DNA of 64,000 bases from contig NZ_CP107575.1 of assembly GCF_025854375.1 (NCBI RefSeq), forward strand, positions 1,674,001 through 1,738,000, in the 5' to 3' direction. Positions 1 through 64,000 of this stretch are shown here, piece by piece; the stretch's first letter is position 1; each line of letters starts with the position of its first letter. Source of the stretch: Glutamicibacter sp. JL.03c (lineage in GTDB: Bacteria > Actinomycetota > Actinomycetes > Actinomycetales > Micrococcaceae). The notes below the pieces were generated by a model, which saw nothing but the letters and a program-made list of their open reading frames with translations, was not told where the DNA came from and did not search any database. The translations under genes and the position numbers were made by a program.

Positions 1-359
1 GTTGAGCCCCATGACACCCCGTTCAGGATCCATTTGTCGATGCCGCGGGCGATGCGCAGGGCTTTAATGTCTTGGATCATTTTCTGCATTGTGAAGTGAT
101 CTGAGGGAACTGCGAGGTCGGCTGCTGTTGGTGTCGAGCGTCCGCAACCTCGTTGTTCAAACCCGATCAGCCTGGTTCGGGGCAGATCCCAGCGCTGGCG
201 ATACCCGGAGTTCCCCAGAGTCCCACCCGGTCCGCCGTGTAAATGCAAGGCTGGAATACCCTCGGGAGAGCCAAATTCTTCCCAATACAATCTGCTGCCG
301 TCGCCCACTGGGAGAAAGCCGTGCTCGCGAGGATTATTGAAATGAACCGAGGAATCCAT
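1..359 (-). CDS. pip: Proline iminopeptidase, N-terminal part (runs off left edge)
   Basis: This is the first ~119 codons of an alpha/beta-hydrolase peptidase that removes N-terminal proline from peptides in the cytoplasm. Reading leftward from the ATG at 359, the protein shows the oxyanion-loop motif HGGPGG at residues 41-46, then QRGCGRSTP. Near the edge comes GVSWGST, the GxSxG nucleophile elbow of the family (usually GGSWGST). A stop codon lies in frame just upstream of the ATG, so this start is the only early one, although no strong ribosome site is visible. The rest of the cap domain and the Asp/His of the triad lie outside the window. The family call is firm; the exact substrate is inferred. 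Confidence 0.85.
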   Translation of the reverse strand, partial: MDSSVHFNNPREHGFLPVGDGSRLYWEEFGSPEGIPALHLHGGPGGTLGNSGYRQRWDLPRTRLIGFEQRGCGRSTPTAADLAVPSDHFTMQKMIQDIKALRIARGIDKWILNGVSWGS

Positions 360-417
360 ATCTGAACTTTATGCGAGGCACAGGCAATTGGCAGTGTTTT
401 CGAGTGGCACATAAAAA

Positions 418-453
418 GAAATTCCCGGTTGACCAAAGTCAACCGGGAATTTC
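418..453 (-). terminator. Rho-independent terminator of tRNA-Leu
   Basis: A perfect 16-bp inverted repeat (418-433 with 438-453, 4-base loop) lies directly after the 3' end of tRNA-Leu. On the minus strand the stem is followed by a T-rich run (TTTCTTTTTAT), the classic intrinsic-terminator layout. Confidence 0.9.
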
Positions 454-458
454 ACCTG

Positions 459-543
459 TGCGCGAAAGGGGACTTGAACCCCTACCCTCTTATCGAGGAC
501 TAGCACCTCAAGCTAGCGCGTCTACCTATTCCGCCACCCGCGC
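459..543 (-). tRNA. tRNA-Leu (anticodon GAG)
   Basis: An 85-base class II tRNA. The acceptor stem pairs GCGCGGG with TTCGCGC, with discriminator A. The D arm contains GGCGGAATAGGTAGACGC, the anticodon stem is GCTAG with loop CTTGAGG giving anticodon GAG, and a long variable arm is present, as expected for leucine. The T arm is GGGG-TTCAAGT-CCCC. The CCA end is not encoded. The anticodon reads CTC (and CTT) codons. A perfect terminator hairpin follows immediately. Confidence 0.96.
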
Positions 544-771
544 AGGTTACTCGTTGTTCGCGTTGTTATCGCTGGCAACGAAGTAAAACTTTACCATCCC
601 TTTCGAGTGAATTCCAATCGGGCGGCTCTGGGGCGGAGCGGCCCAAGATTCCCGGAAATTCGGGGGAAAATCGCGTTTGAGTAGTAATTTAACGAGTAAA
701 TTTCGTCATTCAGTGGCAAGGGTCACATGAATTATCTACGATTTGCCTAGTGAAGGGTTAGATTCGTGTGT

Positions 772-1419
772 TCAACATGCGGGATCCTTGGTAATCCTCT
801 GAACCAGATCCTCTGCCCCGAGTACCTCGTTAAAGATTTCTCCCAAGGGTTCCAAACTCCGCCCTTGTGCCAAATCGGCAAGTTGGACCGGAGCGAAACC
901 TAGCTGTCTAATCAAGGTCGCCACGACTGCAGCATCGCGGGGATTGTCTGACGCGATCGCCAGGGCACGCTGGGCTTCGGTCTTGGTCGCGCGATCCGCA
1001 TCGAGATCCCAATGGCTGATGTGATTCAAGGCTTTAACCACGCGCGTCTGGCTGAAATGCTCAGCGATAGCTTCCGAACTGGAAAGGCCGCGGTCCAACG
1101 AGTCCTGGAACCAGGGAGGAAGGGGTTCGTCCTCCCAGCGATTTGTCGCGTCAATTAGCAGAACGTCTGCCAAGGAACCCGTATCGACGTCATCCAAGTC
1201 CTCTTGTGGAACCATGAGGGCCACGAGCTCGACATCTTCGGCGATATCACCAGCATTCACCGCGAGCGCGTGTGGCGCGTACTGCATCAGATGGTATTTC
1301 ATTTGCCGTGCAGGACGAGTGCCCGCGATCTTTACTTGAATGCCTGCGGATGCCGCTGACCTCGCCAACGCGGTGCCCGCCCGGCCTGCTCCGAGGATTC
1401 CGATTTTCTTGATGCCCAT
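772..1419 (-). CDS. NADPH-dependent F420 reductase-like oxidoreductase
   Basis: A 215-residue protein with a single Rossmann dinucleotide-binding domain. It starts MGIKKIGILGAGRAG, where GAGRAG (residues 10-15) is the NAD(P)-binding glycine loop, and the next strand ends in GTRP, typical of NADP-preferring members. Overall it resembles the F420_oxidored / 6-phosphogluconate-like family, often annotated NADPH-dependent F420 reductase. Whether this organism makes F420 cannot be told from the window, and no cofactor biosynthesis gene is nearby, so a different substrate is equally possible. It lies downstream of the transporter gene, separated by a terminator-like hairpin, so it may have its own promoter. 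Confidence 0.75.
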   Translation of the reverse strand: MGIKKIGILGAGRAGTALARSAASAGIQVKIAGTRPARQMKYHLMQYAPHALAVNAGDIAEDVELVALMVPQEDLDDVDTGSLADVLLIDATNRWEDEPLPPWFQDSLDRGLSSSEAIAEHFSQTRVVKALNHISHWDLDADRATKTEAQRALAIASDNPRDAAVVATLIRQLGFAPVQLADLAQGRSLEPLGEIFNEVLGAEDLVQRITKDPAC

Positions 1420-1436
1420 GACACCAGCGTAAAGGT

Positions 1437-1483
1437 CAGGGCCGCCGCCTGAAGCGCAAATCGCGCAACAGGCAGCGGCCCTG
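1437..1483 (-). terminator. Terminator-like hairpin after the Nramp-like gene
   Basis: A 15-bp stem (1437-1451 with 1469-1483, one wobble pair) sits between the transporter stop and the start of the oxidoreductase. There is no clear T-tract, so it may end transcription weakly or protect the 3' end. Confidence 0.55.
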
Positions 1484-1498
1484 AAACTCCTCTAAATA

Positions 1499-2782
1499 CT
1501 ATCCAGCCCACAAGGGCGAGAGCGACTTGTAGAGCTGCTGCGCGCCAAGGATGATAAACAGGACTGCAGTAATGGCCAAGGCCGTGTTGGTGTGCCAGCG
1601 GTTGGCCCACTGCTTCGGGATCCGATGGCCATTGAGCAGCCCCAGAAGGGTTACAGCGAGGAATGGCATGAACAGCGCACCCAGCACGCCGTAGGCAAGG
1701 ATGAGCGCAATTGGCTTGTCCAGTAGGAACAGCAGCATCGGCGGGAAAGTCAGCCAGAGGACGTAGAACTTGAAGTACTTGCCACCGGTCATGGTATCCG
1801 GGTGGTTCGCCGGGCGCTTGCGCATATGCCCCCAGAAGTCAGCGAACATCAATGACACGCCATTCCAGACGCCGATGATGGAGGAGAAGGAAGCGGCCCA
1901 GAAGCCCACGAGGAAACCGTTGCCGACAACGACGCCGTACTTTTCCTTGAGGACATCAGAGAGCTCCAGCAAACCCTCGTCGCCTCCGGAAATTGCTACG
2001 CCTGCAGAGCGGACAACCTCTGCCCCGACAATCAGCATGGCGATCACGAAGATGCCAGTCATCACGTAGGCCATTGAATTGTCGATACGCATGACACGCA
2101 TCCACTTAGGCGAGTACCAGCCCTTTTCGCGCAGCCAGTATCCGTAGGCTGCCAAGGTGATCGTGCCGCCTACGCCACCGGCCAGGGCCAGGGTGTAGAC
2201 CACGCCGCCGGAGGGAATCATTGGGATGAGGCCCTTGAGCATTTCAGGAACATTGGGCACTGCGATAATTGCCAGTCCGACAACGGTGACGAACATGATG
2301 CCAACGAGTACCGCGGTGATCTTTTCAAAGACCTGATAGCGGCCAAACCAGACCATGACGAAGCCCAGCAAGCCCATGATGACTGCCCAGATCTTCAGAT
2401 CTACGCTAGGGATCAAAGCCGCCAGCGGCAGGGCCGCCGAGCTCATTGCCGTGGCGCCATAAACGAAGCCCCAAATGATGATGTAGGGACCGAAGTACCA
2501 TGTTGTCCACCTGCCCAGGGACTTCCAGCCTTCGAAGATCGTCTTGCCCGTGGCCAGGGTGTAGCGGCCGGCACCTTCAACGAGGACGATCTTCAGGATC
2601 ACGCCCAGGATCACAGCCCAAAGAAGGGCGTAGCCATATTGGCTGCCGGCCACCAAAGTTGCCACCATATCCGCGGCGCCAACGCCGGTCGCGGCTACCA
2701 CAAGACCTGGGCCGATGATCTTCCAGCGTGGCGGCCCGGAGGCCTCTAGGCCGGCATCGGGTGCCTGCGTGTTTTCACTCAT
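1499..2782 (-). CDS. Nramp-fold divalent-metal transporter homologue with altered metal site
   Basis: A 427-residue integral membrane protein with about 11 hydrophobic segments. The N-terminal segment begins GPGLVVAATG and the overall length fits the Nramp/MntH family. Canonical Nramp proteins carry DPGN in helix 1 and MPH in helix 6. Aligning GPG to GPG here puts GAAD where DPGN should be, and the helix-6 region reads GGVGGTITLAAYG with no MPH. The fold is recognisable but the usual Mn/Fe-binding residues are not, so the substrate is uncertain (another divalent ion, or an organic cation). The gene stands alone and is divergent from the two-component operon, with 243 bases between. No metal-regulator box was recognised. 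Confidence 0.75.
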   Translation of the reverse strand: MSENTQAPDAGLEASGPPRWKIIGPGLVVAATGVGAADMVATLVAGSQYGYALLWAVILGVILKIVLVEGAGRYTLATGKTIFEGWKSLGRWTTWYFGPYIIIWGFVYGATAMSSAALPLAALIPSVDLKIWAVIMGLLGFVMVWFGRYQVFEKITAVLVGIMFVTVVGLAIIAVPNVPEMLKGLIPMIPSGGVVYTLALAGGVGGTITLAAYGYWLREKGWYSPKWMRVMRIDNSMAYVMTGIFVIAMLIVGAEVVRSAGVAISGGDEGLLELSDVLKEKYGVVVGNGFLVGFWAASFSSIIGVWNGVSLMFADFWGHMRKRPANHPDTMTGGKYFKFYVLWLTFPPMLLFLLDKPIALILAYGVLGALFMPFLAVTLLGLLNGHRIPKQWANRWHTNTALAITAVLFIILGAQQLYKSLSPLWAG

Positions 2783-3025
2783 TGAGTTATTCCTTTGTCA
2801 CAGTGCGGTTCGCCGCGGCCCGAATCATCAGTGATCGGGGCCACAAGCGTGCGAGATCGTAATCAATATTGGTAGTGGTTCAGGTTACTCGCAAACTGAG
2901 CCGGAAGTACTAACACTTTCTTAGGACAACAAGGCGCCTTCATCACTGCGGCGCCGGGATATTGGTAGAATCGTTTAGTTATCCCGGGCGCAGCGGCCCA
3001 CCAAGGAACCACTGAGGATGGTGCC

Positions 3026-3694
3026 GTGCAGCTATTGATCGTCGAAGACGACCAATCCGTGGCGGATGCGCTGATTGACGCCGTTAGCGCAGCCGGCCAT
3101 CATGCGGTGCTCGCGAGCCGTGGATCCGATGCCTTGTTGCGCCACCACGATGTTCACCTGATTCTGCTGGATCTCGGTCTGCCTGACATGGACGGGTTGG
3201 AAGTCCTTCGCAAGCTTCGCCAAGTCAGCGATGTCCCAGTGATCATCCTCAGCGCCAGGGACGACGAGCGAAGTGTTGTGCGTGGCTTGCGCCAAGGCGC
3301 CGACGATTACCTGGTCAAGCCAATAGGGCTGGCGGTCCTGCTGGCAAGGATCGAGGCCGTAGCCCGACGAACCGGCGGCAAATCCGCGGCCACCAGGAAT
3401 CAGATCAATGCCGGAACCCTGTCCATAGATCTGGGCAAGCATGAAGCTGTTTTGGCGGGGAAGCCGCTGGGACTGACGGCCAAGGAATTCGAGCTTCTCA
3501 CTTTGCTCGCAAGGCACGCAGGCTCGGTCGTCACTCGCGAACAGATCCTCGATCGGCTCTGGGGCGACGCTTTCTTGGCTGTATCCCGTTCCCTGGACGT
3601 GCACCTGACCGGCCTGCGGGCGAAGCTTGCTACCCCCGGGATGATCGTGAACGTTCGTGGCGTCGGGTATCGGCTTGAGGCGCCGAGCTCGTGA
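3026..3694 (+). CDS. OmpR/PhoB-family response regulator
   Basis: A 222-residue DNA-binding response regulator. The receiver domain (about residues 1-115) has the acidic pair E7-D8-D9, phospho-acceptor D49 in LILLDLGLPDMDG and the conserved lysine in DDYLVKPIG. The C-terminal winged helix (about 130-218) contains LTAKEFELLTLLARH and ends GVGYRLEA, typical of OmpR/PhoB. The GTG start is in frame with the VEDD motif placed at the N terminus as usual. Its stop overlaps the GTG of the kinase gene (GTGA), so the pair is translationally coupled. The signal is unknown; the linked TAXI binding lipoprotein suggests a small organic acid, by inference only. Confidence 0.93.
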   Translation: MQLLIVEDDQSVADALIDAVSAAGHHAVLASRGSDALLRHHDVHLILLDLGLPDMDGLEVLRKLRQVSDVPVIILSARDDERSVVRGLRQGADDYLVKPIGLAVLLARIEAVARRTGGKSAATRNQINAGTLSIDLGKHEAVLAGKPLGLTAKEFELLTLLARHAGSVVTREQILDRLWGDAFLAVSRSLDVHLTGLRAKLATPGMIVNVRGVGYRLEAPSS

Positions 3695-5124
3695 GGTCCC
3701 GCATCCTGTCAGTCCTCGGTTCCTTGCTGCTGGTGATCGTGGTTCTGGTCAGCACGGTCTTGATGCAGAGCGTCAGCCGCGATGCCACAGCGGATCTCCA
3801 AGTGAACCGGCTCTCGGCTCTGAACCGTTTTGTGCAACTCGCCTCCCATGCCAACGGCGACGATGACTTGGAAATGCTGCAGCTGGAAATGGACACCTAT
3901 TCCCAGCTCTATGGCGAGGCGCTGTTGATCGTGGCGGACGGACACCAGCTGGCATCAGGGGAAATTCAGCCGGAGGACCCAGTAGTTGTTGAAGCGCTGC
4001 GGGCTGCAACATTGAATTTGGAACATACGGAAATTCCCGCAGTCAACCCATTCTCCGATAAAGCTGCGCTGATCACCCGTCCTTTCGGGAATACTGCCCA
4101 GGTGCTAGGTTCCGTGACTATGAATGTCAACCTCGAGCCTGCCCGGATGAGGGTGCTCCAGTCGTCGAGCATGGTCCTGATAATATCCCTCGCTGTCGGC
4201 GCGATCTTCTTGCTGTTGGCGGATCGGCTAGCGACATGGGTCATACGGCCTCTTCACCGCCTGGACGATTCCGTGCGGTTGCTGACCCGGACTCAACGCC
4301 CAATCCCGCTCGTTGATCAAGGACCTCCGGAGTTGCAAGCCTTGTCCCGCTCCGTCAGCAATATGGCCCAGACCATGGCGACAAGCCTCCAGCAGCAACA
4401 AGAGCTGATCGCTGAGACTTCCCACCAATTGCGTAATCCGGTGGCGGCGCTGAGACTGCGAGTGGACCTGCTGAAAATGCGAGGCAGCGATGATTCGAGC
4501 CCCGATGCCCTGCATGCGGTGGAGGATGAATTGGCCCGCGTGGAGATACTGCTGGACGATGTGTTGCGCCTAGCCAGGGCAGAGCACCGATTGACCGAGC
4601 AGAATTCCGAGGCATCCGCTGTCGAGGCGGGGACTCGAAGAGAATCCATCAACGCCTTGGAGGTCCTCGCAGAGGAAATCGAGCGTCAGTCCGCCGTTGC
4701 GCAAGCGTCAGGCAACACCCTGAACCTGGACACGGCGTCGGAACCCGTGGGCGATGCGCTGGTCTGGTGCAATGGTTTTGACCTCCAGCAGATGGTGTCA
4801 GAGCTCCTGGAAAACTCCATGAAATATGCACCAGGAACACAAGTTGAGCTAGGCATCAGACATTCAGGAACCATGCTCGACATCCTGGTGAGCGATCAAG
4901 GTCCTGGACTGAGCGCTGCGGAACTCGCTTCGGCGGGGGAGCGCTTCTGGCGATCTGAACGGGTCCGCGGCACTGCGGGCACGGGACTGGGATTGGCAAT
5001 CGTGGATAGATTGGCCCGAGCCAACGCAGGCCAGATCATAGTGGCTGCCAACGAGGGGACAGGGCTCAAGATCATCATCAGGCTACCTCGGGCCTCGTCA
5101 GGACAGGAGGGAGCTGATGACTGA
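3691..5124 (+). CDS. Sensor histidine kinase (two-component partner)
   Basis: A 477-residue membrane kinase. A first transmembrane segment lies at about residues 5-25, followed by a ~130-residue extracytoplasmic sensor region and a second membrane segment near 155-178, then a HAMP-like linker. The H-box reads ETSHQLRNPVAALR, the N-box ELLENSMKYA and the G-boxes DQGPGL and GTGLGLAI, so all catalytic motifs are intact. The gene overlaps the response regulator upstream by four bases and the TAXI lipoprotein gene downstream by eight, indicating one co-translated operon. The extracellular lipoprotein may present a ligand to this sensor, as proposed for tricarboxylate systems; that link is inference. 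Confidence 0.92.
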   Translation: MRSRILSVLGSLLLVIVVLVSTVLMQSVSRDATADLQVNRLSALNRFVQLASHANGDDDLEMLQLEMDTYSQLYGEALLIVADGHQLASGEIQPEDPVVVEALRAATLNLEHTEIPAVNPFSDKAALITRPFGNTAQVLGSVTMNVNLEPARMRVLQSSSMVLIISLAVGAIFLLLADRLATWVIRPLHRLDDSVRLLTRTQRPIPLVDQGPPELQALSRSVSNMAQTMATSLQQQQELIAETSHQLRNPVAALRLRVDLLKMRGSDDSSPDALHAVEDELARVEILLDDVLRLARAEHRLTEQNSEASAVEAGTRRESINALEVLAEEIERQSAVAQASGNTLNLDTASEPVGDALVWCNGFDLQQMVSELLENSMKYAPGTQVELGIRHSGTMLDILVSDQGPGLSAAELASAGERFWRSERVRGTAGTGLGLAIVDRLARANAGQIIVAANEGTGLKIIIRLPRASSGQEGADD

Positions 5125-6091
5125 CCGGTACTCGCCAGAACGACGCGCACTGCTCAAAGTCCTATTGTCAGCGCCGGCTGTTGCGACGCTTCCCGCCTTG
5201 AGCGCCTGTAGCCAACGAACTGGCCAGTCGCGTCTGGACATTGCCTCCGGTGAAGAGGGAGGCATGTACTTCGAATTCGCGCAGCTGCTCTCGGCGGCGC
5301 TGGTCAAGAATGGAATTGCCGAGACCTCGGCGGCGCTTAAAACAGAGGCAAGCGCACAGAACCTCGACTTGCTGGTGCAAGGCCGAGCGCATCTGGCATT
5401 GGCGCTAGCCGACACCGTCGCCGAGTTCCGCGCCAAGCATACGAAACAGGCTGGCATCAGTGCTTTAGGGCGGGTGTACCAGAATTATTTCCATTGCATC
5501 GTCAAGGCCAACAGCGGAATTGAATCGTTGCGTGATTTCCCGGGCCGCACCATCGGCACGGGGGCAGCGGGTTCCGGAACCTGGGTCACCGGCCAGCGGA
5601 TTTTGCAGGTTGCGGGACTCAAAGAGCATCGCCAGGCGCCTGCCGAGCGCATGCTCGGCTACGCATCAGGGATGGAGGCGCTCGGTCACGGGGATATCGA
5701 CGTGCTCTTCCTCTTCGGCGGGATGCCAGTACGGCCGTTGACCGATTTGGCCAGAGCCCAAGACCTGCGTCTCCTGGATGTCACTGAGGTGCTTGGGAAG
5801 CTGCGTGATGCGTATCCCGGTCTTTATGACCGGGTGGTTATTCCAGGCAACACGTATCCGGGGATAGCTGGCGTCGATGCAATCGGAGTCAGCAACCTGC
5901 TCATGGCCCGGTCCGATCTGCCAGTCAAAACCGCGAAGGGCATCGTCAAGCTCCTGACGACCCAAGCCCACCAGCTCGTGCCTGGATCCAGCTCGGGTAT
6001 CCAGCATTTGACTCCTGAGACGCTGGTGAGCACTGCCGGGCAACCGCTGCACCCCGGTGCCAGGGATGCCTATCTTGAGCTCCATGGCTGA
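5117..6091 (+). CDS. TAXI-family substrate-binding lipoprotein
   Basis: A 324-residue exported binding protein. The N terminus carries a twin arginine (residues 9-10), a hydrophobic stretch and the lipobox LSAC with Cys31 as the lipidation site. The mature part starts with IASGEEGGMYFEFAQLL and contains GTGAAGSGTWVTGQRIL, both typical of TRAP-associated extracytoplasmic immunogenic (TAXI) binding proteins. No TRAP membrane subunits (DctQ/DctM-type) are adjacent. Instead the gene overlaps a sensor kinase gene, so it may work as a sensory ligand-binding component rather than, or as well as, for uptake. The ligand is unknown; related proteins bind glutamate or other dicarboxylates. Confidence 0.88.
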   Translation: MTDRYSPERRALLKVLLSAPAVATLPALSACSQRTGQSRLDIASGEEGGMYFEFAQLLSAALVKNGIAETSAALKTEASAQNLDLLVQGRAHLALALADTVAEFRAKHTKQAGISALGRVYQNYFHCIVKANSGIESLRDFPGRTIGTGAAGSGTWVTGQRILQVAGLKEHRQAPAERMLGYASGMEALGHGDIDVLFLFGGMPVRPLTDLARAQDLRLLDVTEVLGKLRDAYPGLYDRVVIPGNTYPGIAGVDAIGVSNLLMARSDLPVKTAKGIVKLLTTQAHQLVPGSSSGIQHLTPETLVSTAGQPLHPGARDAYLELHG

Positions 6092-6178
6092 GAGCCAAAG
6101 CAGCAAGACTAAGAGACGATTCGAGCAATCCCCATTAGGGTGGATCTCAGAACAATGTTGGCGAAAGGTAATTCCCTG

Positions 6179-7489
6179 ATGACCACCGCAATCGAGCGCA
6201 TGGAAAATGACGCAGTAGAAATTTGCCGCGGCCTGATCCGCATTGATACAACAAATTTTGGCGGCAATCGGGGCGCCGGAGAGCTGCAAGCCGCACGCTA
6301 TGTCAGTGAGCTTTTCGCCGAAGTCGGCCTAGACGCGCGGATTTACGAGTCGGCACCGGGACGCGCCAATGTGGCGTTGCGGATTCCGGGCACTGACCCG
6401 TCGCTGCCGGCGCTGATCGTGCATGGCCACCTTGATGTCGTGCCAGCGATTGCAGATGACTGGAGCGTTGACCCGTTCGGGGCGGAGATCAAAGATGGCA
6501 TGATCTGGGGACGCGGCGCAGTCGATATGAAAAATATGGATGCCATGATCATCGCCGGCATCCGCCACATGCAACGTGAAAGAATCTCTCCACGTCGCGA
6601 TCTGATCATCGCGTTCTTCGCTGACGAGGAAGCTGGCGGAGATTATGGGGCTGGCTGGATGGTTGAAAACCATCCGGAGGTTTTTGCCGGATCCGAAGAA
6701 GCGATCAGTGAAGTTGGCGGATTCTCCGTGGACATCAATGGACGCCGTGCCTACATGCTGCAAACGGCCGAAAAAGGGATCGCATGGCTCAAACTCACTG
6801 CGCAGGGAATGGCAGGCCATGGCTCGCAGATTAATACCGCTAATGCGGTGACCGCCTTGGCTGGAGCCGTTTACCGCATCGGCGAGCACCAGTGGCCATT
6901 GTCCTATACAAAAACTACCCAGTCCCTCATGGAACAAGTCGCCGAATTGTCTGGCCTGGAGTTTGATCGCGAGAACCCGCAGCCGCTGCTCGAAGCCATG
7001 GGCAACGTGTCGCGATTTGTCGGAGCAACTCTTCAAAACACCGCCAATCCCTCCGCCTTGCAAGCAGGCTACAAGCACAATGTCATTCCAGGGCAGGCCG
7101 AGGCTTTGATTGATTGCCGCACTTTGCCTGATGAACATGAAGCCACGCTTGAGAAGCTGCGCGAACTGGCCGGGAAGGGTGTGGAGCTTTCCATGGTGCA
7201 TGAACAGGATTCCCTTGAAGTGCCTTTCGCCGGTGCCTTAGTGGACTCCATGGTGAAGTCCCTTCTGGATGAAGACCCCGAAGCGGTCGTCCTGCCTTAC
7301 ATGCTCTCCGGCGGCACTGATAATAAGTGGCTGGCCACCATTGGGATCACCGGATACGGATTTGCGCCGCTTCAACTGCCCGCAGAGCTAGATTTTACGG
7401 GGATGTTCCACGGCGTTGATGAGCGGGTCCCCGTGGACGCGGTCAAATTCGGTGTGCGAGTCCTCGAAAATCTGATGCGCAGCTACTAA
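6179..7489 (+). CDS. M20-family metallopeptidase (ArgE/DapE/CPG2-like)
   Basis: A 436-residue zinc-dependent amidohydrolase or dipeptidase. The metal ligands are visible as VHGHLDVVPA, the bridging aspartate region GRGAVDMKNMDA, and the catalytic DEEAGGDYG; the lid domain follows and SGGTDNK lies near the C terminus. The ATG at 6179 is preferred over the upstream ATG at 6140 because an AAAGG site lies just before it and MTTAIERMENDAVEICRGLI fits the normal family N terminus. It follows the TAXI gene by about 90 bases on the same strand. The substrate cannot be fixed from sequence; the family hydrolyses peptides or N-acyl amino acids. Confidence 0.87.
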   Translation: MTTAIERMENDAVEICRGLIRIDTTNFGGNRGAGELQAARYVSELFAEVGLDARIYESAPGRANVALRIPGTDPSLPALIVHGHLDVVPAIADDWSVDPFGAEIKDGMIWGRGAVDMKNMDAMIIAGIRHMQRERISPRRDLIIAFFADEEAGGDYGAGWMVENHPEVFAGSEEAISEVGGFSVDINGRRAYMLQTAEKGIAWLKLTAQGMAGHGSQINTANAVTALAGAVYRIGEHQWPLSYTKTTQSLMEQVAELSGLEFDRENPQPLLEAMGNVSRFVGATLQNTANPSALQAGYKHNVIPGQAEALIDCRTLPDEHEATLEKLRELAGKGVELSMVHEQDSLEVPFAGALVDSMVKSLLDEDPEAVVLPYMLSGGTDNKWLATIGITGYGFAPLQLPAELDFTGMFHGVDERVPVDAVKFGVRVLENLMRSY

Positions 7490-7529
7490 TCAGCCAGCGA
7501 CAGCACAGACCTAGTATTCAGGAGTAGAA

Positions 7530-8669
7530 GTGTCCATCGAGTCAATCCTTACAGATCAGCTTCTCGAGCGGTTCCGCGAACGTGCCGCTCAGTACGATAC
7601 TGAAAATTCTTTCGCTGTCGAAGACTTTGATGAGCTGGTGTCGTTGGGTTATCTGAAAGCGCTGGTCCCCGTGGACAAGGGCGGGCTTGGCTGGAGCGCG
7701 GAACAGCTTGCCCTGGCGCAGCGTCGATTGGCAACAGCTGCGCCTGCTACCGCCTTGGCAGTGAACATGCATCATGTTTGGGCTTCGGTTGCCAGAGTGC
7801 TTCAGGCCAGGGGCGATAGCCGTCTTCAGATGGTCACCGACTGGATTGCACAGGGCGAGGTGATGGCCTTTGGAATCTCGGAACCCGGCAATGATTCCGT
7901 TCTTTTTGATTCGAGAACTTCAGCATCAACCGGCCCGGATGGATCCGTGACCTTCAACGGTCTCAAGATATTCACTTCGCTAGCACCGGCATTCACCCGG
8001 CTGGGGGTTTTTGGGAAAGATGAAACAACGGGAGAACTCGTCCACGCGTTCGTCTCCAAGGGTGATGGTGTTGAATCCATGGGGGATTGGAACACGCTGG
8101 GAATGCGGGCCAGCCAATCGCACACCACCAAACTAGTCAATGCAGTGTCCCCGGCTCAATGGGTACACAGCCGGCTTCCGGCGGGACCGAATCCCGATCT
8201 GCTGATCTTCGGGATCTTTGCCTCCTTCCTCACCCTCACCGCCAGCGTATATGTGGGCATCGCCGATCGGGCCGTGAGCTTAGGGCAGCAGGCTTTGAAC
8301 AACAGGACGCATCATGACGGAACCAGGTACTCCCAGGACCCACGCGCACGCGGATTGCTATCCCAAGCTGCCATGCGGCTCATCTCGCTTGATGCGCTCC
8401 AGCGATCTGTCGCAAAGGACATTGACGAATTAGTGGACCATCAGGACGCGTGGTTCCCGAAGCTTGTCACGCTGCGCACCCTTGCCGGCGACACGGCGCG
8501 CGAGAATGTTCAGGTGCTGGGGCAGCTGCTTGGAGGTGGCGGGTATTTCCGCGGTTCCGAATTCGAGAGGCTATACCGCGATGTGCAGGCCAGCTGGTAC
8601 CACCCGTCCAACGCCGCATCCGCAGAAAATACCGTCGCCTCCTGGCTGGTGGGGCCGCTGGAAAAGTGA
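7530..8669 (+). CDS. Acyl-CoA dehydrogenase-family flavoprotein
   Basis: A 379-residue protein of the acyl-CoA dehydrogenase superfamily. It has the N-terminal helical domain (LDRF-like start, LGYLKALVPVDKGGLG), the FAD-contacting segment MAFGISEPGNDS, the middle beta domain and a C-terminal helical domain ending GGGGYFRGSEFERLYRDVQ. A GTG start follows the ribosome site AGGAG at normal spacing. The typical catalytic glutamate context is not obvious, so it may be a FAD/FMN monooxygenase-like or acyl-CoA-dehydrogenase-like enzyme acting on an unknown substrate. It lies 40 bases downstream of the M20 peptidase and converges on the DUF5703 gene. Confidence 0.8.
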   Translation: MSIESILTDQLLERFRERAAQYDTENSFAVEDFDELVSLGYLKALVPVDKGGLGWSAEQLALAQRRLATAAPATALAVNMHHVWASVARVLQARGDSRLQMVTDWIAQGEVMAFGISEPGNDSVLFDSRTSASTGPDGSVTFNGLKIFTSLAPAFTRLGVFGKDETTGELVHAFVSKGDGVESMGDWNTLGMRASQSHTTKLVNAVSPAQWVHSRLPAGPNPDLLIFGIFASFLTLTASVYVGIADRAVSLGQQALNNRTHHDGTRYSQDPRARGLLSQAAMRLISLDALQRSVAKDIDELVDHQDAWFPKLVTLRTLAGDTARENVQVLGQLLGGGGYFRGSEFERLYRDVQASWYHPSNAASAENTVASWLVGPLEK

Positions 8670-8679
8670 AGCGCGCTGC

Positions 8680-8919
8680 CTAGTCCAGCGGCGGCAGGGT
8701 ACTGCGGATTCGCATGACCCTGCGGCGCAGCCAATATTTGTAGACGCCGCCTTCGTACCTGCACGTCCGCATCAGTTCCCATTTGCCGTTGTCAGCGTGT
8801 TCACGCAAGGCCGCGCGGGCAACATGAACAGGTTCGCTGGGATACGAAGTGATCACCAGATATTCAAAGCGCTGTTCATCGGAGTGATGCACTGGCGGTT
8901 TAATTCGTTCTTGAAGCAT
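8680..8919 (-). CDS. Conserved small protein, DUF5703 family
   Basis: A 79-residue basic protein recognisable as the actinobacterial DUF5703 family by FEYLVITSYPSEPVHVARAA, the central HADNGKWELMRT and YKYWLRRRVMRIR near the end. The function is unknown. No signal peptide or membrane segment is seen, so it is probably cytoplasmic. It converges with the acyl-CoA dehydrogenase-like gene (10 bases between the stops) and is divergent from the next small gene, a spacing that supports it being real. Confidence 0.8.
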   Translation of the reverse strand: MLQERIKPPVHHSDEQRFEYLVITSYPSEPVHVARAALREHADNGKWELMRTCRYEGGVYKYWLRRRVMRIRSTLPPLD

Positions 8920-8963
8920 CGTGCCCCCTATCTAAAGAACCCTATGCGTTGTAGCTTAAGACC

Positions 8964-9173
8964 ATGAGTACTGATCCAAGTTTTGCCCTGCAATCATTGA
9001 TTGCCCGACTTGAGCAGCACCTGGCCGTAGTTTCGCAAAGCCGTGGTGCGGCCGAGGCGTCTGTCGACGCTGCTTTCGGTGCCCTGGCGGATGCCTTCGA
9101 GGACTATGAAGATGCGCTGTACGATCAGTATTCTGAACTTTTGCCTTTCACCATACCCGTAGACGATGCGTGA
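8964..9173 (+). CDS. Conserved hypothetical small acidic protein
   Basis: A 69-residue acidic, largely helical protein, rich in Ala, Glu and Asp (for example AFGALADAFEDYEDALYDQYS). It has no cysteine, no signal peptide and no membrane segment. I do not recognise a named family, but its placement between DUF5703 and uppP, codon use like its neighbours and a clean ATG start support a real gene. Upstream and downstream spacers are about 45 and 78 bases. The function is not inferable. Confidence 0.6.
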   Translation: MSTDPSFALQSLIARLEQHLAVVSQSRGAAEASVDAAFGALADAFEDYEDALYDQYSELLPFTIPVDDA

Positions 9174-9251
9174 GTACGACCATGGGGTGATTTTTAGCCT
9201 AATCGTGTTTTTGAGCCTCGATCCTGTTCGGCGGTGAAGTAATGTCGAGGG

Positions 9252-10076
9252 GTGAATTGGTTTGAAGCAGCTTTCCTTGGATTGATCCAGGGCCTGACCG
9301 AGTTCCTCCCGATCTCGTCCTCGGCCCACCTGCGTATTGTTGGCGAACTTTTGCCCAATGCCCAGGACCCCGGCGCCGCCTTTACGGCCATTACCCAGCT
9401 TGGCACCGAGACTGCGGTGATCGTGTTCTTCTGGCGTGACATCGTCAGGATTATTGGCGCATGGTGCAAGGCGCTGGCGGGCAAGATTCCGCACTCGGAT
9501 CCCGATGCGAAAATGGGTTGGCTGATCATCGTCGGCTCCATCCCCATCGCGATCCTCGGCCTCCTGCTCGAAGATTATATTGACACCAACTTCCGATCGT
9601 TATGGATCGTCGCGACCACGTTGGTGGTCTTCGGCCTCTTCCTCGCACTGGCCGACCATTATGGCAAACAGCAGCGTGGACTGGACAAGCTCACGGTAAA
9701 GCACGGCATCCTGTACGGTTTGGCGCAGGCCATGGCGCTAATTCCTGGCGTTTCCCGCTCAGGCGGCACGATCACTGCAGGTTTGCTCATGGGGTACACC
9801 CGCGAAGCGGCCGCGCGGTACTCCTTCCTGCTTGCGATTCCGGCCGTCTACGCTTCCGGCCTGTACAAGCTGGTCAAGAGCTTTGATGAGCCAGGCGTGT
9901 ACAGCTTGGCCCAGACTGGTCTGGCTACCGCGATCGCCTTTGTTGTTGGATTCCTCATTGTCGGCTGGTTCCTGAAGTTCGTCTCCACCCACTCTTACCG
10001 GTTCTTCGTTTGGTACCGTATTCTGTTGGGCTTCGTGCTCTTTGTCGCCTTGGGCTTTGGTCTGATCAACGCCTAA
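9252..10076 (+). CDS. uppP: Undecaprenyl-diphosphatase (BacA/UppP)
   Basis: A 274-residue membrane phosphatase that recycles undecaprenyl diphosphate for peptidoglycan and other wall polymers and gives basal bacitracin tolerance. The first catalytic motif, [14 protein letters not shown], is at the N terminus and the second, PGVSRSG, lies mid-protein; about eight transmembrane segments are present. The start is the GTG at 9252, immediately after GAGGG. The next in-frame candidate upstream is cut off by a stop, so this start is forced even though the spacing to the ribosome site is tight. A long hairpin follows the gene. Confidence 0.95.
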
Positions 10077-10086
10077 ATTGAATGTT

Positions 10087-10124
10087 GCCGAGGTGTCCGT
10101 GAAGCATTTCACGGACACCTCGGC
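10087..10124 (+). terminator. Long hairpin after uppP
   Basis: A perfect 17-bp stem (10087-10103 with 10108-10124) with a 4-base loop lies 10 bases past the uppP stop. There is no T-run, so it is a hairpin of the type often found after actinobacterial genes rather than a textbook intrinsic terminator. Confidence 0.6.
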
Positions 10125-10204
10125 GTTAACGGGAATAAACCTCGTCCTGCTTGACTTGGACTTAGAGGAAGAAAATCGCCGCATCTGCGAAAGGATGTTC
10201 ATCA

Positions 10205-11467
10205 GTGCACGCGTGGAAAAACCCTGAAGTACCTCAGGTGGCTGGTTCAGCACCAATCTTGGAACTCTTCAACACCGCCACGGGTAACCTGCAGGCCACC
10301 GCACCTGCGGATGCGGCCAATGCAGCCGCCAGTATGTACGTCTGCGGGATCACCCCGTACGACGCCACCCATATGGGGCATGCGTCCACCTACGTGACCT
10401 TCGACCTGGTGCACCGCACGTGGTTGGACAGCGGTCGTGCCGTCGACTATTCGCAGAATATCACCGATGTCGACGACCCCCTGCTCGAACGTGCGGAGGC
10501 CACCGGCGTGGATTGGCGCGATCTCGCTGAGCAGCAGATTCAGCTGTTCCGCGACGACATGGAAGCATTGAACGTGATTCCGCCACAGAACTACATTGGC
10601 GCCGTCGAGTCCATCGAATGGCTGGTTCCGGTCGTTGAGCAGCTGCTTGACGCAGGCCTGGCCTACCGCGTTCCTGCTGGCGCCGACGGTGTTGAAGGCG
10701 ACATCTACTTTGACACCTATGCAGCCGAGAACGACGCATGGAAATTGGGATCTGTCTCCAACTATGACCGTGAAACCATGCTGGGATTCTTTGCCGAACG
10801 CGGCGGTGATCCCGAGCGCGAGGGCAAGCGCGATGCACTGGATCCGTTGCTGTGGCGCGCGGCCCGTGAAGGGGAGCCATCGTGGGATGGGGGCAAGCTG
10901 GGCACCGGCCGCCCGGGATGGCATATCGAGTGTTCGGTGATCGCTCGCAAGACCTTGCCGGCGCCGTTCACTGTCCAAGGTGGCGGGTCTGACCTGATCT
11001 TCCCGCACCACGAATTCTCCGCAGCGCATGCGGCCGCTGGCGATCACCAGCAGCTCGCGCAAACCTACGTGCATACCGGCATGGTTGGTCTGGACGGCGA
11101 AAAGATGAGCAAGTCACTGGGCAACCTGGTCTTGGTCTCCAAGCTGCGTGCCGCTGGAGTCGAGCCGGTGGCGATTCGCGCCGTGCTGCTCTCTCAGCAC
11201 TACCGCACCAACTGGTTCTGGACCGAGGAATTGCTGACCGAGGCCCAGAAGCGTGTTGCCTTGTGGCGCGAACGCCTCGTAGGTACCGGACTGGCCGAAG
11301 CCACCGCGCTATTGACTCGCATCCGCTCGCGGATGGCCACTGACCTTGACGCGCCAGGAGCGTTAAACGCCGTTGACCAGTGGGCGGCGCAGCCGGCTGA
11401 AGGCAGCGGCGATGGCGAACAGCTGTTGCGTGACGGGTTGGACGCGTTGCTGGGTCTCAAGTTGTAG
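10205..11467 (+). CDS. mshC: Mycothiol ligase: cysteine--GlcN-inositol ligase
   Basis: A 420-residue ATP-dependent ligase joining cysteine to 1-D-myo-inosityl 2-amino-2-deoxy-glucopyranoside, the third step in mycothiol synthesis. It is related to cysteinyl-tRNA synthetase: [17 protein letters not shown] holds the zinc-site cysteine and the HIGH-like motif, and [10 protein letters not shown] is the KMSKS loop. The short length without the tRNA-binding C-terminal domain, and the MHAW start, separate mshC from cysS. The GTG at 10205 follows AAAGGA. The PAC2-family gene beside it is convergent, not co-transcribed. Mycothiol is the main low-molecular-weight thiol of Actinobacteria, which supports the taxonomic reading. 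Confidence 0.95.
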
Positions 11468-11516
11468 GATCAGTGTTTGAACCGGGGCCAACCGGTGGCG
11501 CTTCCAGGGGTCGACT

Positions 11517-12425
11517 TCAAATTTCGAAATCGGCTCCTGACCCGTCTGGACGGAACTTCCCGCGGCGGCGCAAATAGCGTTCGAATTCGCGGGCAATGGA
11601 CTCGCCGCTGGCCTCAGGCAAATCGCTCGTATCCGTAGCTTCTTCGAGCTGCTTGACGTACTTGGCCACATCCGGATCCGCCGCCGCCAGCTCGTCAACA
11701 CCGTGCTTCCACGCCAGTGCGTCATCGCGCAGCTGCTGATCTGACACCGAGATCGGCAGAAGCTCCTCAAGCATCTCAATGAAGGCTAGCTGGACACGCG
11801 GGCTGGGGGACTGGGCCACGTAATGCGAGAGCTGCGCCCACAGCGACATGCTGGCAATCTCCCGACGTTCGAATTCGATTCCCAGGATGGTCGGGATGCC
11901 GGAGGGGCCCTCGTAGTTGGATGCTTCGATTTTAAAGTGCTCTTGAAGTCGCGGGTCATCACTAGATAATGAGGTTGGCACCGGGCGGGTGTGCGGGACA
12001 TCCGCCAGCAATGCGCCCAACGTCAAGATGGCTTGCGCGTTATGTTCCTGTACCACGTCGATGATTTGGGCGCAGAAGCTTTGCCATTTGAAAGTAGGCT
12101 CGACGCCTAGGACTACCAATAGGTCCGCGGCGGCGTGGGGGAGAGCCATCTTGAAGATTTCGGTGCGTGGCCATTCAACCATGCGTCCTTGGGCGGTGCG
12201 ACGCGTCTTGGGGCGGGAGAACTGGTAGTCATAGAAGTCGTCTTCGCCGATGGTGGCGATATGCTCGTAGGTGTTTTCTTCCAGGAGCAGTCGAACGGCA
12301 TCAGTTGCCGCCGAACCGGCGTCATTCCATCCTTCAAAGGCCGCCACCACGATAGTGGGGCGAATCTCATGGTGTGACTCGGCGATATAGGTATTCAGCG
12401 TTGGGGTGTGGAAATCCTTGTCCAT
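11517..12425 (-). CDS. PAC2-family protein
   Basis: A 302-residue cytoplasmic protein of the PAC2 (proteasome assembly chaperone 2-like) family, recognised by VVAAFEGWNDAGSAATDAV near the N terminus, the central MALPHAAADLLVVLGVEP region and a C-terminal acidic helical part. The ATG follows AGGAG at six bases. The bacterial function is unknown; despite the family name there is no evidence that it works with a proteasome, and the proteasome core is missing here anyway. It sits convergent with mshC, a neighbourhood seen in related actinobacteria, and is divergent from the HAD hydrolase. Confidence 0.85.
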   Translation of the reverse strand: MDKDFHTPTLNTYIAESHHEIRPTIVVAAFEGWNDAGSAATDAVRLLLEENTYEHIATIGEDDFYDYQFSRPKTRRTAQGRMVEWPRTEIFKMALPHAAADLLVVLGVEPTFKWQSFCAQIIDVVQEHNAQAILTLGALLADVPHTRPVPTSLSSDDPRLQEHFKIEASNYEGPSGIPTILGIEFERREIASMSLWAQLSHYVAQSPSPRVQLAFIEMLEELLPISVSDQQLRDDALAWKHGVDELAAADPDVAKYVKQLEEATDTSDLPEASGESIAREFERYLRRRGKFRPDGSGADFEI

Positions 12426-12507
12426 TGAAAACTCCTAGGCAGCGTTCTGGCCGTTGGCGTGGCTTGCCGAAGCGGCTTAGCCCCACTCTTCCATCTAGAA
12501 TGGACTC

Positions 12508-13221
12508 ATGCCAAGCACCAGTTTTGACTTTAATTCCGGATCAGCGCCCAGTACACCGCATGCGGTCCTCTGGGATATGGACGGCACTTTGATCGACACC
12601 GAACCCTACTGGATCGTTGCCGAGGCGGAACTGGTGGCAGCCCATGGCGGAACGTGGACTGAAGAGCAGGGGCTATCCCTGGTCGGAAGCGCGCTGCCTA
12701 ATTCGGCGAAGATTTTGCAAGAAGCCGGGGTCAACTTGCCGGCGCGTGAAATCATCGAGCTGCTGAGTTCCCAGGTCGTGGCCGGACTGCGCAAGGAAAT
12801 TCCCTGGCGGCCTGGGGCCCGCGAACTGCTGGCAGCCTGCCATGCAGCGGGCATTCCCCAGGCCCTGGTGACGATGTCTGAACGCAGCATCGTCAAGGAG
12901 CTCATGGACCAGTTGCCGCAAGGCACCTTCCAGGCTTCGGTGACAGGGGAAGAAGTTAGCCTAGGCAAGCCCCATCCTGAACCGTACTTGACCGGTTTAC
13001 GCCTGCTTCAGGAAGCCTCCGGCAAAGAACTTAGCGCGGAGAAGTGCATCGGGTTTGAAGATTCGGTACCAGGCATCGCTTCGGCCTCGGCTGCGGGATT
13101 GCATGCTGTCCTGGTGCCAAACGCCACGGATCCAGGCGATGGAAAGTGGCGTCGGATAGATAGTTTAGACGGGGTTGATGTGGAAGAAATGACTCGATGG
13201 TTGGTGCAGGTTAGCGCGTGA
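12508..13221 (+). CDS. HAD-superfamily hydrolase (phosphatase)
   Basis: A 237-residue haloacid-dehalogenase-type phosphatase. Motif I is WDMDGTLIDTEPYW, with nucleophile Asp23 and acid/base Asp25. Motif III lies in LGKPHPEPYL and motif IV in GFEDSVPGIASA. A helical cap sits between motifs I and II, as in beta-phosphoglucomutase or GPP-like subfamily IA phosphatases. The substrate is not determinable. The stop overlaps the GTG of the site-2 protease gene by four bases (GTGA), indicating translational coupling. Confidence 0.88.
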   Translation: MPSTSFDFNSGSAPSTPHAVLWDMDGTLIDTEPYWIVAEAELVAAHGGTWTEEQGLSLVGSALPNSAKILQEAGVNLPAREIIELLSSQVVAGLRKEIPWRPGARELLAACHAAGIPQALVTMSERSIVKELMDQLPQGTFQASVTGEEVSLGKPHPEPYLTGLRLLQEASGKELSAEKCIGFEDSVPGIASASAAGLHAVLVPNATDPGDGKWRRIDSLDGVDVEEMTRWLVQVSA

Positions 13222-14345
13222 GCGACACTCAAGAAAAAGCTCCCGGAATAAAGCTAGGCCGTATTGGCGGCGTTCCGGTATACCTGTCGAGCTCGTGGTT
13301 CATTATCACCGCCGTCATCACCATTTCGGTGGGGCTTCAGTTATCACGCAGCCAATGGATTCCGGCATTCAACGCCTACCTCATGGGTTTCGCTTGTGCC
13401 GCGGTGATTGCCATTGCGGTGCTGATCCATGAGGTCGCGCACGCCATGACCGCCCGTGCCTTCAAATGGCCTGATGCGCACATCGTCTTGACGCTGATGG
13501 GCGGGCACACCCAGTTCGGATCCTTCAAAGCCAAGCCGGGGGCCTCGCTTTGGGTCGCGCTCTCGGGGCCTGTGTCGAACTTTGTGCTTGCCGGCCTTGG
13601 CTGGCTGATCATCCAGAACCTTGAACTCGGCATTTACTCGAAGCTTCTCCTGGATTTCTTCGTATACGCCAACCTCCTGCTGGGGGCCTTTAACGCATTG
13701 CCAGGGTTGCCCCTGGATGGCGGCCGGCTGGTCGAATCAATCGTTTGGAAAGCGACCGGTTCCCAGTTCAAGGGGACTATCGCCTCCAGCTGGGTTGGCC
13801 GAGCTATCGCAGTGGGAGTCGTCTTCTTCTTTGTCGTCTACCCATATTTGCGCGGCGAAGAAATCCAGATCATCACCGCCGTGGTCGGGCTGATGGTCGC
13901 GGTGTTCATGTGGCAGGCTACCACCGGGCTGATTGCGCATTCGAAAATGATGTTGAACCTACCCACCGTCATCGCCTCGGACTTGATGAAGCCGGCCTCG
14001 GCCATGCTGTCCCAGGTTACGGTTGCCGACGTCTTCGCGCGCCAGAGCCAGCGCGGGGGCGAAATCATTCTTGCTGACGGGAAGGGGATGCCGGTTGGCG
14101 TTGTCGACGCCCAGGCTATTTCGCGTGTGGATCGCGACCGTGCCGCGGAAGTACCGGCATTGGCCGTTGCCCGTGCGTTGGGCCACGGTGCCATCGTGGC
14201 TGCAAGTTCAGACGGGCGAGCACTGATCGACTATCTTGCCAGCGTCAGTTCGGTCGAATACGCGGTGATCAGCGATCAAGGACATGTTGTTGGCCTGTTG
14301 CATCAGCGGGATATCGTCAAAGCCGTCACCGGACGACGCAAGTAA
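13218..14345 (+). CDS. Site-2-protease-family intramembrane metalloprotease with CBS-like tail
   Basis: A 375-residue membrane protein of the M50/S2P group (SpoIVFB-like). The zinc motif HEVAH is at residues 71-75 inside a transmembrane helix, and the third ligand region LPGLPLDGGRL follows further on. About six hydrophobic segments occupy residues 25-245, and the C-terminal ~115 residues look like a pair of CBS modules, which often bind adenine nucleotides to control activity. The target is unknown; regulated intramembrane proteolysis of an anti-sigma factor is possible. The GTG start overlaps the HAD gene's stop; trmI follows 43 bases later. Confidence 0.9.
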   Translation: MSDTQEKAPGIKLGRIGGVPVYLSSSWFIITAVITISVGLQLSRSQWIPAFNAYLMGFACAAVIAIAVLIHEVAHAMTARAFKWPDAHIVLTLMGGHTQFGSFKAKPGASLWVALSGPVSNFVLAGLGWLIIQNLELGIYSKLLLDFFVYANLLLGAFNALPGLPLDGGRLVESIVWKATGSQFKGTIASSWVGRAIAVGVVFFFVVYPYLRGEEIQIITAVVGLMVAVFMWQATTGLIAHSKMMLNLPTVIASDLMKPASAMLSQVTVADVFARQSQRGGEIILADGKGMPVGVVDAQAISRVDRDRAAEVPALAVARALGHGAIVAASSDGRALIDYLASVSSVEYAVISDQGHVVGLLHQRDIVKAVTGRRK

Positions 14346-14388
14346 ACTTTCAAAGACTGTATAGAGCATTAAGAAAAGGATCACACCA

Positions 14389-15444
14389 GTGAGCGAAGCC
14401 AACAGCCAGGCACCCCACGGTGCGGCAGCCCGTCGTGGACCATTCCGCGTGGGCGACCGCGTGCAGCTGACCGACGAAAAGCGCCGGATCAACACCATCA
14501 CCTTGCAAAACGGTGGTGAGTTCCATACCCACAAGGGTGTCCTGCCGCATGAGGCCATTATTGGCCTGCCTGAGGGCTCTGTCATCGAGAATATCGATGG
14601 CTTCCGATACCAGGCACTTCGACCGCTGGCCAAGGACTTCGTTCTCTCGATGCCTCGTGGCGCAACCGTGGTGTATCCAAAGGATGCGGCTCAGATCGTC
14701 CAGTTCGGCGACATTTTCCCAGGCGCACGCGTGGTCGAAGCCGGTGTCGGTTCTGGCGCGCTGTCGATTTCCCTGCTTCGCGCCGTTGGCGATGAAGGAT
14801 TCCTGCACTCCTTCGAACGCCGCGAAGAGTTCGCCGACATTGCCCGAGGCAATGTGTCCACCGTTTTCGGTGGCGATCATCCTTCATGGAAGATCTCCAT
14901 CGGCGATTTCCAGGACAAGGTCGTCGAGCTTGAAGAGCCAGGCAGCGTGGATCGAGTAGTACTCGATATGCTCAGCCCGTGGGAATGCCTGGACGCTGTA
15001 GCCACCGTTCTTGCGCCAGGCGGCGTATGGACTAACTATGTCTCCTCAGTGACGCAGATGTCGCGTGTAGTTGAAGCCATTCGTGCTTCCGGGCAGTTCA
15101 CCGAGCCAGAGTGCTTCGAGACCTTGGTACGTGGCTGGCACGTCGACGGATTGGCTGTGCGTCCGGACCACCGAATGGTGGCTCATACTGCCTTCCTGAT
15201 TACCTGCCGTCGTTTGGCCGATTCAGTAGATGGAATTCCCAAGGCCAAGCGGATCAAGGAGCACTCTTACTCAGCGGAAGACTTGAGCGCGTGGACTCGC
15301 GACCATGATGAGCAGGAGTGGAGCGCCGAAGCACTGGGCGAACGAGGAATTTCGGATAAGAAGCTCCGTCGTGCTGCTCGGGACGCGCATCAGGCTGTCC
15401 GAGTGCGTGATGCCCTGGGGGCCGAGGCGGACTCCAACGAGTAG
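14389..15444 (+). CDS. trmI: tRNA (adenine-N1)-methyltransferase (TrmI family)
   Basis: A 351-residue SAM-dependent methyltransferase that makes 1-methyladenosine at position 58 of tRNAs. The N-terminal beta domain is followed by the Rossmann fold with motif I VVEAGVGSGALSISLLRAVG and the acidic motif LHSFERREEF. DRVVLDMLSPWE holds the catalytic-site aspartate region and is characteristic of TrmI. In mycobacteria and relatives this gene lies just before the ARC ATPase gene, exactly as here. The GTG start follows AAGGA. A hairpin lies between it and the ARC gene. Confidence 0.92.
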   Translation: MSEANSQAPHGAAARRGPFRVGDRVQLTDEKRRINTITLQNGGEFHTHKGVLPHEAIIGLPEGSVIENIDGFRYQALRPLAKDFVLSMPRGATVVYPKDAAQIVQFGDIFPGARVVEAGVGSGALSISLLRAVGDEGFLHSFERREEFADIARGNVSTVFGGDHPSWKISIGDFQDKVVELEEPGSVDRVVLDMLSPWECLDAVATVLAPGGVWTNYVSSVTQMSRVVEAIRASGQFTEPECFETLVRGWHVDGLAVRPDHRMVAHTAFLITCRRLADSVDGIPKAKRIKEHSYSAEDLSAWTRDHDEQEWSAEALGERGISDKKLRRAARDAHQAVRVRDALGAEADSNE

Positions 15445-15489
15445 TTGAGAATATTGACCAAATAATGAGATGGTTTGTCTCATCATGTG

Positions 15490-15528
15490 ACTACAGGCCC
15501 TGAGTGTTCTGCACTCGGGGCCTGTAGT
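15490..15528 (+). terminator. Hairpin between trmI and arc
   Basis: A 17-bp stem with one G-T wobble (15490-15506 with 15512-15528) and a 5-base loop lies between trmI and the ARC gene. There is no T-tract. It may partially terminate trmI transcription, in which case the pupylation genes would have their own promoter in the following ~90 bases. Confidence 0.55.
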
Positions 15529-15620
15529 TCCTAGGATGGGACTAAGACGGTGCGCTGAGCATCGCAAAACCTCGCTGGAATCAATAAAGACCAGCGACGT
15601 TGAATGTGGGGAGTTGGAAC

Positions 15621-17303
15621 GTGAACGAAAATCACGAGGCAGAGCAATTGGCCGAACGGCTTCAGATGACCGAACGCCAGGTCAATGTGCTGCGCGACAA
15701 AAACCGCAACCTCGACAAGCAACTTGCCGGGCTCAGCGGAAACAACCAGCGGTTGGTCGCATTGCTGGAAACGACGCGCGAACAAATCATCACGTTGAAA
15801 GCCGCCCTGGAAAAGGACGGCGAGACCCCATTCAGCTACGGCACTGTCGTCTCCAAGCACCCGCGCCAGCACCCGGAACCTGGAACAGGCATCGAGTCCA
15901 CTGGGGTGCAGGCAGTCGACGTGATTTATTCCGGCCGCAAAATGCGCGTCGCCGTCAGCCCGCTGATGGATTTCGACTCCGTGCTGGTCGGTCAGCAGGT
16001 TTTGCTGAACGAAGCATTGGTCGTCGTTGCCGCCTTGGGATTTGAGGAAACCGGAGAATTAGTCACGGTCAAGGAGCTGCTGGAGAACAACCTGGCAGTG
16101 GTGATGGCCCGTGCAGACGATCAGCGGGTCATCGAACTAGCGGATCCGTTGCGCAGGACGCACTTGCGAGTGGGCGACCAGCTGACCGTTGATTCCCGCA
16201 GCGGCATGGCGGTCAGCCGCGTGCAGCTGACCGATATGCAGTCCCTGGTTCTGGAAGAAGTCCCCGAAATCTCCTACTCGGACATCGGAGGACTGAACTC
16301 GCAGATCGAGGCCATCAAGGACTCGGTAGAACTGCCATTCACTCATCCGGAGCTCTACCGCGAACATGGGCTGAGCGCACCCAAGGGCATCTTGCTCTAT
16401 GGCCCTCCGGGCTGCGGCAAGACACTGATCGCCAAGGCTGTCGCCCATTCATTGGCCCAACGTGTTGTTGAACGCAAAGAAGGCACCAGCACCCGAAGCT
16501 ACTTCCTGAACATCAAAGGGCCGGAGCTGCTGGACAAATACGTCGGTGAGACCGAACGCCATATTCGCCTGATCTTCGCCCGCGCTCGGGAAAAGGCGCT
16601 GCACGGCGATCCAGTCGTGGTGTTCTTCGACGAAATGGAAGCTCTGTTCCGCACCCGCGGGACCGGCGTATCCTCCGACGTGGAGACCACGATCGTTCCA
16701 CAGCTGCTGGCAGAAATCGATGGCGTGGAACGGCTGGACAACGTCATTGTCATCGGCGCATCAAACCGCGAAGACATGATTGATCCTGCCATCCTGCGAC
16801 CAGGTCGCCTTGACGTGAAGATCAAGATCCGCCGGCCAGACGCCCAGGGCGCCAGCGAGATCTTCAGCAAGTATCTGACCACAGACCTGCCATTGCACGA
16901 CACCGAGCTGGCAGCCGATCATAACAACGGTGATGCCACGATCCGCCGAATGATCGATTCCACTGTTGCTGAAATGTACTCCACCGAGCGGATCAACGAA
17001 TTCCTTGAAGTCACCTACGTCACCGGGCAGACCGAGATTCTGTATTTCAAGGATTTCGCCTCGGGAGCGGTGATTCACAACATCGTCGACCGCGCGAAGA
17101 AGCACGCGATCAAAGCTCTGATCACCTCGGGCGAGCGTGGCTTGAAGCAGGAATACCTGCTGCGCGCCGTTCGGGAAGAATTCGCTGAGCACGAAGATAT
17201 GCCAAACACCACCAACCCGGATGACTGGGCGCGAATCTCCGGACGAAAGGGCGAGCGGATCAGCAATATCCGCTCCCTGGTCAACCGCCAGGCCGCTTCA
17301 TGA
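15621..17303 (+). CDS. arc: Proteasome-type AAA ATPase ARC (Mpa homologue), no proteasome-docking tail
   Basis: A 560-residue hexameric AAA ATPase that binds Pup and unfolds pupylated proteins. An N-terminal coiled coil (about residues 5-60, [19 protein letters not shown]) is followed by tandem OB domains and the AAA domain, with Walker [14 protein letters not shown] and Walker [12 protein letters not shown]. The GTG at 15621 is preferred to the upstream TTG because GGGGAG lies seven bases before it. The protein ends VNRQAAS. The GQYL-type C-terminal motif with which mycobacterial Mpa opens the 20S gate is absent, matching the lack of prcBA in the locus. It overlaps dop by four bases. Confidence 0.95.
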
Positions 17304-18916
17304 GCGCGCGCCGCCTCGTCGGGCTGGAAACCGAATACGGCATCATCCGACCGCAAATGCCCAAGGCCAATGCAACCGTGCTTTCAGCGCAAATTGTTGA
17401 TGCCTACGCGCAACTGGTCGCCGAGCAGAGTTCCTCTGCGGCCGCGGCGCGCTGGGACTATGCCGATGAATCTCCCTTGCAGGATGCCCGCGGATTCTCG
17501 ATGGACCGCGGCCAAGCGCATCCGAGCCAGCTGACGGATGCGGAGCCGGAGCTCGAAGAGCAAGGTATCTGGACCGCGGAATCCATTGCCCTGGACGGCA
17601 ATGACGCGCGCGTGGGTTCAACCCTTTACCAGGAGAAGGACTCCAATGATGTCGTGATGAACATGGTGCTGGGCAACGGGGCACGCCTCTATGTCGACCA
17701 TGCGCATCCGGAATATTCAAGTCCCGAATCATTGACTCCCCGCGCTGCCGTCCTGTGGGATCAAGCCGGCGATGAGGTCATGCGCCGTGCTGCTCGCACG
17801 GCCGCGCGGTTGGGCAGCGGCGAGTTGTTGCTCTATAAGAACAACACCGACAACAAGTCGGTATCCTACGGGGCGCACGAGAATTATTTGATTCCCCGGG
17901 CCGTTGAATTCCCGTCCATCGTCCAGGGGCTGACACCATTTTTCGTCAGCCGCCAGATCTACTGTGGCGCCGGACGGGTGGGGCAAGGCATGCTCAACGA
18001 GGAGCCTGCATTCCAGATTTCGCAGCGTGCGGATTTTTTTGAAGCTGAAGTTGGACTGGAAACCACGATTAATCGTCCAATCATCAACACCCGCGATGAG
18101 CCGCATGCCAACTGGGATAAGTACCGTCGCCTCCATGTGATCATTGGTGACGCCAACCTAGGCCAGATCTCAACACTGCTCAGGGTGGGGACCACCAATT
18201 TGGTGCTCTCTTTGATCGAAGCAAATATGGCACCAAACCTGGAACTAGTCGACCCGGTTCAGGCGCTGCAGCAAATCAGCCACGACCCGAGCCTCAAAAC
18301 CAGGGTCAAATTCCGCGGGGGACTGGAGCTTTCGGCCGTCGAAATCCAGAGGCTCTACCTTGAAGCCAGCGAGAAGTACTGTGCCCAAAGGGGCCTGGAG
18401 GATTCGGATACCACGGAGATCCTGACTCGGTGGGCCCGGATCCTGGACGTCCTTGAGCATGATCCGATGCAGGCGGCCGACCAGATTGACTGGATTGCCA
18501 AGTACAAGCTCATCAGCGGATTCACCCATCGGCACCAGCTCTCGCTCGCTGATCCGCGTGTCGCGATGATGGATTTGCAATGGGCCGATCTGCGCACCGA
18601 CAAGGGCCTCTACTACCGCCTGGCTGCGCGAGGCGCGATCCAGACGTTGTTCAGCCAGGACGAAATCAACCAGGCAGTTGAAACGCCGCCCCAGGACACC
18701 CGCGCCTACCTTCGCGGCATGGCACTCCAGCGCTATGCGCCATATGTGGTTGCCGCCAACTGGGACGCATTGTCCTTCGCGGTCCCGGGCGCCCGGAAGA
18801 TCAGCCGATTCCACATGCCCGAACCCTTGCAGGGGACCCGTCAGAGCGTTGGCGAATTGTTCGACGCTGAATTGGAAATTTCGGAATTTATCGACGAATT
18901 GGCTCGACGCAGGTAA
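17300..18916 (+). CDS. dop: Deamidase/depupylase of Pup
   Basis: A 538-residue enzyme of the glutamine-synthetase-like Dop/PafA family. It deamidates the C-terminal Gln of Pup to Glu and also removes Pup from substrates. The N terminus VGLETEYGI carries the ATP/metal-binding glutamates. [28 protein letters not shown] and [12 protein letters not shown] are the family signatures. The insert at about residues 45-85 corresponds to the Dop loop that separates it from PafA, and the larger size also fits Dop. A homologous ligase, PafA, lies downstream. The start overlaps the ARC gene (ATGA), so the two are coupled. Confidence 0.95.
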
Positions 18917-18981
18917 ACGGCGCAGAATAGGTTTGAGTCTTGGGGCCTAATTCCGGGATTCAACAATTTTAGGAGATTAAG

Positions 18982-19167
18982 ATGACTCAGGAAAGCTTCT
19001 CAGCTCGCCGCAACACACAAAGCCAGTCAGCGGAAACCGAACAGGTGCAGGTTAACACCACCGGCCAATCAGCAGGCGTTGATGACTTGCTCGACGAGAT
19101 CGATTCTGTCCTTGAATCCAATGCCGAGGAATTCGTCCGCGGTTTCGTTCAAAAGGGCGGCCAGTAA
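18982..19167 (+). CDS. pup: Prokaryotic ubiquitin-like protein Pup
   Basis: A 61-residue disordered modifier protein with the typical polar N-terminal half and the helical DDLLDEIDSVLESNAEEFV segment that binds the ARC coiled coil. It ends FVQKGGQ, so it is made with a C-terminal Gln and needs Dop to become ligation-competent. Upstream AGGAG gives a strong ribosome site. It has its own spacer of 65 bases after dop, and 76 bases separate it from pafA. In mycobacteria and Streptomyces the proteasome subunits prcB and prcA occupy this second spacer; here there is no room for them. Confidence 0.97.
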   Translation: MTQESFSARRNTQSQSAETEQVQVNTTGQSAGVDDLLDEIDSVLESNAEEFVRGFVQKGGQ

Positions 19168-19243
19168 AACACCTGCGTGCATAACGCAGCCGAGATCTGG
19201 CATCACATTAGGCAACGCCGCAGGCGAGGGGAAGTAACTACGC

Positions 19244-20617
19244 GTGGATCGCAGAATTTTCGGGCTGGAAACAGAATTCGGACTAACCTACGTCCCTTCT
19301 GACGGACGCCGGCTGACTCCGGAAGATGCCGCACGGCATCTGTTCAAACCAGTGGTCAACTGGGGGCGAAGCTCCAACGTCTTCCTGGAGAACGGATCAC
19401 GGCTCTATCTGGATGTTGGGTCTCATCCGGAATACGCCACCGCCGAATGCGATCAGGTGCAACAACTCATCGCACATGACCGCGCCGGTGAAGCCTTCAT
19501 GCTTGATCTTGTGGACCAGGCCGAAGACCAGTTGCTGGAAGAAGGCCATGAAGGCCGAATCTACATGTTCAAAAACAATGTGGACTCGGCAGGCAACTCC
19601 TATGGCTGCCATGAAAACTATTTGATTCCCCGCAAGATCGAGTTCAAACGGCTTGCCGACATGCTCATCCCGTTCTTGGTCACCCGGCAACTTCTCTGCG
19701 GTGCCGGGCATCTGATCACAGAGGACGATCAAACCAAGTTCGTCTTTTCCCAGCGCGCCGATCACATGTGGGAAGGCGTGTCGTCTGCCACGACCCGTTC
19801 GCGTCCGATCATCAATACCCGCGATGAACCGCACGCTGACGCGGAATACCATCGCCGTCTGCATGTTATCGTGGGCGATTCCACCATGAGCGAGACCACT
19901 CAGCTGCTCAAGATCGGTGCCACCGACCTCGTTCTGCGCTTGATCGAATCCGGTGAGATCTACCATGATCTGCGTCTGGAAAACCCGATTCGTTCCATCC
20001 GCCAGATCTCGCATGACTTTAATGGCCAAACCATGGTCCGCCTGATGGGCGGGGACGAGCCTACTGCGTTGCAGATCCAATGGATCCTTTTCGAATCCGT
20101 GACCGAGTTCGTTAAGCGCCACGGCGCCCACCATGATCAAGTCGATCGAGTGCTTGAGCTGTGGGAGCGGACCTTGGTCGCGATCGAAAGCGAAAATTAT
20201 TCGCTCATCGACCAGGACATCGACTGGGCCATCAAACATAAGCTGCTGCACGGCTACGCGCAGAAGAACTCGCTGGAGTTGTCTTCGCCGCGCCTGGCGC
20301 AGCTGAACTTGACCTATCACGATATCGACCCGGCTCGTGGCCTTTTCCATCTGCTGAAACGGCGTGGACTGGTTTCGAGCGTTGTCAGCGATGCGGACAT
20401 CCGCGATGCCGTGAACAATCCACCGGCTACGACGCGCGCAGCGATCCGAAGCAAGTTTATCCGTGCCGCTCGAGCCAATGGCCGGCGCTACAGTGCAGAC
20501 TGGGTTCATATGAAATATGAGGACGAGCCGGGTGGAATCGTGCTCTGCAAGGACCCGTTTGCAATCAACGACCCCGAAGTGGATAAGCTCATTGACCTCA
20601 TGGGTCAGCGTCCCTAA
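19244..20617 (+). CDS. pafA: Pup--protein ligase
   Basis: A 457-residue ATP-dependent ligase joining the C-terminal glutamate of Pup to lysines of target proteins. The N terminus RRIFGLETEFGLTY carries the metal-binding glutamates. [32 protein letters not shown] and [13 protein letters not shown] are the signature blocks shared with Dop. The shorter length and the absence of the Dop loop identify it as PafA. The GTG start follows GAGGGGAAG. All catalytic blocks seem intact, so pupylation should be functional even though the proteasome core is not encoded next to it. Confidence 0.95.
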   Translation: MDRRIFGLETEFGLTYVPSDGRRLTPEDAARHLFKPVVNWGRSSNVFLENGSRLYLDVGSHPEYATAECDQVQQLIAHDRAGEAFMLDLVDQAEDQLLEEGHEGRIYMFKNNVDSAGNSYGCHENYLIPRKIEFKRLADMLIPFLVTRQLLCGAGHLITEDDQTKFVFSQRADHMWEGVSSATTRSRPIINTRDEPHADAEYHRRLHVIVGDSTMSETTQLLKIGATDLVLRLIESGEIYHDLRLENPIRSIRQISHDFNGQTMVRLMGGDEPTALQIQWILFESVTEFVKRHGAHHDQVDRVLELWERTLVAIESENYSLIDQDIDWAIKHKLLHGYAQKNSLELSSPRLAQLNLTYHDIDPARGLFHLLKRRGLVSSVVSDADIRDAVNNPPATTRAAIRSKFIRAARANGRRYSADWVHMKYEDEPGGIVLCKDPFAINDPEVDKLIDLMGQRP

Positions 20618-20735
20618 CCAGCGGGCGGAAAGACTTTTCACAGCTACTAACCCTAGGGTGGTAGCAGTGAGTTTCATACCCGCTTGTTGGGTAGCTGTGT
20701 AAATTTTCAATTTTGACTTCAACGAAAGTAGATTC

Positions 20736-21674
20736 GTGCGAAAAGTATTGGCATTGTGCGCTACTGCCTCGGTTCTAGCCCTGGCAGCTTGCGGATCAGG
20801 TTCATCCTCAGATCTGTCGTCGATCTCGGTCAAGCCTGCATCGGATGACAACACCGCTCCAGAAGTTTCCTTTGACACTCCGTTCCTCACTGACAAGGAC
20901 GAGGCTGTCACCTTGGAGCAGGGTGATGGCGCCGAGATTAATGCTGGCGATACTGTCTCGATCAAGTCCGGCCTCTTCAAGGCAATTGACGGCTTGTCGG
21001 CGGGCGAGAACTTCACCGGCCAGGCTACGGACATGACTGTCGATGACACCATGAAGCAGCAAATGCCGGAGCTCTACGACCGCTTGGTGGATTCCAAGGT
21101 CGGCGATTGGATCGCCTACTCCACCGTTGAAGGTACGCAGCAGGCAGATGGCACCGTGGCAGAGCCTGAAGAAGGTGCACGTGCCGAACGCATCATCGTT
21201 CTTCACGTTGAAGACAGCACTGTTGCCAGCGGAACCATGAGCAAGGACGAAGTGGCCAAGCAGAAGAAGGAAGGCAAGCTTCCTACCGTCAAGGTCACCG
21301 ATGGCAAGCCAGCCATCACCATCCCTAAGGACACCGAGGCTCCTAAGGACCTTGCCGTAGATGTCCTGGAAGAGGGCAAGGGCGAAGCCGCGACTGCCAC
21401 CTCGAAGGTCAAGGCCAAGTACTCCGGCGTTACCTGGGCTGATGGCAAGGAATTCGATGGCAACTTCGACACGGACGAAGCCACCGAGTTCGGCCTGGAC
21501 CAGGTCATCAAGGGCTGGACTGAAGGCATGACTGGCTTGAAAGCCGGCTCGAAGGTCCTGCTGACCATCCCTGCGGACAAGGCCTACGGAAATTCTTCTA
21601 CGAGCGGATCGCCAACCGGCACTTTGGTCTTCTACGTAGAATTGGAATCTGTAACTGCTGGCGACAGCGAGTAA
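20736..21674 (+). CDS. FKBP-type peptidyl-prolyl isomerase lipoprotein
   Basis: A 312-residue exported lipoprotein with signal peptide MRKVLALCATASVLALAAC and lipidation at Cys19 in the lipobox LAAC. The C-terminal ~90 residues are an FKBP domain (KVKAKYSGVTWADGKEFD, LDQVIKGWTEGMTGLKAGSKV, IPADKAYGN). The middle part (about residues 50-160) looks like a second, more divergent FKBP-like unit (LEQGDGAEINAGDTVSI), suggesting an internal duplication. It probably helps fold exported proteins at the outer face of the membrane. It follows pafA by 118 bases and is followed by a small cytoplasmic FKBP. Confidence 0.92.
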   Translation: MRKVLALCATASVLALAACGSGSSSDLSSISVKPASDDNTAPEVSFDTPFLTDKDEAVTLEQGDGAEINAGDTVSIKSGLFKAIDGLSAGENFTGQATDMTVDDTMKQQMPELYDRLVDSKVGDWIAYSTVEGTQQADGTVAEPEEGARAERIIVLHVEDSTVASGTMSKDEVAKQKKEGKLPTVKVTDGKPAITIPKDTEAPKDLAVDVLEEGKGEAATATSKVKAKYSGVTWADGKEFDGNFDTDEATEFGLDQVIKGWTEGMTGLKAGSKVLLTIPADKAYGNSSTSGSPTGTLVFYVELESVTAGDSE

Positions 21675-21701
21675 AGACCTCACCTACGACTGAGAAAGGC
21701 C

Positions 21702-22103
21702 GTGACTATGTCGTTCGGAGAACGCAACTACGACCGCACCAAGCCCGAGATTGATTTCCCAGGGACCGACGCACCTGAAGAACTGGTCATTACCGACCTG
21801 ATCGAAGGCACCGGCGCCGAGGTAACCCCGGGCACCACCGTACAGGCCCACTATGTTGGTGTTGCTTGGTCAACCGGCGAAGAATTCGATTCTTCCTGGA
21901 ACCGTGGGCAGACCCTCGACTTCCCAGTTGGCGTCGGAATGGTCATCCAGGGCTGGGACCAGGGCCTGCTTGGCATGAAGGTCGGCGGCCGCCGCCGTCT
22001 GGACATTCCTTCCGACCTTGCCTACGGCGAGCGTGGCGCACCGGGCGCTATCGGTCCGAACGAAGCATTGATCTTCGTTGTCGATCTCGTGGGCACCAAG
22101 TAA
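21702..22103 (+). CDS. Cytoplasmic FKBP-type peptidyl-prolyl isomerase
   Basis: A 133-residue single-domain FKBP with no signal peptide. The family blocks are GTTVQAHYVGVAWSTGEEFD, VIQGWDQGLLGMKVGGRR and PSDLAYGERGAPGAIGPNE. It catalyses cis/trans isomerisation at X-Pro bonds and acts as a folding helper. It lies 27 bases after the lipoprotein FKBP gene and is probably co-transcribed with it; a clear hairpin terminator follows, which separates this pair from pafBC. Confidence 0.93.
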   Translation: MTMSFGERNYDRTKPEIDFPGTDAPEELVITDLIEGTGAEVTPGTTVQAHYVGVAWSTGEEFDSSWNRGQTLDFPVGVGMVIQGWDQGLLGMKVGGRRRLDIPSDLAYGERGAPGAIGPNEALIFVVDLVGTK

Positions 22104-22120
22104 ATAGCAGATGAAGGTAG

Positions 22121-22144
22121 GGCCCCGATATAACGATCGGGGCC
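22121..22144 (+). terminator. Rho-independent terminator after the FKBP pair
   Basis: A 9-bp GC-rich stem (22121-22129 with 22136-22144) lies 17 bases after the stop and is followed by TTGCCTGTCTT, moderately T-rich. It probably ends the FKBP operon. Confidence 0.7.
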
Positions 22145-22196
22145 TTGCCTGTCTTAAAAATCATGCTTTGTCGTGAAAATTGGTTAGTCTAAACAC

Positions 22197-24194
22197 GTGA
22201 GCATAAAGCAATCCAGTGGCCCTAGCAAAGCAGAACGCCTAACCAGTCTGATCTATGCCTTGGCAACCAAATCACGGAAGTTCAACGCCGAGCTGATCGG
22301 CGAGTATCTTGTTCCAGACGGTTCTGCTGATACCCGTGAAAAAGCGCTTGATCGTCTCAAAGATGACATTCGAAATGACTTCGGACTGCAGCTGGACAAG
22401 GAAACCATCGACGGTGTTCCTTACTACAGCATCGACACGACCGACTGGTTCCTGCCGCCGGTGACGTTCAGCCCAGCCGAGGCCGGCGTGGTCGCCTTGG
22501 CTGCAAGTTTATGGAAAGACACGAAGCTTCAATCCCTGGGCCTGAACGCCGCAGCGCGGGTCACGGGACACGCCGATTCAGTGTCACCGGTTTCGCCGTT
22601 GGCCGGTTCCCTGGTTCCACGGCTGTCCATGGATGAACCGAACTTCCGCGACTGCGCGCTGGCAGTTTTCAACCGCAAAGCCTTGAAGTTCGCATATGTT
22701 TCGTCCCAGGGTTCAAAAACCGACCGCATCGTTGATGTGTGGGGAATTGGACAGCGTTACGGCAATTGGTACTTCACCGGATTCGACCACACCCGCAATG
22801 ACTCCCGGGTCTTCCGGCTTTCGCGCGTGCAAGGCAAGTTCAGCAACCATCGCCACAACGGCACGGACAGCGTTTACCACCCGCGCCCGGACAACTTCGA
22901 GATGAACCAGGTGCTCCTGGACTTTGATCTCAAGCACCCTGGATACTTCGCCACCATCAAGCTGCACAGCGACGAAGCCATTCCTTTGCGAGCCCAATCG
23001 CTGAACGGAAGTCGTTCGAACTCCGAACTTCAGATCGGTTTTTCGGACCCGCACTCCTTCGCAGCGGAACTCGCTGCCTACGGGCCAGCTGTGCAGGTTC
23101 TGGAGCCGGCTGACTTGGCGGAGCAGGTGCGCAGCCTGCTGCTTGACGCCAGGACCGCGCAACTTGCCCAGCGCGATTTAGAGCACTATGCGCAGGTCAA
23201 GTTCCGCCCGAGCAGGGCTACAGGCCGTGGCACCACCACCACGCAGGTGATGCGCAACATCGACATGATCCAATATGTCGTGGCGCAAGGCGCGGTGGAG
23301 ATTCAGGAGCTAGCAGATCGCTATTCCATGAGCGTGGCCAAGGTCCGTGAGGAGCTGGCAATGATCATGATGTGCGGTGTGCCGAACGGGCAGCATGATG
23401 AGCTGATCAACGTCAATGACGGCGATCTCGAATCCGATACCGTCACCATCTCCAACGCGGCCGTCTTGGCTGAACCCCAGAAGCTCGCCCCGCTGGAGGC
23501 CGTCGCTGTTCTGGGAGGTCTGAACGCGTTGTCGAGCATTCCCGAGTTCGAGCACCAAGACGTCCTCAACTCAGCACTGGCCAAGGTGAACTCTGCCGTC
23601 GCTCGCTTTGAAGGGTGGAACGGAGCCCTGGGATTTGCGCTGTCTAAGGCACGCGAGAACGACATCCCGCGCCAGCTGGTCCAGGCGGTCCGACAGCATG
23701 AAGTTGTACGCATCGATTACTACTCCGCAAGTTCCCGAACCCATCAGCTGCGCGACATTGAACCTGTCCGGATGATCGAAGACGGTTCGGTTCAGTACCT
23801 TCGCGCCTGGTGCCGAAAACGGGAAAATATGCTGACTTTCCGCGTCGATAGAATTTTAACTGCGGAAACTCTAGATGAACATTTTGTTCCCGCAGCCAAG
23901 CATGATGACGAGCAAGATGTCCAGATTCGATACGAGTCCAGTTCGGATGATCTTGAGGTTGTCCTGTACGTGGATGCCGAGATCTTGCCTGTAGTCGAGG
24001 CGTTCCATCCGACATCGTGGTCAACAGGAAAAGTGGAAAGCGGCTATCTAGCCACGGTACGTTTCTCAGACCATCAAGTGGCAGCGCCATTGGTAGCTCG
24101 GCATAGCGGTAAACTGGCTGTGGTCAGTCCTGACGCTACGCGCGAACAAGTAGCGCTGTGGTTGGACGAGGCTATCCGAATGTATGAGGATTAG
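22197..24194 (+). CDS. pafBC: Fused PafB-PafC WYL-domain transcription activator
   Basis: A 665-residue protein carrying two consecutive copies of the HTH-WYL-WCX architecture. The first (about residues 1-320) has the N-terminal winged helix SKAERLTSLIYALATKSR and a WYL core with DRIVDVWGIGQRYGNWYFTG. The second (about 340-665) has MIQYVVAQGAVEIQELADRY and a WYL core with RIDYYSASSRTHQLRDIEP. In mycobacteria these are two genes, pafB and pafC, whose heterodimer activates the RecA-independent DNA-damage response. Native fusion is known for Arthrobacter. The GTG start has no strong ribosome site. The location next to the pup genes is conserved even though the function is transcriptional. Confidence 0.92.
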   Translation: MSIKQSSGPSKAERLTSLIYALATKSRKFNAELIGEYLVPDGSADTREKALDRLKDDIRNDFGLQLDKETIDGVPYYSIDTTDWFLPPVTFSPAEAGVVALAASLWKDTKLQSLGLNAAARVTGHADSVSPVSPLAGSLVPRLSMDEPNFRDCALAVFNRKALKFAYVSSQGSKTDRIVDVWGIGQRYGNWYFTGFDHTRNDSRVFRLSRVQGKFSNHRHNGTDSVYHPRPDNFEMNQVLLDFDLKHPGYFATIKLHSDEAIPLRAQSLNGSRSNSELQIGFSDPHSFAAELAAYGPAVQVLEPADLAEQVRSLLLDARTAQLAQRDLEHYAQVKFRPSRATGRGTTTTQVMRNIDMIQYVVAQGAVEIQELADRYSMSVAKVREELAMIMMCGVPNGQHDELINVNDGDLESDTVTISNAAVLAEPQKLAPLEAVAVLGGLNALSSIPEFEHQDVLNSALAKVNSAVARFEGWNGALGFALSKARENDIPRQLVQAVRQHEVVRIDYYSASSRTHQLRDIEPVRMIEDGSVQYLRAWCRKRENMLTFRVDRILTAETLDEHFVPAAKHDDEQDVQIRYESSSDDLEVVLYVDAEILPVVEAFHPTSWSTGKVESGYLATVRFSDHQVAAPLVARHSGKLAVVSPDATREQVALWLDEAIRMYED

Positions 24195-24197
24195 TAG

Positions 24198-24557
24198 ATG
24201 CTTCCTTGGTGGTTTTGGGTCCTGCTATGGACCGTGCTCGTATTGGCGACGCTGCTCGTGGTTGTGCTTGCCGGGTTCCGCTTATTCAAGCGGGGAATGG
24301 CGGTCGTCGAGTGCCTGGGCGATGCCGCGGACCACATCAGTGCCGGTCTGAGCCAGCCCGGAACTGCTGTGGAATACGCGCCGAACCCGCGTCGCTACCC
24401 TCATGGAACCGATGCAACGCACGCCGATCCCGAGAAGATTCGCAAACTGCGCGACCAGGGGAAGGCAGAACGCATCGAAGCCCGTCGCTTGCGCAGGATC
24501 GAGCGTCGCGCCGAACGCGGCCAAGCTCAAAACATGCGCGATCTTCGCCTGTTCTGA
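24198..24557 (+). CDS. Small membrane-anchored conserved hypothetical protein
   Basis: A 119-residue protein with one N-terminal transmembrane helix (about residues 3-28, starting WWFWVLLWTVLVL). A long, strongly charged cytoplasmic tail ends in an Arg/Glu-rich helix (RIEARRLRRIERRAERG). It starts three bases after the pafBC stop and precedes tatA by 32 bases, so it is probably co-transcribed. The arrangement of one helix plus a charged amphipathic tail recalls TatA/TatB-type topology but it lacks the Tat signature, and I do not assign it to that family. The function is unknown. Confidence 0.75.
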   Translation: MLPWWFWVLLWTVLVLATLLVVVLAGFRLFKRGMAVVECLGDAADHISAGLSQPGTAVEYAPNPRRYPHGTDATHADPEKIRKLRDQGKAERIEARRLRRIERRAERGQAQNMRDLRLF

Positions 24558-24589
24558 CGTAGACTTTAGATAGAGAGAAGGGAAATCAC

Positions 24590-24805
24590 ATGGGTGGTTT
24601 ACAGGGATGGCATCTAGTCATCATTATCGTGTTGGCACTGTTGCTTTTCGGTGCACCAAAGCTTCCAGGCCTGGCTCGTTCGATGGGCCAGTCGTTGCGT
24701 ATTTTCAAGTCTGAAGTACGCCAGATGAAGGATGACGATCCTAAATCGGAGACTGTTGATGGCACAGTCAATGAACCGAATCCTAACGAAAAGAACAACT
24801 CGTAA
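24590..24805 (+). CDS. tatA: Sec-independent translocase subunit TatA
   Basis: A 71-residue twin-arginine translocase pore subunit. A short transmembrane helix ([15 protein letters not shown]) is followed by the hinge [22 protein letters not shown], the conserved FG..KLP.. amphipathic helix of TatA, and an acidic Asn-rich tail. ATG follows GAAGGGAAA. tatC lies eight bases downstream, giving the tatAC pair; a tatB-like gene is normally elsewhere in actinobacterial genomes. Confidence 0.95.
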
Positions 24806-24813
24806 CCTCTTCT

Positions 24814-25680
24814 GTGGCAACAAATAAAGACAAGACACCGCGCAATAAGAAAAAGCGGGTCAAAGACGACGAAGGTCGGATGTCTCTTAAAGAGCATCTG
24901 ATTGAGGCTCGAAACCGACTCTTCAAATCGCTCATAGCGTTAACTCTGGGAACTGTCGCCGGATTCTTCCTCTATGACTGGTTGCTGGAGCTGATCATTG
25001 CTCCCGTCCAGGCAGCTGGCGGATCGGTGAACTTCACGGCAGTGATGTCACCATTCGACATCATGATCAAAGTCGCGCTTTTTGTCGGAATTCTCGTTTC
25101 GTCCCCTGTGTGGCTTTATCAATTGTGGGCATTTATTGTCCCAGGGCTGAAGAAGAACGAACGTCGACTCAGCTATAGCTTCGTTGCTGTTTCGGTTCCG
25201 CTGTTTATCGGCGGCGTCGCGATGGCGTACTTTGTGTTGCCATTTGCCCTGCAGTTCTTCATCAGCTTGGCTCCGGAAAATTCCGAGAACCTGATCAACA
25301 TCAACGAGTATCTGCCATTCATCATCCGGTTGCTGCTCGCATTTGGTTTGGCCATGCTGGTGCCGGTGCTCATGGTTGGCCTGAATATGGTGGGCGTGCT
25401 GCCTGCCAAGGTGATTTTGAAGAACTGGCGAATCACCGTCTTCCTCATTGCGGTTGTGGCCGCGATGGCTGCTCCGGGCGGTGACGCCATCACGATGTTC
25501 GCGCTTGCAGGACCGCTGTTCCTGACCTTCGCCGCGGCGACAATATTCTGCTACTTCAACGACAAGAAGCGTGCGAAGAAGCAAGCTGTGCTGGACGCTG
25601 AAAACGAACGACTAGCCAGTGGCGAATCGACCACGATTGATGCTCCGGGCACGATCGAAGAACCAAATTCACAGTTGTAA
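24814..25680 (+). CDS. tatC: Sec-independent translocase subunit TatC
   Basis: A 288-residue polytopic protein that recognises twin-arginine signal peptides. It shows MSLKEHLIEARNRL, the N-terminal motif with the conserved Glu that contacts the RR motif, and six transmembrane segments with SPVWLYQLWAFIVPGL and an FALPFALQFF-like region between them. The start is GTG at 24814. It forms an operon with tatA and probably with the helicase gene 29 bases downstream. The lipoprotein with a twin arginine at 5.1 kb is one possible client within this window. Confidence 0.95.
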   Translation: MATNKDKTPRNKKKRVKDDEGRMSLKEHLIEARNRLFKSLIALTLGTVAGFFLYDWLLELIIAPVQAAGGSVNFTAVMSPFDIMIKVALFVGILVSSPVWLYQLWAFIVPGLKKNERRLSYSFVAVSVPLFIGGVAMAYFVLPFALQFFISLAPENSENLININEYLPFIIRLLLAFGLAMLVPVLMVGLNMVGVLPAKVILKNWRITVFLIAVVAAMAAPGGDAITMFALAGPLFLTFAAATIFCYFNDKKRAKKQAVLDAENERLASGESTTIDAPGTIEEPNSQL

Positions 25681-25709
25681 AGAACCGTCAAGAAAGAGAA
25701 CGGCCACAA

Positions 25710-28493
25710 GTGACTTCACCCGCGGAACAATACGCGAATTCCAAGGCACGGCAGGTCGAACTCGGCACCGCGCTTCCCGACTTCCGCGCAAGCATCTCCT
25801 TCGACCTTGATCCGTTCCAGGCCGAAGCCTGCAAGAAAGTCACCGAGGGCCACAGCGTGCTCGTTGCGGCGCCTACGGGCGCCGGAAAAACTGTTGTTGG
25901 CGAATTCGCAATTTTCCAGGCGCTGCGCGAGAACCGGAAGGCTTTCTACACCACACCGATCAAGGCACTGAGCAATCAGAAATACTCGGAATTGGTTAGC
26001 CGCTACGGCGCCAAGAGCGTTGGCCTGCTGACCGGGGACACGTCGATCAACTCTGAAGCGCAGATCGTCGTGATGACCACCGAGGTCTTGCGGAATATGC
26101 TGTACGCGGATTCGCAAACCCTTGATGGCCTCGGCTACGTCATCATGGACGAAGTCCACTACCTCGCCGACAAATTCCGTGGAGCGGTGTGGGAAGAAGT
26201 CATCATCCACCTGCCGTCCAACGTCCAAATCATTTCCCTCTCGGCTACCGTTTCCAACGCTGAAGAATTCGGTGGATGGCTCGACACCGTCCGCGGCCAG
26301 ACCGACATCATCGTTTCCGAGCATCGGCCCGTGCCGCTTTTCCAACACGTAATGGTAGGCCCTTACATCGTTGACCTCTTCGCGGAGGACGTCGCTTTCG
26401 ACAAGGTGGCCGACGACGAGTCCACAGCCAGCGTCAATCCCGAGTTGCGCAAGCTCGTTCGTACCCACAATTCAAGCGGGCGCGTCCAGCGTGGACGAGG
26501 CAAGGGCAGCCGGGGGCCGCAGCGCGGTTCCGGGTTCAGCCAACGGGTCAATCGCCCGTCGGTGATCGGCAAGCTGGACCGGGCAGGCTTGCTTCCTGCC
26601 ATCTTCTTCATCTTTTCCCGCAAGGGCTGCGACATGGCTGTGCAGCAGTGCGCCATGGCTGATCTCCGATTGACGACTAACGAGGAAGCAGCGGAAATTG
26701 CGCAGGCACTGGACGAGGTGTCTTACCGGATTCCCAGCGAGGATCTGGACGTTCTGGAATTCTGGGCATGGCGCGACGGGCTGATTCGCGGATTCGCCTC
26801 GCACCACGCTGGGCTACTGCCGATTTTCAAAGAGATCGTTGAAGACCTCTTCGCCCGGAACCTGATCAAGGTCGTCTTTGCCACCGAGACCCTGGCGCTG
26901 GGCGTCAATATGCCAGCGCGCTCAGTCGTATTGGAAAAACTCGTCAAGTTCAACGGCGAGTCCCATGTACAGATTTCTTCCGGCGAATATACCCAGCTGA
27001 CCGGTCGTGCCGGCCGTCGTGGCATCGACGTGGAAGGGCACTCCATCGTTGTGTGGAACCCGGAACTGGAACCCGAAGCGCTAGCTGGCCTTGCCTCCAA
27101 GCGCACGTACCCGCTGAACTCTTCCTTCCGTCCGACCTACAACATGTCGACCAACTTGCTGGCTCAATTTGGCCGCGAGCAGACACGCCAAATCCTCGAA
27201 TCCTCGTTTGCCCAGTATCAGGCCGACCGTTCGGTGGTCGGCATGGCCCGGCAGGTACGGTCCAAGGAGGAATCCTTGGCCGGCTACGCAAAGTCCATGC
27301 AATGCCACTTGGGGGATTTCACCGAGTATCTCAAGCTTCAGCGCAATTTGTCCGCGTTGGAGAAGAACGCGGCCAAGAGCCGACGCACTGAACGCCGCTC
27401 GGCCGCCGAACGCTCGTTGCAAGCAGTCATCCGCGGAGATGTGGTCGACCTTCCCGGCGGACGCCGTTTTGGCCGCGCTGTCATAGTCGAGCTTGATACC
27501 GCCATGTACAACCCTCGCCATACCGTATTGACCGAGGATGGTCAGGTGCGTCGGTTGTCGGTTGATGACCTTAACGGCCCGGTGGAAATTGTTTCGCGAA
27601 TCAGAATCCCCAAGGGGTTCACTGGTCGGGCGCCAAAGGAACGCAGGGACTTGGCTTCATCGTTGCGCAATGCCATCTACGACCAGCGACCGCCGCGACA
27701 GGATGCGCAGAGCTTCAACTATGAAGGTGCGGATTCATTTGAACGTGAAATCGCGCAGATGCGATTGGACCTCAAAGACCACCCGTGCCACGCGTGTTCC
27801 GAAAAGGACCAGCATATGCGCTGGGCCGATCGGTATTGGAAACTGAAGAAGGACACCGACAAGGCGCGACGCGCCATACGCGGTCGCACCAATACCATCG
27901 CCACGCAGTTCGACAAGGTCTGCAAAGTCCTGGAGCAATTCGAATACCTGGTGCCTGCCGAGGGGAACGATGACTTCACGTTGACGGACTCTGGCAGGCG
28001 CTTGCGCAAAATCTACGGGGAGCGCGACCTTCTGACGAGCCAGATCCTGGAGACTGGTAAACTCAGCAAGCTCAACGCGGAGGAATTGTGCGCGGTCGTT
28101 GCCAGCTTGGTCTATCAAGCCCGCCGCGATGGCGATCGTGCGGATCCGAAGATGCCCACCGATAAGATCGCCGACATCTGGAACACCACTATCAAGATCT
28201 GGGGTGCCCTTTCAGACGCTGAAGAGACCTTGAACCTTGATCCCACTGCGCCGCCTGAATCCGGCCTGATCTGGCCAATGTACAAGTGGGCCCGGGGGTC
28301 GAGCCTGAACAGCGCACTTCGCGGTACGGATATGGCACCCGGCGACTTCGTTCGCTGGGCCAAACAGGTCATCGATACCTTGGACCAGTTCGCCAAGAAT
28401 TCTGAACTTCCGCCGATGCTGGTGCGCAACGCCTATAAGGCTGTAGACCAGGTCAAACGCGGAGTCGTGGCCTACTCGAACGTCCTGGCCTGA
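25710..28493 (+). CDS. helY: DEAD/DEAH-box RNA helicase, Ski2/Mtr4-like (HelY)
   Basis: A 927-residue superfamily 2 helicase. Motif I is APTGAGKTVVGEF, motif II MDEVHYLAD, motif III SLSATV and motif VI QLTGRAGRRGIDVEGH. After the two RecA-like domains come a winged-helix and long helical region and a C-terminal DSHCT-type domain, the architecture of Ski2/Mtr4 proteins and mycobacterial HelY. A low-complexity Arg/Gly stretch near residues 260-280 (GRGKGSRGPQRGSG) may contact RNA. tatA-tatC-helY is a conserved actinobacterial gene order. A role in RNA turnover is inferred from the family. Confidence 0.93.
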   Translation: MTSPAEQYANSKARQVELGTALPDFRASISFDLDPFQAEACKKVTEGHSVLVAAPTGAGKTVVGEFAIFQALRENRKAFYTTPIKALSNQKYSELVSRYGAKSVGLLTGDTSINSEAQIVVMTTEVLRNMLYADSQTLDGLGYVIMDEVHYLADKFRGAVWEEVIIHLPSNVQIISLSATVSNAEEFGGWLDTVRGQTDIIVSEHRPVPLFQHVMVGPYIVDLFAEDVAFDKVADDESTASVNPELRKLVRTHNSSGRVQRGRGKGSRGPQRGSGFSQRVNRPSVIGKLDRAGLLPAIFFIFSRKGCDMAVQQCAMADLRLTTNEEAAEIAQALDEVSYRIPSEDLDVLEFWAWRDGLIRGFASHHAGLLPIFKEIVEDLFARNLIKVVFATETLALGVNMPARSVVLEKLVKFNGESHVQISSGEYTQLTGRAGRRGIDVEGHSIVVWNPELEPEALAGLASKRTYPLNSSFRPTYNMSTNLLAQFGREQTRQILESSFAQYQADRSVVGMARQVRSKEESLAGYAKSMQCHLGDFTEYLKLQRNLSALEKNAAKSRRTERRSAAERSLQAVIRGDVVDLPGGRRFGRAVIVELDTAMYNPRHTVLTEDGQVRRLSVDDLNGPVEIVSRIRIPKGFTGRAPKERRDLASSLRNAIYDQRPPRQDAQSFNYEGADSFEREIAQMRLDLKDHPCHACSEKDQHMRWADRYWKLKKDTDKARRAIRGRTNTIATQFDKVCKVLEQFEYLVPAEGNDDFTLTDSGRRLRKIYGERDLLTSQILETGKLSKLNAEELCAVVASLVYQARRDGDRADPKMPTDKIADIWNTTIKIWGALSDAEETLNLDPTAPPESGLIWPMYKWARGSSLNSALRGTDMAPGDFVRWAKQVIDTLDQFAKNSELPPMLVRNAYKAVDQVKRGVVAYSNVLA

Positions 28494-28556
28494 CCTTTCA
28501 ACTCCAGGCTCAGAGCAATACTTATTAATCGGTGCACGAGAAAAGGGAGCACGCTG

Positions 28557-30155
28557 ATGGCAAAAACACTGTACCGCAACGGGGCAGTCTATTCCGCCGC
28601 AGATCCGTTTGCGACCGCCATGGTTGTTGATGGCGATACTATTTCCTGGTTGGGCGGTGAGGACGCCGCGGATCGCCATGCGGAGACCGCGGATCAGGTG
28701 ATTGATTTGCGTGGCGGGTTGGTGACGCCGGCCTTTGTCGAGTCGCATACCCACCTTGCGGCCCTGGGCAGGAGCCTTGCCGGGGGAGATCTGAGCAAAG
28801 CTACCTCGGCAAGTTCTCTGCTTTCCTTGGTAGCAGCGCAAGGGCAGAAATCCAGCAAAGTGGTCCTGGCCCAGGGCTGGGACAATTCCGACTGGAAACA
28901 GGACGAGCTTCCTGCAGAGCATGACCTGACCAGCGCTGCCGACGGCCGGGCCTACTACCTGTCCCGCCGAGACGTGCACAGCGCATTGGTTAACCAGGAG
29001 CTGCTGGACTTGCTGAGTCTTGGAGATCTCAAGCCGGGCCTGGTCTCAGGCAGCGATCATGACGATGTACGCGTCGCGCTGGCCAAGGCCCACAAAGCGG
29101 ATCACGACTTCCAGCGTCTGGCCTTGGAACATTATGCCGCGCGAGGCTTCGCCACGGTAGTGGAAATGGCAGCGCCGCAGCTCGAAGGCCGTGCCGCGCT
29201 CGAGCAGCTCCTGGCCGACGATCAAGCGAAGCTGCCAAAGGTCTACGCTTACTGGGGCGAACTGGTGAACGATGCCGAGGCAGCCGAGGAGCTCTTCGCG
29301 TCGTTCCCTGCTGGACGGATCCTCGGCCTTGGCGGCGATCTGAAAGTTGATGGCTCACTTGGAAGCCACACCGCGTACCTGCGCGAGGAGTACAGCGATC
29401 GCCCCGGCGAACGCGGCATCCTGTATCTGAGCAAGGAAGAAATTGCCGCTCACCTCGTCGCGTGCAGCAGCCGCGGTATCCAGGCTTCGTTCCACGTCAT
29501 TGGCGACGGCGCTTTGGACGTCGTGCTGGAAGGATTCGATCTATCTGCTGAGCAGATTGGCGTGTCCAAGGTGCAGATGGGCCGCCACCGCCTGGAGCAC
29601 GTGGAAATGGTTGATGAAGCAACCCGCTCGCGCCTTTTGCAATACGCCGTGACCGTATCGATGCAACCGGTATTCGATAAGGCCTGGGGCGGTTCGAACG
29701 GAATGTACGCTCAGCGCCTAGGCGATCGCGCTCAGGGAATGAATAACCTTTCGGCAATGCTCTCGGCAGGCGTGCCGATGGTCCTCGGATCCGATGCGCC
29801 CGTCACCGAGGTCGACGGTTGGGAGGTAGTTCGCGCGGCGATGAACATGTCCAATCCGCAGGCGCGTATTTCCGCCCGTGCCGCCTTCCTGGCGCAGACC
29901 CGTTCGACCTACCGGGCCATGGGGGAGACGAATCCGCTAGCCGGTCAGTTGGCCATCGGCGCGCAGGCGACTTTCGCAGTGTGGACTGCCTCTGAACTTG
30001 CCGTGCAAACCCCGGACGTTCGCATCAGCTCTTGGAGCACGGATGCTCGCGCAGGCACTCCGATGCTGCCCGTTGTGGATGAGGAAATTCCTCAGTGCTT
30101 GCGCACGGTTCGCGCCGGAATCACCATCTTTGACGAGCTGGAGCAGGTCAATTAG
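28557..30155 (+). CDS. Amidohydrolase-family protein (YtcJ-like)
   Basis: A 532-residue metal-dependent hydrolase of the amidohydrolase superfamily 3 (YtcJ/LAF3-like). The metal-binding motif is VESHTHLAALG near residue 60. HVIGDGALD and GRHRLEHVEM supply further histidines, and SDAPVTEVDGW contains the catalytic aspartate. The small beta-sandwich is built from the N and C termini. ATG follows AAAGGGAGC. The likely reaction is hydrolysis of an amide or N-formyl bond in an unknown substrate; no neighbouring catabolic genes hint at which. It follows helY by 63 bases. Confidence 0.87.
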   Translation: MAKTLYRNGAVYSAADPFATAMVVDGDTISWLGGEDAADRHAETADQVIDLRGGLVTPAFVESHTHLAALGRSLAGGDLSKATSASSLLSLVAAQGQKSSKVVLAQGWDNSDWKQDELPAEHDLTSAADGRAYYLSRRDVHSALVNQELLDLLSLGDLKPGLVSGSDHDDVRVALAKAHKADHDFQRLALEHYAARGFATVVEMAAPQLEGRAALEQLLADDQAKLPKVYAYWGELVNDAEAAEELFASFPAGRILGLGGDLKVDGSLGSHTAYLREEYSDRPGERGILYLSKEEIAAHLVACSSRGIQASFHVIGDGALDVVLEGFDLSAEQIGVSKVQMGRHRLEHVEMVDEATRSRLLQYAVTVSMQPVFDKAWGGSNGMYAQRLGDRAQGMNNLSAMLSAGVPMVLGSDAPVTEVDGWEVVRAAMNMSNPQARISARAAFLAQTRSTYRAMGETNPLAGQLAIGAQATFAVWTASELAVQTPDVRISSWSTDARAGTPMLPVVDEEIPQCLRTVRAGITIFDELEQVN

Positions 30156-30252
30156 CTTAAAGCGAAACCATTGGGTTCTGCCTAATTATATTCGTCAAGA
30201 TCGCTCTGACTACCGGCATCTAGGTAAAGATTGAAGTCATTAGATGGTTGAC

Positions 30253-30278
30253 AGCCTAGGTGGGTCACCCACTAGGCT
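30253..30278. repeat. Inverted repeat (imperfect) after amidohydrolase
   Basis: Arms 30253-30264 and 30268-30278 (AGCCTAGGTGGG and CCCACTAGGCT) pair except for one extra G, with a 3-base loop. It could be a weak terminator of the amidohydrolase transcript. Confidence 0.6.
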
Positions 30279-30336
30279 GAGGTAAGCGCCTCTTCGTGAT
30301 GCACCAGCATTGCGTTCGAAACGACGCAATATAAAC

Positions 30337-30414
30337 AACGATCCTCAGTGACCTTAGATAACATTTTGCGTGCTTTTAGCGGGCAAAATAGGGCCGAAGT
30401 CACTGAGGATCGTT
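30337..30414. repeat. Long inverted repeat with nested hairpin
   Basis: A perfect 16-base inverted repeat (30337-30352 with 30399-30414, starting AACGATCCTCAG) encloses 46 bases. Inside it lies a second perfect inverted repeat, ATTTTGC/GCAAAAT (30363-30369 with 30383-30389). A further 7-base pair ATTGCGT/ACGCAAT (30309-30315 with 30324-30330) lies just upstream. The nested structure could be a structured RNA, a transcription stop (TTAGTTTA follows) or a small repeated element. Confidence 0.7.
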
Positions 30415-30564
30415 AGTTTATCCAGTGTCTTCAATGACCTGGCGAACATTTGATGACTATAATTTGAGTTTGGACTATCTCTTCCCGCATCCAAGGTTCC
30501 ATGTTTCTGGGCCTAGATTGACGGGCGGAACTTTTGTGTTGCATACCCAGAAAGGTGTCGCCGA

Positions 30565-31293
30565 GTGCGCGTCATTACAATCATCCCGACCTATAACGAG
30601 CTGGAGTCGCTCCCGCTAACCGTAGGGCGGTTGCGGTCCGCAGTTCCGGATTCGGATGTATTGATCGTTGACGACAATTCACCAGACGGCACCGGCGAAC
30701 TCGCTGACAAGATGTCGGCGGATGATTCGAACATCCACGTACTCCACCGCACCGGCAAGGATGGCTTGGGTGCCGCCTATATCGCAGGCTTTGAGTGGGC
30801 TTTGGCTCGGGATTACGACGTTCTGGTCGAAATGGATGCCGACGGCTCACACATGCCAGAGCAGCTGCCACGCCTTCTGAAAGCCAGCGAAGACGGTGCC
30901 GACCTGGTAATCGGCTCGCGCTGGGTCAAGGGCGGCGAGGTCGTCAACTGGCCACTGCTGCGAAAGATCATCTCTCGCGGTGGCAGCTTCTATTCGCGCA
31001 CCATGCTTGGTCTGCCATTGCGCGACATCACTGCGGGATACCGCGCTTTCAAGCGCGAGACCCTCGAAGCCATTGATTTTGATGCTGTTGAGTCGCGCGG
31101 TTACGGTTTCCAGGTGGATATGACCTTCCGCGTGGCCATGCTGCGCAAGAAGATTGTTGAAGTGCCCGTCACGTTTGTGGAGCGTGAACTTGGGGCTTCG
31201 AAGATGAGCGGCAATATCGTCTTCGAAGCGATGTGGAACGTCACTCGCTGGGGCTTGGGTGCTCGCTGGAAGAAACTAACGTCCAAGAAGTAG
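30565..31293 (+). CDS. ppm1: Polyprenol monophosphomannose synthase (glycosyltransferase family 2)
   Basis: A 242-residue GT-A glycosyltransferase like dolichol-phosphate mannose synthase. It has IIPTYNELESLPLTV, the nucleotide-binding DDNSPDGTGELAD, the EMDADGSHMPEQL metal motif and the GSRWVKGGEVVNWP acceptor region. It makes polyprenyl-phosphate-mannose, the lipid mannose donor for cell-wall glycolipids and protein O-mannosylation. Here the catalytic domain is free-standing, without the acyltransferase domain fused to it in some mycobacteria. The GTG at 30565 begins the conserved MRVITIIPTYNE. Two strong hairpins separate it from convergent rbpA. Confidence 0.92.
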   Translation: MRVITIIPTYNELESLPLTVGRLRSAVPDSDVLIVDDNSPDGTGELADKMSADDSNIHVLHRTGKDGLGAAYIAGFEWALARDYDVLVEMDADGSHMPEQLPRLLKASEDGADLVIGSRWVKGGEVVNWPLLRKIISRGGSFYSRTMLGLPLRDITAGYRAFKRETLEAIDFDAVESRGYGFQVDMTFRVAMLRKKIVEVPVTFVERELGASKMSGNIVFEAMWNVTRWGLGARWKKLTSKK

Positions 31294-31300
31294 ATTTCCT

Positions 31301-31342
31301 GCACTGGCGCGTACCGAGAAATGTCCTGGTACGTGCCAGTGC
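31301..31342 (+). terminator. Hairpin after ppm1
   Basis: A 15-bp stem with one wobble (31301-31315 with 31328-31342) begins 8 bases past the ppm1 stop, with a 12-base loop. It probably serves ppm1. Confidence 0.65.
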
Positions 31343-31390
31343 TGTATAACGAAGTTATCCTGATCTGGCGCGGACAAGTCGCATACAAGT

Positions 31391-31431
31391 GAGGCCTGGC
31401 TGCACAACCATAGGTTGTGCAGCCAGGCCTC
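31391..31431. terminator. Perfect 19-bp hairpin between convergent ppm1 and rbpA
   Basis: A perfect 19-bp stem (31391-31409 with 31413-31431) with a 3-base loop lies between two converging genes, so it can work on either strand. No long T-tract is present on either side. Confidence 0.75.
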
Positions 31432-31483
31432 ACATATTCCCTTAAGCCGGCACTGAGCTTGCCAGCGGCTTATCAGGGGAGTG

Positions 31484-31831
31484 CTAGACAGCTTCCCCGC
31501 GTGCAGCGCGCAACTGCGTCAGGCGGTCAGCCAGAGTCTTTTCCAACTCTTCTTCGCTGCGACGCTCAAGGAGCATGTCCCAGTGGGTGCGAACTGGCTT
31601 TTCGTTGCTAGCTTCTTCCATCTGGGCTTCGCCGTGGACAAGTTTGGCTTCCTTGCCGGTCTTGGTGTGCCAGACAGCTGGAATTTCAGCTTCGGCCGCA
31701 AAGACAACAAAGACGGTCTCGCCATCTTCGGTACGGTATTCGACGCGCTGACGGGCAGCCGGCTCCACACCTGCCTCAGATTCCATGCTCTGTGCACCCA
31801 GGCGCATGCCTCGTAGGCTGCGATCGCTCAT
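31484..31831 (-). CDS. rbpA: RNA polymerase-binding protein RbpA
   Basis: A 115-residue actinobacterial transcription factor that binds the principal sigma factor and stabilises the open complex. It starts MSDRSLRGMRLGAQS, has the core RVEYRTEDGETVFVVF and the strongly conserved RTHWDMLLERRS, which is the sigma-interacting and basic-linker region. The zinc-binding cysteines of the Streptomyces version are absent, as in mycobacteria. GGAGGG lies five bases before the ATG. Known family members are stress-inducible. The gene converges with ppm1. Confidence 0.95.
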   Translation of the reverse strand: MSDRSLRGMRLGAQSMESEAGVEPAARQRVEYRTEDGETVFVVFAAEAEIPAVWHTKTGKEAKLVHGEAQMEEASNEKPVRTHWDMLLERRSEEELEKTLADRLTQLRAARGEAV

Positions 31832-31949
31832 GATTTCCCTCCGCGATGTTAAAAGAATTCGCTACACGTACCAACGTTTGGCACCGAATAATAATTCCAC
31901 CGAACAAGCGGTTTAGAAATCTTCAGGCACCAAAACATCCATTATACGC

Positions 31950-31988
31950 GCTAGCGGCGAGGTGCATGGCCTGCACCTCGCCGCTAGC
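31950..31988 (-). terminator. Perfect hairpin after the stomatin gene
   Basis: A perfect 17-bp stem (31950-31966 with 31972-31988) with a 5-base loop starts 25 bases downstream of the minus-strand SPFH gene. It lies between that gene and the rbpA upstream region and probably terminates the nfeD-SPFH transcript. Confidence 0.7.
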
Positions 31989-32013
31989 TGTTATCCAGTT
32001 ATGAATCCAGTCC

Positions 32014-32946
32014 CTACTGGACGTCGCTGCTCGGAGCAGGCGAAGCCGGAGGTGCCGCTGGGGAGCCATTGCCGCCTAATGCGCCCCCGATGCCCTTCAA
32101 CGCTTCGGTCAGTTCACTTGGGATCACCCATAGGGTGTTGGAGGTTCCTTCAGCAAGCTTTGGCAGCGTCTGCAGGTACTGGTATGCCAGCAGCTCGTGA
32201 TCCGGGCGTCCGGCATGGATTGCGTCGAAGACCTTCTGGATAGCCTGAGCTTCACCATCGGCTCGCAGGATCGAGGACTGGGCGTCACCTTCAGCCTTCA
32301 GAATTTCTGCCTGGCGCTGGCCTTCGGCGGTGAGGATCGCTGACTGCTTGGTACCTTCAGCGGTCAGAATGGCTGCACGGCGGTCACGCTCGGCGCGCAT
32401 CTGCTTCTCCATGGAGTCCTGGATGGACAGTGGTGGGTCGATGGCCTTCAGTTCAACGCGGGAGACGCGAATGCCCCACTTGCCGGTTGCCTCGTCCAAA
32501 ACACCGCGAAGCTGTCCATTGATCTGGTCGCGGCTGGTCAGGGCCTCTTCCAGGTTCAAGCCACCAACGACGTTACGCAAGGTGGTCGTGGTCAGTTGCT
32601 CAACAGCTTGGATGTAGTTGGCGATTTCGTAGGTCGCAGCACGAGGCTCAGTGATCTGGAAGTAAACAACGGTGTCAATTGAGACCACCAGGTTGTCTTC
32701 GGTGATGACTGGCTGGGGTGGGAAGGAAACCACCTGTTCGCGCAGGTCAAGCAATGGCAGCAAGCGATCCACAAATGGGATCAACAATGTCAGGCCAGGA
32801 TTCAAGGTGCGGTTGTACTTGCCGAGGCGTTCAACAATGCCTGCACGTGCCTGGGGCACGATGCGCACGCTGCGCAGTAGTACGACGATCACGAAGATCG
32901 CCAGGACGACAAGCACAATAGTTACGCCAAAACCATTTGAATTCAT
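32014..32946 (-). CDS. SPFH/band-7 membrane protein (stomatin/QmcA-like)
   Basis: A 310-residue protein with one N-terminal transmembrane helix (about residues 5-28) followed by the SPFH domain: RIVPQARAGIVERLGKYNRT, then the DRLLPLLDLREQVVSFPPQ region. A long Ala/Glu-rich coiled coil (AEGTKQSAILTAEGQRQAEI, then further repeats) precedes a Gly/Pro/Ala-rich tail. Such proteins form ring-like membrane microdomains and usually pair with an NfeD-like partner, as here. Its exact clients are unknown. Confidence 0.92.
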   Translation of the reverse strand: MNSNGFGVTIVLVVLAIFVIVVLLRSVRIVPQARAGIVERLGKYNRTLNPGLTLLIPFVDRLLPLLDLREQVVSFPPQPVITEDNLVVSIDTVVYFQITEPRAATYEIANYIQAVEQLTTTTLRNVVGGLNLEEALTSRDQINGQLRGVLDEATGKWGIRVSRVELKAIDPPLSIQDSMEKQMRAERDRRAAILTAEGTKQSAILTAEGQRQAEILKAEGDAQSSILRADGEAQAIQKVFDAIHAGRPDHELLAYQYLQTLPKLAEGTSNTLWVIPSELTEALKGIGGALGGNGSPAAPPASPAPSSDVQ

Positions 32947-33000
32947 GGTTCATACTCACTTTCATTGTGCGGGGTGATGAAAATTTAGGTCGAGAAGTTA

Positions 33001-33477
33001 TCAGCTGTCAGCTGGGTCTTCGGGTTTCGGGGAGAGGTAGGCGGTAGCTCCGTCAATTCGTGAAACCACGGCGTAGGTGCCCGGTGGCATCGTCGGAACG
33101 TTCGACTCTGCGCGAACCGTCCATATCTCACCTTGAATCTTGGCCGAGCCGGAAATGCGTGAAGTTGGTTCAAGGATCAAGGCATCGGCGCCTATCAGCC
33201 GTTCAATATTCGAGCGGAACCCTTCAGGGGATTTCTTCAGATGCCTGATGGCAATGGGGCGAACCAGCAGAATCATCAGCAGTGAGACGACGCAGAAGAC
33301 GACTACCTGCAACCACAATGGGCCATTTAGAAGGGCCACTGTGACCCCTCCGAGAGCTCCGATGCCCAGCATGATGAAGTAAAGGTCGAGTGACAGCATC
33401 TCGATGATGGCCAACAGTAAGAACAGTGCGAGCCAAATTACCCACGCGTTACTTATGATCCATTCTGCGGTAGTCAT
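33001..33477 (-). CDS. NfeD-like membrane protein
   Basis: A 158-residue protein with three or four transmembrane helices in the first ~85 residues and a C-terminal OB-fold domain (about 95-155: LIGADALILEPTSRISGSAK, then GTYAVVSRIDGATAYLSP). This is the NfeD layout, the standard partner of SPFH proteins. The ATG at 33477 is chosen over the GTG three codons upstream because AGGTGG lies just before it. It is followed 54 bases later by the SPFH gene. Family members help assemble or maintain membrane microdomains. Confidence 0.9.
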   Translation of the reverse strand: MTTAEWIISNAWVIWLALFLLLAIIEMLSLDLYFIMLGIGALGGVTVALLNGPLWLQVVVFCVVSLLMILLVRPIAIRHLKKSPEGFRSNIERLIGADALILEPTSRISGSAKIQGEIWTVRAESNVPTMPPGTYAVVSRIDGATAYLSPKPEDPADS

Positions 33478-33580
33478 GGAATCCACCTAATTTCTCAAAG
33501 GGCAAGGGCCAGAAGCTTTGGCCTTTCCTATATTCTGCCGTATCCGGGGGAGGATAGGCGTAGTCAATTAGGGGTATTTT

Positions 33581-34432
33581 CTATCTCTTAGGGATGAATA
33601 CGTGTACTCCGAAGGATGCCGTTACAAGCTGTCGACCAAGGAACTGCACTTTTGCCCGAAGGGTCTCAGGGGAGAGGTGGTGGCCCGCTGGGCCCATGAA
33701 AGCAAGGTTGTAAAGATCCTCTGCGCCCAGCTCCATTTGATAGCTCAGGTATTCAGTCTCACTGTGTATCAGGCCTTCAGCGGCAAACTTCTCCTTCAGG
33801 GCTGCCAATTTTCCCTCAGCAACTGACAGCATGCCTAACGGCTCGATTACCTCCTTGAGGTGATCCGGTTCCCCTGTAACCACGACGCAGACACCGGTCG
33901 GGCGCAGGACCCGGTGGAATTCGGACGGGTTGTGCGGGGCGAAGCAATTCAGCACGATATCCCGTGAGGCATCGGAGGTCGGCAGTTTTCGCCAAACGTC
34001 CCACACTACGGCAACAGTATTCGGAAGCTTGGCGGCACGGCGCATGGCGAATCGAGAAATATCCAATGCTAGCGCGTCCTGGCTTGCCGGCGTCATGAGA
34101 TCAAGGATTTCCTTGAGGTAGTAGCCGGTTCCGGCACCTGCATCGAGAACGTCCAATGTAGTTCCTGCATGGTATTTCTGGACCAGCTCCGATAGCTTCA
34201 TTGCTAGTGGGGCGTAGTGCCCACGAGATTGAAACGCGTCGCGCGCCTGGACCATGGGGGAGGTGTCTTCCAGGAAGTTGGTTCCCTTGCCCGTCAGGAA
34301 ATTGAAGTATCCCTGCTTTGCGGCGTCGAATCGATGCCCGGAATCGCAGAGAAGCGTTCTCTTAGCCTCGTCTTGGTAGCCCAGGGGTCGATCGCAGACG
34401 GGGCAGATGACCGAAGCTTTGCTCGTAGGCAT
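33581..34432 (-). CDS. 23S rRNA (guanine-N1)-methyltransferase, RlmA family
   Basis: A 283-residue SAM-dependent methyltransferase that modifies 23S rRNA. The N-terminal zinc finger is formed by CPVCDRPL and LLCDSGHRFD. Next comes GYFNFLTGKG, a hallmark of RlmA proteins, then the SAM-binding motif VLDAGAGTGYYLKEI and the catalytic-region motif CFAPHNPSEFHRVLRP. The start ATG overlaps the def stop by one base (TAATG), replacing longer upstream options. Whether it is the RlmA-I or RlmA-II (tylosin-type) subtype cannot be told. It is the last gene of a zapE-def-rlmA operon. Confidence 0.9.
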   Translation of the reverse strand: MPTSKASVICPVCDRPLGYQDEAKRTLLCDSGHRFDAAKQGYFNFLTGKGTNFLEDTSPMVQARDAFQSRGHYAPLAMKLSELVQKYHAGTTLDVLDAGAGTGYYLKEILDLMTPASQDALALDISRFAMRRAAKLPNTVAVVWDVWRKLPTSDASRDIVLNCFAPHNPSEFHRVLRPTGVCVVVTGEPDHLKEVIEPLGMLSVAEGKLAALKEKFAAEGLIHSETEYLSYQMELGAEDLYNLAFMGPAGHHLSPETLRAKVQFLGRQLVTASFGVHVFIPKR

Positions 34433-35073
34433 TAGAAGTTCAGAACCTGTTTCGTAGTGGCAACATCCATGCTTTCGTGGCGCCAGAGTTCGGTCTCGCA
34501 AATGAGCGAACGAGTTACAGATTTATCCACGTATACGGTGCCGCTGAGATGATCCGTCTCGTGTTGGACGATTCGTGCCTGCCACCCACTAAATTTCCGC
34601 GTCTGTTTCTGACCTGCGCGATCCTCGAAAGTTGCCGTGATCTCAGCGGGACGGGTCACGACGCCTTGGAAGCCGTCGAAGGACAAGCATCCTTCGTAAA
34701 AGACTGCTTCACGGTCAGAGATGCTGGCATAAGTGGGGTTGAAAATTTCGAAGTATTCGAGCGGTTCCCGTTCGCGCTCCGCCGCGATTGTGTCTGGAAT
34801 CGGGTACAAGTCTTCAAGCACAGCAATCTGCAGCGGGATACCGATTTGAGGCGCTGCTAGGCCCACGCCTGGAGCGTCATACATGGTCTGACGCATGGCT
34901 TCCAGCAATTGCTCAAGTAGCGGCTTTTCCAGTTGCCCGGTGTATTCGATGGCCTGTTGCCGAAGCACCGGGTGCCCAAGCTGAACGATAGGAATGACCA
35001 GGTTCTCATCGGCGGTGGCCAATACCGAAAGAACTAGTTCTTGGATCTCGTGGTTGGTATATTCGGGATTCAT
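34432..35073 (-). CDS. def: Peptide deformylase
   Basis: A 213-residue iron/zinc hydrolase that removes the N-formyl group from nascent proteins. The three motifs are intact: GVGLAAPQIG, YEGCLSFDGF (the EGCLS cysteine ligand) and QHETDHLSG (HExxH). The N-terminal ~30 residues form an extra helix found in actinobacterial versions. The start overlaps the zapE stop (ATGA) and the stop overlaps rlmA, so all three genes are coupled in translation. Confidence 0.95.
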   Translation of the reverse strand: MNPEYTNHEIQELVLSVLATADENLVIPIVQLGHPVLRQQAIEYTGQLEKPLLEQLLEAMRQTMYDAPGVGLAAPQIGIPLQIAVLEDLYPIPDTIAAEREREPLEYFEIFNPTYASISDREAVFYEGCLSFDGFQGVVTRPAEITATFEDRAGQKQTRKFSGWQARIVQHETDHLSGTVYVDKSVTRSLICETELWRHESMDVATTKQVLNF

Positions 35074-36119
35074 GGAGAAGCGGCGGTCCGTTCTAGATCG
35101 TGGCGGGTGAGCTGTGCTAAACGCGAAGTCAACCTTGCTTTTTCGGTGGCGTGGAGCATATGCCCTAAGTGTGCAAGGTCGTCTTGTGCATACAAGTGAA
35201 TTTCGATGTCCTTGTCGTAGAACACGTCAATGAGGTTTGCCAGTCGACGTTCTTCGTCCATTGGCATTGTTTCACTCGCTGGTATTTGGGTGATGCTCCA
35301 ACGCGAATAGCGGGTCGCAAGTTCGAGATAGTCAGCGGTATTGCGTCGAGTTCTGCAGATCTGGTCGAAGGTTATCCAGATGCAGTCCTCGGTCAGATGG
35401 GCTGGGCCGATGCGGTCATAGCCGATTTCAATCCAAGTATCTATCGCGGTGTCAGGAATTGTCCGGGGGAGCAGGTTCAGCGAACCCTTGGCGAAGCCCT
35501 GCGAGTTCTCGCGTGATCCGCTGATAAGCCGATAATCCTGTTCATGGTCGAGCTGGAAGATTTCGAAGTCACGACGAATTGTTTCAATGATCGGTTTGAC
35601 TAAGTGGTGAAAGGTTTCGTCGTCGAGAAGATTTTCAGGCTCATAGTTGGAGGTGGTCACTAATTGGATCTCGTGCTGCTGGCAGAACTTGATCAGCTTG
35701 CCCATCAACATGGCATCGCCAGGTTCAGTGCAGTGGAATTCGTCGAAGATGAGCACCTGGATGCCGGCTAGCTCGCGTAAGAGGCCTTGGGAGAAAATCG
35801 CACCAAGTGGTTGGCCTGGTTCGCGGTTTTTGGGGGAGTTCAAGTGGTGAAAGAACTCGTGGAAATGAAAGCGACGGGTACTTGACGATGGCAGATGCGC
35901 CATTAATGCGTTGGTGATGATCGTCTTCCCGCGCCCCGGTGGCCCATAGATATATACGCCTTGTCGTGTGTTGCGGGCAAATGCGCCGATTGATTGGCCT
36001 AGAACGCTAATGAGCTGCTGCTGCGTGGGATCGGCGTTGATTCCTTCCATAGAAAGAGCATCAAGGATCTGACCGGACAGGGCGTTGCTAGCCAATTTAT
36101 GTGACGACGGGGTGGGCAT
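35070..36119 (-). CDS. zapE: AFG1/ZapE-family ATPase
   Basis: A 349-residue P-loop ATPase. Walker A is YIYGPPGRGKTIITNAL and Walker B LIFDEFHCTEPGDAM, followed by the family-specific TSNYEPENLL and a C-terminal region rich in aromatic residues. ZapE in Gram-negative bacteria interacts with FtsZ; the role in actinobacteria is not established, so the function is by family only. It is the first gene of the zapE-def-rlmA operon. The upstream spacer of about 240 bases before the 26-codon ORF is AT-rich and should contain its promoter. Confidence 0.87.
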   Translation of the reverse strand: MPTPSSHKLASNALSGQILDALSMEGINADPTQQQLISVLGQSIGAFARNTRQGVYIYGPPGRGKTIITNALMAHLPSSSTRRFHFHEFFHHLNSPKNREPGQPLGAIFSQGLLRELAGIQVLIFDEFHCTEPGDAMLMGKLIKFCQQHEIQLVTTSNYEPENLLDDETFHHLVKPIIETIRRDFEIFQLDHEQDYRLISGSRENSQGFAKGSLNLLPRTIPDTAIDTWIEIGYDRIGPAHLTEDCIWITFDQICRTRRNTADYLELATRYSRWSITQIPASETMPMDEERRLANLIDVFYDKDIEIHLYAQDDLAHLGHMLHATEKARLTSRLAQLTRHDLERTAASP

Positions 36120-36360
36120 AGCTAAATTTTGCCATTCTTGGGTGTGCCGTCCAATTCAAGCGATTGCAGTTCAACGCTAAATCTGCTCTCAGGCAGCTTG
36201 AGTGATTCGACGTGAATTGAATATTAGCTAGTCAGATTGTGAATATGCAAAATCAAACACGATGACTTATTCAAGGGAGTGATATCAAAACTAATCACCA
36301 AGTGGTCCAACCTTGATGATTTTTGGGACTACCTATCGCTTTTGTCGGGGTGAGTTCATA

Positions 36361-36441
36361 ATGGACACACTCACCAAACCGGTCATTGGCGAACGGTGGT
36401 TTGCGGTGCTGGGCAAGTTGTTCAGGGAGTGTTTGCGATGA
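36361..36441 (+). CDS. Possible 26-residue leader ORF overlapping the ArsR-type gene
   Basis: ATG at 36361 is preceded by GGGGTGAG at good spacing and opens 26 codons (MDTLTKPVIGERWFAVLGKL, then FRECLR). The stop TGA shares ATGA with the start of the regulator gene, a typical coupling overlap. The product would be basic and amphipathic, with no known family. It could be a leader peptide, a small membrane-active protein, or the truncated start of a former gene. Coding status is inferred from the ribosome site and overlap only. Confidence 0.45.
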   Translation: MDTLTKPVIGERWFAVLGKLFRECLR

Positions 36442-36800
36442 CTAGTGAATATGGCGCCTCGAGGGCGCAAGCGGGAATCATATCGAGTGATTTGCTGGAT
36501 ATGACCGTCGTAGTGCTCAAGACCTTATCCGACCCATTGCGCCTCCAGATGCTCTGGGCTTTGTGCGAGGACGATCTGACGTTGTCCGAGCTGGCGCAGT
36601 TGATTGGTGTTAGCCCGTCGGTTGCCGGCCAGCTGCTGGCCCGGATGAGAACAGCTGGCGTTCTGCAAACGAAAAAGTCCGGACGCCACGTCATCTACTC
36701 AATGCACGATGAGCTGTCCCGCCAGTACATTCGGCAGACGTTGGACTTTGCGGCCCATCGGCTGGAGCTCCAGGACGTCCCGGTGGCCAGTCAGGATTGA
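36438..36800 (+). CDS. ArsR/SmtB-type winged-helix regulator
   Basis: A 120-residue helix-turn-helix protein. The sequence LKTLSDPLRLQMLWALCEDD, then LTLSELAQLIGVSPSVAGQL and GVLQTKKSGRHVIYSM, is the ArsR-family fold. The usual metal-binding ELCVCDL motif is replaced by ALCEDDL with one cysteine only, and no clear alpha-5 His/Asp site is seen, so it may not sense arsenite or cadmium in the standard way. ATG at 36438 follows GGGAG. It may once have controlled the nearby decayed SBF/ACR3-type transporter on the opposite strand; that link is inference. Confidence 0.82.
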   Translation: MTSEYGASRAQAGIISSDLLDMTVVVLKTLSDPLRLQMLWALCEDDLTLSELAQLIGVSPSVAGQLLARMRTAGVLQTKKSGRHVIYSMHDELSRQYIRQTLDFAAHRLELQDVPVASQD

Positions 36801-36980
36801 TGCTACTTAGGGCAATGCTTGAAGGTCGAATCTGCTTACTTCTGCAGCCATTACCAGTAAGCCGATAATCTACATTATGTAAAGTAGTGGAAATCTTGCT
36901 CATCCCCACCTGGCTCAATTGGTGACATTCGAGTGAGCTCAAGCAATTTCTATGATGATCAAGGCGGGCCGTTCAACGAC

Positions 36981-37240
36981 TTAGCTATTGCTGGTTCGAC
37001 AGGAACAAGGTGACGTGCCAACTTGCCGCTTGATGGCTGAACTGAATGCACTTTCGGACGCGTACCCGAGCGACCGGGGCCAGCCAGCGATACGGTGTCA
37101 GACGCGACTGGCCTTGTCTTGGCTTTCAGCATTCGCCAATTAATGAGGTCGGTAGTCGGTGGTGTGCCAGCTATCTCTCGTAATCGTTGCGCAATGGCCG
37201 ATCGTGGCATTGTCGATATCCGTGCCAATTCTCGCAATCC
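36981..37240 (-). pseudogene. Remnant of an AraC-family regulator (C-terminal HTH, frameshifted)
   Basis: On the minus strand, one frame reads LRELARISTMPRSAIAQRLR, then EIAGTPPTTDLINWRMLKAK: the first AraC helix-turn-helix and linker. Homology then continues in a different frame as SLGYASESAFSSAIKRQVGT followed by SPCSCR and a stop at 36981. The second part is the conserved second HTH (normally GY.SESAFSRAFKR..G.SP..YR). A frameshift around 37050-37110 therefore breaks the gene, and upstream a TAG interrupts the frame. Only about 85 C-terminal codons survive. No intact promoter or N-terminal sensor domain was found. The neighbours are also partly decayed. Confidence 0.75.
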
Positions 37241-37365
37241 TGGGGTATTCCCGGGCGTCTAGTGCATGAGTTCGATGATCGAGTAACCGCAAGTTCTCGG
37301 ATAGGCTGGTATGGACTCGTATTTGAGTCGTACTCCCCCGAACTTTCAAGGACTGACTCCAGGAC

Positions 37366-37827
37366 ATGTCTCCAAGCTCTCTTTACCGAACGATCGCGCG
37401 TGCAGAAGCCGTCACCTGGACATTATTGATTTTGGCCATGATTCTCAAGTATGGAATCAAGGTTGGCGACTGGCCCGTTTCTATCGCGGGGTTCATCCAT
37501 GGGTTCGTTTTTCTGACCTATATCGTCGCTGCCATTTTGGTCGGTATGAATCAGCGTTGGGGCAAGGCCCTCATACTCGGAGCGGCCGCGACGTCAGTAG
37601 TTCCATTACTGACGATTCCATTTGATAAGTGGCTTGAACGCAAGGGCAAACTTGTTGGCCAGTGGCGCAAGGAGGCCACTGACCATCCAGCTGATCAGCG
37701 ATGGACCGACTCGTCAATGCGCTGGCTTGTTGCCCGGCCGATGTTGACATCGATCACTCTCTTTATTCTGATCGTTGCGGTTTTCTCGAGCATGCTCGTC
37801 ATGGGTCCGCCCGGCGGTCGAGGCTAA
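37366..37827 (+). CDS. DUF3817 integral membrane protein
   Basis: A 153-residue protein with four hydrophobic segments. It starts YRTIARAEAVTWTLLILAM, contains KYGIKVGDWPVSIAGFIHGF, then FVFLTYIVAAILVG and RWGKALILGAAAT, typical of the DUF3817 family (its N-terminal ~100 residues). The C-terminal extension with a further membrane helix and a GPPGG tail is present. The function is unknown. ATG at 37366 lies within a stretch otherwise made of decayed genes, but the frame is intact and codon use is normal, so it appears functional. Confidence 0.85.
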   Translation: MSPSSLYRTIARAEAVTWTLLILAMILKYGIKVGDWPVSIAGFIHGFVFLTYIVAAILVGMNQRWGKALILGAAATSVVPLLTIPFDKWLERKGKLVGQWRKEATDHPADQRWTDSSMRWLVARPMLTSITLFILIVAVFSSMLVMGPPGGRG

Positions 37828-37893
37828 TCATTCTTCCTCTACGATTCCATGACGGCCCCGACGTCACGGGAAGACTTGGAGCAAGTTTTCTGT

Positions 37894-37933
37894 ACGACCT
37901 ATCCGGTCGATCCCACGGGTTCCGGTAGGTCGT
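37894..37933 (+). terminator. Hairpin downstream of the DUF3817 gene
   Basis: Arms ACGACCTATCCGG (37894-37906) and CCGGTAGGTCGT (37922-37933) pair except for one bulged T, followed by TTCCTATT. It probably ends the DUF3817 transcript and may also serve the decayed transporter on the other strand. Confidence 0.5.
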
Positions 37934-37948
37934 TTCCTATTCCGGAAC

Positions 37949-38774
37949 CTATTCAACTCGTAAAGTCGATGCCGTTTTAATCAAGATGGGGATGGACTTG
38001 ATCGTCACGAGCATGTCCACGAGCTCAACTGGCAATGTAAAGCACAACCAAGGAATTTCGCTTACGCCGCTGACAATGATTTCTCGCAGTGCCCGGGCAG
38101 GAATCCTATAGGAGGATCTTCCAATCAGGTGCGCGCCGAATCCCGTTAGAGGAACGAAGCCACCGAAGATGGTAGCCGCTTCTAGAAGTGTTTCAAACTG
38201 GGGCAGTGCCGAATGGATCTGCGAGCCGACGACACAAGACGGTAACTCCATCATGGCCGGAACCATGCGCAGCTCTGCGCCGTGTTCGACGTGCCGGATG
38301 GCTAGATGCATCTTGGCCAAGAGTTGTGTTCCCAAAGCAATGGCCAACAAATGAACATGAGCAGGACTAAGGCTTCCATGAAAGGGCCAGGTGGGAATAT
38401 CACCAACGAGGGCTTCCCGCTATGAAGTACGTGTAGACAGGGATCAACATCGTTTGAACCACCAGTAGCAGTGGCGTTGCCACAAGAAGCTTCTGGTTCG
38501 CTCCCCCGGCAAGACCCGAAAAGACCATGACATTGTCAACGTAGCGTGCAAGCAAAGGCAAAGTGACTCGGATGGGAACACTTCGGTCAGCCCGGGCGAA
38601 TCTGGTCAACGCGAATACCAATGCACGGACGTCGATGACGTTGGTGATCATGAAGGAAAAGGTGAATCTACGATCCTTGAGTCCCTCTGGATGCTTGGTC
38701 GAAGGCGTGCTCAAGCACGTGATGCAGAGCGCGAGGCCAAGGGAACGGAGCGATGAGACAGCCCGACTAGTCAC
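37949..38774 (-). pseudogene. Decayed SBF/ACR3-type transporter (arsenic-resistance-like)
   Basis: Minus-strand fragments in at least two frames align in order with actinobacterial 'arsenic resistance' bile-acid:Na symporter-fold proteins. First comes KDRRFTFSFMITNVIDVRAL, then VFALTRFARADRSVP and VDNVMVFSGLAGGANQKLL, VATPLLLVVQTMLIPVYTYF, then a stop at 38400. After a frame change come GPFMEALVLLMF, TQLLAKMHLAIRHV, SCVVGSQIHSALPQFETLL, and finally ALREIIVSG and LPVELVDMLVTIKSIPILI, which resemble the FSGATRNSL and TQTLVELVGM blocks with a deletion between. Typical conserved residues are also changed (for example ARYVD for APCVD). The first ~40 codons are not recognisable. It cannot make a working transporter. 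Confidence 0.78.
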
Positions 38775-39023
38775 TCAGCCATGGCAGTGCGATGCCAGGT
38801 GCGCAGCAGGCTGCCATGGACACCACATGGACCTAGATGTGCAGTCTATTCGTCCACGCCGTGAACGTTAGCGAGAACGTCACGCTCCGATACCGGTGGT
38901 GCTAGTAACGGTTGTTCGGGGCGAAGGTCCCGGAAGCTCCCCCAAGAAGCTGTGTTGGAGGCAACAGGCACTTTGGCCCGCCCGACGCGAATAGTTTCAT
39001 GACTGCTTCTCTATCATGAGTAC

Positions 39024-39407
39024 ATGAAGCAAAGTTTGAGCAGGTGGCCGTGGCTGGCAGTCATAGATGCAGTCCTCATCATCCTTTTCGCCTTGCTGGG
39101 TCGCAGGGAACACGAGCACGGGCTGGATATCGGCGGAATCCTCATGACCGCCCTTCCATTCCTCATCGCCTATGTACTCATGACAGTGCTCTCGCGTCCG
39201 TGGCTGACGATCAACAAGATCTGGCCCACGGGCTTACTGGTCTGGCTAGGCACTGTTGTCCTCGGGATGGCCCTGAGGCTTCTGATGGGCAAAACTGCTG
39301 CCATCTCATTCGTCATTGTCACCCTGATTGTTCTCGGGGTGTTCCTGCTAGGTCGACGTGGAATCAGCTCGTTGATCGCCAAGCGATTACAGCAGCAAAA
39401 GTCCTAG
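39024..39407 (+). CDS. DUF3054 membrane protein
   Basis: A 127-residue protein with four transmembrane helices. It shows WLAVIDAVLIILFALLGRRE, then HEHG, INKIWPTGLLVWLGTVVLG and MALRLLMGKTAAISFVIVTL, all typical of the DUF3054 family. The function is unknown. The 3' end overlaps the convergent gene on the minus strand by about 20 bases. The 249 bases upstream hold nothing recognisable apart from presumed promoter sequence and possibly the lost 5' part of the decayed transporter. Confidence 0.87.
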   Translation: MKQSLSRWPWLAVIDAVLIILFALLGRREHEHGLDIGGILMTALPFLIAYVLMTVLSRPWLTINKIWPTGLLVWLGTVVLGMALRLLMGKTAAISFVIVTLIVLGVFLLGRRGISSLIAKRLQQQKS

Positions 39408-39929
39408 CCCGTACGATGCCGCAGCGACCAGGCCGCTGGAGAAGGTCCCCAAGATAAATTGTTCGGCAGCGCGGTGGTCTTTCAATTCTGAGAAGCGTCC
39501 GAGCCCCTTGATGGCCAGAACGACCGCGATGCCTTCTGGCCAGCCGGCCCATAAGGTGCTGACAATAGCTGCTCGCTCCAGGAGTCCGATCCATAGCCCG
39601 CCTCGGAGCGGTGATGGGTCGGACTCTTCTTTGTTAAGCTCGGAATCATTCTTGGTGGCCAGTCGGAAGACGAGTTCGGTGAAGGGTCCGCCAAAACTTA
39701 CTGCGAAGATGCCTGAGAGCATCACGACGTAGAACGCCGGAATTTGGGAAGGCAGGCCATTTGCGCCAGTCGCAGCCGACAGCACTGCAGAAGTTACGGC
39801 CAAGAGACCGGAGGCCACGATGAGAACTTCACGCCACCGTGCTCGTTTGCCTATTGCATAACCAAGATATGCGGCGAGGCAAGACAAGACGGTTGCTAGA
39901 CTCAGGCTCCCCCAGGCAATCCACAACAT
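39387..39929 (-). CDS. Membrane protein, partner of the SatD-like gene
   Basis: A 180-residue protein with about four or five transmembrane helices. The conserved-looking C-terminal half reads GLWIGLLERAAIVSTLWAGW, then PEGIAVVLAIKGLGRFSELK and AAEQFILGTFSSGLVAA. I do not assign a named family. The gene begins directly after the stop of the SatD-like gene (no spacer), so the two are co-translated and probably act together. Its last ~20 bases overlap the convergent DUF3054 gene. Confidence 0.75.
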   Translation of the reverse strand: MLWIAWGSLSLATVLSCLAAYLGYAIGKRARWREVLIVASGLLAVTSAVLSAATGANGLPSQIPAFYVVMLSGIFAVSFGGPFTELVFRLATKNDSELNKEESDPSPLRGGLWIGLLERAAIVSTLWAGWPEGIAVVLAIKGLGRFSELKDHRAAEQFILGTFSSGLVAAASYGLGLLLL

Positions 39930-40526
39930 CTACGACTCCCCTAGCATTTTGAGCTGGCGAGTCAGCGACTTCGCCGCCTCGTCCATCATCCGATTCGCCT
40001 CGAACCATAGCGCGGCAGACAGACGAGATGAGACTGCCTGCTGGGTGATCCCCAATTCCTTGGCGATCTGTTGCTGCGTCAATCCTTCATCTGCCAAGGT
40101 GCCGGCCTCCCAGGCGGTAGCCCTGCGCTTGGAGACTATGCAGGCCGTTAATTGAAGCTCAGCTTCCAACCTTGTGGCTTCATGGGATGGACCATGAACA
40201 GCCAGATGCGCATTGGTGTTCTTGGAACGCTCAACTGCAACTCGTGCGTATTCGAAGGCGGGCCCGCGGCCAGCCCTTGTCTCTTTGGGTAGCGGCGTTT
40301 CAACCTGTCCGAATCCCAGGCCGACACTCCAGTCCCCCGATGCAGCCATCATGACGGCCAGACGAATCGCTTCCGAAGCATCGTCCAAGACAGCTTGAAC
40401 CTCATCGCCAGCAGTACGCTGGAAGGGGCGGATAACCGGAACGGTCGCGTTGGCCTGCTCAATGAGCGCTTGTACTTTGTCTTCCGATGATCGGGAGCGA
40501 CGTTGGTCGATGGTCAGAACTATCAT
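39930..40526 (-). CDS. SatD-family protein with C-terminal helix-turn-helix
   Basis: A 198-residue protein. The N-terminal part (IVLTIDQRRSRSSEDKVQAL, PFQRTAGDEVQAVLDD, SVGLGFGQVETPLP, RAGRGPAFEYARVA) matches SatD-like proteins, which resemble nucleotide-cyclase-like folds by pattern. The C-terminal 50 residues are an HTH (GLTQQQIAKELGITQQAVSS). ATG at 40526 is preferred to a more distant upstream start, but no ribosome site is obvious, so the mRNA may be leaderless or start six codons earlier. It is followed with no gap by a membrane-protein gene and is divergent from the Lrp-type gene. The biological role is unknown. Confidence 0.72.
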   Translation of the reverse strand: MIVLTIDQRRSRSSEDKVQALIEQANATVPVIRPFQRTAGDEVQAVLDDASEAIRLAVMMAASGDWSVGLGFGQVETPLPKETRAGRGPAFEYARVAVERSKNTNAHLAVHGPSHEATRLEAELQLTACIVSKRRATAWEAGTLADEGLTQQQIAKELGITQQAVSSRLSAALWFEANRMMDEAAKSLTRQLKMLGES

Positions 40527-40543
40527 AGAACAACCATAAAACA

Positions 40544-40561
40544 TAGTAGAGTAAAATACTA
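40544..40561. promoter_or_regulatory. Possible operator (inverted repeat TAGTA-N8-TACTA)
   Basis: An inverted repeat TAGTA/TACTA (40544-40548 and 40557-40561) sits in the AT-rich gap between the divergent SatD-like and Lrp-type genes, 18 bases upstream of the chosen SatD-like start. The position fits autoregulation by the SatD-like HTH, but this is only a pattern observation. Confidence 0.3.
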
Positions 40562-40687
40562 ATTTTAAAACTTGTAGAAATGAAATCGCGACAATGGATC
40601 GGACTCGCTCGGGCTGCATTTTCGACTAGAGTTGAAACTAAGTTATCGGTCTTCAGTTCGGGGACTCACGTAGTGAAAGGCGCAGCA

Positions 40688-40969
40688 ATGGTTACCGCAT
40701 TCGTCATGATTCAGACGGCAACTGACAGCATCCCGGAGTGTGCTCAGCAGATATCCGCAATTTCCGGGATTAGCGAGGTCTATTCTGTTGCCGGAGATTG
40801 GGACTTGATTGCAGTAGCCCGCGTGCACAAGCATGAGGATCTGGCCGAGGTGATCGCCAATAAGCTTTCCAAGATTCCGGGCATCCGTGGAACCCAGACA
40901 CATATCGCGTTCCGGGCTTACTCGGATCACGACCTGGAAGCGGCTTTTTCGCTGGGGTTGGATGACTAA
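40688..40969 (+). CDS. Stand-alone Lrp/AsnC ligand-binding (RAM) domain protein
   Basis: A 93-residue protein consisting only of the RAM effector domain of Lrp/AsnC regulators: FVMIQTATDSIPECAQQISA, then EVYSVAGDWDLIAVARV and GIRGTQTHIAFRAYS. There is no DNA-binding domain. ATG at 40688 is preceded by AAAGG. Such orphan RAM proteins occur next to trpD and ctaE in related actinobacteria and may bind amino acids or form mixed oligomers with full Lrp proteins. A bidirectional hairpin separates it from convergent trpD. Confidence 0.85.
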   Translation: MVTAFVMIQTATDSIPECAQQISAISGISEVYSVAGDWDLIAVARVHKHEDLAEVIANKLSKIPGIRGTQTHIAFRAYSDHDLEAAFSLGLDD

Positions 40970-40984
40970 CGCTCCAGTGCCCCG

Positions 40985-41036
40985 AAGGACGGGTTCTGAT
41001 TGCAGCTTGTATCAGCTGCAACCAGAACCCGTCCTT
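40985..41036. terminator. Bidirectional hairpin terminator
   Basis: A perfect 14-bp outer stem (40985-40998 with 41023-41036) is continued by an inner stem around TGCAGCT/AGCTGCA. It lies between the convergent Lrp-type gene and trpD and is followed by GTTT on the plus strand. Confidence 0.75.
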
Positions 41037-41051
41037 GTTTAATCTAGGGTT

Positions 41052-42119
41052 CTACTCCCCTACGATTTGCTGCGTCGTGTCCGCCCATTTTTCAAGGACG
41101 GACTTGGCAGCACCAGAGTCAATCGAGATTGCGGCCTTCTGGAGCGCGCTCTTCATGCGCTCAACGAAGTTGCCCTCACTGGATTCGTCGTAGGCAACCA
41201 TTCCTGCGGCAGCATTCAGCAAAACAGCATCCCGAACCGGCCCTTCGGCCCCGGAAACGATCTGCCTGACAACCTGAGCGTTATGTAGGGCGTCTGCGCC
41301 GCGCAACTGCTCGATGGTTGCCCGCGAGATTCCTAGATCCTGGGCATCGAAAGTGAACTCATCGACTCGCCCATCGCGTACTTCCCATACGCGATTGGCT
41401 GAGGTCGTGGTGAGCTCGTCCAATCCGTCATTTCCTCGGAATACCAGGCCGCGGGAGCCACGGCTGGCCAGGACGCCAGCCATGATCGGAGCCATGACCG
41501 GGTCCGAGCAGCCGATCGCGGAAGAACTTGGCAATGCTGGATTCGTCAGCGGGCCCATGAAGTTGAATGCAGTGGGCACGCGAAGCTGACGCCGAGCGAC
41601 GGCGACGTGGCGCATTGAGGGGTGGAAGACATTGGCGAAGCAGAACGCAATGCCAACTTTGTTGTAAACCTCTACAAGCCTCTCGATTGGTACATCAAGT
41701 CGCACACCCAGAGCTTCGAGGACATCCGCCGAACCCGAGGACGATGAGGAGGCCCGGTTGCCGTGTTTAACTATGTTGATGCCGGCGCCTGCGCACACCA
41801 GGGTGGCCATCGTCGAGATATTCACGGTGTTCTGTCGGTCGCCTCCGGTTCCCACAATATCCAGGGTTTGTGCCTGGATGCTTAGCGGCTTGGCGTTGGC
41901 AACCATGGAATCAACGAGGCCGGTGAGTTCGGCAACGGTTTCGCCCTTCGAGCGCAGGGCAACAAGGAACCCGGCGATTTGAACGTCGCTCGCCTCGCCG
42001 CTCATGATCTCATTCATGGCCCACGCTGCCTGAACGCGGCTGAGATCGCCACCGCCAATCAGGGTGGCCAAGAGATCTGGCCAGGTTGGGAACTTTTCGT
42101 TTTCAAGGCTCGTTGACAC
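41052..42119 (-). CDS. trpD: Anthranilate phosphoribosyltransferase
   Basis: A ~355-residue enzyme transferring phosphoribose from PRPP to anthranilate in tryptophan synthesis. Motifs are [20 protein letters not shown] (PRPP binding), [20 protein letters not shown] (metal and anthranilate site), [15 protein letters not shown] and [11 protein letters not shown]. The frame is open back to 42386, but the extra N-terminal part looks unlike TrpD. The GTG at 42119 gives a normal length and starts just before the family's helical domain; the ribosome site is weak, so the start is tentative. It is separated from the other trp genes and adjoins the respiratory genes, as in mycobacteria. Confidence 0.9.
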
Positions 42120-42270
42120 AAATGAAAGCCTATCGAGCAAGCAGTCGCAGACCCAATTCATGTCATCGATTGATGTGTCACAAGTCGCTAAAAACCTAGT
42201 ATTTCTGGGGATAAATAGGGCACAGGAATGTTGCATAAATGAATGTTTCGCTCGACTCGCCGAATCAAGC

Positions 42271-42298
42271 TCTACGAATTGTAGAAAGAGTTTTCTAC
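42271..42298. promoter_or_regulatory. Stacked inverted repeats in the trpD-ctaE gap
   Basis: TCTAC-N5-GTAGA (42271-42285) overlaps a second, perfect repeat GTAGAAA-N4-TTTCTAC (42281-42298), giving three evenly spaced half-sites. They lie about 110-135 bases upstream of ctaE and 150-180 bases upstream of trpD in an AT-rich gap, so they could be an operator for either gene. There is no T-tract. Confidence 0.4.
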
Positions 42299-42405
42299 GT
42301 ACTTCCGCGTGTTTCCGCGGTTGTTGTCGATATGTGGCGCAAAAAACCTCCGACAACGCCTTTCTGCATTGGTATCTGAGGGGCATTTAGAGACATAATG
42401 TCAGT

Positions 42406-43044
42406 GTGACAACTGCGACTCATGCCCCAAATACGACGGCGCCTCATGCGCCGAACCGCCCAAACATGGTGTCGGTGGGAACGATGGTGTGGCTCTCCAG
42501 CGAGCTCATGTTCTTCGCCGCCCTCTTCGCCATGTATTTCAGCCTCCGGGCTGCCGCGCCCGAACTATGGGCGACTGAAACTGCCAAACTTAACGTGCCG
42601 TTTGCGCTGGTTAACACCCTGATTCTGGTTTCCAGCTCGTTCTCGTGCCAGCTTGGTGTGTTCCGTGCTGAAGAATTCAAGCCTCGCCGTTCCGGTGGAC
42701 TGTTCAACTTCAAGGAATGGGGAATGATCGAATGGTTCATTCTTACCTTCATCCTTGGCGCCATCTTCGTCTCGGTCCAGGCTTATGAATACGTCACCCT
42801 CGTTCACGAGGGCGTAGCACTGAACTCGAACTCCTACGCTTCGGCCTTCTACATGACCACCGGCTTCCACGGCATTCACGTCACCGGTGGCCTGATTGCA
42901 TTCCTGCTGATCATTGGTCGTGCAATGCTGGCTAAGAAGTTTGGCCACTTCGAAGCAACGGGTTCCATCGTTGTGTCCTACTACTGGCACTTCGTTGACG
43001 TTGTTTGGATCGCGCTGTTTGCGATCATCTACTTCCTGAAGTAG
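42406..43044 (+). CDS. ctaE: Cytochrome c oxidase subunit III
   Basis: A 212-residue membrane subunit of the aa3 oxidase with five transmembrane helices. It has [20 protein letters not shown] at the N terminus, [15 protein letters not shown] in the middle and [15 protein letters not shown] at the C terminus. The GTG at 42406 begins the only reasonable frame. It is first in the ctaE-qcrC-qcrA-qcrB operon, which in Actinobacteria encodes parts of a bcc-aa3 supercomplex. The upstream gap to trpD holds inverted repeats that may regulate it. Confidence 0.96.
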
Positions 43045-43120
43045 CAACTTTTAGTCATTAGTTGCCACAACGAGAAGTACGGCAACACCACACCAAAGAA
43101 ACTAAGTGAGGAACCAGCAA

Positions 43121-43915
43121 GTGAAGGCTCTTTCGAAAAAGCGCCGCCACCCGCTCGCCGCTGTGGCCCTGCTTCTGTTTGGATTGCTGATTACCGGCAG
43201 TCTCTACACCGCAGCAGGAAACATCAGCGAAGCGAAGGCCGCTGAGACCACCGCAGCATCGCAGACCGATGTTGACGAAGGTCAGAAGCTTTTCGTCGCG
43301 AACTGCGCTACTTGCCACGGCATGCACGCTGAAGGTTCGGACTCCGGTCCTTCGCTGATTGGCGTTGGCGCCGCATCTGTTGACTTCCAGGTCGGTACCG
43401 GCCGTATGCCAATGCAGATGCAGGGCCCTCAGGCCCAGGTCAAGCCAGTTCAGTTCGACGACAAGCAGATCTCCCAGTTGGCTGCATATGTTGCCAGCCT
43501 GGGTGCAGGTCCAGCGATCCCGGATGAGGAATACCTCGACACCACCAAGGGCGATGCAGCTCACGGTGGAACCGTCTTCCGCGTGAACTGCGCAATGTGC
43601 CACAACGCGGCAGCAGCCGGTGGTGCTTTGACCCGAGGCAAGTTCGCTCCGACCTTGACCGGCGTAACCGAGAAGCACATCTACGAAGCGATGGCTACCG
43701 GCCCACAGAACATGCCAGTGTTCAACGACTCGAACATCACCCCAGATGAGAAGCGTGACGTGATCACCTTCCTGAAGACCATTGAAGCTAATGGTTCCGC
43801 TGGCGGTGCAGCCCTGGGCTCGCTGGGTCCAGTTGCTGAAGGCCTGTTCACCTGGACCGCAGGTCTGGGCATCATCATCGCCTTCACCATTTGGTTGACC
43901 TCGCGTCCTTCCTAA
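43121..43915 (+). CDS. qcrC: Di-haem cytochrome c of the bc complex (QcrC)
   Basis: A 264-residue membrane-anchored cytochrome with an N-terminal membrane segment (PLAAVALLLFGLLITGS), two haem-c sites, CATCH and CAMCH, and a C-terminal transmembrane helix (GLGIIIAFTIWLTS). The di-haem form lets the bc complex pass electrons directly to the aa3 oxidase without a soluble cytochrome c, the actinobacterial arrangement. The GTG at 43121 is preferred to the GTG five codons upstream because GAGGA lies just before it. Confidence 0.95.
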   Translation: MKALSKKRRHPLAAVALLLFGLLITGSLYTAAGNISEAKAAETTAASQTDVDEGQKLFVANCATCHGMHAEGSDSGPSLIGVGAASVDFQVGTGRMPMQMQGPQAQVKPVQFDDKQISQLAAYVASLGAGPAIPDEEYLDTTKGDAAHGGTVFRVNCAMCHNAAAAGGALTRGKFAPTLTGVTEKHIYEAMATGPQNMPVFNDSNITPDEKRDVITFLKTIEANGSAGGAALGSLGPVAEGLFTWTAGLGIIIAFTIWLTSRPS

Positions 43916-43985
43916 GGCAAACCACGGCATAGGCCGTAACCATCACTACGTACATAAATTCCTAACAGAAGGATGAGAGAGAAAC

Positions 43986-45035
43986 ATGGGCGACCATAGT
44001 CACGGCAGTCCCGAAAACTCGGGCACCGTTGCTAAGGCTGACGATGTAGCTCAGGATCGTTTCCCCGATCCGGGCTTGCCACCCCATCGTCCGCGTCTCG
44101 CAGACCGCGATCCGCGCGCAGCCAAGCGACATGAGCGTCAAGTAGCGCTCCTATTTACCATCTCCATCATCGGCACGCTCTTCTTCTTCGTGGCCTACTT
44201 CGTCCTGGGCCGCCTGGGCGAGATGTCTTTCGCTGAACTGCGTGTGCAGAACGCTGCACTGGGCCTGGGCACCGCATTCGCGATGCTCGGTATCGGTGTA
44301 GGTATTGTTCACTGGGCAAAGACGCTGATGCCGGATCACGAGCTCATGGAAATGCGCCACGAGATCCGCTCGGAAGAAGACCGCCAGGATGCAGTCGAGA
44401 TCGTAGATACCGTTCTTGAAGAATCCGGTATCAAGCGTCGTCCGCTGATCCGCAACACCCTGATCGGTGCCATCGCCTTGGCCCCGATTCCGGCAATCTT
44501 CATGTTCCGCGATCTGGATCGCACCGGTAAGACCGCGAACCAGATGATTGATTCCCTGCGCCACACCATGTGGGACACGGGCATCCGTTTGACCCGCGAT
44601 CCATCCGGCACCCCGATCAAGGCTTCGGATGTCCAGATCGGCTCCGCTTTCCACGTTGTCCCAGAGGGCATCAACGAAACCGAGAACCCGCTGAACGAGA
44701 AGGCCAAGGCCGTTGTTCTGCTGATGCGTATGGATCCAGCAGAAATGAACATCTCCGAGGGCCGCGAAGACTGGAACGTCGACGGCATCGTCGCCTACTC
44801 CAAGATCTGCACCCACGTTGGTTGCCCGATCGCGCTGTACGAGCAGCACACGCACCACCTGCTGTGCCCTTGCCACCAGTCGACCTTCGACTTGACTCAG
44901 GAATGCAAGGTCATCTTCGGCCCAGCTGGTCACGCACTTCCACAGCTGCCAATTACCGTGGACTCCGAAGGCTACCTGGTCGCCCAGAGCGACTTCCATG
45001 AGCCTGTCGGCCCAGCCTATTGGGAGCGTGGTTAA
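43986..45035 (+). CDS. qcrA: Rieske iron-sulfur subunit of the bc complex (QcrA)
   Basis: A 349-residue protein with three N-terminal transmembrane helices (about residues 55-185), typical of the actinobacterial Rieske protein. It also has a soluble [2Fe-2S] domain carrying CTHVGCP and CPCHQSTFDL, which supply the Cys/His ligands. It takes electrons from menaquinol and passes them to QcrC. The polar N-terminal extension (about 50 residues) is cytoplasmic. ATG follows GAGAGA. The stop lies three bases before the qcrB start. Confidence 0.96.
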   Translation: MGDHSHGSPENSGTVAKADDVAQDRFPDPGLPPHRPRLADRDPRAAKRHERQVALLFTISIIGTLFFFVAYFVLGRLGEMSFAELRVQNAALGLGTAFAMLGIGVGIVHWAKTLMPDHELMEMRHEIRSEEDRQDAVEIVDTVLEESGIKRRPLIRNTLIGAIALAPIPAIFMFRDLDRTGKTANQMIDSLRHTMWDTGIRLTRDPSGTPIKASDVQIGSAFHVVPEGINETENPLNEKAKAVVLLMRMDPAEMNISEGREDWNVDGIVAYSKICTHVGCPIALYEQHTHHLLCPCHQSTFDLTQECKVIFGPAGHALPQLPITVDSEGYLVAQSDFHEPVGPAYWERG

Positions 45036-45037
45036 TC

Positions 45038-46708
45038 ATGACGACTGCTAACGAATACCAGGCAACGACCTCCACCGGTCGTATCGCCAACTTCGTGGAT
45101 TCACGCGTTGGCGCTTCGGCCATTGTCAAGGAATTCGGTCGCAAGATCTTCCCTGACCACTGGTCCTTCATGTTCGGTGAAGTAGCGATGTACACCTTTG
45201 TGCTGTTGCTGCTCTCCGGTACCTTCCTGACCTTCTTCTTCGATCCATCGATGGCGCACGTGACCTACAACGGTTCGTACGTTCCGATGAAGGGTCTGGG
45301 CATGTCGACCGCCATGGCTTCGACCATGGACATCTCGTTCGACGTGCGCGGCGGCCTGTTCATGCGTCAGGTCCACCACTGGTCGGCACTGCTCTTCATT
45401 GCATCGCTGTCGGTTCACATGCTTCGTGTCTTCTTCACCGGTGCATTCCGTCGCCCACGTGAATTGAACTGGGTTGTCGGTGGCGTTCTGCTGATCATGG
45501 GTCTGGCTGCTGGCTTCACCGGCTACTCCCTGCCAGATGATCTGCTCTCCGGTAACGGCCTGCGCATTATCGACGGCGTCATGAAGGCACTGCCCATCGT
45601 CGGTACCTACCTCTCGATGTTCTTCTTCGGTGGCGAGTTCCCGGGCGAGCACGTAATCCAGCGGCTGTACTCGCTGCACATCATGATTGTGCCTGCAGTG
45701 ATCATCCTGCTGATCGTTGTTCACCTGTTCATGGTTGTGACCCACAAGCACACCCAGTACCCAGGCCCAGGCCGCACCAACGACAATGTTGTTGGCTTCC
45801 CTGTCGGCCCGGTCTACGCGGCAAAGGCCGGTGGATTCTTCTTCATCGTCTTCGGCATCGTTGCTTTCATCGCAGGCCTGTTCCAGATCAACCCAATCTG
45901 GAACTACGGCCCGTACGACCCATCCCCTGTTTCGGCTGGTACCCAGCCGGACTGGTACATCGGATTCGTTGATGGCGCCCTGCGTTTGATGCCAGGTGTT
46001 CTTGGCAACTTCAGCTTCGAATGGAACATTCCATTCCCATGGGGCACCAACACTCTGGTTCTCTCGGTTCTGCTCCCAGCTCTGGTGCCTGCAGGCGCGC
46101 TGTTCGCGGTCATGTTCGCGTGGCCATGGATCGAGCGTTGGGTCACCAAGGACAACCGCGAGCATCACTTGCTCGATCGTCCGCGTAACGCTCCATTCCG
46201 TACCGCTATGGGTGTCGCCGGCGTGATCTTCTACAGCGTGATGTGGGCAGCTGCATCCTCTGACTTGATCGCGACGCACTTCCACGTGGCACTGAATGAC
46301 GTCACTTACTGGTTGCGTGCGCTGTTCTTCCTCGGCCCAATCCTGGGCTTCTGGCTGACCCGCCGCATCTGCCTGTCGCTGCAGCGCAAGGATCGCGAGA
46401 TCGTCCTGCACGGCCGCGAAGCCGGCATCATCCAGATGTCGCCAGAAGGCGGCTTCACCGAGAAGCACGAAGAGGTCGACGTTTACAAGCGCTACCTCTT
46501 GACCAACTTCGAGGATCGCCAGTACATCCCAGCAGAGCCTGACGCCGCTGGCCACATCTCCGGTTCGGAGAAGCGCCGCGCAATGATCTCGAAGTTCTTC
46601 TTCGAAGATCGCGTCGCCCCGGTAACCCCATCGGAACTGGAAGCAGCCCATGCTGCCCACGGTCACCATGAGGTCGAGGGTGACAAGCAGGACTCGATCG
46701 AGAAGTAA
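45038..46708 (+). CDS. qcrB: Cytochrome b subunit of the bc complex (QcrB)
   Basis: A 556-residue menaquinol-oxidising subunit. The b-haem histidines are in MRQVHHWSALLFIASLSVHM and QRLYSLHIMIVPAVIILLIV plus VVHLFMVVTHKHTQ, and the Q-site element reads PIWNYGPYDPS. About eight or nine transmembrane helices and a long charged C-terminal tail (last ~120 residues) are present, as in other actinobacterial QcrB. The ATG at 45038 lies three bases after the qcrA stop; a GTG six codons upstream would overlap qcrA and is less likely. A perfect terminator follows. Confidence 0.96.
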   Translation: MTTANEYQATTSTGRIANFVDSRVGASAIVKEFGRKIFPDHWSFMFGEVAMYTFVLLLLSGTFLTFFFDPSMAHVTYNGSYVPMKGLGMSTAMASTMDISFDVRGGLFMRQVHHWSALLFIASLSVHMLRVFFTGAFRRPRELNWVVGGVLLIMGLAAGFTGYSLPDDLLSGNGLRIIDGVMKALPIVGTYLSMFFFGGEFPGEHVIQRLYSLHIMIVPAVIILLIVVHLFMVVTHKHTQYPGPGRTNDNVVGFPVGPVYAAKAGGFFFIVFGIVAFIAGLFQINPIWNYGPYDPSPVSAGTQPDWYIGFVDGALRLMPGVLGNFSFEWNIPFPWGTNTLVLSVLLPALVPAGALFAVMFAWPWIERWVTKDNREHHLLDRPRNAPFRTAMGVAGVIFYSVMWAAASSDLIATHFHVALNDVTYWLRALFFLGPILGFWLTRRICLSLQRKDREIVLHGREAGIIQMSPEGGFTEKHEEVDVYKRYLLTNFEDRQYIPAEPDAAGHISGSEKRRAMISKFFFEDRVAPVTPSELEAAHAAHGHHEVEGDKQDSIEK

Positions 46709-46729
46709 TTCCGATTCGCGTTAGTCACT

Positions 46730-46763
46730 AGAACAGGGACACACCACGGTGTGTCCCTGTTCT
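46730..46763 (+). terminator. Terminator of the ctaE-qcrCAB operon
   Basis: A perfect 16-bp stem (46730-46745 with 46748-46763) with a 2-base gap in the loop begins about 20 bases after the qcrB stop and is followed by ATTTAAG. Confidence 0.85.
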
Positions 46764-47353
46764 ATTTAAGTTGCTGTGCGGAGTCTTCACGCGAACCTAC
46801 TCCCCTGCGGAATCAGGGCGGAAACCGACTCCAATCCATCGCCGATCCTGCAGGGCCCTCAAACAGCCGTGAGAACGCCGAGAATGCCCATTGCGCCCAA
46901 GGAGTGGCAAATTAAGTTCTAAGCGCTCCTATGTGGCGCCAACGGCGTGGAAGCTGGTGGATCTCGGTGTGGCTGCTTCTTTGGAATCAGTTGCGATGTA
47001 GGCTGCGCATAGAACAGCCGGAGATCGTCAGCAGACCTTGCGCATTGGGCCGGACCTCCAAAATCGGGTGGGCAGCCATCAACCTGAGTTGCAAGCCGGT
47101 GGAAGCCGCCTGGCAAGACACGGGTTGGTCGAACGTGGAATCCGGTCCTCACGGAGTCATTTGCGTAATCAGGGAACACGGCATGCTGCCGGGTGGGCCA
47201 CAGTGGTTCGCCCGGCATTTTTCATGCTGGTGTAGGCGTTTTCAGCGTGGTAACCGACGCCTAAAGCGAATAGGGCCGGCACCGCACGCCAACTTGAGAC
47301 TAATATCTGTCCGCCAGCACTGCCGGCAGCGCAACTGCCACGCTGGCGTGGTC
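46764..47353. other. Spacer of about 590 bases with no supported gene
   Basis: Neither strand shows a protein I recognise. A 100-codon minus-strand frame (46919-47218) and a plus-strand frame (46931-47494, running antisense into the GntR gene) have odd composition, rich in Trp, Arg and Pro, without ribosome sites. A GC-rich hairpin with a T-run (47188-47216) hints at a plus-strand transcript ending here, possibly an untranslated RNA. I also looked for riboswitch cores and found nothing convincing. Confidence 0.5.
47188..47216 (+). terminator. Terminator-like hairpin in the qcrB-GntR spacer
   Basis: Arms GCCGGGTGGGCC (47188-47199) and GGTTCGCCCGGC (47205-47216) pair with three G-T wobbles around a 5-base loop and are followed by ATTTTTC on the plus strand. 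This is the shape of an intrinsic terminator, but no gene ends just upstream. Confidence 0.5.
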
Positions 47354-48136
47354 CTAAAACGCCTCTGTGTAGCGCGGCGTACGAGTGCCAACACGTTGCA
47401 GCGGGACAAAGAGCTTGTAGCGGTCCGAGCGGTAGAGCGAGACCGAGTAGTCGGCCAGCCGTTCGCCGATATAGGCGTAGCGCGTGATCTGTAGCAACGG
47501 GAACCCTGGTTCAACGCCCAGTAAATGGGCCTGGCTCTTGCTTGCGGCCGTGCTTTCGACCTGATCCTCGCCCCACTCCAGAAGTATGCCATAGCGCTCG
47601 TGTAGGGCTTGGTAGAGCTTGGACGGTGGTTCCGCGTCTACGAAGCCGGGGACCAGATCTGCCGGCATGTAGTTCTCATCCAAGCTCATCGGGGTTCCAT
47701 CGGCCAGCAGCAGGCGTTTGAACTGCACTACTTGCGTCCCCTCCTCCACCATGAGCTGCAGGGCGAGGTTAGCATTGGCCTTGATCTCGGCAAACTCCAG
47801 AACGTGCGCGTCCGGAACCATGCCACGGCGCATCATGTCCTCGGAGTAGGAATGCAGCCTGACCCGCAAGTCGAGTTTCTCGGGGACCACGAAAGTGCCG
47901 ATGCCGACTACCCGCTTGAGCACCTGTTCGTCGACCAGCGCGTCAATTGCCTGACGGATGGTTTTGCGGGCCACCCCGAAATGTTCGGCGAGTTCTCGTT
48001 CTGGCGGGAGCTTGTAGCCAGGTTTGCAGGCTTCTCGGGCGTGGGTTTTGAGGATCTCACGGATCTGCCGGTACTTGCTTTGCTTGCTCGCTGGATCAAG
48101 GTACGCCTCGACCTTTGGCTGGGGTGCGTGGCGCAT
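47354..48136 (-). CDS. GntR/HutC-family transcriptional regulator
   Basis: A 260-residue regulator. The N-terminal winged helix (about residues 20-90) shows KYRQIREILKTHA, PGYKLPPERELAEHFGVARK and TIRQAIDALVDEQVLKRVVG. It is joined to a C-terminal UTRA ligand-binding domain (about 100-245, VVQFKRLLLADGTPMSLDEN, then SLYRSDRYKLFVP). HutC-subfamily proteins often sense sugars, amino acids or osmotic signals. It stands alone between the two convergent respiratory operons with no metabolic genes beside it, so its target is unknown; control of the neighbouring cta/qcr genes is possible but unsupported. Confidence 0.9.
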   Translation of the reverse strand: MRHAPQPKVEAYLDPASKQSKYRQIREILKTHAREACKPGYKLPPERELAEHFGVARKTIRQAIDALVDEQVLKRVVGIGTFVVPEKLDLRVRLHSYSEDMMRRGMVPDAHVLEFAEIKANANLALQLMVEEGTQVVQFKRLLLADGTPMSLDENYMPADLVPGFVDAEPPSKLYQALHERYGILLEWGEDQVESTAASKSQAHLLGVEPGFPLLQITRYAYIGERLADYSVSLYRSDRYKLFVPLQRVGTRTPRYTEAF

Positions 48137-48200
48137 GGGTTGATCTCCTCGGCTGGTTCAGGGCCGGCATTTCGCTTTGGCCCTACTGCTATTAAAAGAC

Positions 48201-48237
48201 TAATGGGGTGACAAGCCAATTGCTTGTCACCCCATTA
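48201..48237 (-). terminator. Terminator of the ctaC-ctaD-ctaF operon
   Basis: A perfect 16-bp stem (48201-48216 with 48222-48237, 5-base loop) lies just after the ctaF stop. On the minus strand it is followed by GTCTTTTAAT, a clear T-rich tract. Confidence 0.88.
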
Positions 48238-48247
48238 GGAGCACTGC

Positions 48248-48649
48248 TTAGTGTGCGTGGTCTCCACGGCTGTATTCGTAAACCCAGCCAACCAGGCCTA
48301 CAACGGAAAGTCCTGCTCCGATGTAGAAGACCCACCAGCCAACTGCAATGCCCAGGAAAGCGATTGCAGCGGAGCCGGCCAGTACCAGTGGCCACCAGCT
48401 CCATGGCGAGAACATTCCGATGTCGCCGGCGTTCTCGTGGATTTCACCGTCAACACGGTCCTCTGGGCGAGGGCCGATCCGCTTGGCGGTGAACAGCAAG
48501 TACCAGCCAACCATTGCGGACAGGCCTACCAGCATCAGCAATGCCAGGAAGCCAACCCATTCGCTCCAGTTGGTCATGTAACCGTAGATCACGGCGATAG
48601 GGGCGAAGAAGAAGACGCCACCGAGGAAGATCCAGGATTCAATTTTCAT
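48248..48649 (-). CDS. ctaF: Cytochrome c oxidase subunit IV (CtaF)
   Basis: A 133-residue actinobacterial oxidase subunit. Four transmembrane helices are visible: ESWIFLGGVFFFAPIAVIYG, WVGFLALLMLVGLSAMVGWY, then WWPLVLAGSAAIAFLGIAVG and WVFYIGAGLSVVGLVGWVYE. The central RIGPRPEDRVDGEIHENAGD is a family signature. It helps stabilise the aa3 oxidase in the supercomplex. It follows ctaD with two bases between, and a strong terminator ends the operon. Confidence 0.93.
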   Translation of the reverse strand: MKIESWIFLGGVFFFAPIAVIYGYMTNWSEWVGFLALLMLVGLSAMVGWYLLFTAKRIGPRPEDRVDGEIHENAGDIGMFSPWSWWPLVLAGSAAIAFLGIAVGWWVFYIGAGLSVVGLVGWVYEYSRGDHAH

Positions 48650-48651
48650 CT

Positions 48652-50370
48652 TTACAGGTCCTTCTGATCAGCAGGGCCAAAGATCTTTGCAACCGGAGAT
48701 TCTGGGGTAACGCGACCGCTCAGTTCCGGGTGGTGCAGATCCAAAGCTGGACGCTCCGAACGGATGCGAGGAATCGAGTGGAAGTTGTGGCGTGGTGGCG
48801 GGCAAGAGGTAGCCCATTCCAGCGAGGCGCCGAAGCCCCATGGATCATCAACTTCAACCTTCTTGCCGTAGCGGAAGGTGGTCCATACGTTCCAGAAGAA
48901 CGGAATCATCGATGCGCCCAAGATGAACGCGAAGACGGTCGAAACCTGGTTCATGGTGGTGAAGCCATCTTCAGGCATGTAGTCGGCGTAACGACGTGGC
49001 ATACCCATGACGCCCAGCCAGTGCTGGATCAGGAACGTTCCGTGGAAGCCGGTGAACAGCATCCAGAAGTGGATCTTGCCCAGACGCTCGTTGAGCATCT
49101 TGCCGGTCCATTTTGGCCACCAGAAGTAGAAGCCGGCGAACATGGCGAATACCACGGTACCGAAGACCACGTAGTGGAAGTGTGCCACCACGAAGTAGGA
49201 GTCAGATACGTGGAAGTCCAGTGCAGGAGCGGAGAGGATAATACCGGTCAAACCACCGAACAAGAAGGTGATCATGAAGCCGATGCTCCACAGCATTGGG
49301 GTTTCGAAGGTAATCGAGCCGCGCCACAGGGTACCGATCCAGTTGAAGAACTTCACACCGGTTGGCACTGCGATCAGCATGGTCATGAAGCCGAAGAACG
49401 GGAGCATGACCGAGCCGGTGACGTACATGTGGTGAGCCCACACGGATACCGACAGCGCAGCGATCGAGATGGTCGCGAAGACCAGACCCTTGTAGCCGAA
49501 GATCGGCTTGCGGCTGAAGACCGGGAAGATCTCCGAGACGATACCGAAGAACGGCAGCGCGATGATGTAAACCTCAGGGTGTCCGAAGAACCAGAACAGG
49601 TGCTGCCACAGGACGGCACCACCGTTCTCCGGGTCGAAGATGTGTGCACCAAAGCGGCGATCAGCACCCAGTGCGAACAGCGCAGCTGCCAGCGGCGGGA
49701 AAGCCATCAGGACCAGCAACGAGGTGATCAAGGTGTTCCACGAGAAGATCGACATGCGCCACATGGTCATGCCAGGGGCACGCAGGCAGATGATCGTGGT
49801 GATGAAGTTAACGGCACCCAGAATGGTACCGAAGCCCGACAGTGCCAGACCGAAGACCCAGAGGTCTCCACCGACACCTGGCGAGAAGGTGGTGTTCGAC
49901 AGCGGAGCGTATGCGAACCAACCGAAGCTAGCTGCACCCTGCGGGGTGAGGTAGCCGGCCAGAGCGATAACGGAGCCCATGGCGAAGAACCAGAAAGCCA
50001 GCGCGTTCAGACGTGGGAAGGCCACATCCGGGGAGCCGATCTGCAATGGCATCATGACGTTTGCGAAGCCAGCGAAGAGCGGGGTTGCGAACATCAGCAG
50101 CATGACGGTGCCGTGCATAGTGAACAGCTGGTTGTACTGTTCCTTGGTCTGCAGGATCTGCATACCTGGTTCGAACAGCTCTGCACGTATCAGCAGCGCC
50201 ATGACGCCACCAATGCAGAACATGACGAACGAAGTGATCAGGTACATGTACCCGATCTTCTTGTGGTCGGTCGAAGTGATGTAGTCGACGAAAAGGCGAC
50301 CCTTCGACTTCGGCACCACGGCTGGGGCAATCGACTTGACGTCGTCAGTTGCGTATTCAAACGTAGTCAT
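48652..50370 (-). CDS. ctaD: Cytochrome c oxidase subunit I
   Basis: A 572-residue haem-copper oxidase core with 12 transmembrane helices. The conserved blocks are present: the low-spin haem ligand region [20 protein letters not shown], the CuB/haem a3 histidine block [19 protein letters not shown], the K-channel region [11 protein letters not shown] and [20 protein letters not shown] with the proximal histidines. It reduces oxygen to water and pumps protons. The C-terminal tail is longer and charged, as usual in this phylum. ctaC lies six bases upstream and ctaF two bases downstream. Confidence 0.97.
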
Positions 50371-50375
50371 CGTGA

Positions 50376-51299
50376 TTACTCTCCTTCCCCGTGCTCTACT
50401 ACTACACCGTTAACCGTGTCCGGCTGGCGGTCGTATTCTTCGCCGATGTGTCCATCGTCCATCTTGGCGAGCTGAGCCTTGAACTCTGCGTCGCTGACGA
50501 CCTTCACGTTGAAGAGCATTTCGGAGTGGTACTCGCCGCAAAGCTCGGCGCACTTTCCGTCATAGCTACCTTCAACCTGGGGAGTCAGGTAGATGTGGTT
50601 GGTCTTGCCCGGGATCATGTCCAGCTTCTGCAAGAAGGCTGGGACCCAGAACGAGTGGATGACATCGCGGCTGTTCAGATCCAGCTGTACCGACTTGCCT
50701 GCTGGCAAGTACAAGGTAGGCAGTTCTTCGCGAGCGCCTTCCGAGCCATCGGTGTGCAAGTGGGCCTGGGTGCCGGCGAAATGCTTCTCAGTGCCCTGGT
50801 AGGTGTAGTTGAAGTCCCAAGACCACTGCTTGGCTCGAACGTCTACTACGACCTCGGAATCAACAGGCTTGTTGATGCTCTTTTCCAGGGTGTTGTTGAA
50901 GCTAAAGAAGACTAGAACAAGGACCAAAGGAATGGCCGTGTAGAAGATCTCCAATGGCATGTTGTAGCTCAGCTGGCGTGGGTAACCGGTGTCGGTCTTG
51001 CGGCGACGGTAGGCGATGATGCACCAAAGCATCAAGCCCCAAGTCAAAATACCGATGACAACCACGGCGATCCACGAGTGAACCCAGAAATCCTGGATTG
51101 CAGCAGTGTGGTTAGTGGTGTCACGCTCCACGTTTGGGAGCCAACCGCGTTTAGCCTCCGCTGAACATCCCGTCAACAGCAGCGCGCCAGTGCCGACTAA
51201 AGCCAGAACTTTGGCTTTAGCAGACCCGCGACTGCCGGTTCGGTCTTGCGAACTCACAGACGGCCCTTCCTCTTTGTTGGTGCAGAATGTGGTCTTCAT
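50376..51299 (-). CDS. ctaC: Cytochrome c oxidase subunit II (lipoprotein)
   Basis: A 307-residue subunit carrying the CuA centre. A signal sequence with lipobox LLTGC (Cys about residue 45) is followed by two transmembrane helices ([20 protein letters not shown] and [15 protein letters not shown]). The CuA domain contains [20 protein letters not shown] and [12 protein letters not shown], which supply the copper ligands. The chosen ATG at 51299 has GAGGTGA just before it. It is first in the ctaC-ctaD-ctaF operon. An extra acidic loop in the CuA domain ([11 protein letters not shown]) is typical of actinobacterial forms. Confidence 0.96.
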
Positions 51300-51407
51300 A
51301 AGTCACCTCGTGGTTTAACGAGTTGCACGGTGAGGTGGCTCACGAAGGGAAACATAGTTTTACTACTTAACGTAGAGCTTACCCTCTTCGGGGTCAGAAT
51401 GCCGAAA

Positions 51408-51457
51408 AACGCCGCTGTTCTAACGAGAAATTTCTTCAACGTTTGAACAGCGGCGTT
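51408..51457 (-). terminator. Rho-independent terminator of erpA
   Basis: A perfect 13-bp stem (51408-51420 with 51445-51457) lies 24 bases beyond the erpA stop and on the minus strand is followed by TTTTTCGG. The loop is unusually long (24 bases). Confidence 0.75.
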
Positions 51458-51480
51458 AGTTCCCTTGGGCCTAGTGGTTC

Positions 51481-51855
51481 CTAGTGGAAGGAATCTCCGC
51501 AGGCGCAGGAGCCGGAAGCCGAAGGGTTGTCGATGGTGAAGCCCTGCTTCGAAATGGTGTCTTCGAAGTCGATCGAAGCGCCAGCAAGGTAAGGAACGCT
51601 CATCTTGTCGACGATGACCTCTACGCCGTCGAAGTTCCGAACAGCGTCTCCCTCGAGCATGCGCTCATCGAAATAAAGCTGGTAAATCAGGCCCGAGCAA
51701 CCGCCTGGCTGCACGGCGATGCGCAGACGCAAGTCGTCGCGACCTTCCTGTTCCAACAGCGAACGCACCTTTTCGGCGGCCACATCGGAAATGTTTACCT
51801 CGTGGGTTGGCAACTCGCTTGGGTCACCCTTGGTTTGCTCAACAGCTGCAGTCAT
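51481..51855 (-). CDS. erpA: Iron-sulfur cluster insertion protein (A-type carrier, ErpA)
   Basis: A 124-residue HesB/IscA/ErpA-type carrier delivering Fe-S clusters to apo-proteins. It has VQPGGCSGLIYQLYFDERML with the first cysteine, VDKMSVPYLAGASIDF, and the C-terminal GSCACGDSF carrying the CxC pair. The ATG at 51855 follows GGGAGGAAATC and is preferred to the in-frame upstream codon. It lies next to ctaC, transcribed in the same direction, with its own terminator; the Rieske protein in this window is one potential client. Confidence 0.93.
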   Translation of the reverse strand: MTAAVEQTKGDPSELPTHEVNISDVAAEKVRSLLEQEGRDDLRLRIAVQPGGCSGLIYQLYFDERMLEGDAVRNFDGVEVIVDKMSVPYLAGASIDFEDTISKQGFTIDNPSASGSCACGDSFH

Positions 51856-51985
51856 GATTTCCTCCCATACTGCTCGTTGTGGCTTCAGCCTCAAATTAAC
51901 TCCGAGGATTCGCCCCTGTTCTTGCTACTATCCTACGTCGCAACCGCTAGGATTTCTCCCCCTGTGTCACGGCATATGACACGCC

Positions 51986-53395
51986 TCATAGTCCTTCGGC
52001 GTTGAACCTGGCCAGCAACAGCGCCTCAGCTTCAATTGCATGCTTGAAGTCGCCCAGATGCAACGATTCATTGGCTGAGTGGGCTCGTGAATCTGGATCT
52101 TCAACACCGGTCACAAGGATCTGAGCTTGTGGGAAGACCTCCAGCAAGTCAGCGATGAATGGAATCGACCCACCCAGCCCCATATTCACTGGTGCAACTC
52201 CCCAGGCCTGTTCAAGTGCCCAGCGTGCGGCGTCGTTCGCCGAAGCATCCAAATTGGCCTTGTAGGCATTTCCAGCTTCGGTGGCCCGGAAATCTACCTT
52301 CGCACCGCGCAGATCCACTCCATTCACATGCTCCTCCAGCGCTTGCAGTGCCTTGGCCGGATCCTGTCCCGGTGCTAGCCGCATCGAAACCTTGAATCTC
52401 GTTCGAGGAATCAGGGTATTCGACGACTGGTCAACGTTAGGGATATCCATTCCAATGACGCTCAGAGCTGGTTTATTCCATAAGCGATCGGTGATTTTCC
52501 CGGTTCCCGCCAAGTTGAAGGAATCAAGGACCCCGGAATCATTGCGGAATTGGGCCTCGTCGAAGTCGACTTCGGCGGAATCACTGGCAACAAGGCCCTT
52601 GATGGCAACAGAGCCATCCTCATTGTGGAATGTCGATATGAGCTTTGCTGCAAGCAAGGGGGAATCCAGGACCGGGCCGCCGAACATTCCCGAATGGACC
52701 GCATGCTTCAGCGAGCGAACAGTGATTTCCGCCGCGCACATGCCACGGAGCGAGCTGGTCAGCGCTGGGGTGCCAACGGCCCAGTTGCTGGAATCAGCGA
52801 CAACGATGACATCGGCAGCAAGCTTGTCCTGATGCGCTTCGAGGAAGTTGCGGAATGACGGTGATCCTGCTTCCTCCTCCCCCTCGAAGAAGTAAGTGAC
52901 GCCGACCCCGAAGTCCGAGACAAGATCCAAGACGGCGCGCAATGCGGCAATGTGAACCATGATTCCAGCTTTGTCGTCTGCCGCGCCTCGGCCAAAGAGT
53001 CGCTCGCCGATTTGTGTTGCCTCGAAAACTGGGGTGTTCCAATCCTCGGCATTGCCCGGAGGCTGTACGTCGTGGTGTGCGTACAAGAGTACGGTCGGCT
53101 TGCCAGGGGCAGCCTTGCGGCGGGCCACGACGGCGGGCGCGCCCATTGCGCCGTTTTCTGCTGGCTCGCGCAGGATATCAACGCTTTCCATGCCGGCATT
53201 CTTGGCGAGTTCAGCTACGGCTTGGGCTGACTTCTCAAGATTCTGCGGGTCGAAGGATTCCCAGGCGATGCTTGGGATGGCGACTAAGGCCTTGAGTTCT
53301 TCGAGGATCCGCTCGAAGTTCGCATCGATATGGCCCTTGAGTGCTGAAATATCGACGCCATTCTTGGCGGCGTCGAAGAGTGAATTTGTGCTCAT
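51986..53395 (-). CDS. M20-family dipeptidase
   Basis: A 469-residue zinc dipeptidase of the PepV/CNDP-like subgroup. The metal site is visible in LLYAHHDVQPPG and GRGAADDKAG, the catalytic glutamates in EGEEEAGSPSF, and the lid domain follows, with MGLGGSIPFIADL near the C terminus. No signal peptide is present, so it is likely cytoplasmic and degrades dipeptides or similar compounds. ATG at 53395 is the first in-frame start. It is divergent from the DUF3043 gene 69 bases away. Confidence 0.9.
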   Translation of the reverse strand: MSTNSLFDAAKNGVDISALKGHIDANFERILEELKALVAIPSIAWESFDPQNLEKSAQAVAELAKNAGMESVDILREPAENGAMGAPAVVARRKAAPGKPTVLLYAHHDVQPPGNAEDWNTPVFEATQIGERLFGRGAADDKAGIMVHIAALRAVLDLVSDFGVGVTYFFEGEEEAGSPSFRNFLEAHQDKLAADVIVVADSSNWAVGTPALTSSLRGMCAAEITVRSLKHAVHSGMFGGPVLDSPLLAAKLISTFHNEDGSVAIKGLVASDSAEVDFDEAQFRNDSGVLDSFNLAGTGKITDRLWNKPALSVIGMDIPNVDQSSNTLIPRTRFKVSMRLAPGQDPAKALQALEEHVNGVDLRGAKVDFRATEAGNAYKANLDASANDAARWALEQAWGVAPVNMGLGGSIPFIADLLEVFPQAQILVTGVEDPDSRAHSANESLHLGDFKHAIEAEALLLARFNAEGL

Positions 53396-53464
53396 GGTTT
53401 CAGCCTAGCAATTCATTGCGTATCGAATGTCACGCGACAAGCTAATTCCGGCTAGGATAGAGGG

Positions 53465-54058
53465 GTGTTTGGACGTAAGAAGGATGAACCTCAATCCCCC
53501 GTAAATGTACAGCCCGTAGAGCAGGCATCGGAATCATCCGACGGCCGCAAGTCGGGGCCAACGCCCAAGCGCAGTGCGCAGCAGGCGAACCGTCAGCGAC
53601 CCCTGGTTCCGACGGATCGGAAGGCAGCCAAGGAGGCCGAGCGCCAGCAGCGCATTGAAGCTCAGAATCGCCTGCGCATTGCCAATGAAACCGGTGACGA
53701 ACGCTACCTGATGCCACGCGATAAGGGTGAGCAGAAGCGCTACACCCGCAATTTCATCGATGCTCGTTGGATGTTCGGCGAGTTCATGATGTTCATCATC
53801 TTGGCCTTCCTCGTGGTCTCGCTGGTCTTCCAGAAGAACCTGCAGGTTCAGGTGTTCGTCCAGCTGGCATTGTGGGTCGTGATTGCCTTGATCATCCTCG
53901 AAGCCATCTTCACGTCGATCGTGTTGAAGCGTCGCTTGGTGGCCAAATTCGGTCATATGGAGCGTGGTGTTCGCATGTATGCGGCGATGCGTGGCATGCA
54001 GTTCCGCAAGCTGCGCTTGCCAAAGCCGCAGGTTGCGCGCGGAGCGAAGATCGACTGA
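53465..54058 (+). CDS. DUF3043 membrane protein
   Basis: A 197-residue protein with a long polar N-terminal tail rich in Lys, Arg and Gln (about residues 1-100). It has KGEQKRYTRNFIDARWMFGE, the hallmark of DUF3043, two transmembrane helices (FMMFIILAFLVVSLVF and ALWVVIALIILEAIFTSIV) and a basic C terminus with RRLVAKFGHMERG and MRGMQFRKLRLPKP. The function is unknown but the family is widespread in Actinobacteria. The start is GTG at 53465. A terminator follows the gene. Confidence 0.9.
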   Translation: MFGRKKDEPQSPVNVQPVEQASESSDGRKSGPTPKRSAQQANRQRPLVPTDRKAAKEAERQQRIEAQNRLRIANETGDERYLMPRDKGEQKRYTRNFIDARWMFGEFMMFIILAFLVVSLVFQKNLQVQVFVQLALWVVIALIILEAIFTSIVLKRRLVAKFGHMERGVRMYAAMRGMQFRKLRLPKPQVARGAKID

Positions 54059-54075
54059 TTCTCCATAGCTTTTAG

Positions 54076-54105
54076 AAGGAGCAAGCCCTGATGGGTTTGC
54101 TCCTT
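54076..54105 (+). terminator. Rho-independent terminator of the DUF3043 gene
   Basis: A 13-bp stem with one wobble (54076-54088 with 54093-54105) and a 4-base loop is followed by TTCTT, 18 bases after the stop. Confidence 0.85.
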
Positions 54106-54310
54106 TTCTTATGCCAGCGAACCAATGAAAACACAATTTAAAGCTTGTAGATAAGTTTACAATGTTTATTGCCGTGAATGATTGAGAGTTTCGGAAAGGG
54201 TGATTGGCGGAGGTCCTCCACTGCCAGCCAGTTCCATTCGGGGTTGTTGACGGTTCTACAAGGCCGGACCCAGATTCGAATGGATGTTTTTCGTATGGAC
54301 GTAAACGAAA

Positions 54311-54348
54311 GGTGGGGCTGGAGAACCTTGGAGTTCTCCTGCCCCACC
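54311..54348 (-). terminator. Terminator of pyrD
   Basis: A 16-bp stem with one mismatch (54311-54326 with 54333-54348) lies about 35 bases beyond the pyrD stop; on the minus strand it is followed by TTTCGTTT. Confidence 0.7.
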
Positions 54349-54383
54349 ATCATGAGGGTAGGCAGTGGGCCTGAGCCACTGGA

Positions 54384-55448
54384 TTAGAGCAAGCGCTCCA
54401 AGCCCTTGTTGATGCAGCGTGCCCAGAATGGGCCTTCGTACAAGAATGCGGTGTATCCCTGAACGAGATCTGCACCTGCGTCCAGGCGGTCCTTGACGTC
54501 TTGCGCGTTCTCCACGCCGCCCACGGCGATCAGCGCCATTTCCGCGGGAACAAGAGAACGCAACTGGCGCAGTACAGCCAGGGAACGCTCTTTCAGTGGC
54601 GCCCCGGACAATCCGCCTGCACCAATTTCCTCGACCTTGGCCGAGTCGCTGGTCAACCCATCGCGGGCGATGGTGGTGTTGGTGGCGATGATCCCGTCTA
54701 GCTCGAGCTCGATGGCCAGCTGCGCAACGTCGGCGACGTCCTCATCGCTGAGGTCCGGCGCGATCTTGACCAGCAAAGGAATATGGCGGCCGGAAACCTT
54801 GTCCGCAAGCTGGCCGACTTCCGTCAGCAGCGGACGCAAGGATTCAACGCTTTGCAGCAGCCGAAGACCAGGGGTGTTCGGGCTGGATACATTGACCACC
54901 AGGTAATCCGCGTGGATAGCCAGCTGGCGCGTGGAGGTCAAGTAGTCCCCCACCGCGTCCTCGAGCTCCACCACCTTGGTCTTGCCGATGTTCACGCCGA
55001 TGACGGGCCGGGTCTGCGAATAGTCCCCCTTCAACCGCTGGCGTGCAGTGGCAACACGTGCAGCGACGCGCTCGGCACCTTCATTGTTGAATCCCATGCG
55101 ATTAATGACTGCGCGATCTTCAACGAGTCGGAAAAGGCGGGGCTGTGGATTGCCCGGCTGAGCTTGCCCGGTGACAGTGCCGATTTCAACGTGGCCGAAA
55201 CCAATGTCGCTGAGCGCGACAATTCCGGTAGCGCCCTTGTCGAAACCCGCTGCCAAACCAAAAGGTGACGGGAACTCAATGCCCATGACCGTACGCTTCA
55301 GTTTTGGAGAAGGTGCGAAAAATTTGCGGGCCACTTTAGTCAGGCCGGCACGCTGCGCAACCTTGATGGCGTTAAAAGCAAAATGATGAGCCTGTTCAGG
55401 ATCCATTTTGGTGAATACGTGCTTGAAGACCAATGGGTATATGCGCAT
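54384..55448 (-). CDS. pyrD: Dihydroorotate dehydrogenase, class 2 (quinone-dependent)
   Basis: A 354-residue membrane-associated flavoprotein of pyrimidine synthesis, passing electrons to menaquinone. The N-terminal helical part (HVFTKMDPEQAHHFAFNAIK) is the class 2 membrane-binding extension. FGLAAGFDKGATG, GHVEIGTVTGQAQPGNPQPR, NRMGFNNEGA and VNVSSPNTPGLRLLQS (with the catalytic Ser) are family motifs, and TNTTIARDGL with SGAPLKERS lie near the FMN site. ATG at 55448 gives the normal start MRIYPLVFK; longer in-frame options would overlap the divergent hydrolase gene. Confidence 0.95.
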   Translation of the reverse strand: MRIYPLVFKHVFTKMDPEQAHHFAFNAIKVAQRAGLTKVARKFFAPSPKLKRTVMGIEFPSPFGLAAGFDKGATGIVALSDIGFGHVEIGTVTGQAQPGNPQPRLFRLVEDRAVINRMGFNNEGAERVAARVATARQRLKGDYSQTRPVIGVNIGKTKVVELEDAVGDYLTSTRQLAIHADYLVVNVSSPNTPGLRLLQSVESLRPLLTEVGQLADKVSGRHIPLLVKIAPDLSDEDVADVAQLAIELELDGIIATNTTIARDGLTSDSAKVEEIGAGGLSGAPLKERSLAVLRQLRSLVPAEMALIAVGGVENAQDVKDRLDAGADLVQGYTAFLYEGPFWARCINKGLERLL

Positions 55449-55508
55449 GATTTCATTTTCCCGTGAAGGACCCAAAACAGACAACTTGAGATAGGTAGTA
55501 TTCAACAT

Positions 55509-56549
55509 ATGAAGGAGCAGATCATTCCGGTAAGCGACTCGTGGCCTGACTATCTGTCTTCGACGCCGGCCGGTGAATGGATACAAGATCTTTTGGGGCC
55601 GGGCTTTGAACAGCAAACTCTGGATTTCGGGATGGATGCCGAAGGGCCAGCGATCGCGACCATGGTTCGCTACCGTCCTCTAGGATTCCGGAAGCGGCTG
55701 GGACGCAAGGCCGAAGGCGTGGTGCTCAGTGTCCATGGGTGGAGTGACTATTTCTATAACCGGGAACTAGCCACTTTCTGGCACTCACGTGGTTACCATT
55801 TCTACGCCATTGATCTGCGGCGGCATGGCAGGAGCCTTCGCGAAGAACACCAATTGCCAGGGTATGTTGACGATTTGGCGAGCTTCGATGAGGATCTTGA
55901 CGCGGCGATGAAGGTCATCAGATCGGAGCACCCTCACCTGCCCATAGTTGCGCAAGGCCATTCGACAGGCGGACTGATCCTCAGCCTATGGCTCGCGCGT
56001 ACCGCCCCTGAAATCAAAGCGCTAATTCTGAACTCCCCTTGGCTGGAGTTCCAGGGAACAGCATTCTTGCGCATACCTATACATGGGCTCATGGACGCGA
56101 TCACGCGCACCAATCCGCGCCGCAAACTCATGGGTCCCGAGTTCGACCACTACTGGCAATCATTGAGCACCCATGCCCATGGCGAATGGGACGTGCACAG
56201 GCTCTGGCGTCCGAGATTGGCGTTTCCTAATACTGCTGGCTGGCTCAAGACCATCTTCGAGGGCCATGCCTTGGTAGCGAAAGGGCTCGACATCGACGTG
56301 CCGATCCTCGTCATGACTTCGGACAAAACGCGTATCGGCACGAGCTACACTCCAGAGATGCAGCACTGCGATTCGGTGCTCGACGTGCAGCAAACCCGGC
56401 TCCGTGCAGGAAAACTGGGAAGCTTCGTGACTTTGTGCGAAGTCCCCGGAGCCATGCACGAGGTCTTCACCTCGGCTGGGCCGGCCAGAGCTACCGCCTA
56501 CCGCGATCTGGCATTATGGTTGCGCATGATCCGCGGCGCCCGGGCATAA
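55509..56549 (+). CDS. Alpha/beta hydrolase (serine aminopeptidase S33 / lysophospholipase-like)
   Basis: A 346-residue cytoplasmic hydrolase. The oxyanion motif region is VVLSVHGWSDYFYN, the nucleophile elbow GHSTGG (serine in QGHSTGGLILSLWLAR), an acid residue near TSDKTRIG and the histidine in EVPGAMHEVFTSAGP complete a plausible triad. It resembles monoglyceride lipase / lysophospholipase-like proteins of family S33. ATG at 55509 is divergent from pyrD, 60 bases away. The substrate is unknown; a lipid ester or peptide is possible. Confidence 0.88.
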   Translation: MKEQIIPVSDSWPDYLSSTPAGEWIQDLLGPGFEQQTLDFGMDAEGPAIATMVRYRPLGFRKRLGRKAEGVVLSVHGWSDYFYNRELATFWHSRGYHFYAIDLRRHGRSLREEHQLPGYVDDLASFDEDLDAAMKVIRSEHPHLPIVAQGHSTGGLILSLWLARTAPEIKALILNSPWLEFQGTAFLRIPIHGLMDAITRTNPRRKLMGPEFDHYWQSLSTHAHGEWDVHRLWRPRLAFPNTAGWLKTIFEGHALVAKGLDIDVPILVMTSDKTRIGTSYTPEMQHCDSVLDVQQTRLRAGKLGSFVTLCEVPGAMHEVFTSAGPARATAYRDLALWLRMIRGARA

Positions 56550-56552
56550 GGC

Positions 56553-57359
56553 TCAGGCCTGCGGCTTGTCCACTGCTCCACCATAACGGCGGTCGCGTTT
56601 GGCGTACTCCTCCACGGCAGTGAAAAGGGTTCGCCGGTCTACGTCGGGCCAGAGCTGGTCGAGGAAGACCATCTCTGCGTAGGCCGACTGCCAGAGCAGG
56701 AAATTGCTGGTGCGTTGTTCACCACTCGTGCGCAGGAATAGATCTACGTCTGGCAACTCTGGGGCATGCAGATACTTCGCAACGGTTTTCTCCCCCACTG
56801 CGCTGGCACGCAGCTTGCCCGCGGCGACGTCCTTGGCAATGGCGCTGACCGCATCGCCGATTTCCGCGCGTCCGCCGTAGTTGACGCACATTGTCAGCTG
56901 GCAGCCCTGGTTGGCTGCGGTAAGGTCCTCAGCAGCGCGCAGTTCGTTGATCACGGACTTCCATAGCTTGGGTTCTCGACCAGACCAGCGAATGCGCACG
57001 CCCCAGGAATTCAAGGTATCGCGCTGGCGGCGGAGAACATCACGGGAAAAGCCCATCAGGAAGCGAACCTCGTCTGGGCTTCGCTTCCAATTTTCAGTGG
57101 AGAAGGCATAAACCGACACATATTTAATGCCCATCTCGACCGCTCCGGCCATCACGTCGAGCAGGGCCGCCTCACCAGCGCGGTGGCCCTCGGTGCGAGG
57201 CAAGCCGCGCTGGTTGGCCCAGCGTCCGTTGCCATCCATCACAATCGCCACGTGTTCAGGAATGAGTTCACGTGGGATGGAGGGCATTTGGGGATTCGCT
57301 GGATGGGCGAATGGCGCAACGGGGCCGCGGCGGCCGGTGATTTTCGGAAGTTTCTTCAA
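56553..57359 (-). CDS. uppS: Z-type isoprenyl diphosphate synthase (UppS)
   Basis: A 268-residue cis-prenyltransferase making the polyprenyl diphosphate carrier for cell-wall synthesis; uppP at 9.2 kb recycles the same lipid. It has the substrate motif [20 protein letters not shown] with the catalytic Asp, [19 protein letters not shown], and the C-terminal [20 protein letters not shown], then YAEMVF. The start overlaps the recO stop by four bases, so the two genes are coupled. Confidence 0.95.
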
Positions 57360-58105
57360 TTTCTCTCCACGAGACGTAGGGAATTCACTGCACGCTCAAG
57401 GTGCCACTGCAAGTAGTTTGCCACGATGTCCGCGGCCTGCTTCCGCGCCCGAGGTCCCGCCTCGGCCACAATGGCCCAATCGCCTTCAAGCAGCGCTTGC
57501 AGGTATTCAATCGTGATCGGGTGGGGAGACAGGGAACCAGATGGCCGGCAATCCGGACACACGACACCACCGAGCTGGATGTGCACAGCTTGATGCGGCC
57601 CGGGCTTGCCGCACTTGACGCAATCGGTGAACGAAGGGGCCCAGCCTGCTACCGACAGGGCCCGCAAGATATAGGAATCCAGGACGGCACCGGAATCCAC
57701 GCGCTGCTTGGAGAGCAGGGCGATGGCCCCGTGGAATAGCCGGTATTGCTGCTGGGTAGAGTCGCCTTCGGCTTCGAGCAGCTTTTCAGCAATCTCTGCC
57801 ATGGCATTGGCTACGGTGTAGCTTGGATAATCGGCCACCAGGAGGTGCCCGTAGGAATTTCGAAGTTGCGCTTGGGACACGATGTCCAAGTTCCGTCCCA
57901 TCACCAGCAGGGCTTCGACTTCCATGAATGGTTCCAGGGTCGCGCCCAAGCGTGAGGAGGTGCGGCGGACTCCCTTGGCTACGGCACGAACAATGCCCTT
58001 GGGAGTTAGCAGGGTGATGATGCGATCGGCCTCGCCCAGTTTGTGGGTACGCAAAACCAGGCCACGCGTGTGGTAGCTCTTGGAGGCAAAACCCGATCTG
58101 GACAC
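57356..58105 (-). CDS. recO: DNA repair protein RecO
   Basis: A 249-residue recombination mediator that helps load RecA onto gapped DNA in the RecFOR pathway. The N-terminal OB domain starts [20 protein letters not shown], then [18 protein letters not shown]. The middle helical part includes [20 protein letters not shown], and a zinc site is formed by [10 protein letters not shown] and [10 protein letters not shown]. The gene is upstream of and overlapping uppS, a widely conserved actinobacterial pair. Confidence 0.94.
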
Positions 58106-58178
58106 GGAGAATATTCTCCCACTACTGCGTTCAAAGTGCGCAATCCGCGCGACGATGGGTGTCGTGGTGTTTTAAGAC

Positions 58179-58229
58179 AGCAGTGCGCGCTGTGGTTCAG
58201 GCCTGGTCTGAGCCACAGCGCGCACTGCT
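58179..58229 (-). terminator. Long hairpin terminator of leuA
   Basis: A 22-bp stem with one wobble (58179-58200 with 58208-58229) and a 7-base loop lies 20 bases past the leuA stop; on the minus strand GTCTTAAAA follows. It is the longest near-perfect hairpin in the window. Confidence 0.8.
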
Positions 58230-58248
58230 CCGCCGCTTATCGGATTAT

Positions 58249-60172
<1,924 letters not shown>

Positions 60173-60224
60173 ACTTGTGTCGGGTCCATGTCACATTGTG
60201 GACACCGCCTTAAATGCAGGAATT

Positions 60225-60259
60225 CCCCGTGCACGAGCCAGGAAAACTCATGCACGGGG
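60225..60259 (-). terminator. Terminator of the era operon
   Basis: A 13-bp stem with one wobble (60225-60237 with 60247-60259) starts about 17 bases beyond the era stop. It is followed on the minus strand by AATTCCTGCATTTAA, moderately T-rich. Confidence 0.65.
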
Positions 60260-60275
60260 ATCGGGTGGAAACGGG

Positions 60276-61238
60276 CTAGAAGCCCAACCGGCCTAGCTGC
60301 TTGGGGTCGCGCTGCCAGTCTTTGGCGACCTTGACGTGCAAGTCGAGGTACACCTTGGTGCCCAACAGCTTCTCAATGCCCTGGCGGGCGTTCGAACCTA
60401 CTTCGCGCAGGCGCGAGCCGCCGCGGCCAATCACGATGGCCTTCTGGCTGGAGCGCTCAACGAACAGCGAAACATGGATGTCGATCAGCGGGTTGTTCTC
60501 GCTGCGCCCTTCGCGCGGGACCATTTCCTCAACCACAACGGCCAGCGAGTGCGGAAGCTCGTCCCGGACACCTTCCAGCGCGGCTTCGCGAATCAGCTCC
60601 GCGACCATCTTGGCCTCCGGCTCATCGGTCAGTTCGCCATCCGGGTACAGCGGCGGGCCCTTGGGCAGCTGCTCAACCAGGACATTGGCGACTTCCTGGA
60701 CCTGGAATTCCTTGACTGCGGAGACCGGGACGATGGCGGCGAAACCATTCTCGCCAAAATTCTGCGTGCCCATTTCGGCGACGGCAATCAGCTGCTGGGC
60801 CAATTGTTCGCGGTCAACCAGATCTGCCTTGGTGACCAATGCGACGATCGGCTTGCGCTGCAATTGGGCGAGCTGGGTGGCAATAAACCGGTCGCCGGGG
60901 CCGATCTTCTCATTGGCCGGGATGCAGAAGCCGATAGCATCGACCTCGGACAGGGTTTCTGCCACCAGATCATTCAGGCGCTGGCCCAGCAAAGTGCGCG
61001 GGCGGTGCAGGCCCGGGGTGTCCACCAGGATCAGCTGCGCGTCGTCGCGGTGAACGATGCCTCGAATGGTGTGGCGAGTGGTCTGGGGCTTGGCCGAGGT
61101 AATAGCCACCTTCTGGCCTACCAGCGCATTGGTCAGCGTTGACTTGCCGGCATTGGGGCGCCCGACAAAGGAGGTGAATCCGGATCGGAAGTTTTCTGGC
61201 CAGCCACTGGCGGACATCAGCTTATGGTTTTCGCTCAT
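60276..61238 (-). CDS. era: GTPase Era (ribosome assembly)
   Basis: A 320-residue GTPase that binds 16S rRNA and assists 30S subunit maturation. G1 is GRPNAGKST, G3 DTPG (in LILVDTPGLHRP) and G4 TKAD; the C-terminal KH domain includes ERSSQKAIVIGRGGSRLREV, then ARQGIEKLLGTKVYLDLHVK. The ATG at 61238 is preferred over other in-frame starts because GAGGA lies eight bases upstream; it overlaps the CBS-transporter gene by 17 bases, indicating coupled translation. It is the last gene of the phoH-ybeY-CBS-era operon. Confidence 0.96.
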   Translation of the reverse strand: MSENHKLMSASGWPENFRSGFTSFVGRPNAGKSTLTNALVGQKVAITSAKPQTTRHTIRGIVHRDDAQLILVDTPGLHRPRTLLGQRLNDLVAETLSEVDAIGFCIPANEKIGPGDRFIATQLAQLQRKPIVALVTKADLVDREQLAQQLIAVAEMGTQNFGENGFAAIVPVSAVKEFQVQEVANVLVEQLPKGPPLYPDGELTDEPEAKMVAELIREAALEGVRDELPHSLAVVVEEMVPREGRSENNPLIDIHVSLFVERSSQKAIVIGRGGSRLREVGSNARQGIEKLLGTKVYLDLHVKVAKDWQRDPKQLGRLGF

Positions 61239-62517
61239 GTGAGGAATCCTCGTCGTTCTCAATATGGTCGGATGCGTCCGTCTCCAGACGCTCTACATGG
61301 AGTTTGCCGATGCGATTTCGTCGTCCGGCCAGGGCGACCACGGTCAGCCTCAGGCCGTTGACATCGGCGGTGGACCCGAGCACCGGCACTGATTCCAGTG
61401 CCTTGGAGAGCAGGCCGCCTACGGTGTCGACGTCTTCCTCTTCAATGTGCATGTCGAAATGATCGGCGATGTCGTCGATCGCTGCGGTAGCGACCGCAAA
61501 CAGCGAACCATCAGGGTTCTCGATCAGTTCGGTCCTTGACCGATCATACTCGTCGTCGATCTCTCCGACGATTTCTTCGAGCAGGTCCTCGAGGGTGACG
61601 AGGCCCGCTGTTCCGCCGTACTCGTCGATCACCACGGCCAGGTGGATCGATTCCTGCTGCAGTTCTTGCAGGAGCTCGGCCGCGGACTTGGATTCGGGCA
61701 CGAAGCGCACCTTGCGTGCCAGATCCGAGAGGGTTTCTGCCTGCTGGAGCCCGTGGATCTCCCGGATGAGATCCTTGAGGTAGATGATCCCCTGGATATC
61801 GTCGGTGTCCTCGCCGATCAACGGGATGCGCGAGTATCCGGAAGCCATGAACAGGTCCATGGCGCTGTGCATGCTCTGGTCAGCGGTGAGCACGACCATG
61901 TCGGTGCGGGGCACCATCACGGAACGGACACTGGTTTCCTCGAGGTCGATTACCGAGGAAATCAGTTCCGCGGATTCCTCATCAAGGTCTTGGCCTTCTG
62001 AAGCGCGGTCCACCAGGTCGCGCAGGCGTTCCTTGCCCAGGTACCCTACTTCGTCGACTCCGCCGGGGCTCAAGGCCTTGGCGATCGAAGCGAGCCAGTT
62101 GGTGACCGGGCCGAGCACGACGCGCAGCAGGCGGACCATCGGAGCGGTATTCTGCACCACGCTCTCGGCATTGGACCGGCCGAAGCGACGCGGCGAGACG
62201 CTGACCAGCACGAATCCGAGGCCGGCCATGGCGATGGTCGCGATCAGCCCGATCAGCCATACATTGTCGATCCACTGGGCTACAAGCAATGCGATGGCTA
62301 CAGCCGAGGCGGTTTCGAACCAGATTCGCCAGAACTTGATGGCCTGCGCGTGGGTTTCGGTATCGTCAAGAATCGCCGAGAGCGATTTGCCGTTGGATTC
62401 GGCACGCAGCCGTTCTGCGGCATGACGGGATAGTGCGTAGAAGGCTGAATCTGCAGCTGTCAGCACGGCGGAAATTGCCATGAAGACGAGGGCGAGAATC
62501 AGCAGAAGTATTTCCAC
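61222..62517 (-). CDS. HlyC/CorC-family membrane protein with CBS domains
   Basis: A 431-residue protein. The N-terminal CNNM/DUF21 membrane domain with three or four helices (about residues 1-170) includes [24 protein letters not shown] pair follows (about 200-330, [20 protein letters not shown] and [18 protein letters not shown]), then a CorC/HlyC transporter-associated domain at the C terminus (about 340-420). Family members influence magnesium or cobalt efflux and are often called hemolysin C, a historical name without proof of haemolysis. The start is GTG at 62517, four bases after the ybeY stop. Confidence 0.9.
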
Positions 62518-62521
62518 GGGG

Positions 62522-62995
62522 CTATTCCACCGTTTCCTTCGGCGCGGGGCGTCCGGTGTAGGACTCGAGCAATCGACGTTGCAAAGTGAACATCTCTTCT
62601 TTTTCGTCGGGTTCCACGTGATCGAAACCCATCAGGTGCAGCAGTCCGTGAGTGGTCAGCAACAAAATTTCGTCGTGCGTGCTGTGTCCACCGGCCTTCG
62701 CCTGGGCTTCGGCAACGGTGGGGCAGATCACGATATCGCCGAGGATGCCGTTTTCACCCGGGGCGCCGGCGGTGCCTGGGCGCAGCTCATCCATCGGGAA
62801 GCTCATCACGTCGGTGGGGCCTTCGAGGTCCATCCACTCCACGTGCAGTGCGCTCATGGCCTCCTCATCGATGAAGACGACGGAAACTTCGGTCTCGGGA
62901 TGCAAGAACATGGTCTTGAGGACCGAGTCCGCCAGCGCCGAGACGTCCTGGAGGTCAACTTCGTACTCGGTTTCGTTATTTACTTCGATGCTCAT
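62522..62995 (-). CDS. ybeY: Endoribonuclease YbeY (16S rRNA maturation)
   Basis: A 157-residue metal-dependent RNase required for 16S rRNA 3' end processing and ribosome quality control. The zinc motif is HGLLHLMGFDH (H-x3-H-x5-H type), followed by acidic EPDEKEEMF, and the N-terminal part has SVVFIDEEAMSALHVEWMD and GPTDVMSFPMDE, all typical. The ATG at 62995 overlaps the phoH stop (ATGA) and is the chosen start because an upstream in-frame extension would lie inside phoH. Confidence 0.95.
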   Translation of the reverse strand: MSIEVNNETEYEVDLQDVSALADSVLKTMFLHPETEVSVVFIDEEAMSALHVEWMDLEGPTDVMSFPMDELRPGTAGAPGENGILGDIVICPTVAEAQAKAGGHSTHDEILLLTTHGLLHLMGFDHVEPDEKEEMFTLQRRLLESYTGRPAPKETVE

Positions 62996-64000
62996 TTGCT
63001 GCGCCGTCCCCGGTTGTGTTCTTTGCGTCGGGTATCGTCCCAACGGTCATAGGCAGAGACGATGTCGGCGATCAGACGATGGCGGACAACGTCGGTTGAA
63101 TCCAGCCGGCACACCGAGATGTCGTCGATGCCCTCAAGCACCTCGCTGGCCATGCGCAGCCCGGAGGTGGCGTTGCCAGGCAGATCGACCTGGGTGATGT
63201 CGCCGGTGACAACCATCTTCGAGCCGAAGCCGAGGCGAGTCAGGAACATCTTCATCTGCTCGCTGGTGGTGTTCTGCGCTTCATCGAGAATGACGAAGGC
63301 GTCATTAAGCGTGCGACCGCGCATGTAGGCCAGCGGCGCCACTTCGATGGTTCCGGCTTCCAGCAGCTGCGGAATGGTTTCTGGGTTCACCATGTCATGC
63401 AGGGCGTCGTAAAGCGGACGAAGGTACGGATCGATCTTCTCGGTCAAGGAGCCGGGAAGGAATCCAAGCTTCTCCCCCGCTTCGACAGCAGGCCGGGTCA
63501 GGATGATCCGGTTGACCTGCTTGTCTTGCAACGCGGCAACGGCCATGGCCATGGCCAAGAAGGTCTTGCCGGTACCTGCTGGCCCGATGCCGAAGGTAAT
63601 GGTCGACTCTTCGATGGCATCCACATAGCTTTTCTGGTTGACCGTTTTGGGCCGAATGGAACGGCCACGGCCCGAGAGGATCTTCAGGCCCAGCACATCG
63701 GTGGGGGCATCCGGATTTCCTGCGCTGAGCATTTTGATGATCTGCTCGATTGTCTCCGCGCTCATCCGCGACCCACGCAATGCCAGGGATCGTGCCTCTT
63801 CGGTGACTCGTTGCGCTTTGCGAACCTGCTGGGGGTTTCCCGCGAGCACCAGAGCCTGGCCGTTAGGACGGAAATTAACTTGCGGATAGGCGCCAGAAAG
63901 GATGCGCAAAAGCTCATCATTCGGGCCCAGGGTAGCAATCATGAGTTCAGCTGTATCAAAACTAATGGTGAGCGATGCAGAATCTGAGTCCGCTTGCGTC
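62992..64000 (-). CDS. phoH: PhoH-family ATPase (5' end beyond right edge)
   Basis: The frame is open for 336 codons to the window edge. The P-loop is GPAGTGKTFLAMAMAVAALQ and the second motif FVILDEAQNTTSEQMKMFL; MVVTGDITQVDLPG and the C-terminal KEHNRGRRSK complete it. An ATG at 63942 exists, but the codons upstream (ending SFDTAELM) remain open and plausible as the PhoH N terminus, so the true start lies to the right of the window. It heads the phoH-ybeY-CBS-era operon. A role in RNA metabolism is suggested by the ybeY pairing. Confidence 0.93.
   Translation of the reverse strand, partial: TQADSDSASLTISFDTAELMIATLGPNDELLRILSGAYPQVNFRPNGQALVLAGNPQQVRKAQRVTEEARSLALRGSRMSAETIEQIIKMLSAGNPDAPTDVLGLKILSGRGRSIRPKTVNQKSYVDAIEESTITFGIGPAGTGKTFLAMAMAVAALQDKQVNRIILTRPAVEAGEKLGFLPGSLTEKIDPYLRPLYDALHDMVNPETIPQLLEAGTIEVAPLAYMRGRTLNDAFVILDEAQNTTSEQMKMFLTRLGFGSKMVVTGDITQVDLPGNATSGLRMASEVLEGIDDISVCRLDSTDVVRHRLIADIVSAYDRWDDTRRKEHNRGRRSK

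Follow-up and report, generated by a model that had tools for sequence, protein, structure and literature searches.

The window analyzed here, a 64,000-nt stretch of Glutamicibacter sp. JL.03c DNA, carries arc, dop, pup, and pafA with only a short spacer at the position occupied by the 20S proteasome genes in relatives, which raises the question of what pupylation could be for in this organism. The initial annotation had described four intact genes, 76 nt between pup and pafA, and an ARC without a GQYL-type C terminus, and all three observations were borne out: the four reading frames are uninterrupted (positions 15600 to 20617) and match their TIGR family profiles, the spacer measures 76 nt, and the terminal residues of ARC are NRQAAS. 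The features of the locus and its surroundings are as follows.

15600..17303, + strand: arc (TTG start, 567 aa), an Mpa/ARC-type AAA ATPase containing OB domains of proteasomal ATPases, an AAA domain, and a conserved C-terminal strand region; TIGR03689, 764 bits (cut-off 505); PF00004, PF17758, PF16450
17283..17303, + strand: final six residues of ARC (NRQAAS) and stop codon; GQYL docking tail and linker absent
17300..18916, + strand: dop, Pup deamidase/depupylase; TIGR03688, 615.5 bits; 4-nt overlap with arc
18982..19167, + strand: pup, 61-aa prokaryotic ubiquitin-like protein with C terminus GGQ; TIGR03687, 76.6 bits
19168..19243, no strand: 76-nt pup-pafA spacer, the position of prcB and prcA in proteasome-bearing relatives
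19244..20617, + strand: pafA, Pup-protein ligase (GTG start); TIGR03686, 686.8 bits
22197..24194, + strand: 665-aa WYL protein with a PafC helix-turn-helix, apparently a PafB-PafC fusion; PF13280 (two stretches), PF19187, PF25583 (two stretches)

GQYL is the docking tail of ARC for the 20S core, and Bpa is a GQYL activator. The ARC encoded here ends six residues beyond its last conserved strand, while the ARCs of sister genus g23 extend 22 residues beyond IRT[IV]V and terminate in GQYL. The ARC of this locus retains Walker A (GPPGCGKT), Walker B, the pore loop (KYVGE), RPGRLD, and the arginine finger, along with the conserved strand region toward its C terminus. The gap between arc and dop is −4 in both genera. 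Because Pup ends in GGQ, deamidation by Dop would be required ahead of ligation.

Absence of the 20S proteasome, HslV, and Bpa from the genome

The genome is a single contig of 3,586,856 bp and is 100% complete. A genome-wide profile search for 20S subunits, which the initial annotation had proposed as a check on the loss of prcBA, returned no PF00227 match and therefore no prcBA elsewhere; the same profile was positive in 10/14 control genomes, E. coli among them. The absence of PF00227 means that the genome encodes neither 20S subunits nor HslV, and HslV was thereby eliminated as a substitute protease. The PrcB of the sister genus, used as a query against the genome, gave a best E value of 0.13, and Bpa (PF10759) had no match in the genome. 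No prcA or prcB remnant was found in the 76-nt spacer: the best tblastn matches listed covered 7 to 22 residues with E values of 0.006 to 0.044 and, given the tiny target, are noise. Likewise, the genome contains no GQYL-stop string, the sole pattern match continuing into TGG. That pattern search yielded 31 matches, 30 of which were inspected as loci and the remaining one of which lies in control genome G144.

Distribution of protease and docking tail in the Micrococcaceae

In a survey sample of 197 Micrococcaceae genomes, PF00227 was present in 106 and absent from 91, and yet 196 encode an ARC that exceeds the family cut-off. Neither PF00227 nor the GQYL tail occurs in any of the 12 genomes sampled from the genus, this one included. 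A hidden or relocated proteasome is ruled out by the PF00227 and PrcB searches together with this genus-wide absence; the probability that a divergent or off-assembly 20S core was overlooked is negligible, considering the complete single-contig assembly and the recovery of PF00227 from so many family and control genomes.

ARC C termini could be tabulated for 195 of the genomes. One was dropped because it has no ARC above the cut-off (G189; 91% complete, 6% contaminated), and another because a contig end cuts the ARC end (G067). The initial annotation had suggested comparing these termini and had held that loss of the protease and loss of the docking tail agree. The comparison upheld this: GQYL is the usual form, present in 101/106 proteasome-bearing genomes, and protease and tail were concordant in 189/195 readable genomes, being present together in 101 and absent together in 88. 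The spacer between pup and pafA measured 1,483 to 1,701 nt in 84 measurable prcBA-positive loci and −4 to 272 nt (median, 5.5 nt) in 88 prcBA-negative loci.

The residues that follow the conserved strand of ARC differ even within the genus (NRQAAS, NQQAGK, KAKDAL, GKGHRS, and DARGAQ), and this divergence rules out a new conserved docking motif at the ARC end. An apparent loss of ATPase motifs in the prcBA-less genera g3 and g6 was also rejected: 24 of 90 prcBA-less ARCs fell outside a Walker A pattern that was too narrow, and their actual sequence is GPPGNGKT or, in one case, GLPGNGKT. After the Walker A pattern was widened, the pore-loop and Walker patterns were satisfied in 196/196 ARCs. One ARC (G166, genus g15) lies outside the arginine-finger pattern used.

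Mismatching genomes and the number of losses

Protease and tail were mismatched in 6/195 readable genomes, and these are more interesting than the pattern at the Glutamicibacter locus itself. One genome (G008) has no 20S core and still encodes an ARC ending in GQYL, together with a fossil prcB-prcA fusion, which indicates that tail loss is not immediate. The other five retain 20S genes alongside an ARC without GQYL and have no Bpa; prcBA is under purifying selection in four of the five. The clade formed by g2 and g22 keeps its 20S genes, with purifying selection in g22, and has neither the docking tail nor Bpa. A Cdc48-like Cpa opener was sought with TIGR01243, which was above its cut-off in 0/17 genomes (13 with PF00227), a weak negative result because the model may miss actinobacterial Cpa.

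A tree of rpoB and rpoC was built from 28 of the 197 family genomes and 2 outgroups, with frames picked by mutual similarity; a second tree held 35 family rows and 13 outgroup rows. The rpoB-rpoC tree places the genus (g1) with g23 and g18, which both bear a proteasome, and separates it from genus g4. This one tree supports a loss in the genus that was independent of the loss in most other genera. When only losses are counted on the best tree, docking was lost about eight times and the 20S core about twelve times. Tentatively, Pup, ARC, Dop, and PafA may form a self-standing unfolding module in the Micrococcaceae of which the 20S core is a dispensable part, with tail and Bpa lost beside a retained 20S core in g2 and g22, a possibility we would not yet call probable. 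If it is true, the g2 and g22 bacteria would run a proteasome with a novel opener that is not GQYL based.

Selection on the locus

Within-genus pN/pS was estimated from 12 genomes of the genus (66 pairs). The values were 0.167 for arc, 0.223 for dop, 0.217 for pup, and 0.152 for pafA, resembling those of the proteasome-bearing sister genus (0.127, 0.204, 0.222, and 0.117, respectively). The four genes are thus under purifying selection in the genus, which argues for a pathway that still works. Clearly higher values, 0.29 to 0.56, were found in the prcBA-less genera g6, g15, and g21, indicating weaker constraint on the locus there.

Proposed function and alternatives

We consider it likely that the locus is a Pup-proteasome system minus its 20S core and the docking tail of its ATPase, which leaves a reversible tagging and unfolding system. 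By analogy, the most likely function is nondegradative unfolding of the Corynebacterium type, and the proposed cycle would follow the mode of Corynebacterium glutamicum. Pup would be deamidated by Dop and joined to lysines by PafA; ARC would then seize the Pup tag, unfold the tagged protein or pull apart the tagged complex, and let go, after which Dop would cleave off Pup so that both Pup and the protein are recycled. That pupylation occurs in this organism, that ARC unfolds proteins without a protease, and what its substrates may be, we infer. Of the interpretation in the initial annotation, the structural part (protease absent, docking tail gone) is upheld, and the functional part (unfolding, iron release, signaling, or another protease) stands as a proposal. 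In C. glutamicum, the studied case is the disassembly of bacterioferritin. The genome analyzed here encodes two ferritin-family proteins, one of which reads as Dps-like; because the ferritin-family profile was positive in 14/14 control genomes, such a gene says little about function.

ARC might instead deliver its pupylated clients to a different protease (ClpP, Lon, FtsH, or a new one) by way of a new tail. In favor of this, selection has retained ARC, and the five relatives that combine 20S genes with a GQYL-less ARC make a different docking mode conceivable in the family; the tail residues, however, vary within the genus in a way that a docking motif would not, and HslV is missing too, so we regard this route as improbable. 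Similarly doubtful is the idea that ARC merely aids depupylation, with Pup as a regulatory mark and unfolding incidental. Mpa is described as boosting depupylation in vitro, which offers a possible reason to retain the ATPase without a 20S core (PMC3511204), but the pore-loop and Walker patterns conserved throughout the surveyed ARCs fit a translocating unfoldase, and the idea overlaps with the unfoldase reading. Far less probable still is a decaying, functionless remnant: although protease, Bpa, and tail have been lost, the four genes are uninterrupted and their pN/pS of 0.15 to 0.22 is close to that of the proteasome-bearing sister genus.

Relation to known Pup systems

The locus shares homologous arc, dop, pup, and pafA in identical order with the mycobacterial and Streptomyces Pup-proteasome systems and differs from them in lacking the 20S subunits, the GQYL tail, and Bpa. 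The degradative form, with PrcA/PrcB and an ARC ending in GQYL, is therefore not what is found here; the features present (four intact genes, pup adjoining pafA, no prcA or prcB, an ARC without the docking motif, and no Bpa) are those of the Corynebacterium type. Proteasome-less pupylation has a published precedent in C. glutamicum (PMC12288473, PMC8223512), which likewise retains arc, dop, pup, and pafA without prcBA, as outlined in PMC12288473. For actinobacteria without prcBA, an account in PMC3511204 places pup immediately upstream of pafA and notes that the ATPase is kept and its C-terminal interaction motif is missing. A figure legend in PMC8223512 describes a prcBA-less subgroup, and the genomes of that figure include C. 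glutamicum and Micrococcus luteus, the latter a member of the same family as Glutamicibacter. Two differences from C. glutamicum stand out: its Pup is described as ending in Glu (PMC3511204), whereas the Pup encoded here needs deamidation, and the loss here took place inside the Micrococcaceae, after the split from the proteasome-bearing sister genus in the rpoB-rpoC tree.

The pattern is thus already published for other actinobacteria, and this locus adds another case, extending it to Glutamicibacter with the backing of a complete genome, a comparison with a sister genus as control, and a test for selection. More valuable than the window itself is the survey of the family. Its repeated losses, bounded by a deletion fossil in which the 20S core has gone but not the tail and by ARCs that lack the tail in genomes with a conserved 20S core, allow comparisons among close relatives that bear on the purpose of pupylation without a proteasome, and the mismatched genomes hint at a possible GQYL-independent opener of a bacterial proteasome.

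The pupylation locus and its surroundings

The initial annotation described a complete pupylation locus that lacks a 20S proteasome and encodes an ARC ATPase without the GQYL-type C-terminal docking tail. The four genes arc, dop, pup, and pafA are indeed intact, with 76 nt between pup and pafA.

Genes of the pupylation locus and its flanks in the window
14389-15444, + strand, trmI, uninterrupted
15600-17303, + strand, arc, uninterrupted
17300-18916, + strand, dop, uninterrupted, overlapping arc by 4 nt
18982-19167, + strand, pup, uninterrupted
19244-20617, + strand, pafA, uninterrupted
22197-24194, + strand, 665-aa protein with WYL, WCX, and PafC-HTH domains, downstream of pafA

The 665-aa protein is apparently PafB fused to PafC, and two FKBP-type isomerases are also encoded downstream of pafA. 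The arc-dop overlap recurs in the proteasome-bearing sister genus (g23), and the nearest named locus is that of Arthrobacter sp. MYb229, whose ARC is 83% identical. Among the 197 Micrococcaceae genomes of the family sample, the pup-pafA interval is 1483 to 1701 nt in prcBA-bearing loci (84 measurable) and −4 to 272 nt (median, 5.5) in 88 prcBA-less loci. Where pup was read, Pup ends in GGE instead of GGQ in 2/86 prcBA-bearing and 7/88 prcBA-less loci.

Absence of the proteasome and of the docking tail

The host genome is a single contig of 3,586,856 bp and is 100% complete. A genome-wide search with the PF00227 profile, which covers HslV as well as the 20S subunits and was positive in an E. 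coli control, yielded no matches, so that no prcBA was found elsewhere in the genome; the profile was likewise absent from all 12 sampled genomes of the genus, this one included. The best match to sister-genus PrcB had an E value of only 0.13, and the activator Bpa (PF10759) was not found in this genome. The only match to GQYL codons in a search for this motif followed by a stop continues into TGG. Applied to two controls, G126 and G144, the same search gave ARC and Bpa as its credible matches, with all but one of the G144 matches covered.

The ARC of the window ends six residues past a conserved C-terminal region, putatively the end of the beta-grasp domain described in PMC8142254; sister-genus ARCs run 22 residues further, to GQYL. 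The final residues differ among members of the genus, and therefore no replacement motif is apparent. The ARC end could be read in 195/197 family genomes: PF00227 and GQYL are both present in 101 and both missing in 88, with PF00227 alone in 5 and GQYL alone in 1. The ARCs of proteasome-bearing relatives thus do typically end in GQYL (101/106), contrary to the second refuting condition of the initial annotation.

ARC exceeded the family cutoff in 196/197 genomes, 91 of the 197 being without PF00227, and the Walker A motif GxxGxGKT and the Walker B and pore-loop patterns were present in 196/196 ARCs read. Within the genus (66 pairs), pN/pS is 0.167 for arc, 0.223 for dop, 0.217 for pup, and 0.152 for pafA, compared with 0.127, 0.204, 0.222, and 0.117 in the sister genus. 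These low values argue that the four genes are still used. Ratios are higher (0.29 to 0.56) in three other prcBA-less genera (g6, g15, and g21), indicating weaker constraint on the locus there.

Number and order of losses

In a tree of rpoB and rpoC from 28 family genomes, in which 6/27 inner branches had support under 80, the genus is sister to g23 (support, 99*). Because g23 bears prcBA and GQYL, the loss in the genus was its own event or nearly so. Under a loss-only count, made by eye on the best tree, prcBA was lost 12 times and the tail 8 times; a fewest-changes count allowing regain gave 7 and 5 changes, respectively. Regain of prcBA is unlikely because the genes occupy the same operon position wherever read. 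A sign test on independent pairs was not significant alone (7 pairs, none against; median P of 0.0625). One genome of genus g26 (G077, locus L150) has lost both prcBA and the tail, apparently recently, while the six other sampled members keep both, making them a good close pair for experiments.

Genomes in which only one of the two is missing

Genome G008 (g9) lacks PF00227 and retains a GQYL-ending ARC. Its 272-nt pup-pafA spacer (locus L149, minus strand, after pup) carries an open frame that passes from the N-terminal ∼45 residues of PrcB directly into the last ∼43 of PrcA (tblastn with that stretch as the only target, E values of 1e-7 and 2e-11). We interpret it as the fossil of an in-frame deletion that removed both catalytic cores. 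Bpa is encoded elsewhere in a shortened form, a 139-aa frame covering profile positions 51 to 161 and also ending in GQYL. The sequence indicates that the protease was lost before the tail in G008, proteasome loss being caught part way. In another genome (G076, g24), Bpa gave only a weak match of 41 residues.

The opposite combination, prcB and prcA with an ARC lacking GQYL, occurs in five genomes.

Loci with prcBA and a GQYL-less ARC
L237, G093 (g22)
L238, G110 (g22)
L239, G155 (g22)
L240 with L315, G167 (g22)
L241, G001 (g2)

The Bpa profile had no match in any of the five, and no credible GQYL-ending protein was found in G001, G093, G110, or G167 (the last 71% complete); G155 has one 128-aa GQYL-ending frame, without a counterpart among the matches in the other four. 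PrcB in these genomes retains the TTI start, GDRRAT, and MEKVF, whose residues we take to be catalytic, and PrcA retains the lysine of L(F/R)KLSEIYD, presumably the pocket lysine. Purifying selection acts on prcBA among the four g22 genomes (pN/pS of 0.192 for prcB and 0.167 for prcA; 0.171 to 0.228 and 0.145 to 0.173 in two GQYL-bearing genera). One result speaks against the 20S being unchanged: of the positions that are ≥97% conserved in the other genomes, 28/95 in PrcB and 28/104 in PrcA (raw counts) differ in one or more of four of these proteins. PrcBA from these genomes cluster within the family and share a long branch. Such a pattern is compatible with descent under altered constraint, the placement being less sure owing to the long branches. 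Other g22 members (G021, G049, G073, G125, and G140) have no PF00227. Sampled members of four genera in the same clade of the rpoB and rpoC tree (g13, g4, g15, and g17) lack both features; a loss-only reading therefore places the loss of the tail ahead of that of prcBA, which followed on several occasions. The five genomes with prcBA and a GQYL-less ARC may possess a proteasome with an opener not yet known.

Relation to published work

The pattern is already in print: proteasome-less actinobacteria were described with it, missing motif included, and a nondegradative role was suggested in 2012 (PMC3511204); it was presented again in 2021, with secondary loss considered likely and M. luteus named in a figure legend (PMC8223512). 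Bacterioferritin disassembly was described in C. glutamicum in 2025 (PMC12288473), and Cpa was reported only where prcBA is present (PMC6017811). No paper on pupylation and the proteasome in Micrococcaceae, or on Pup and the proteasome in Glutamicibacter, was found by a search with little coverage of subscription journals. A 20S next to an ARC that lacks GQYL was not described in the passages covered, a nonexhaustive selection. The observation in the initial annotation was right, and its reading of a probable role other than degradation, or of another protease, is sensible, but the phenomenon is already established, and Glutamicibacter is a further genus displaying it. As new leads, the exceptions (G008 and the g2/g22 genomes) are the strongest, ahead of the window.
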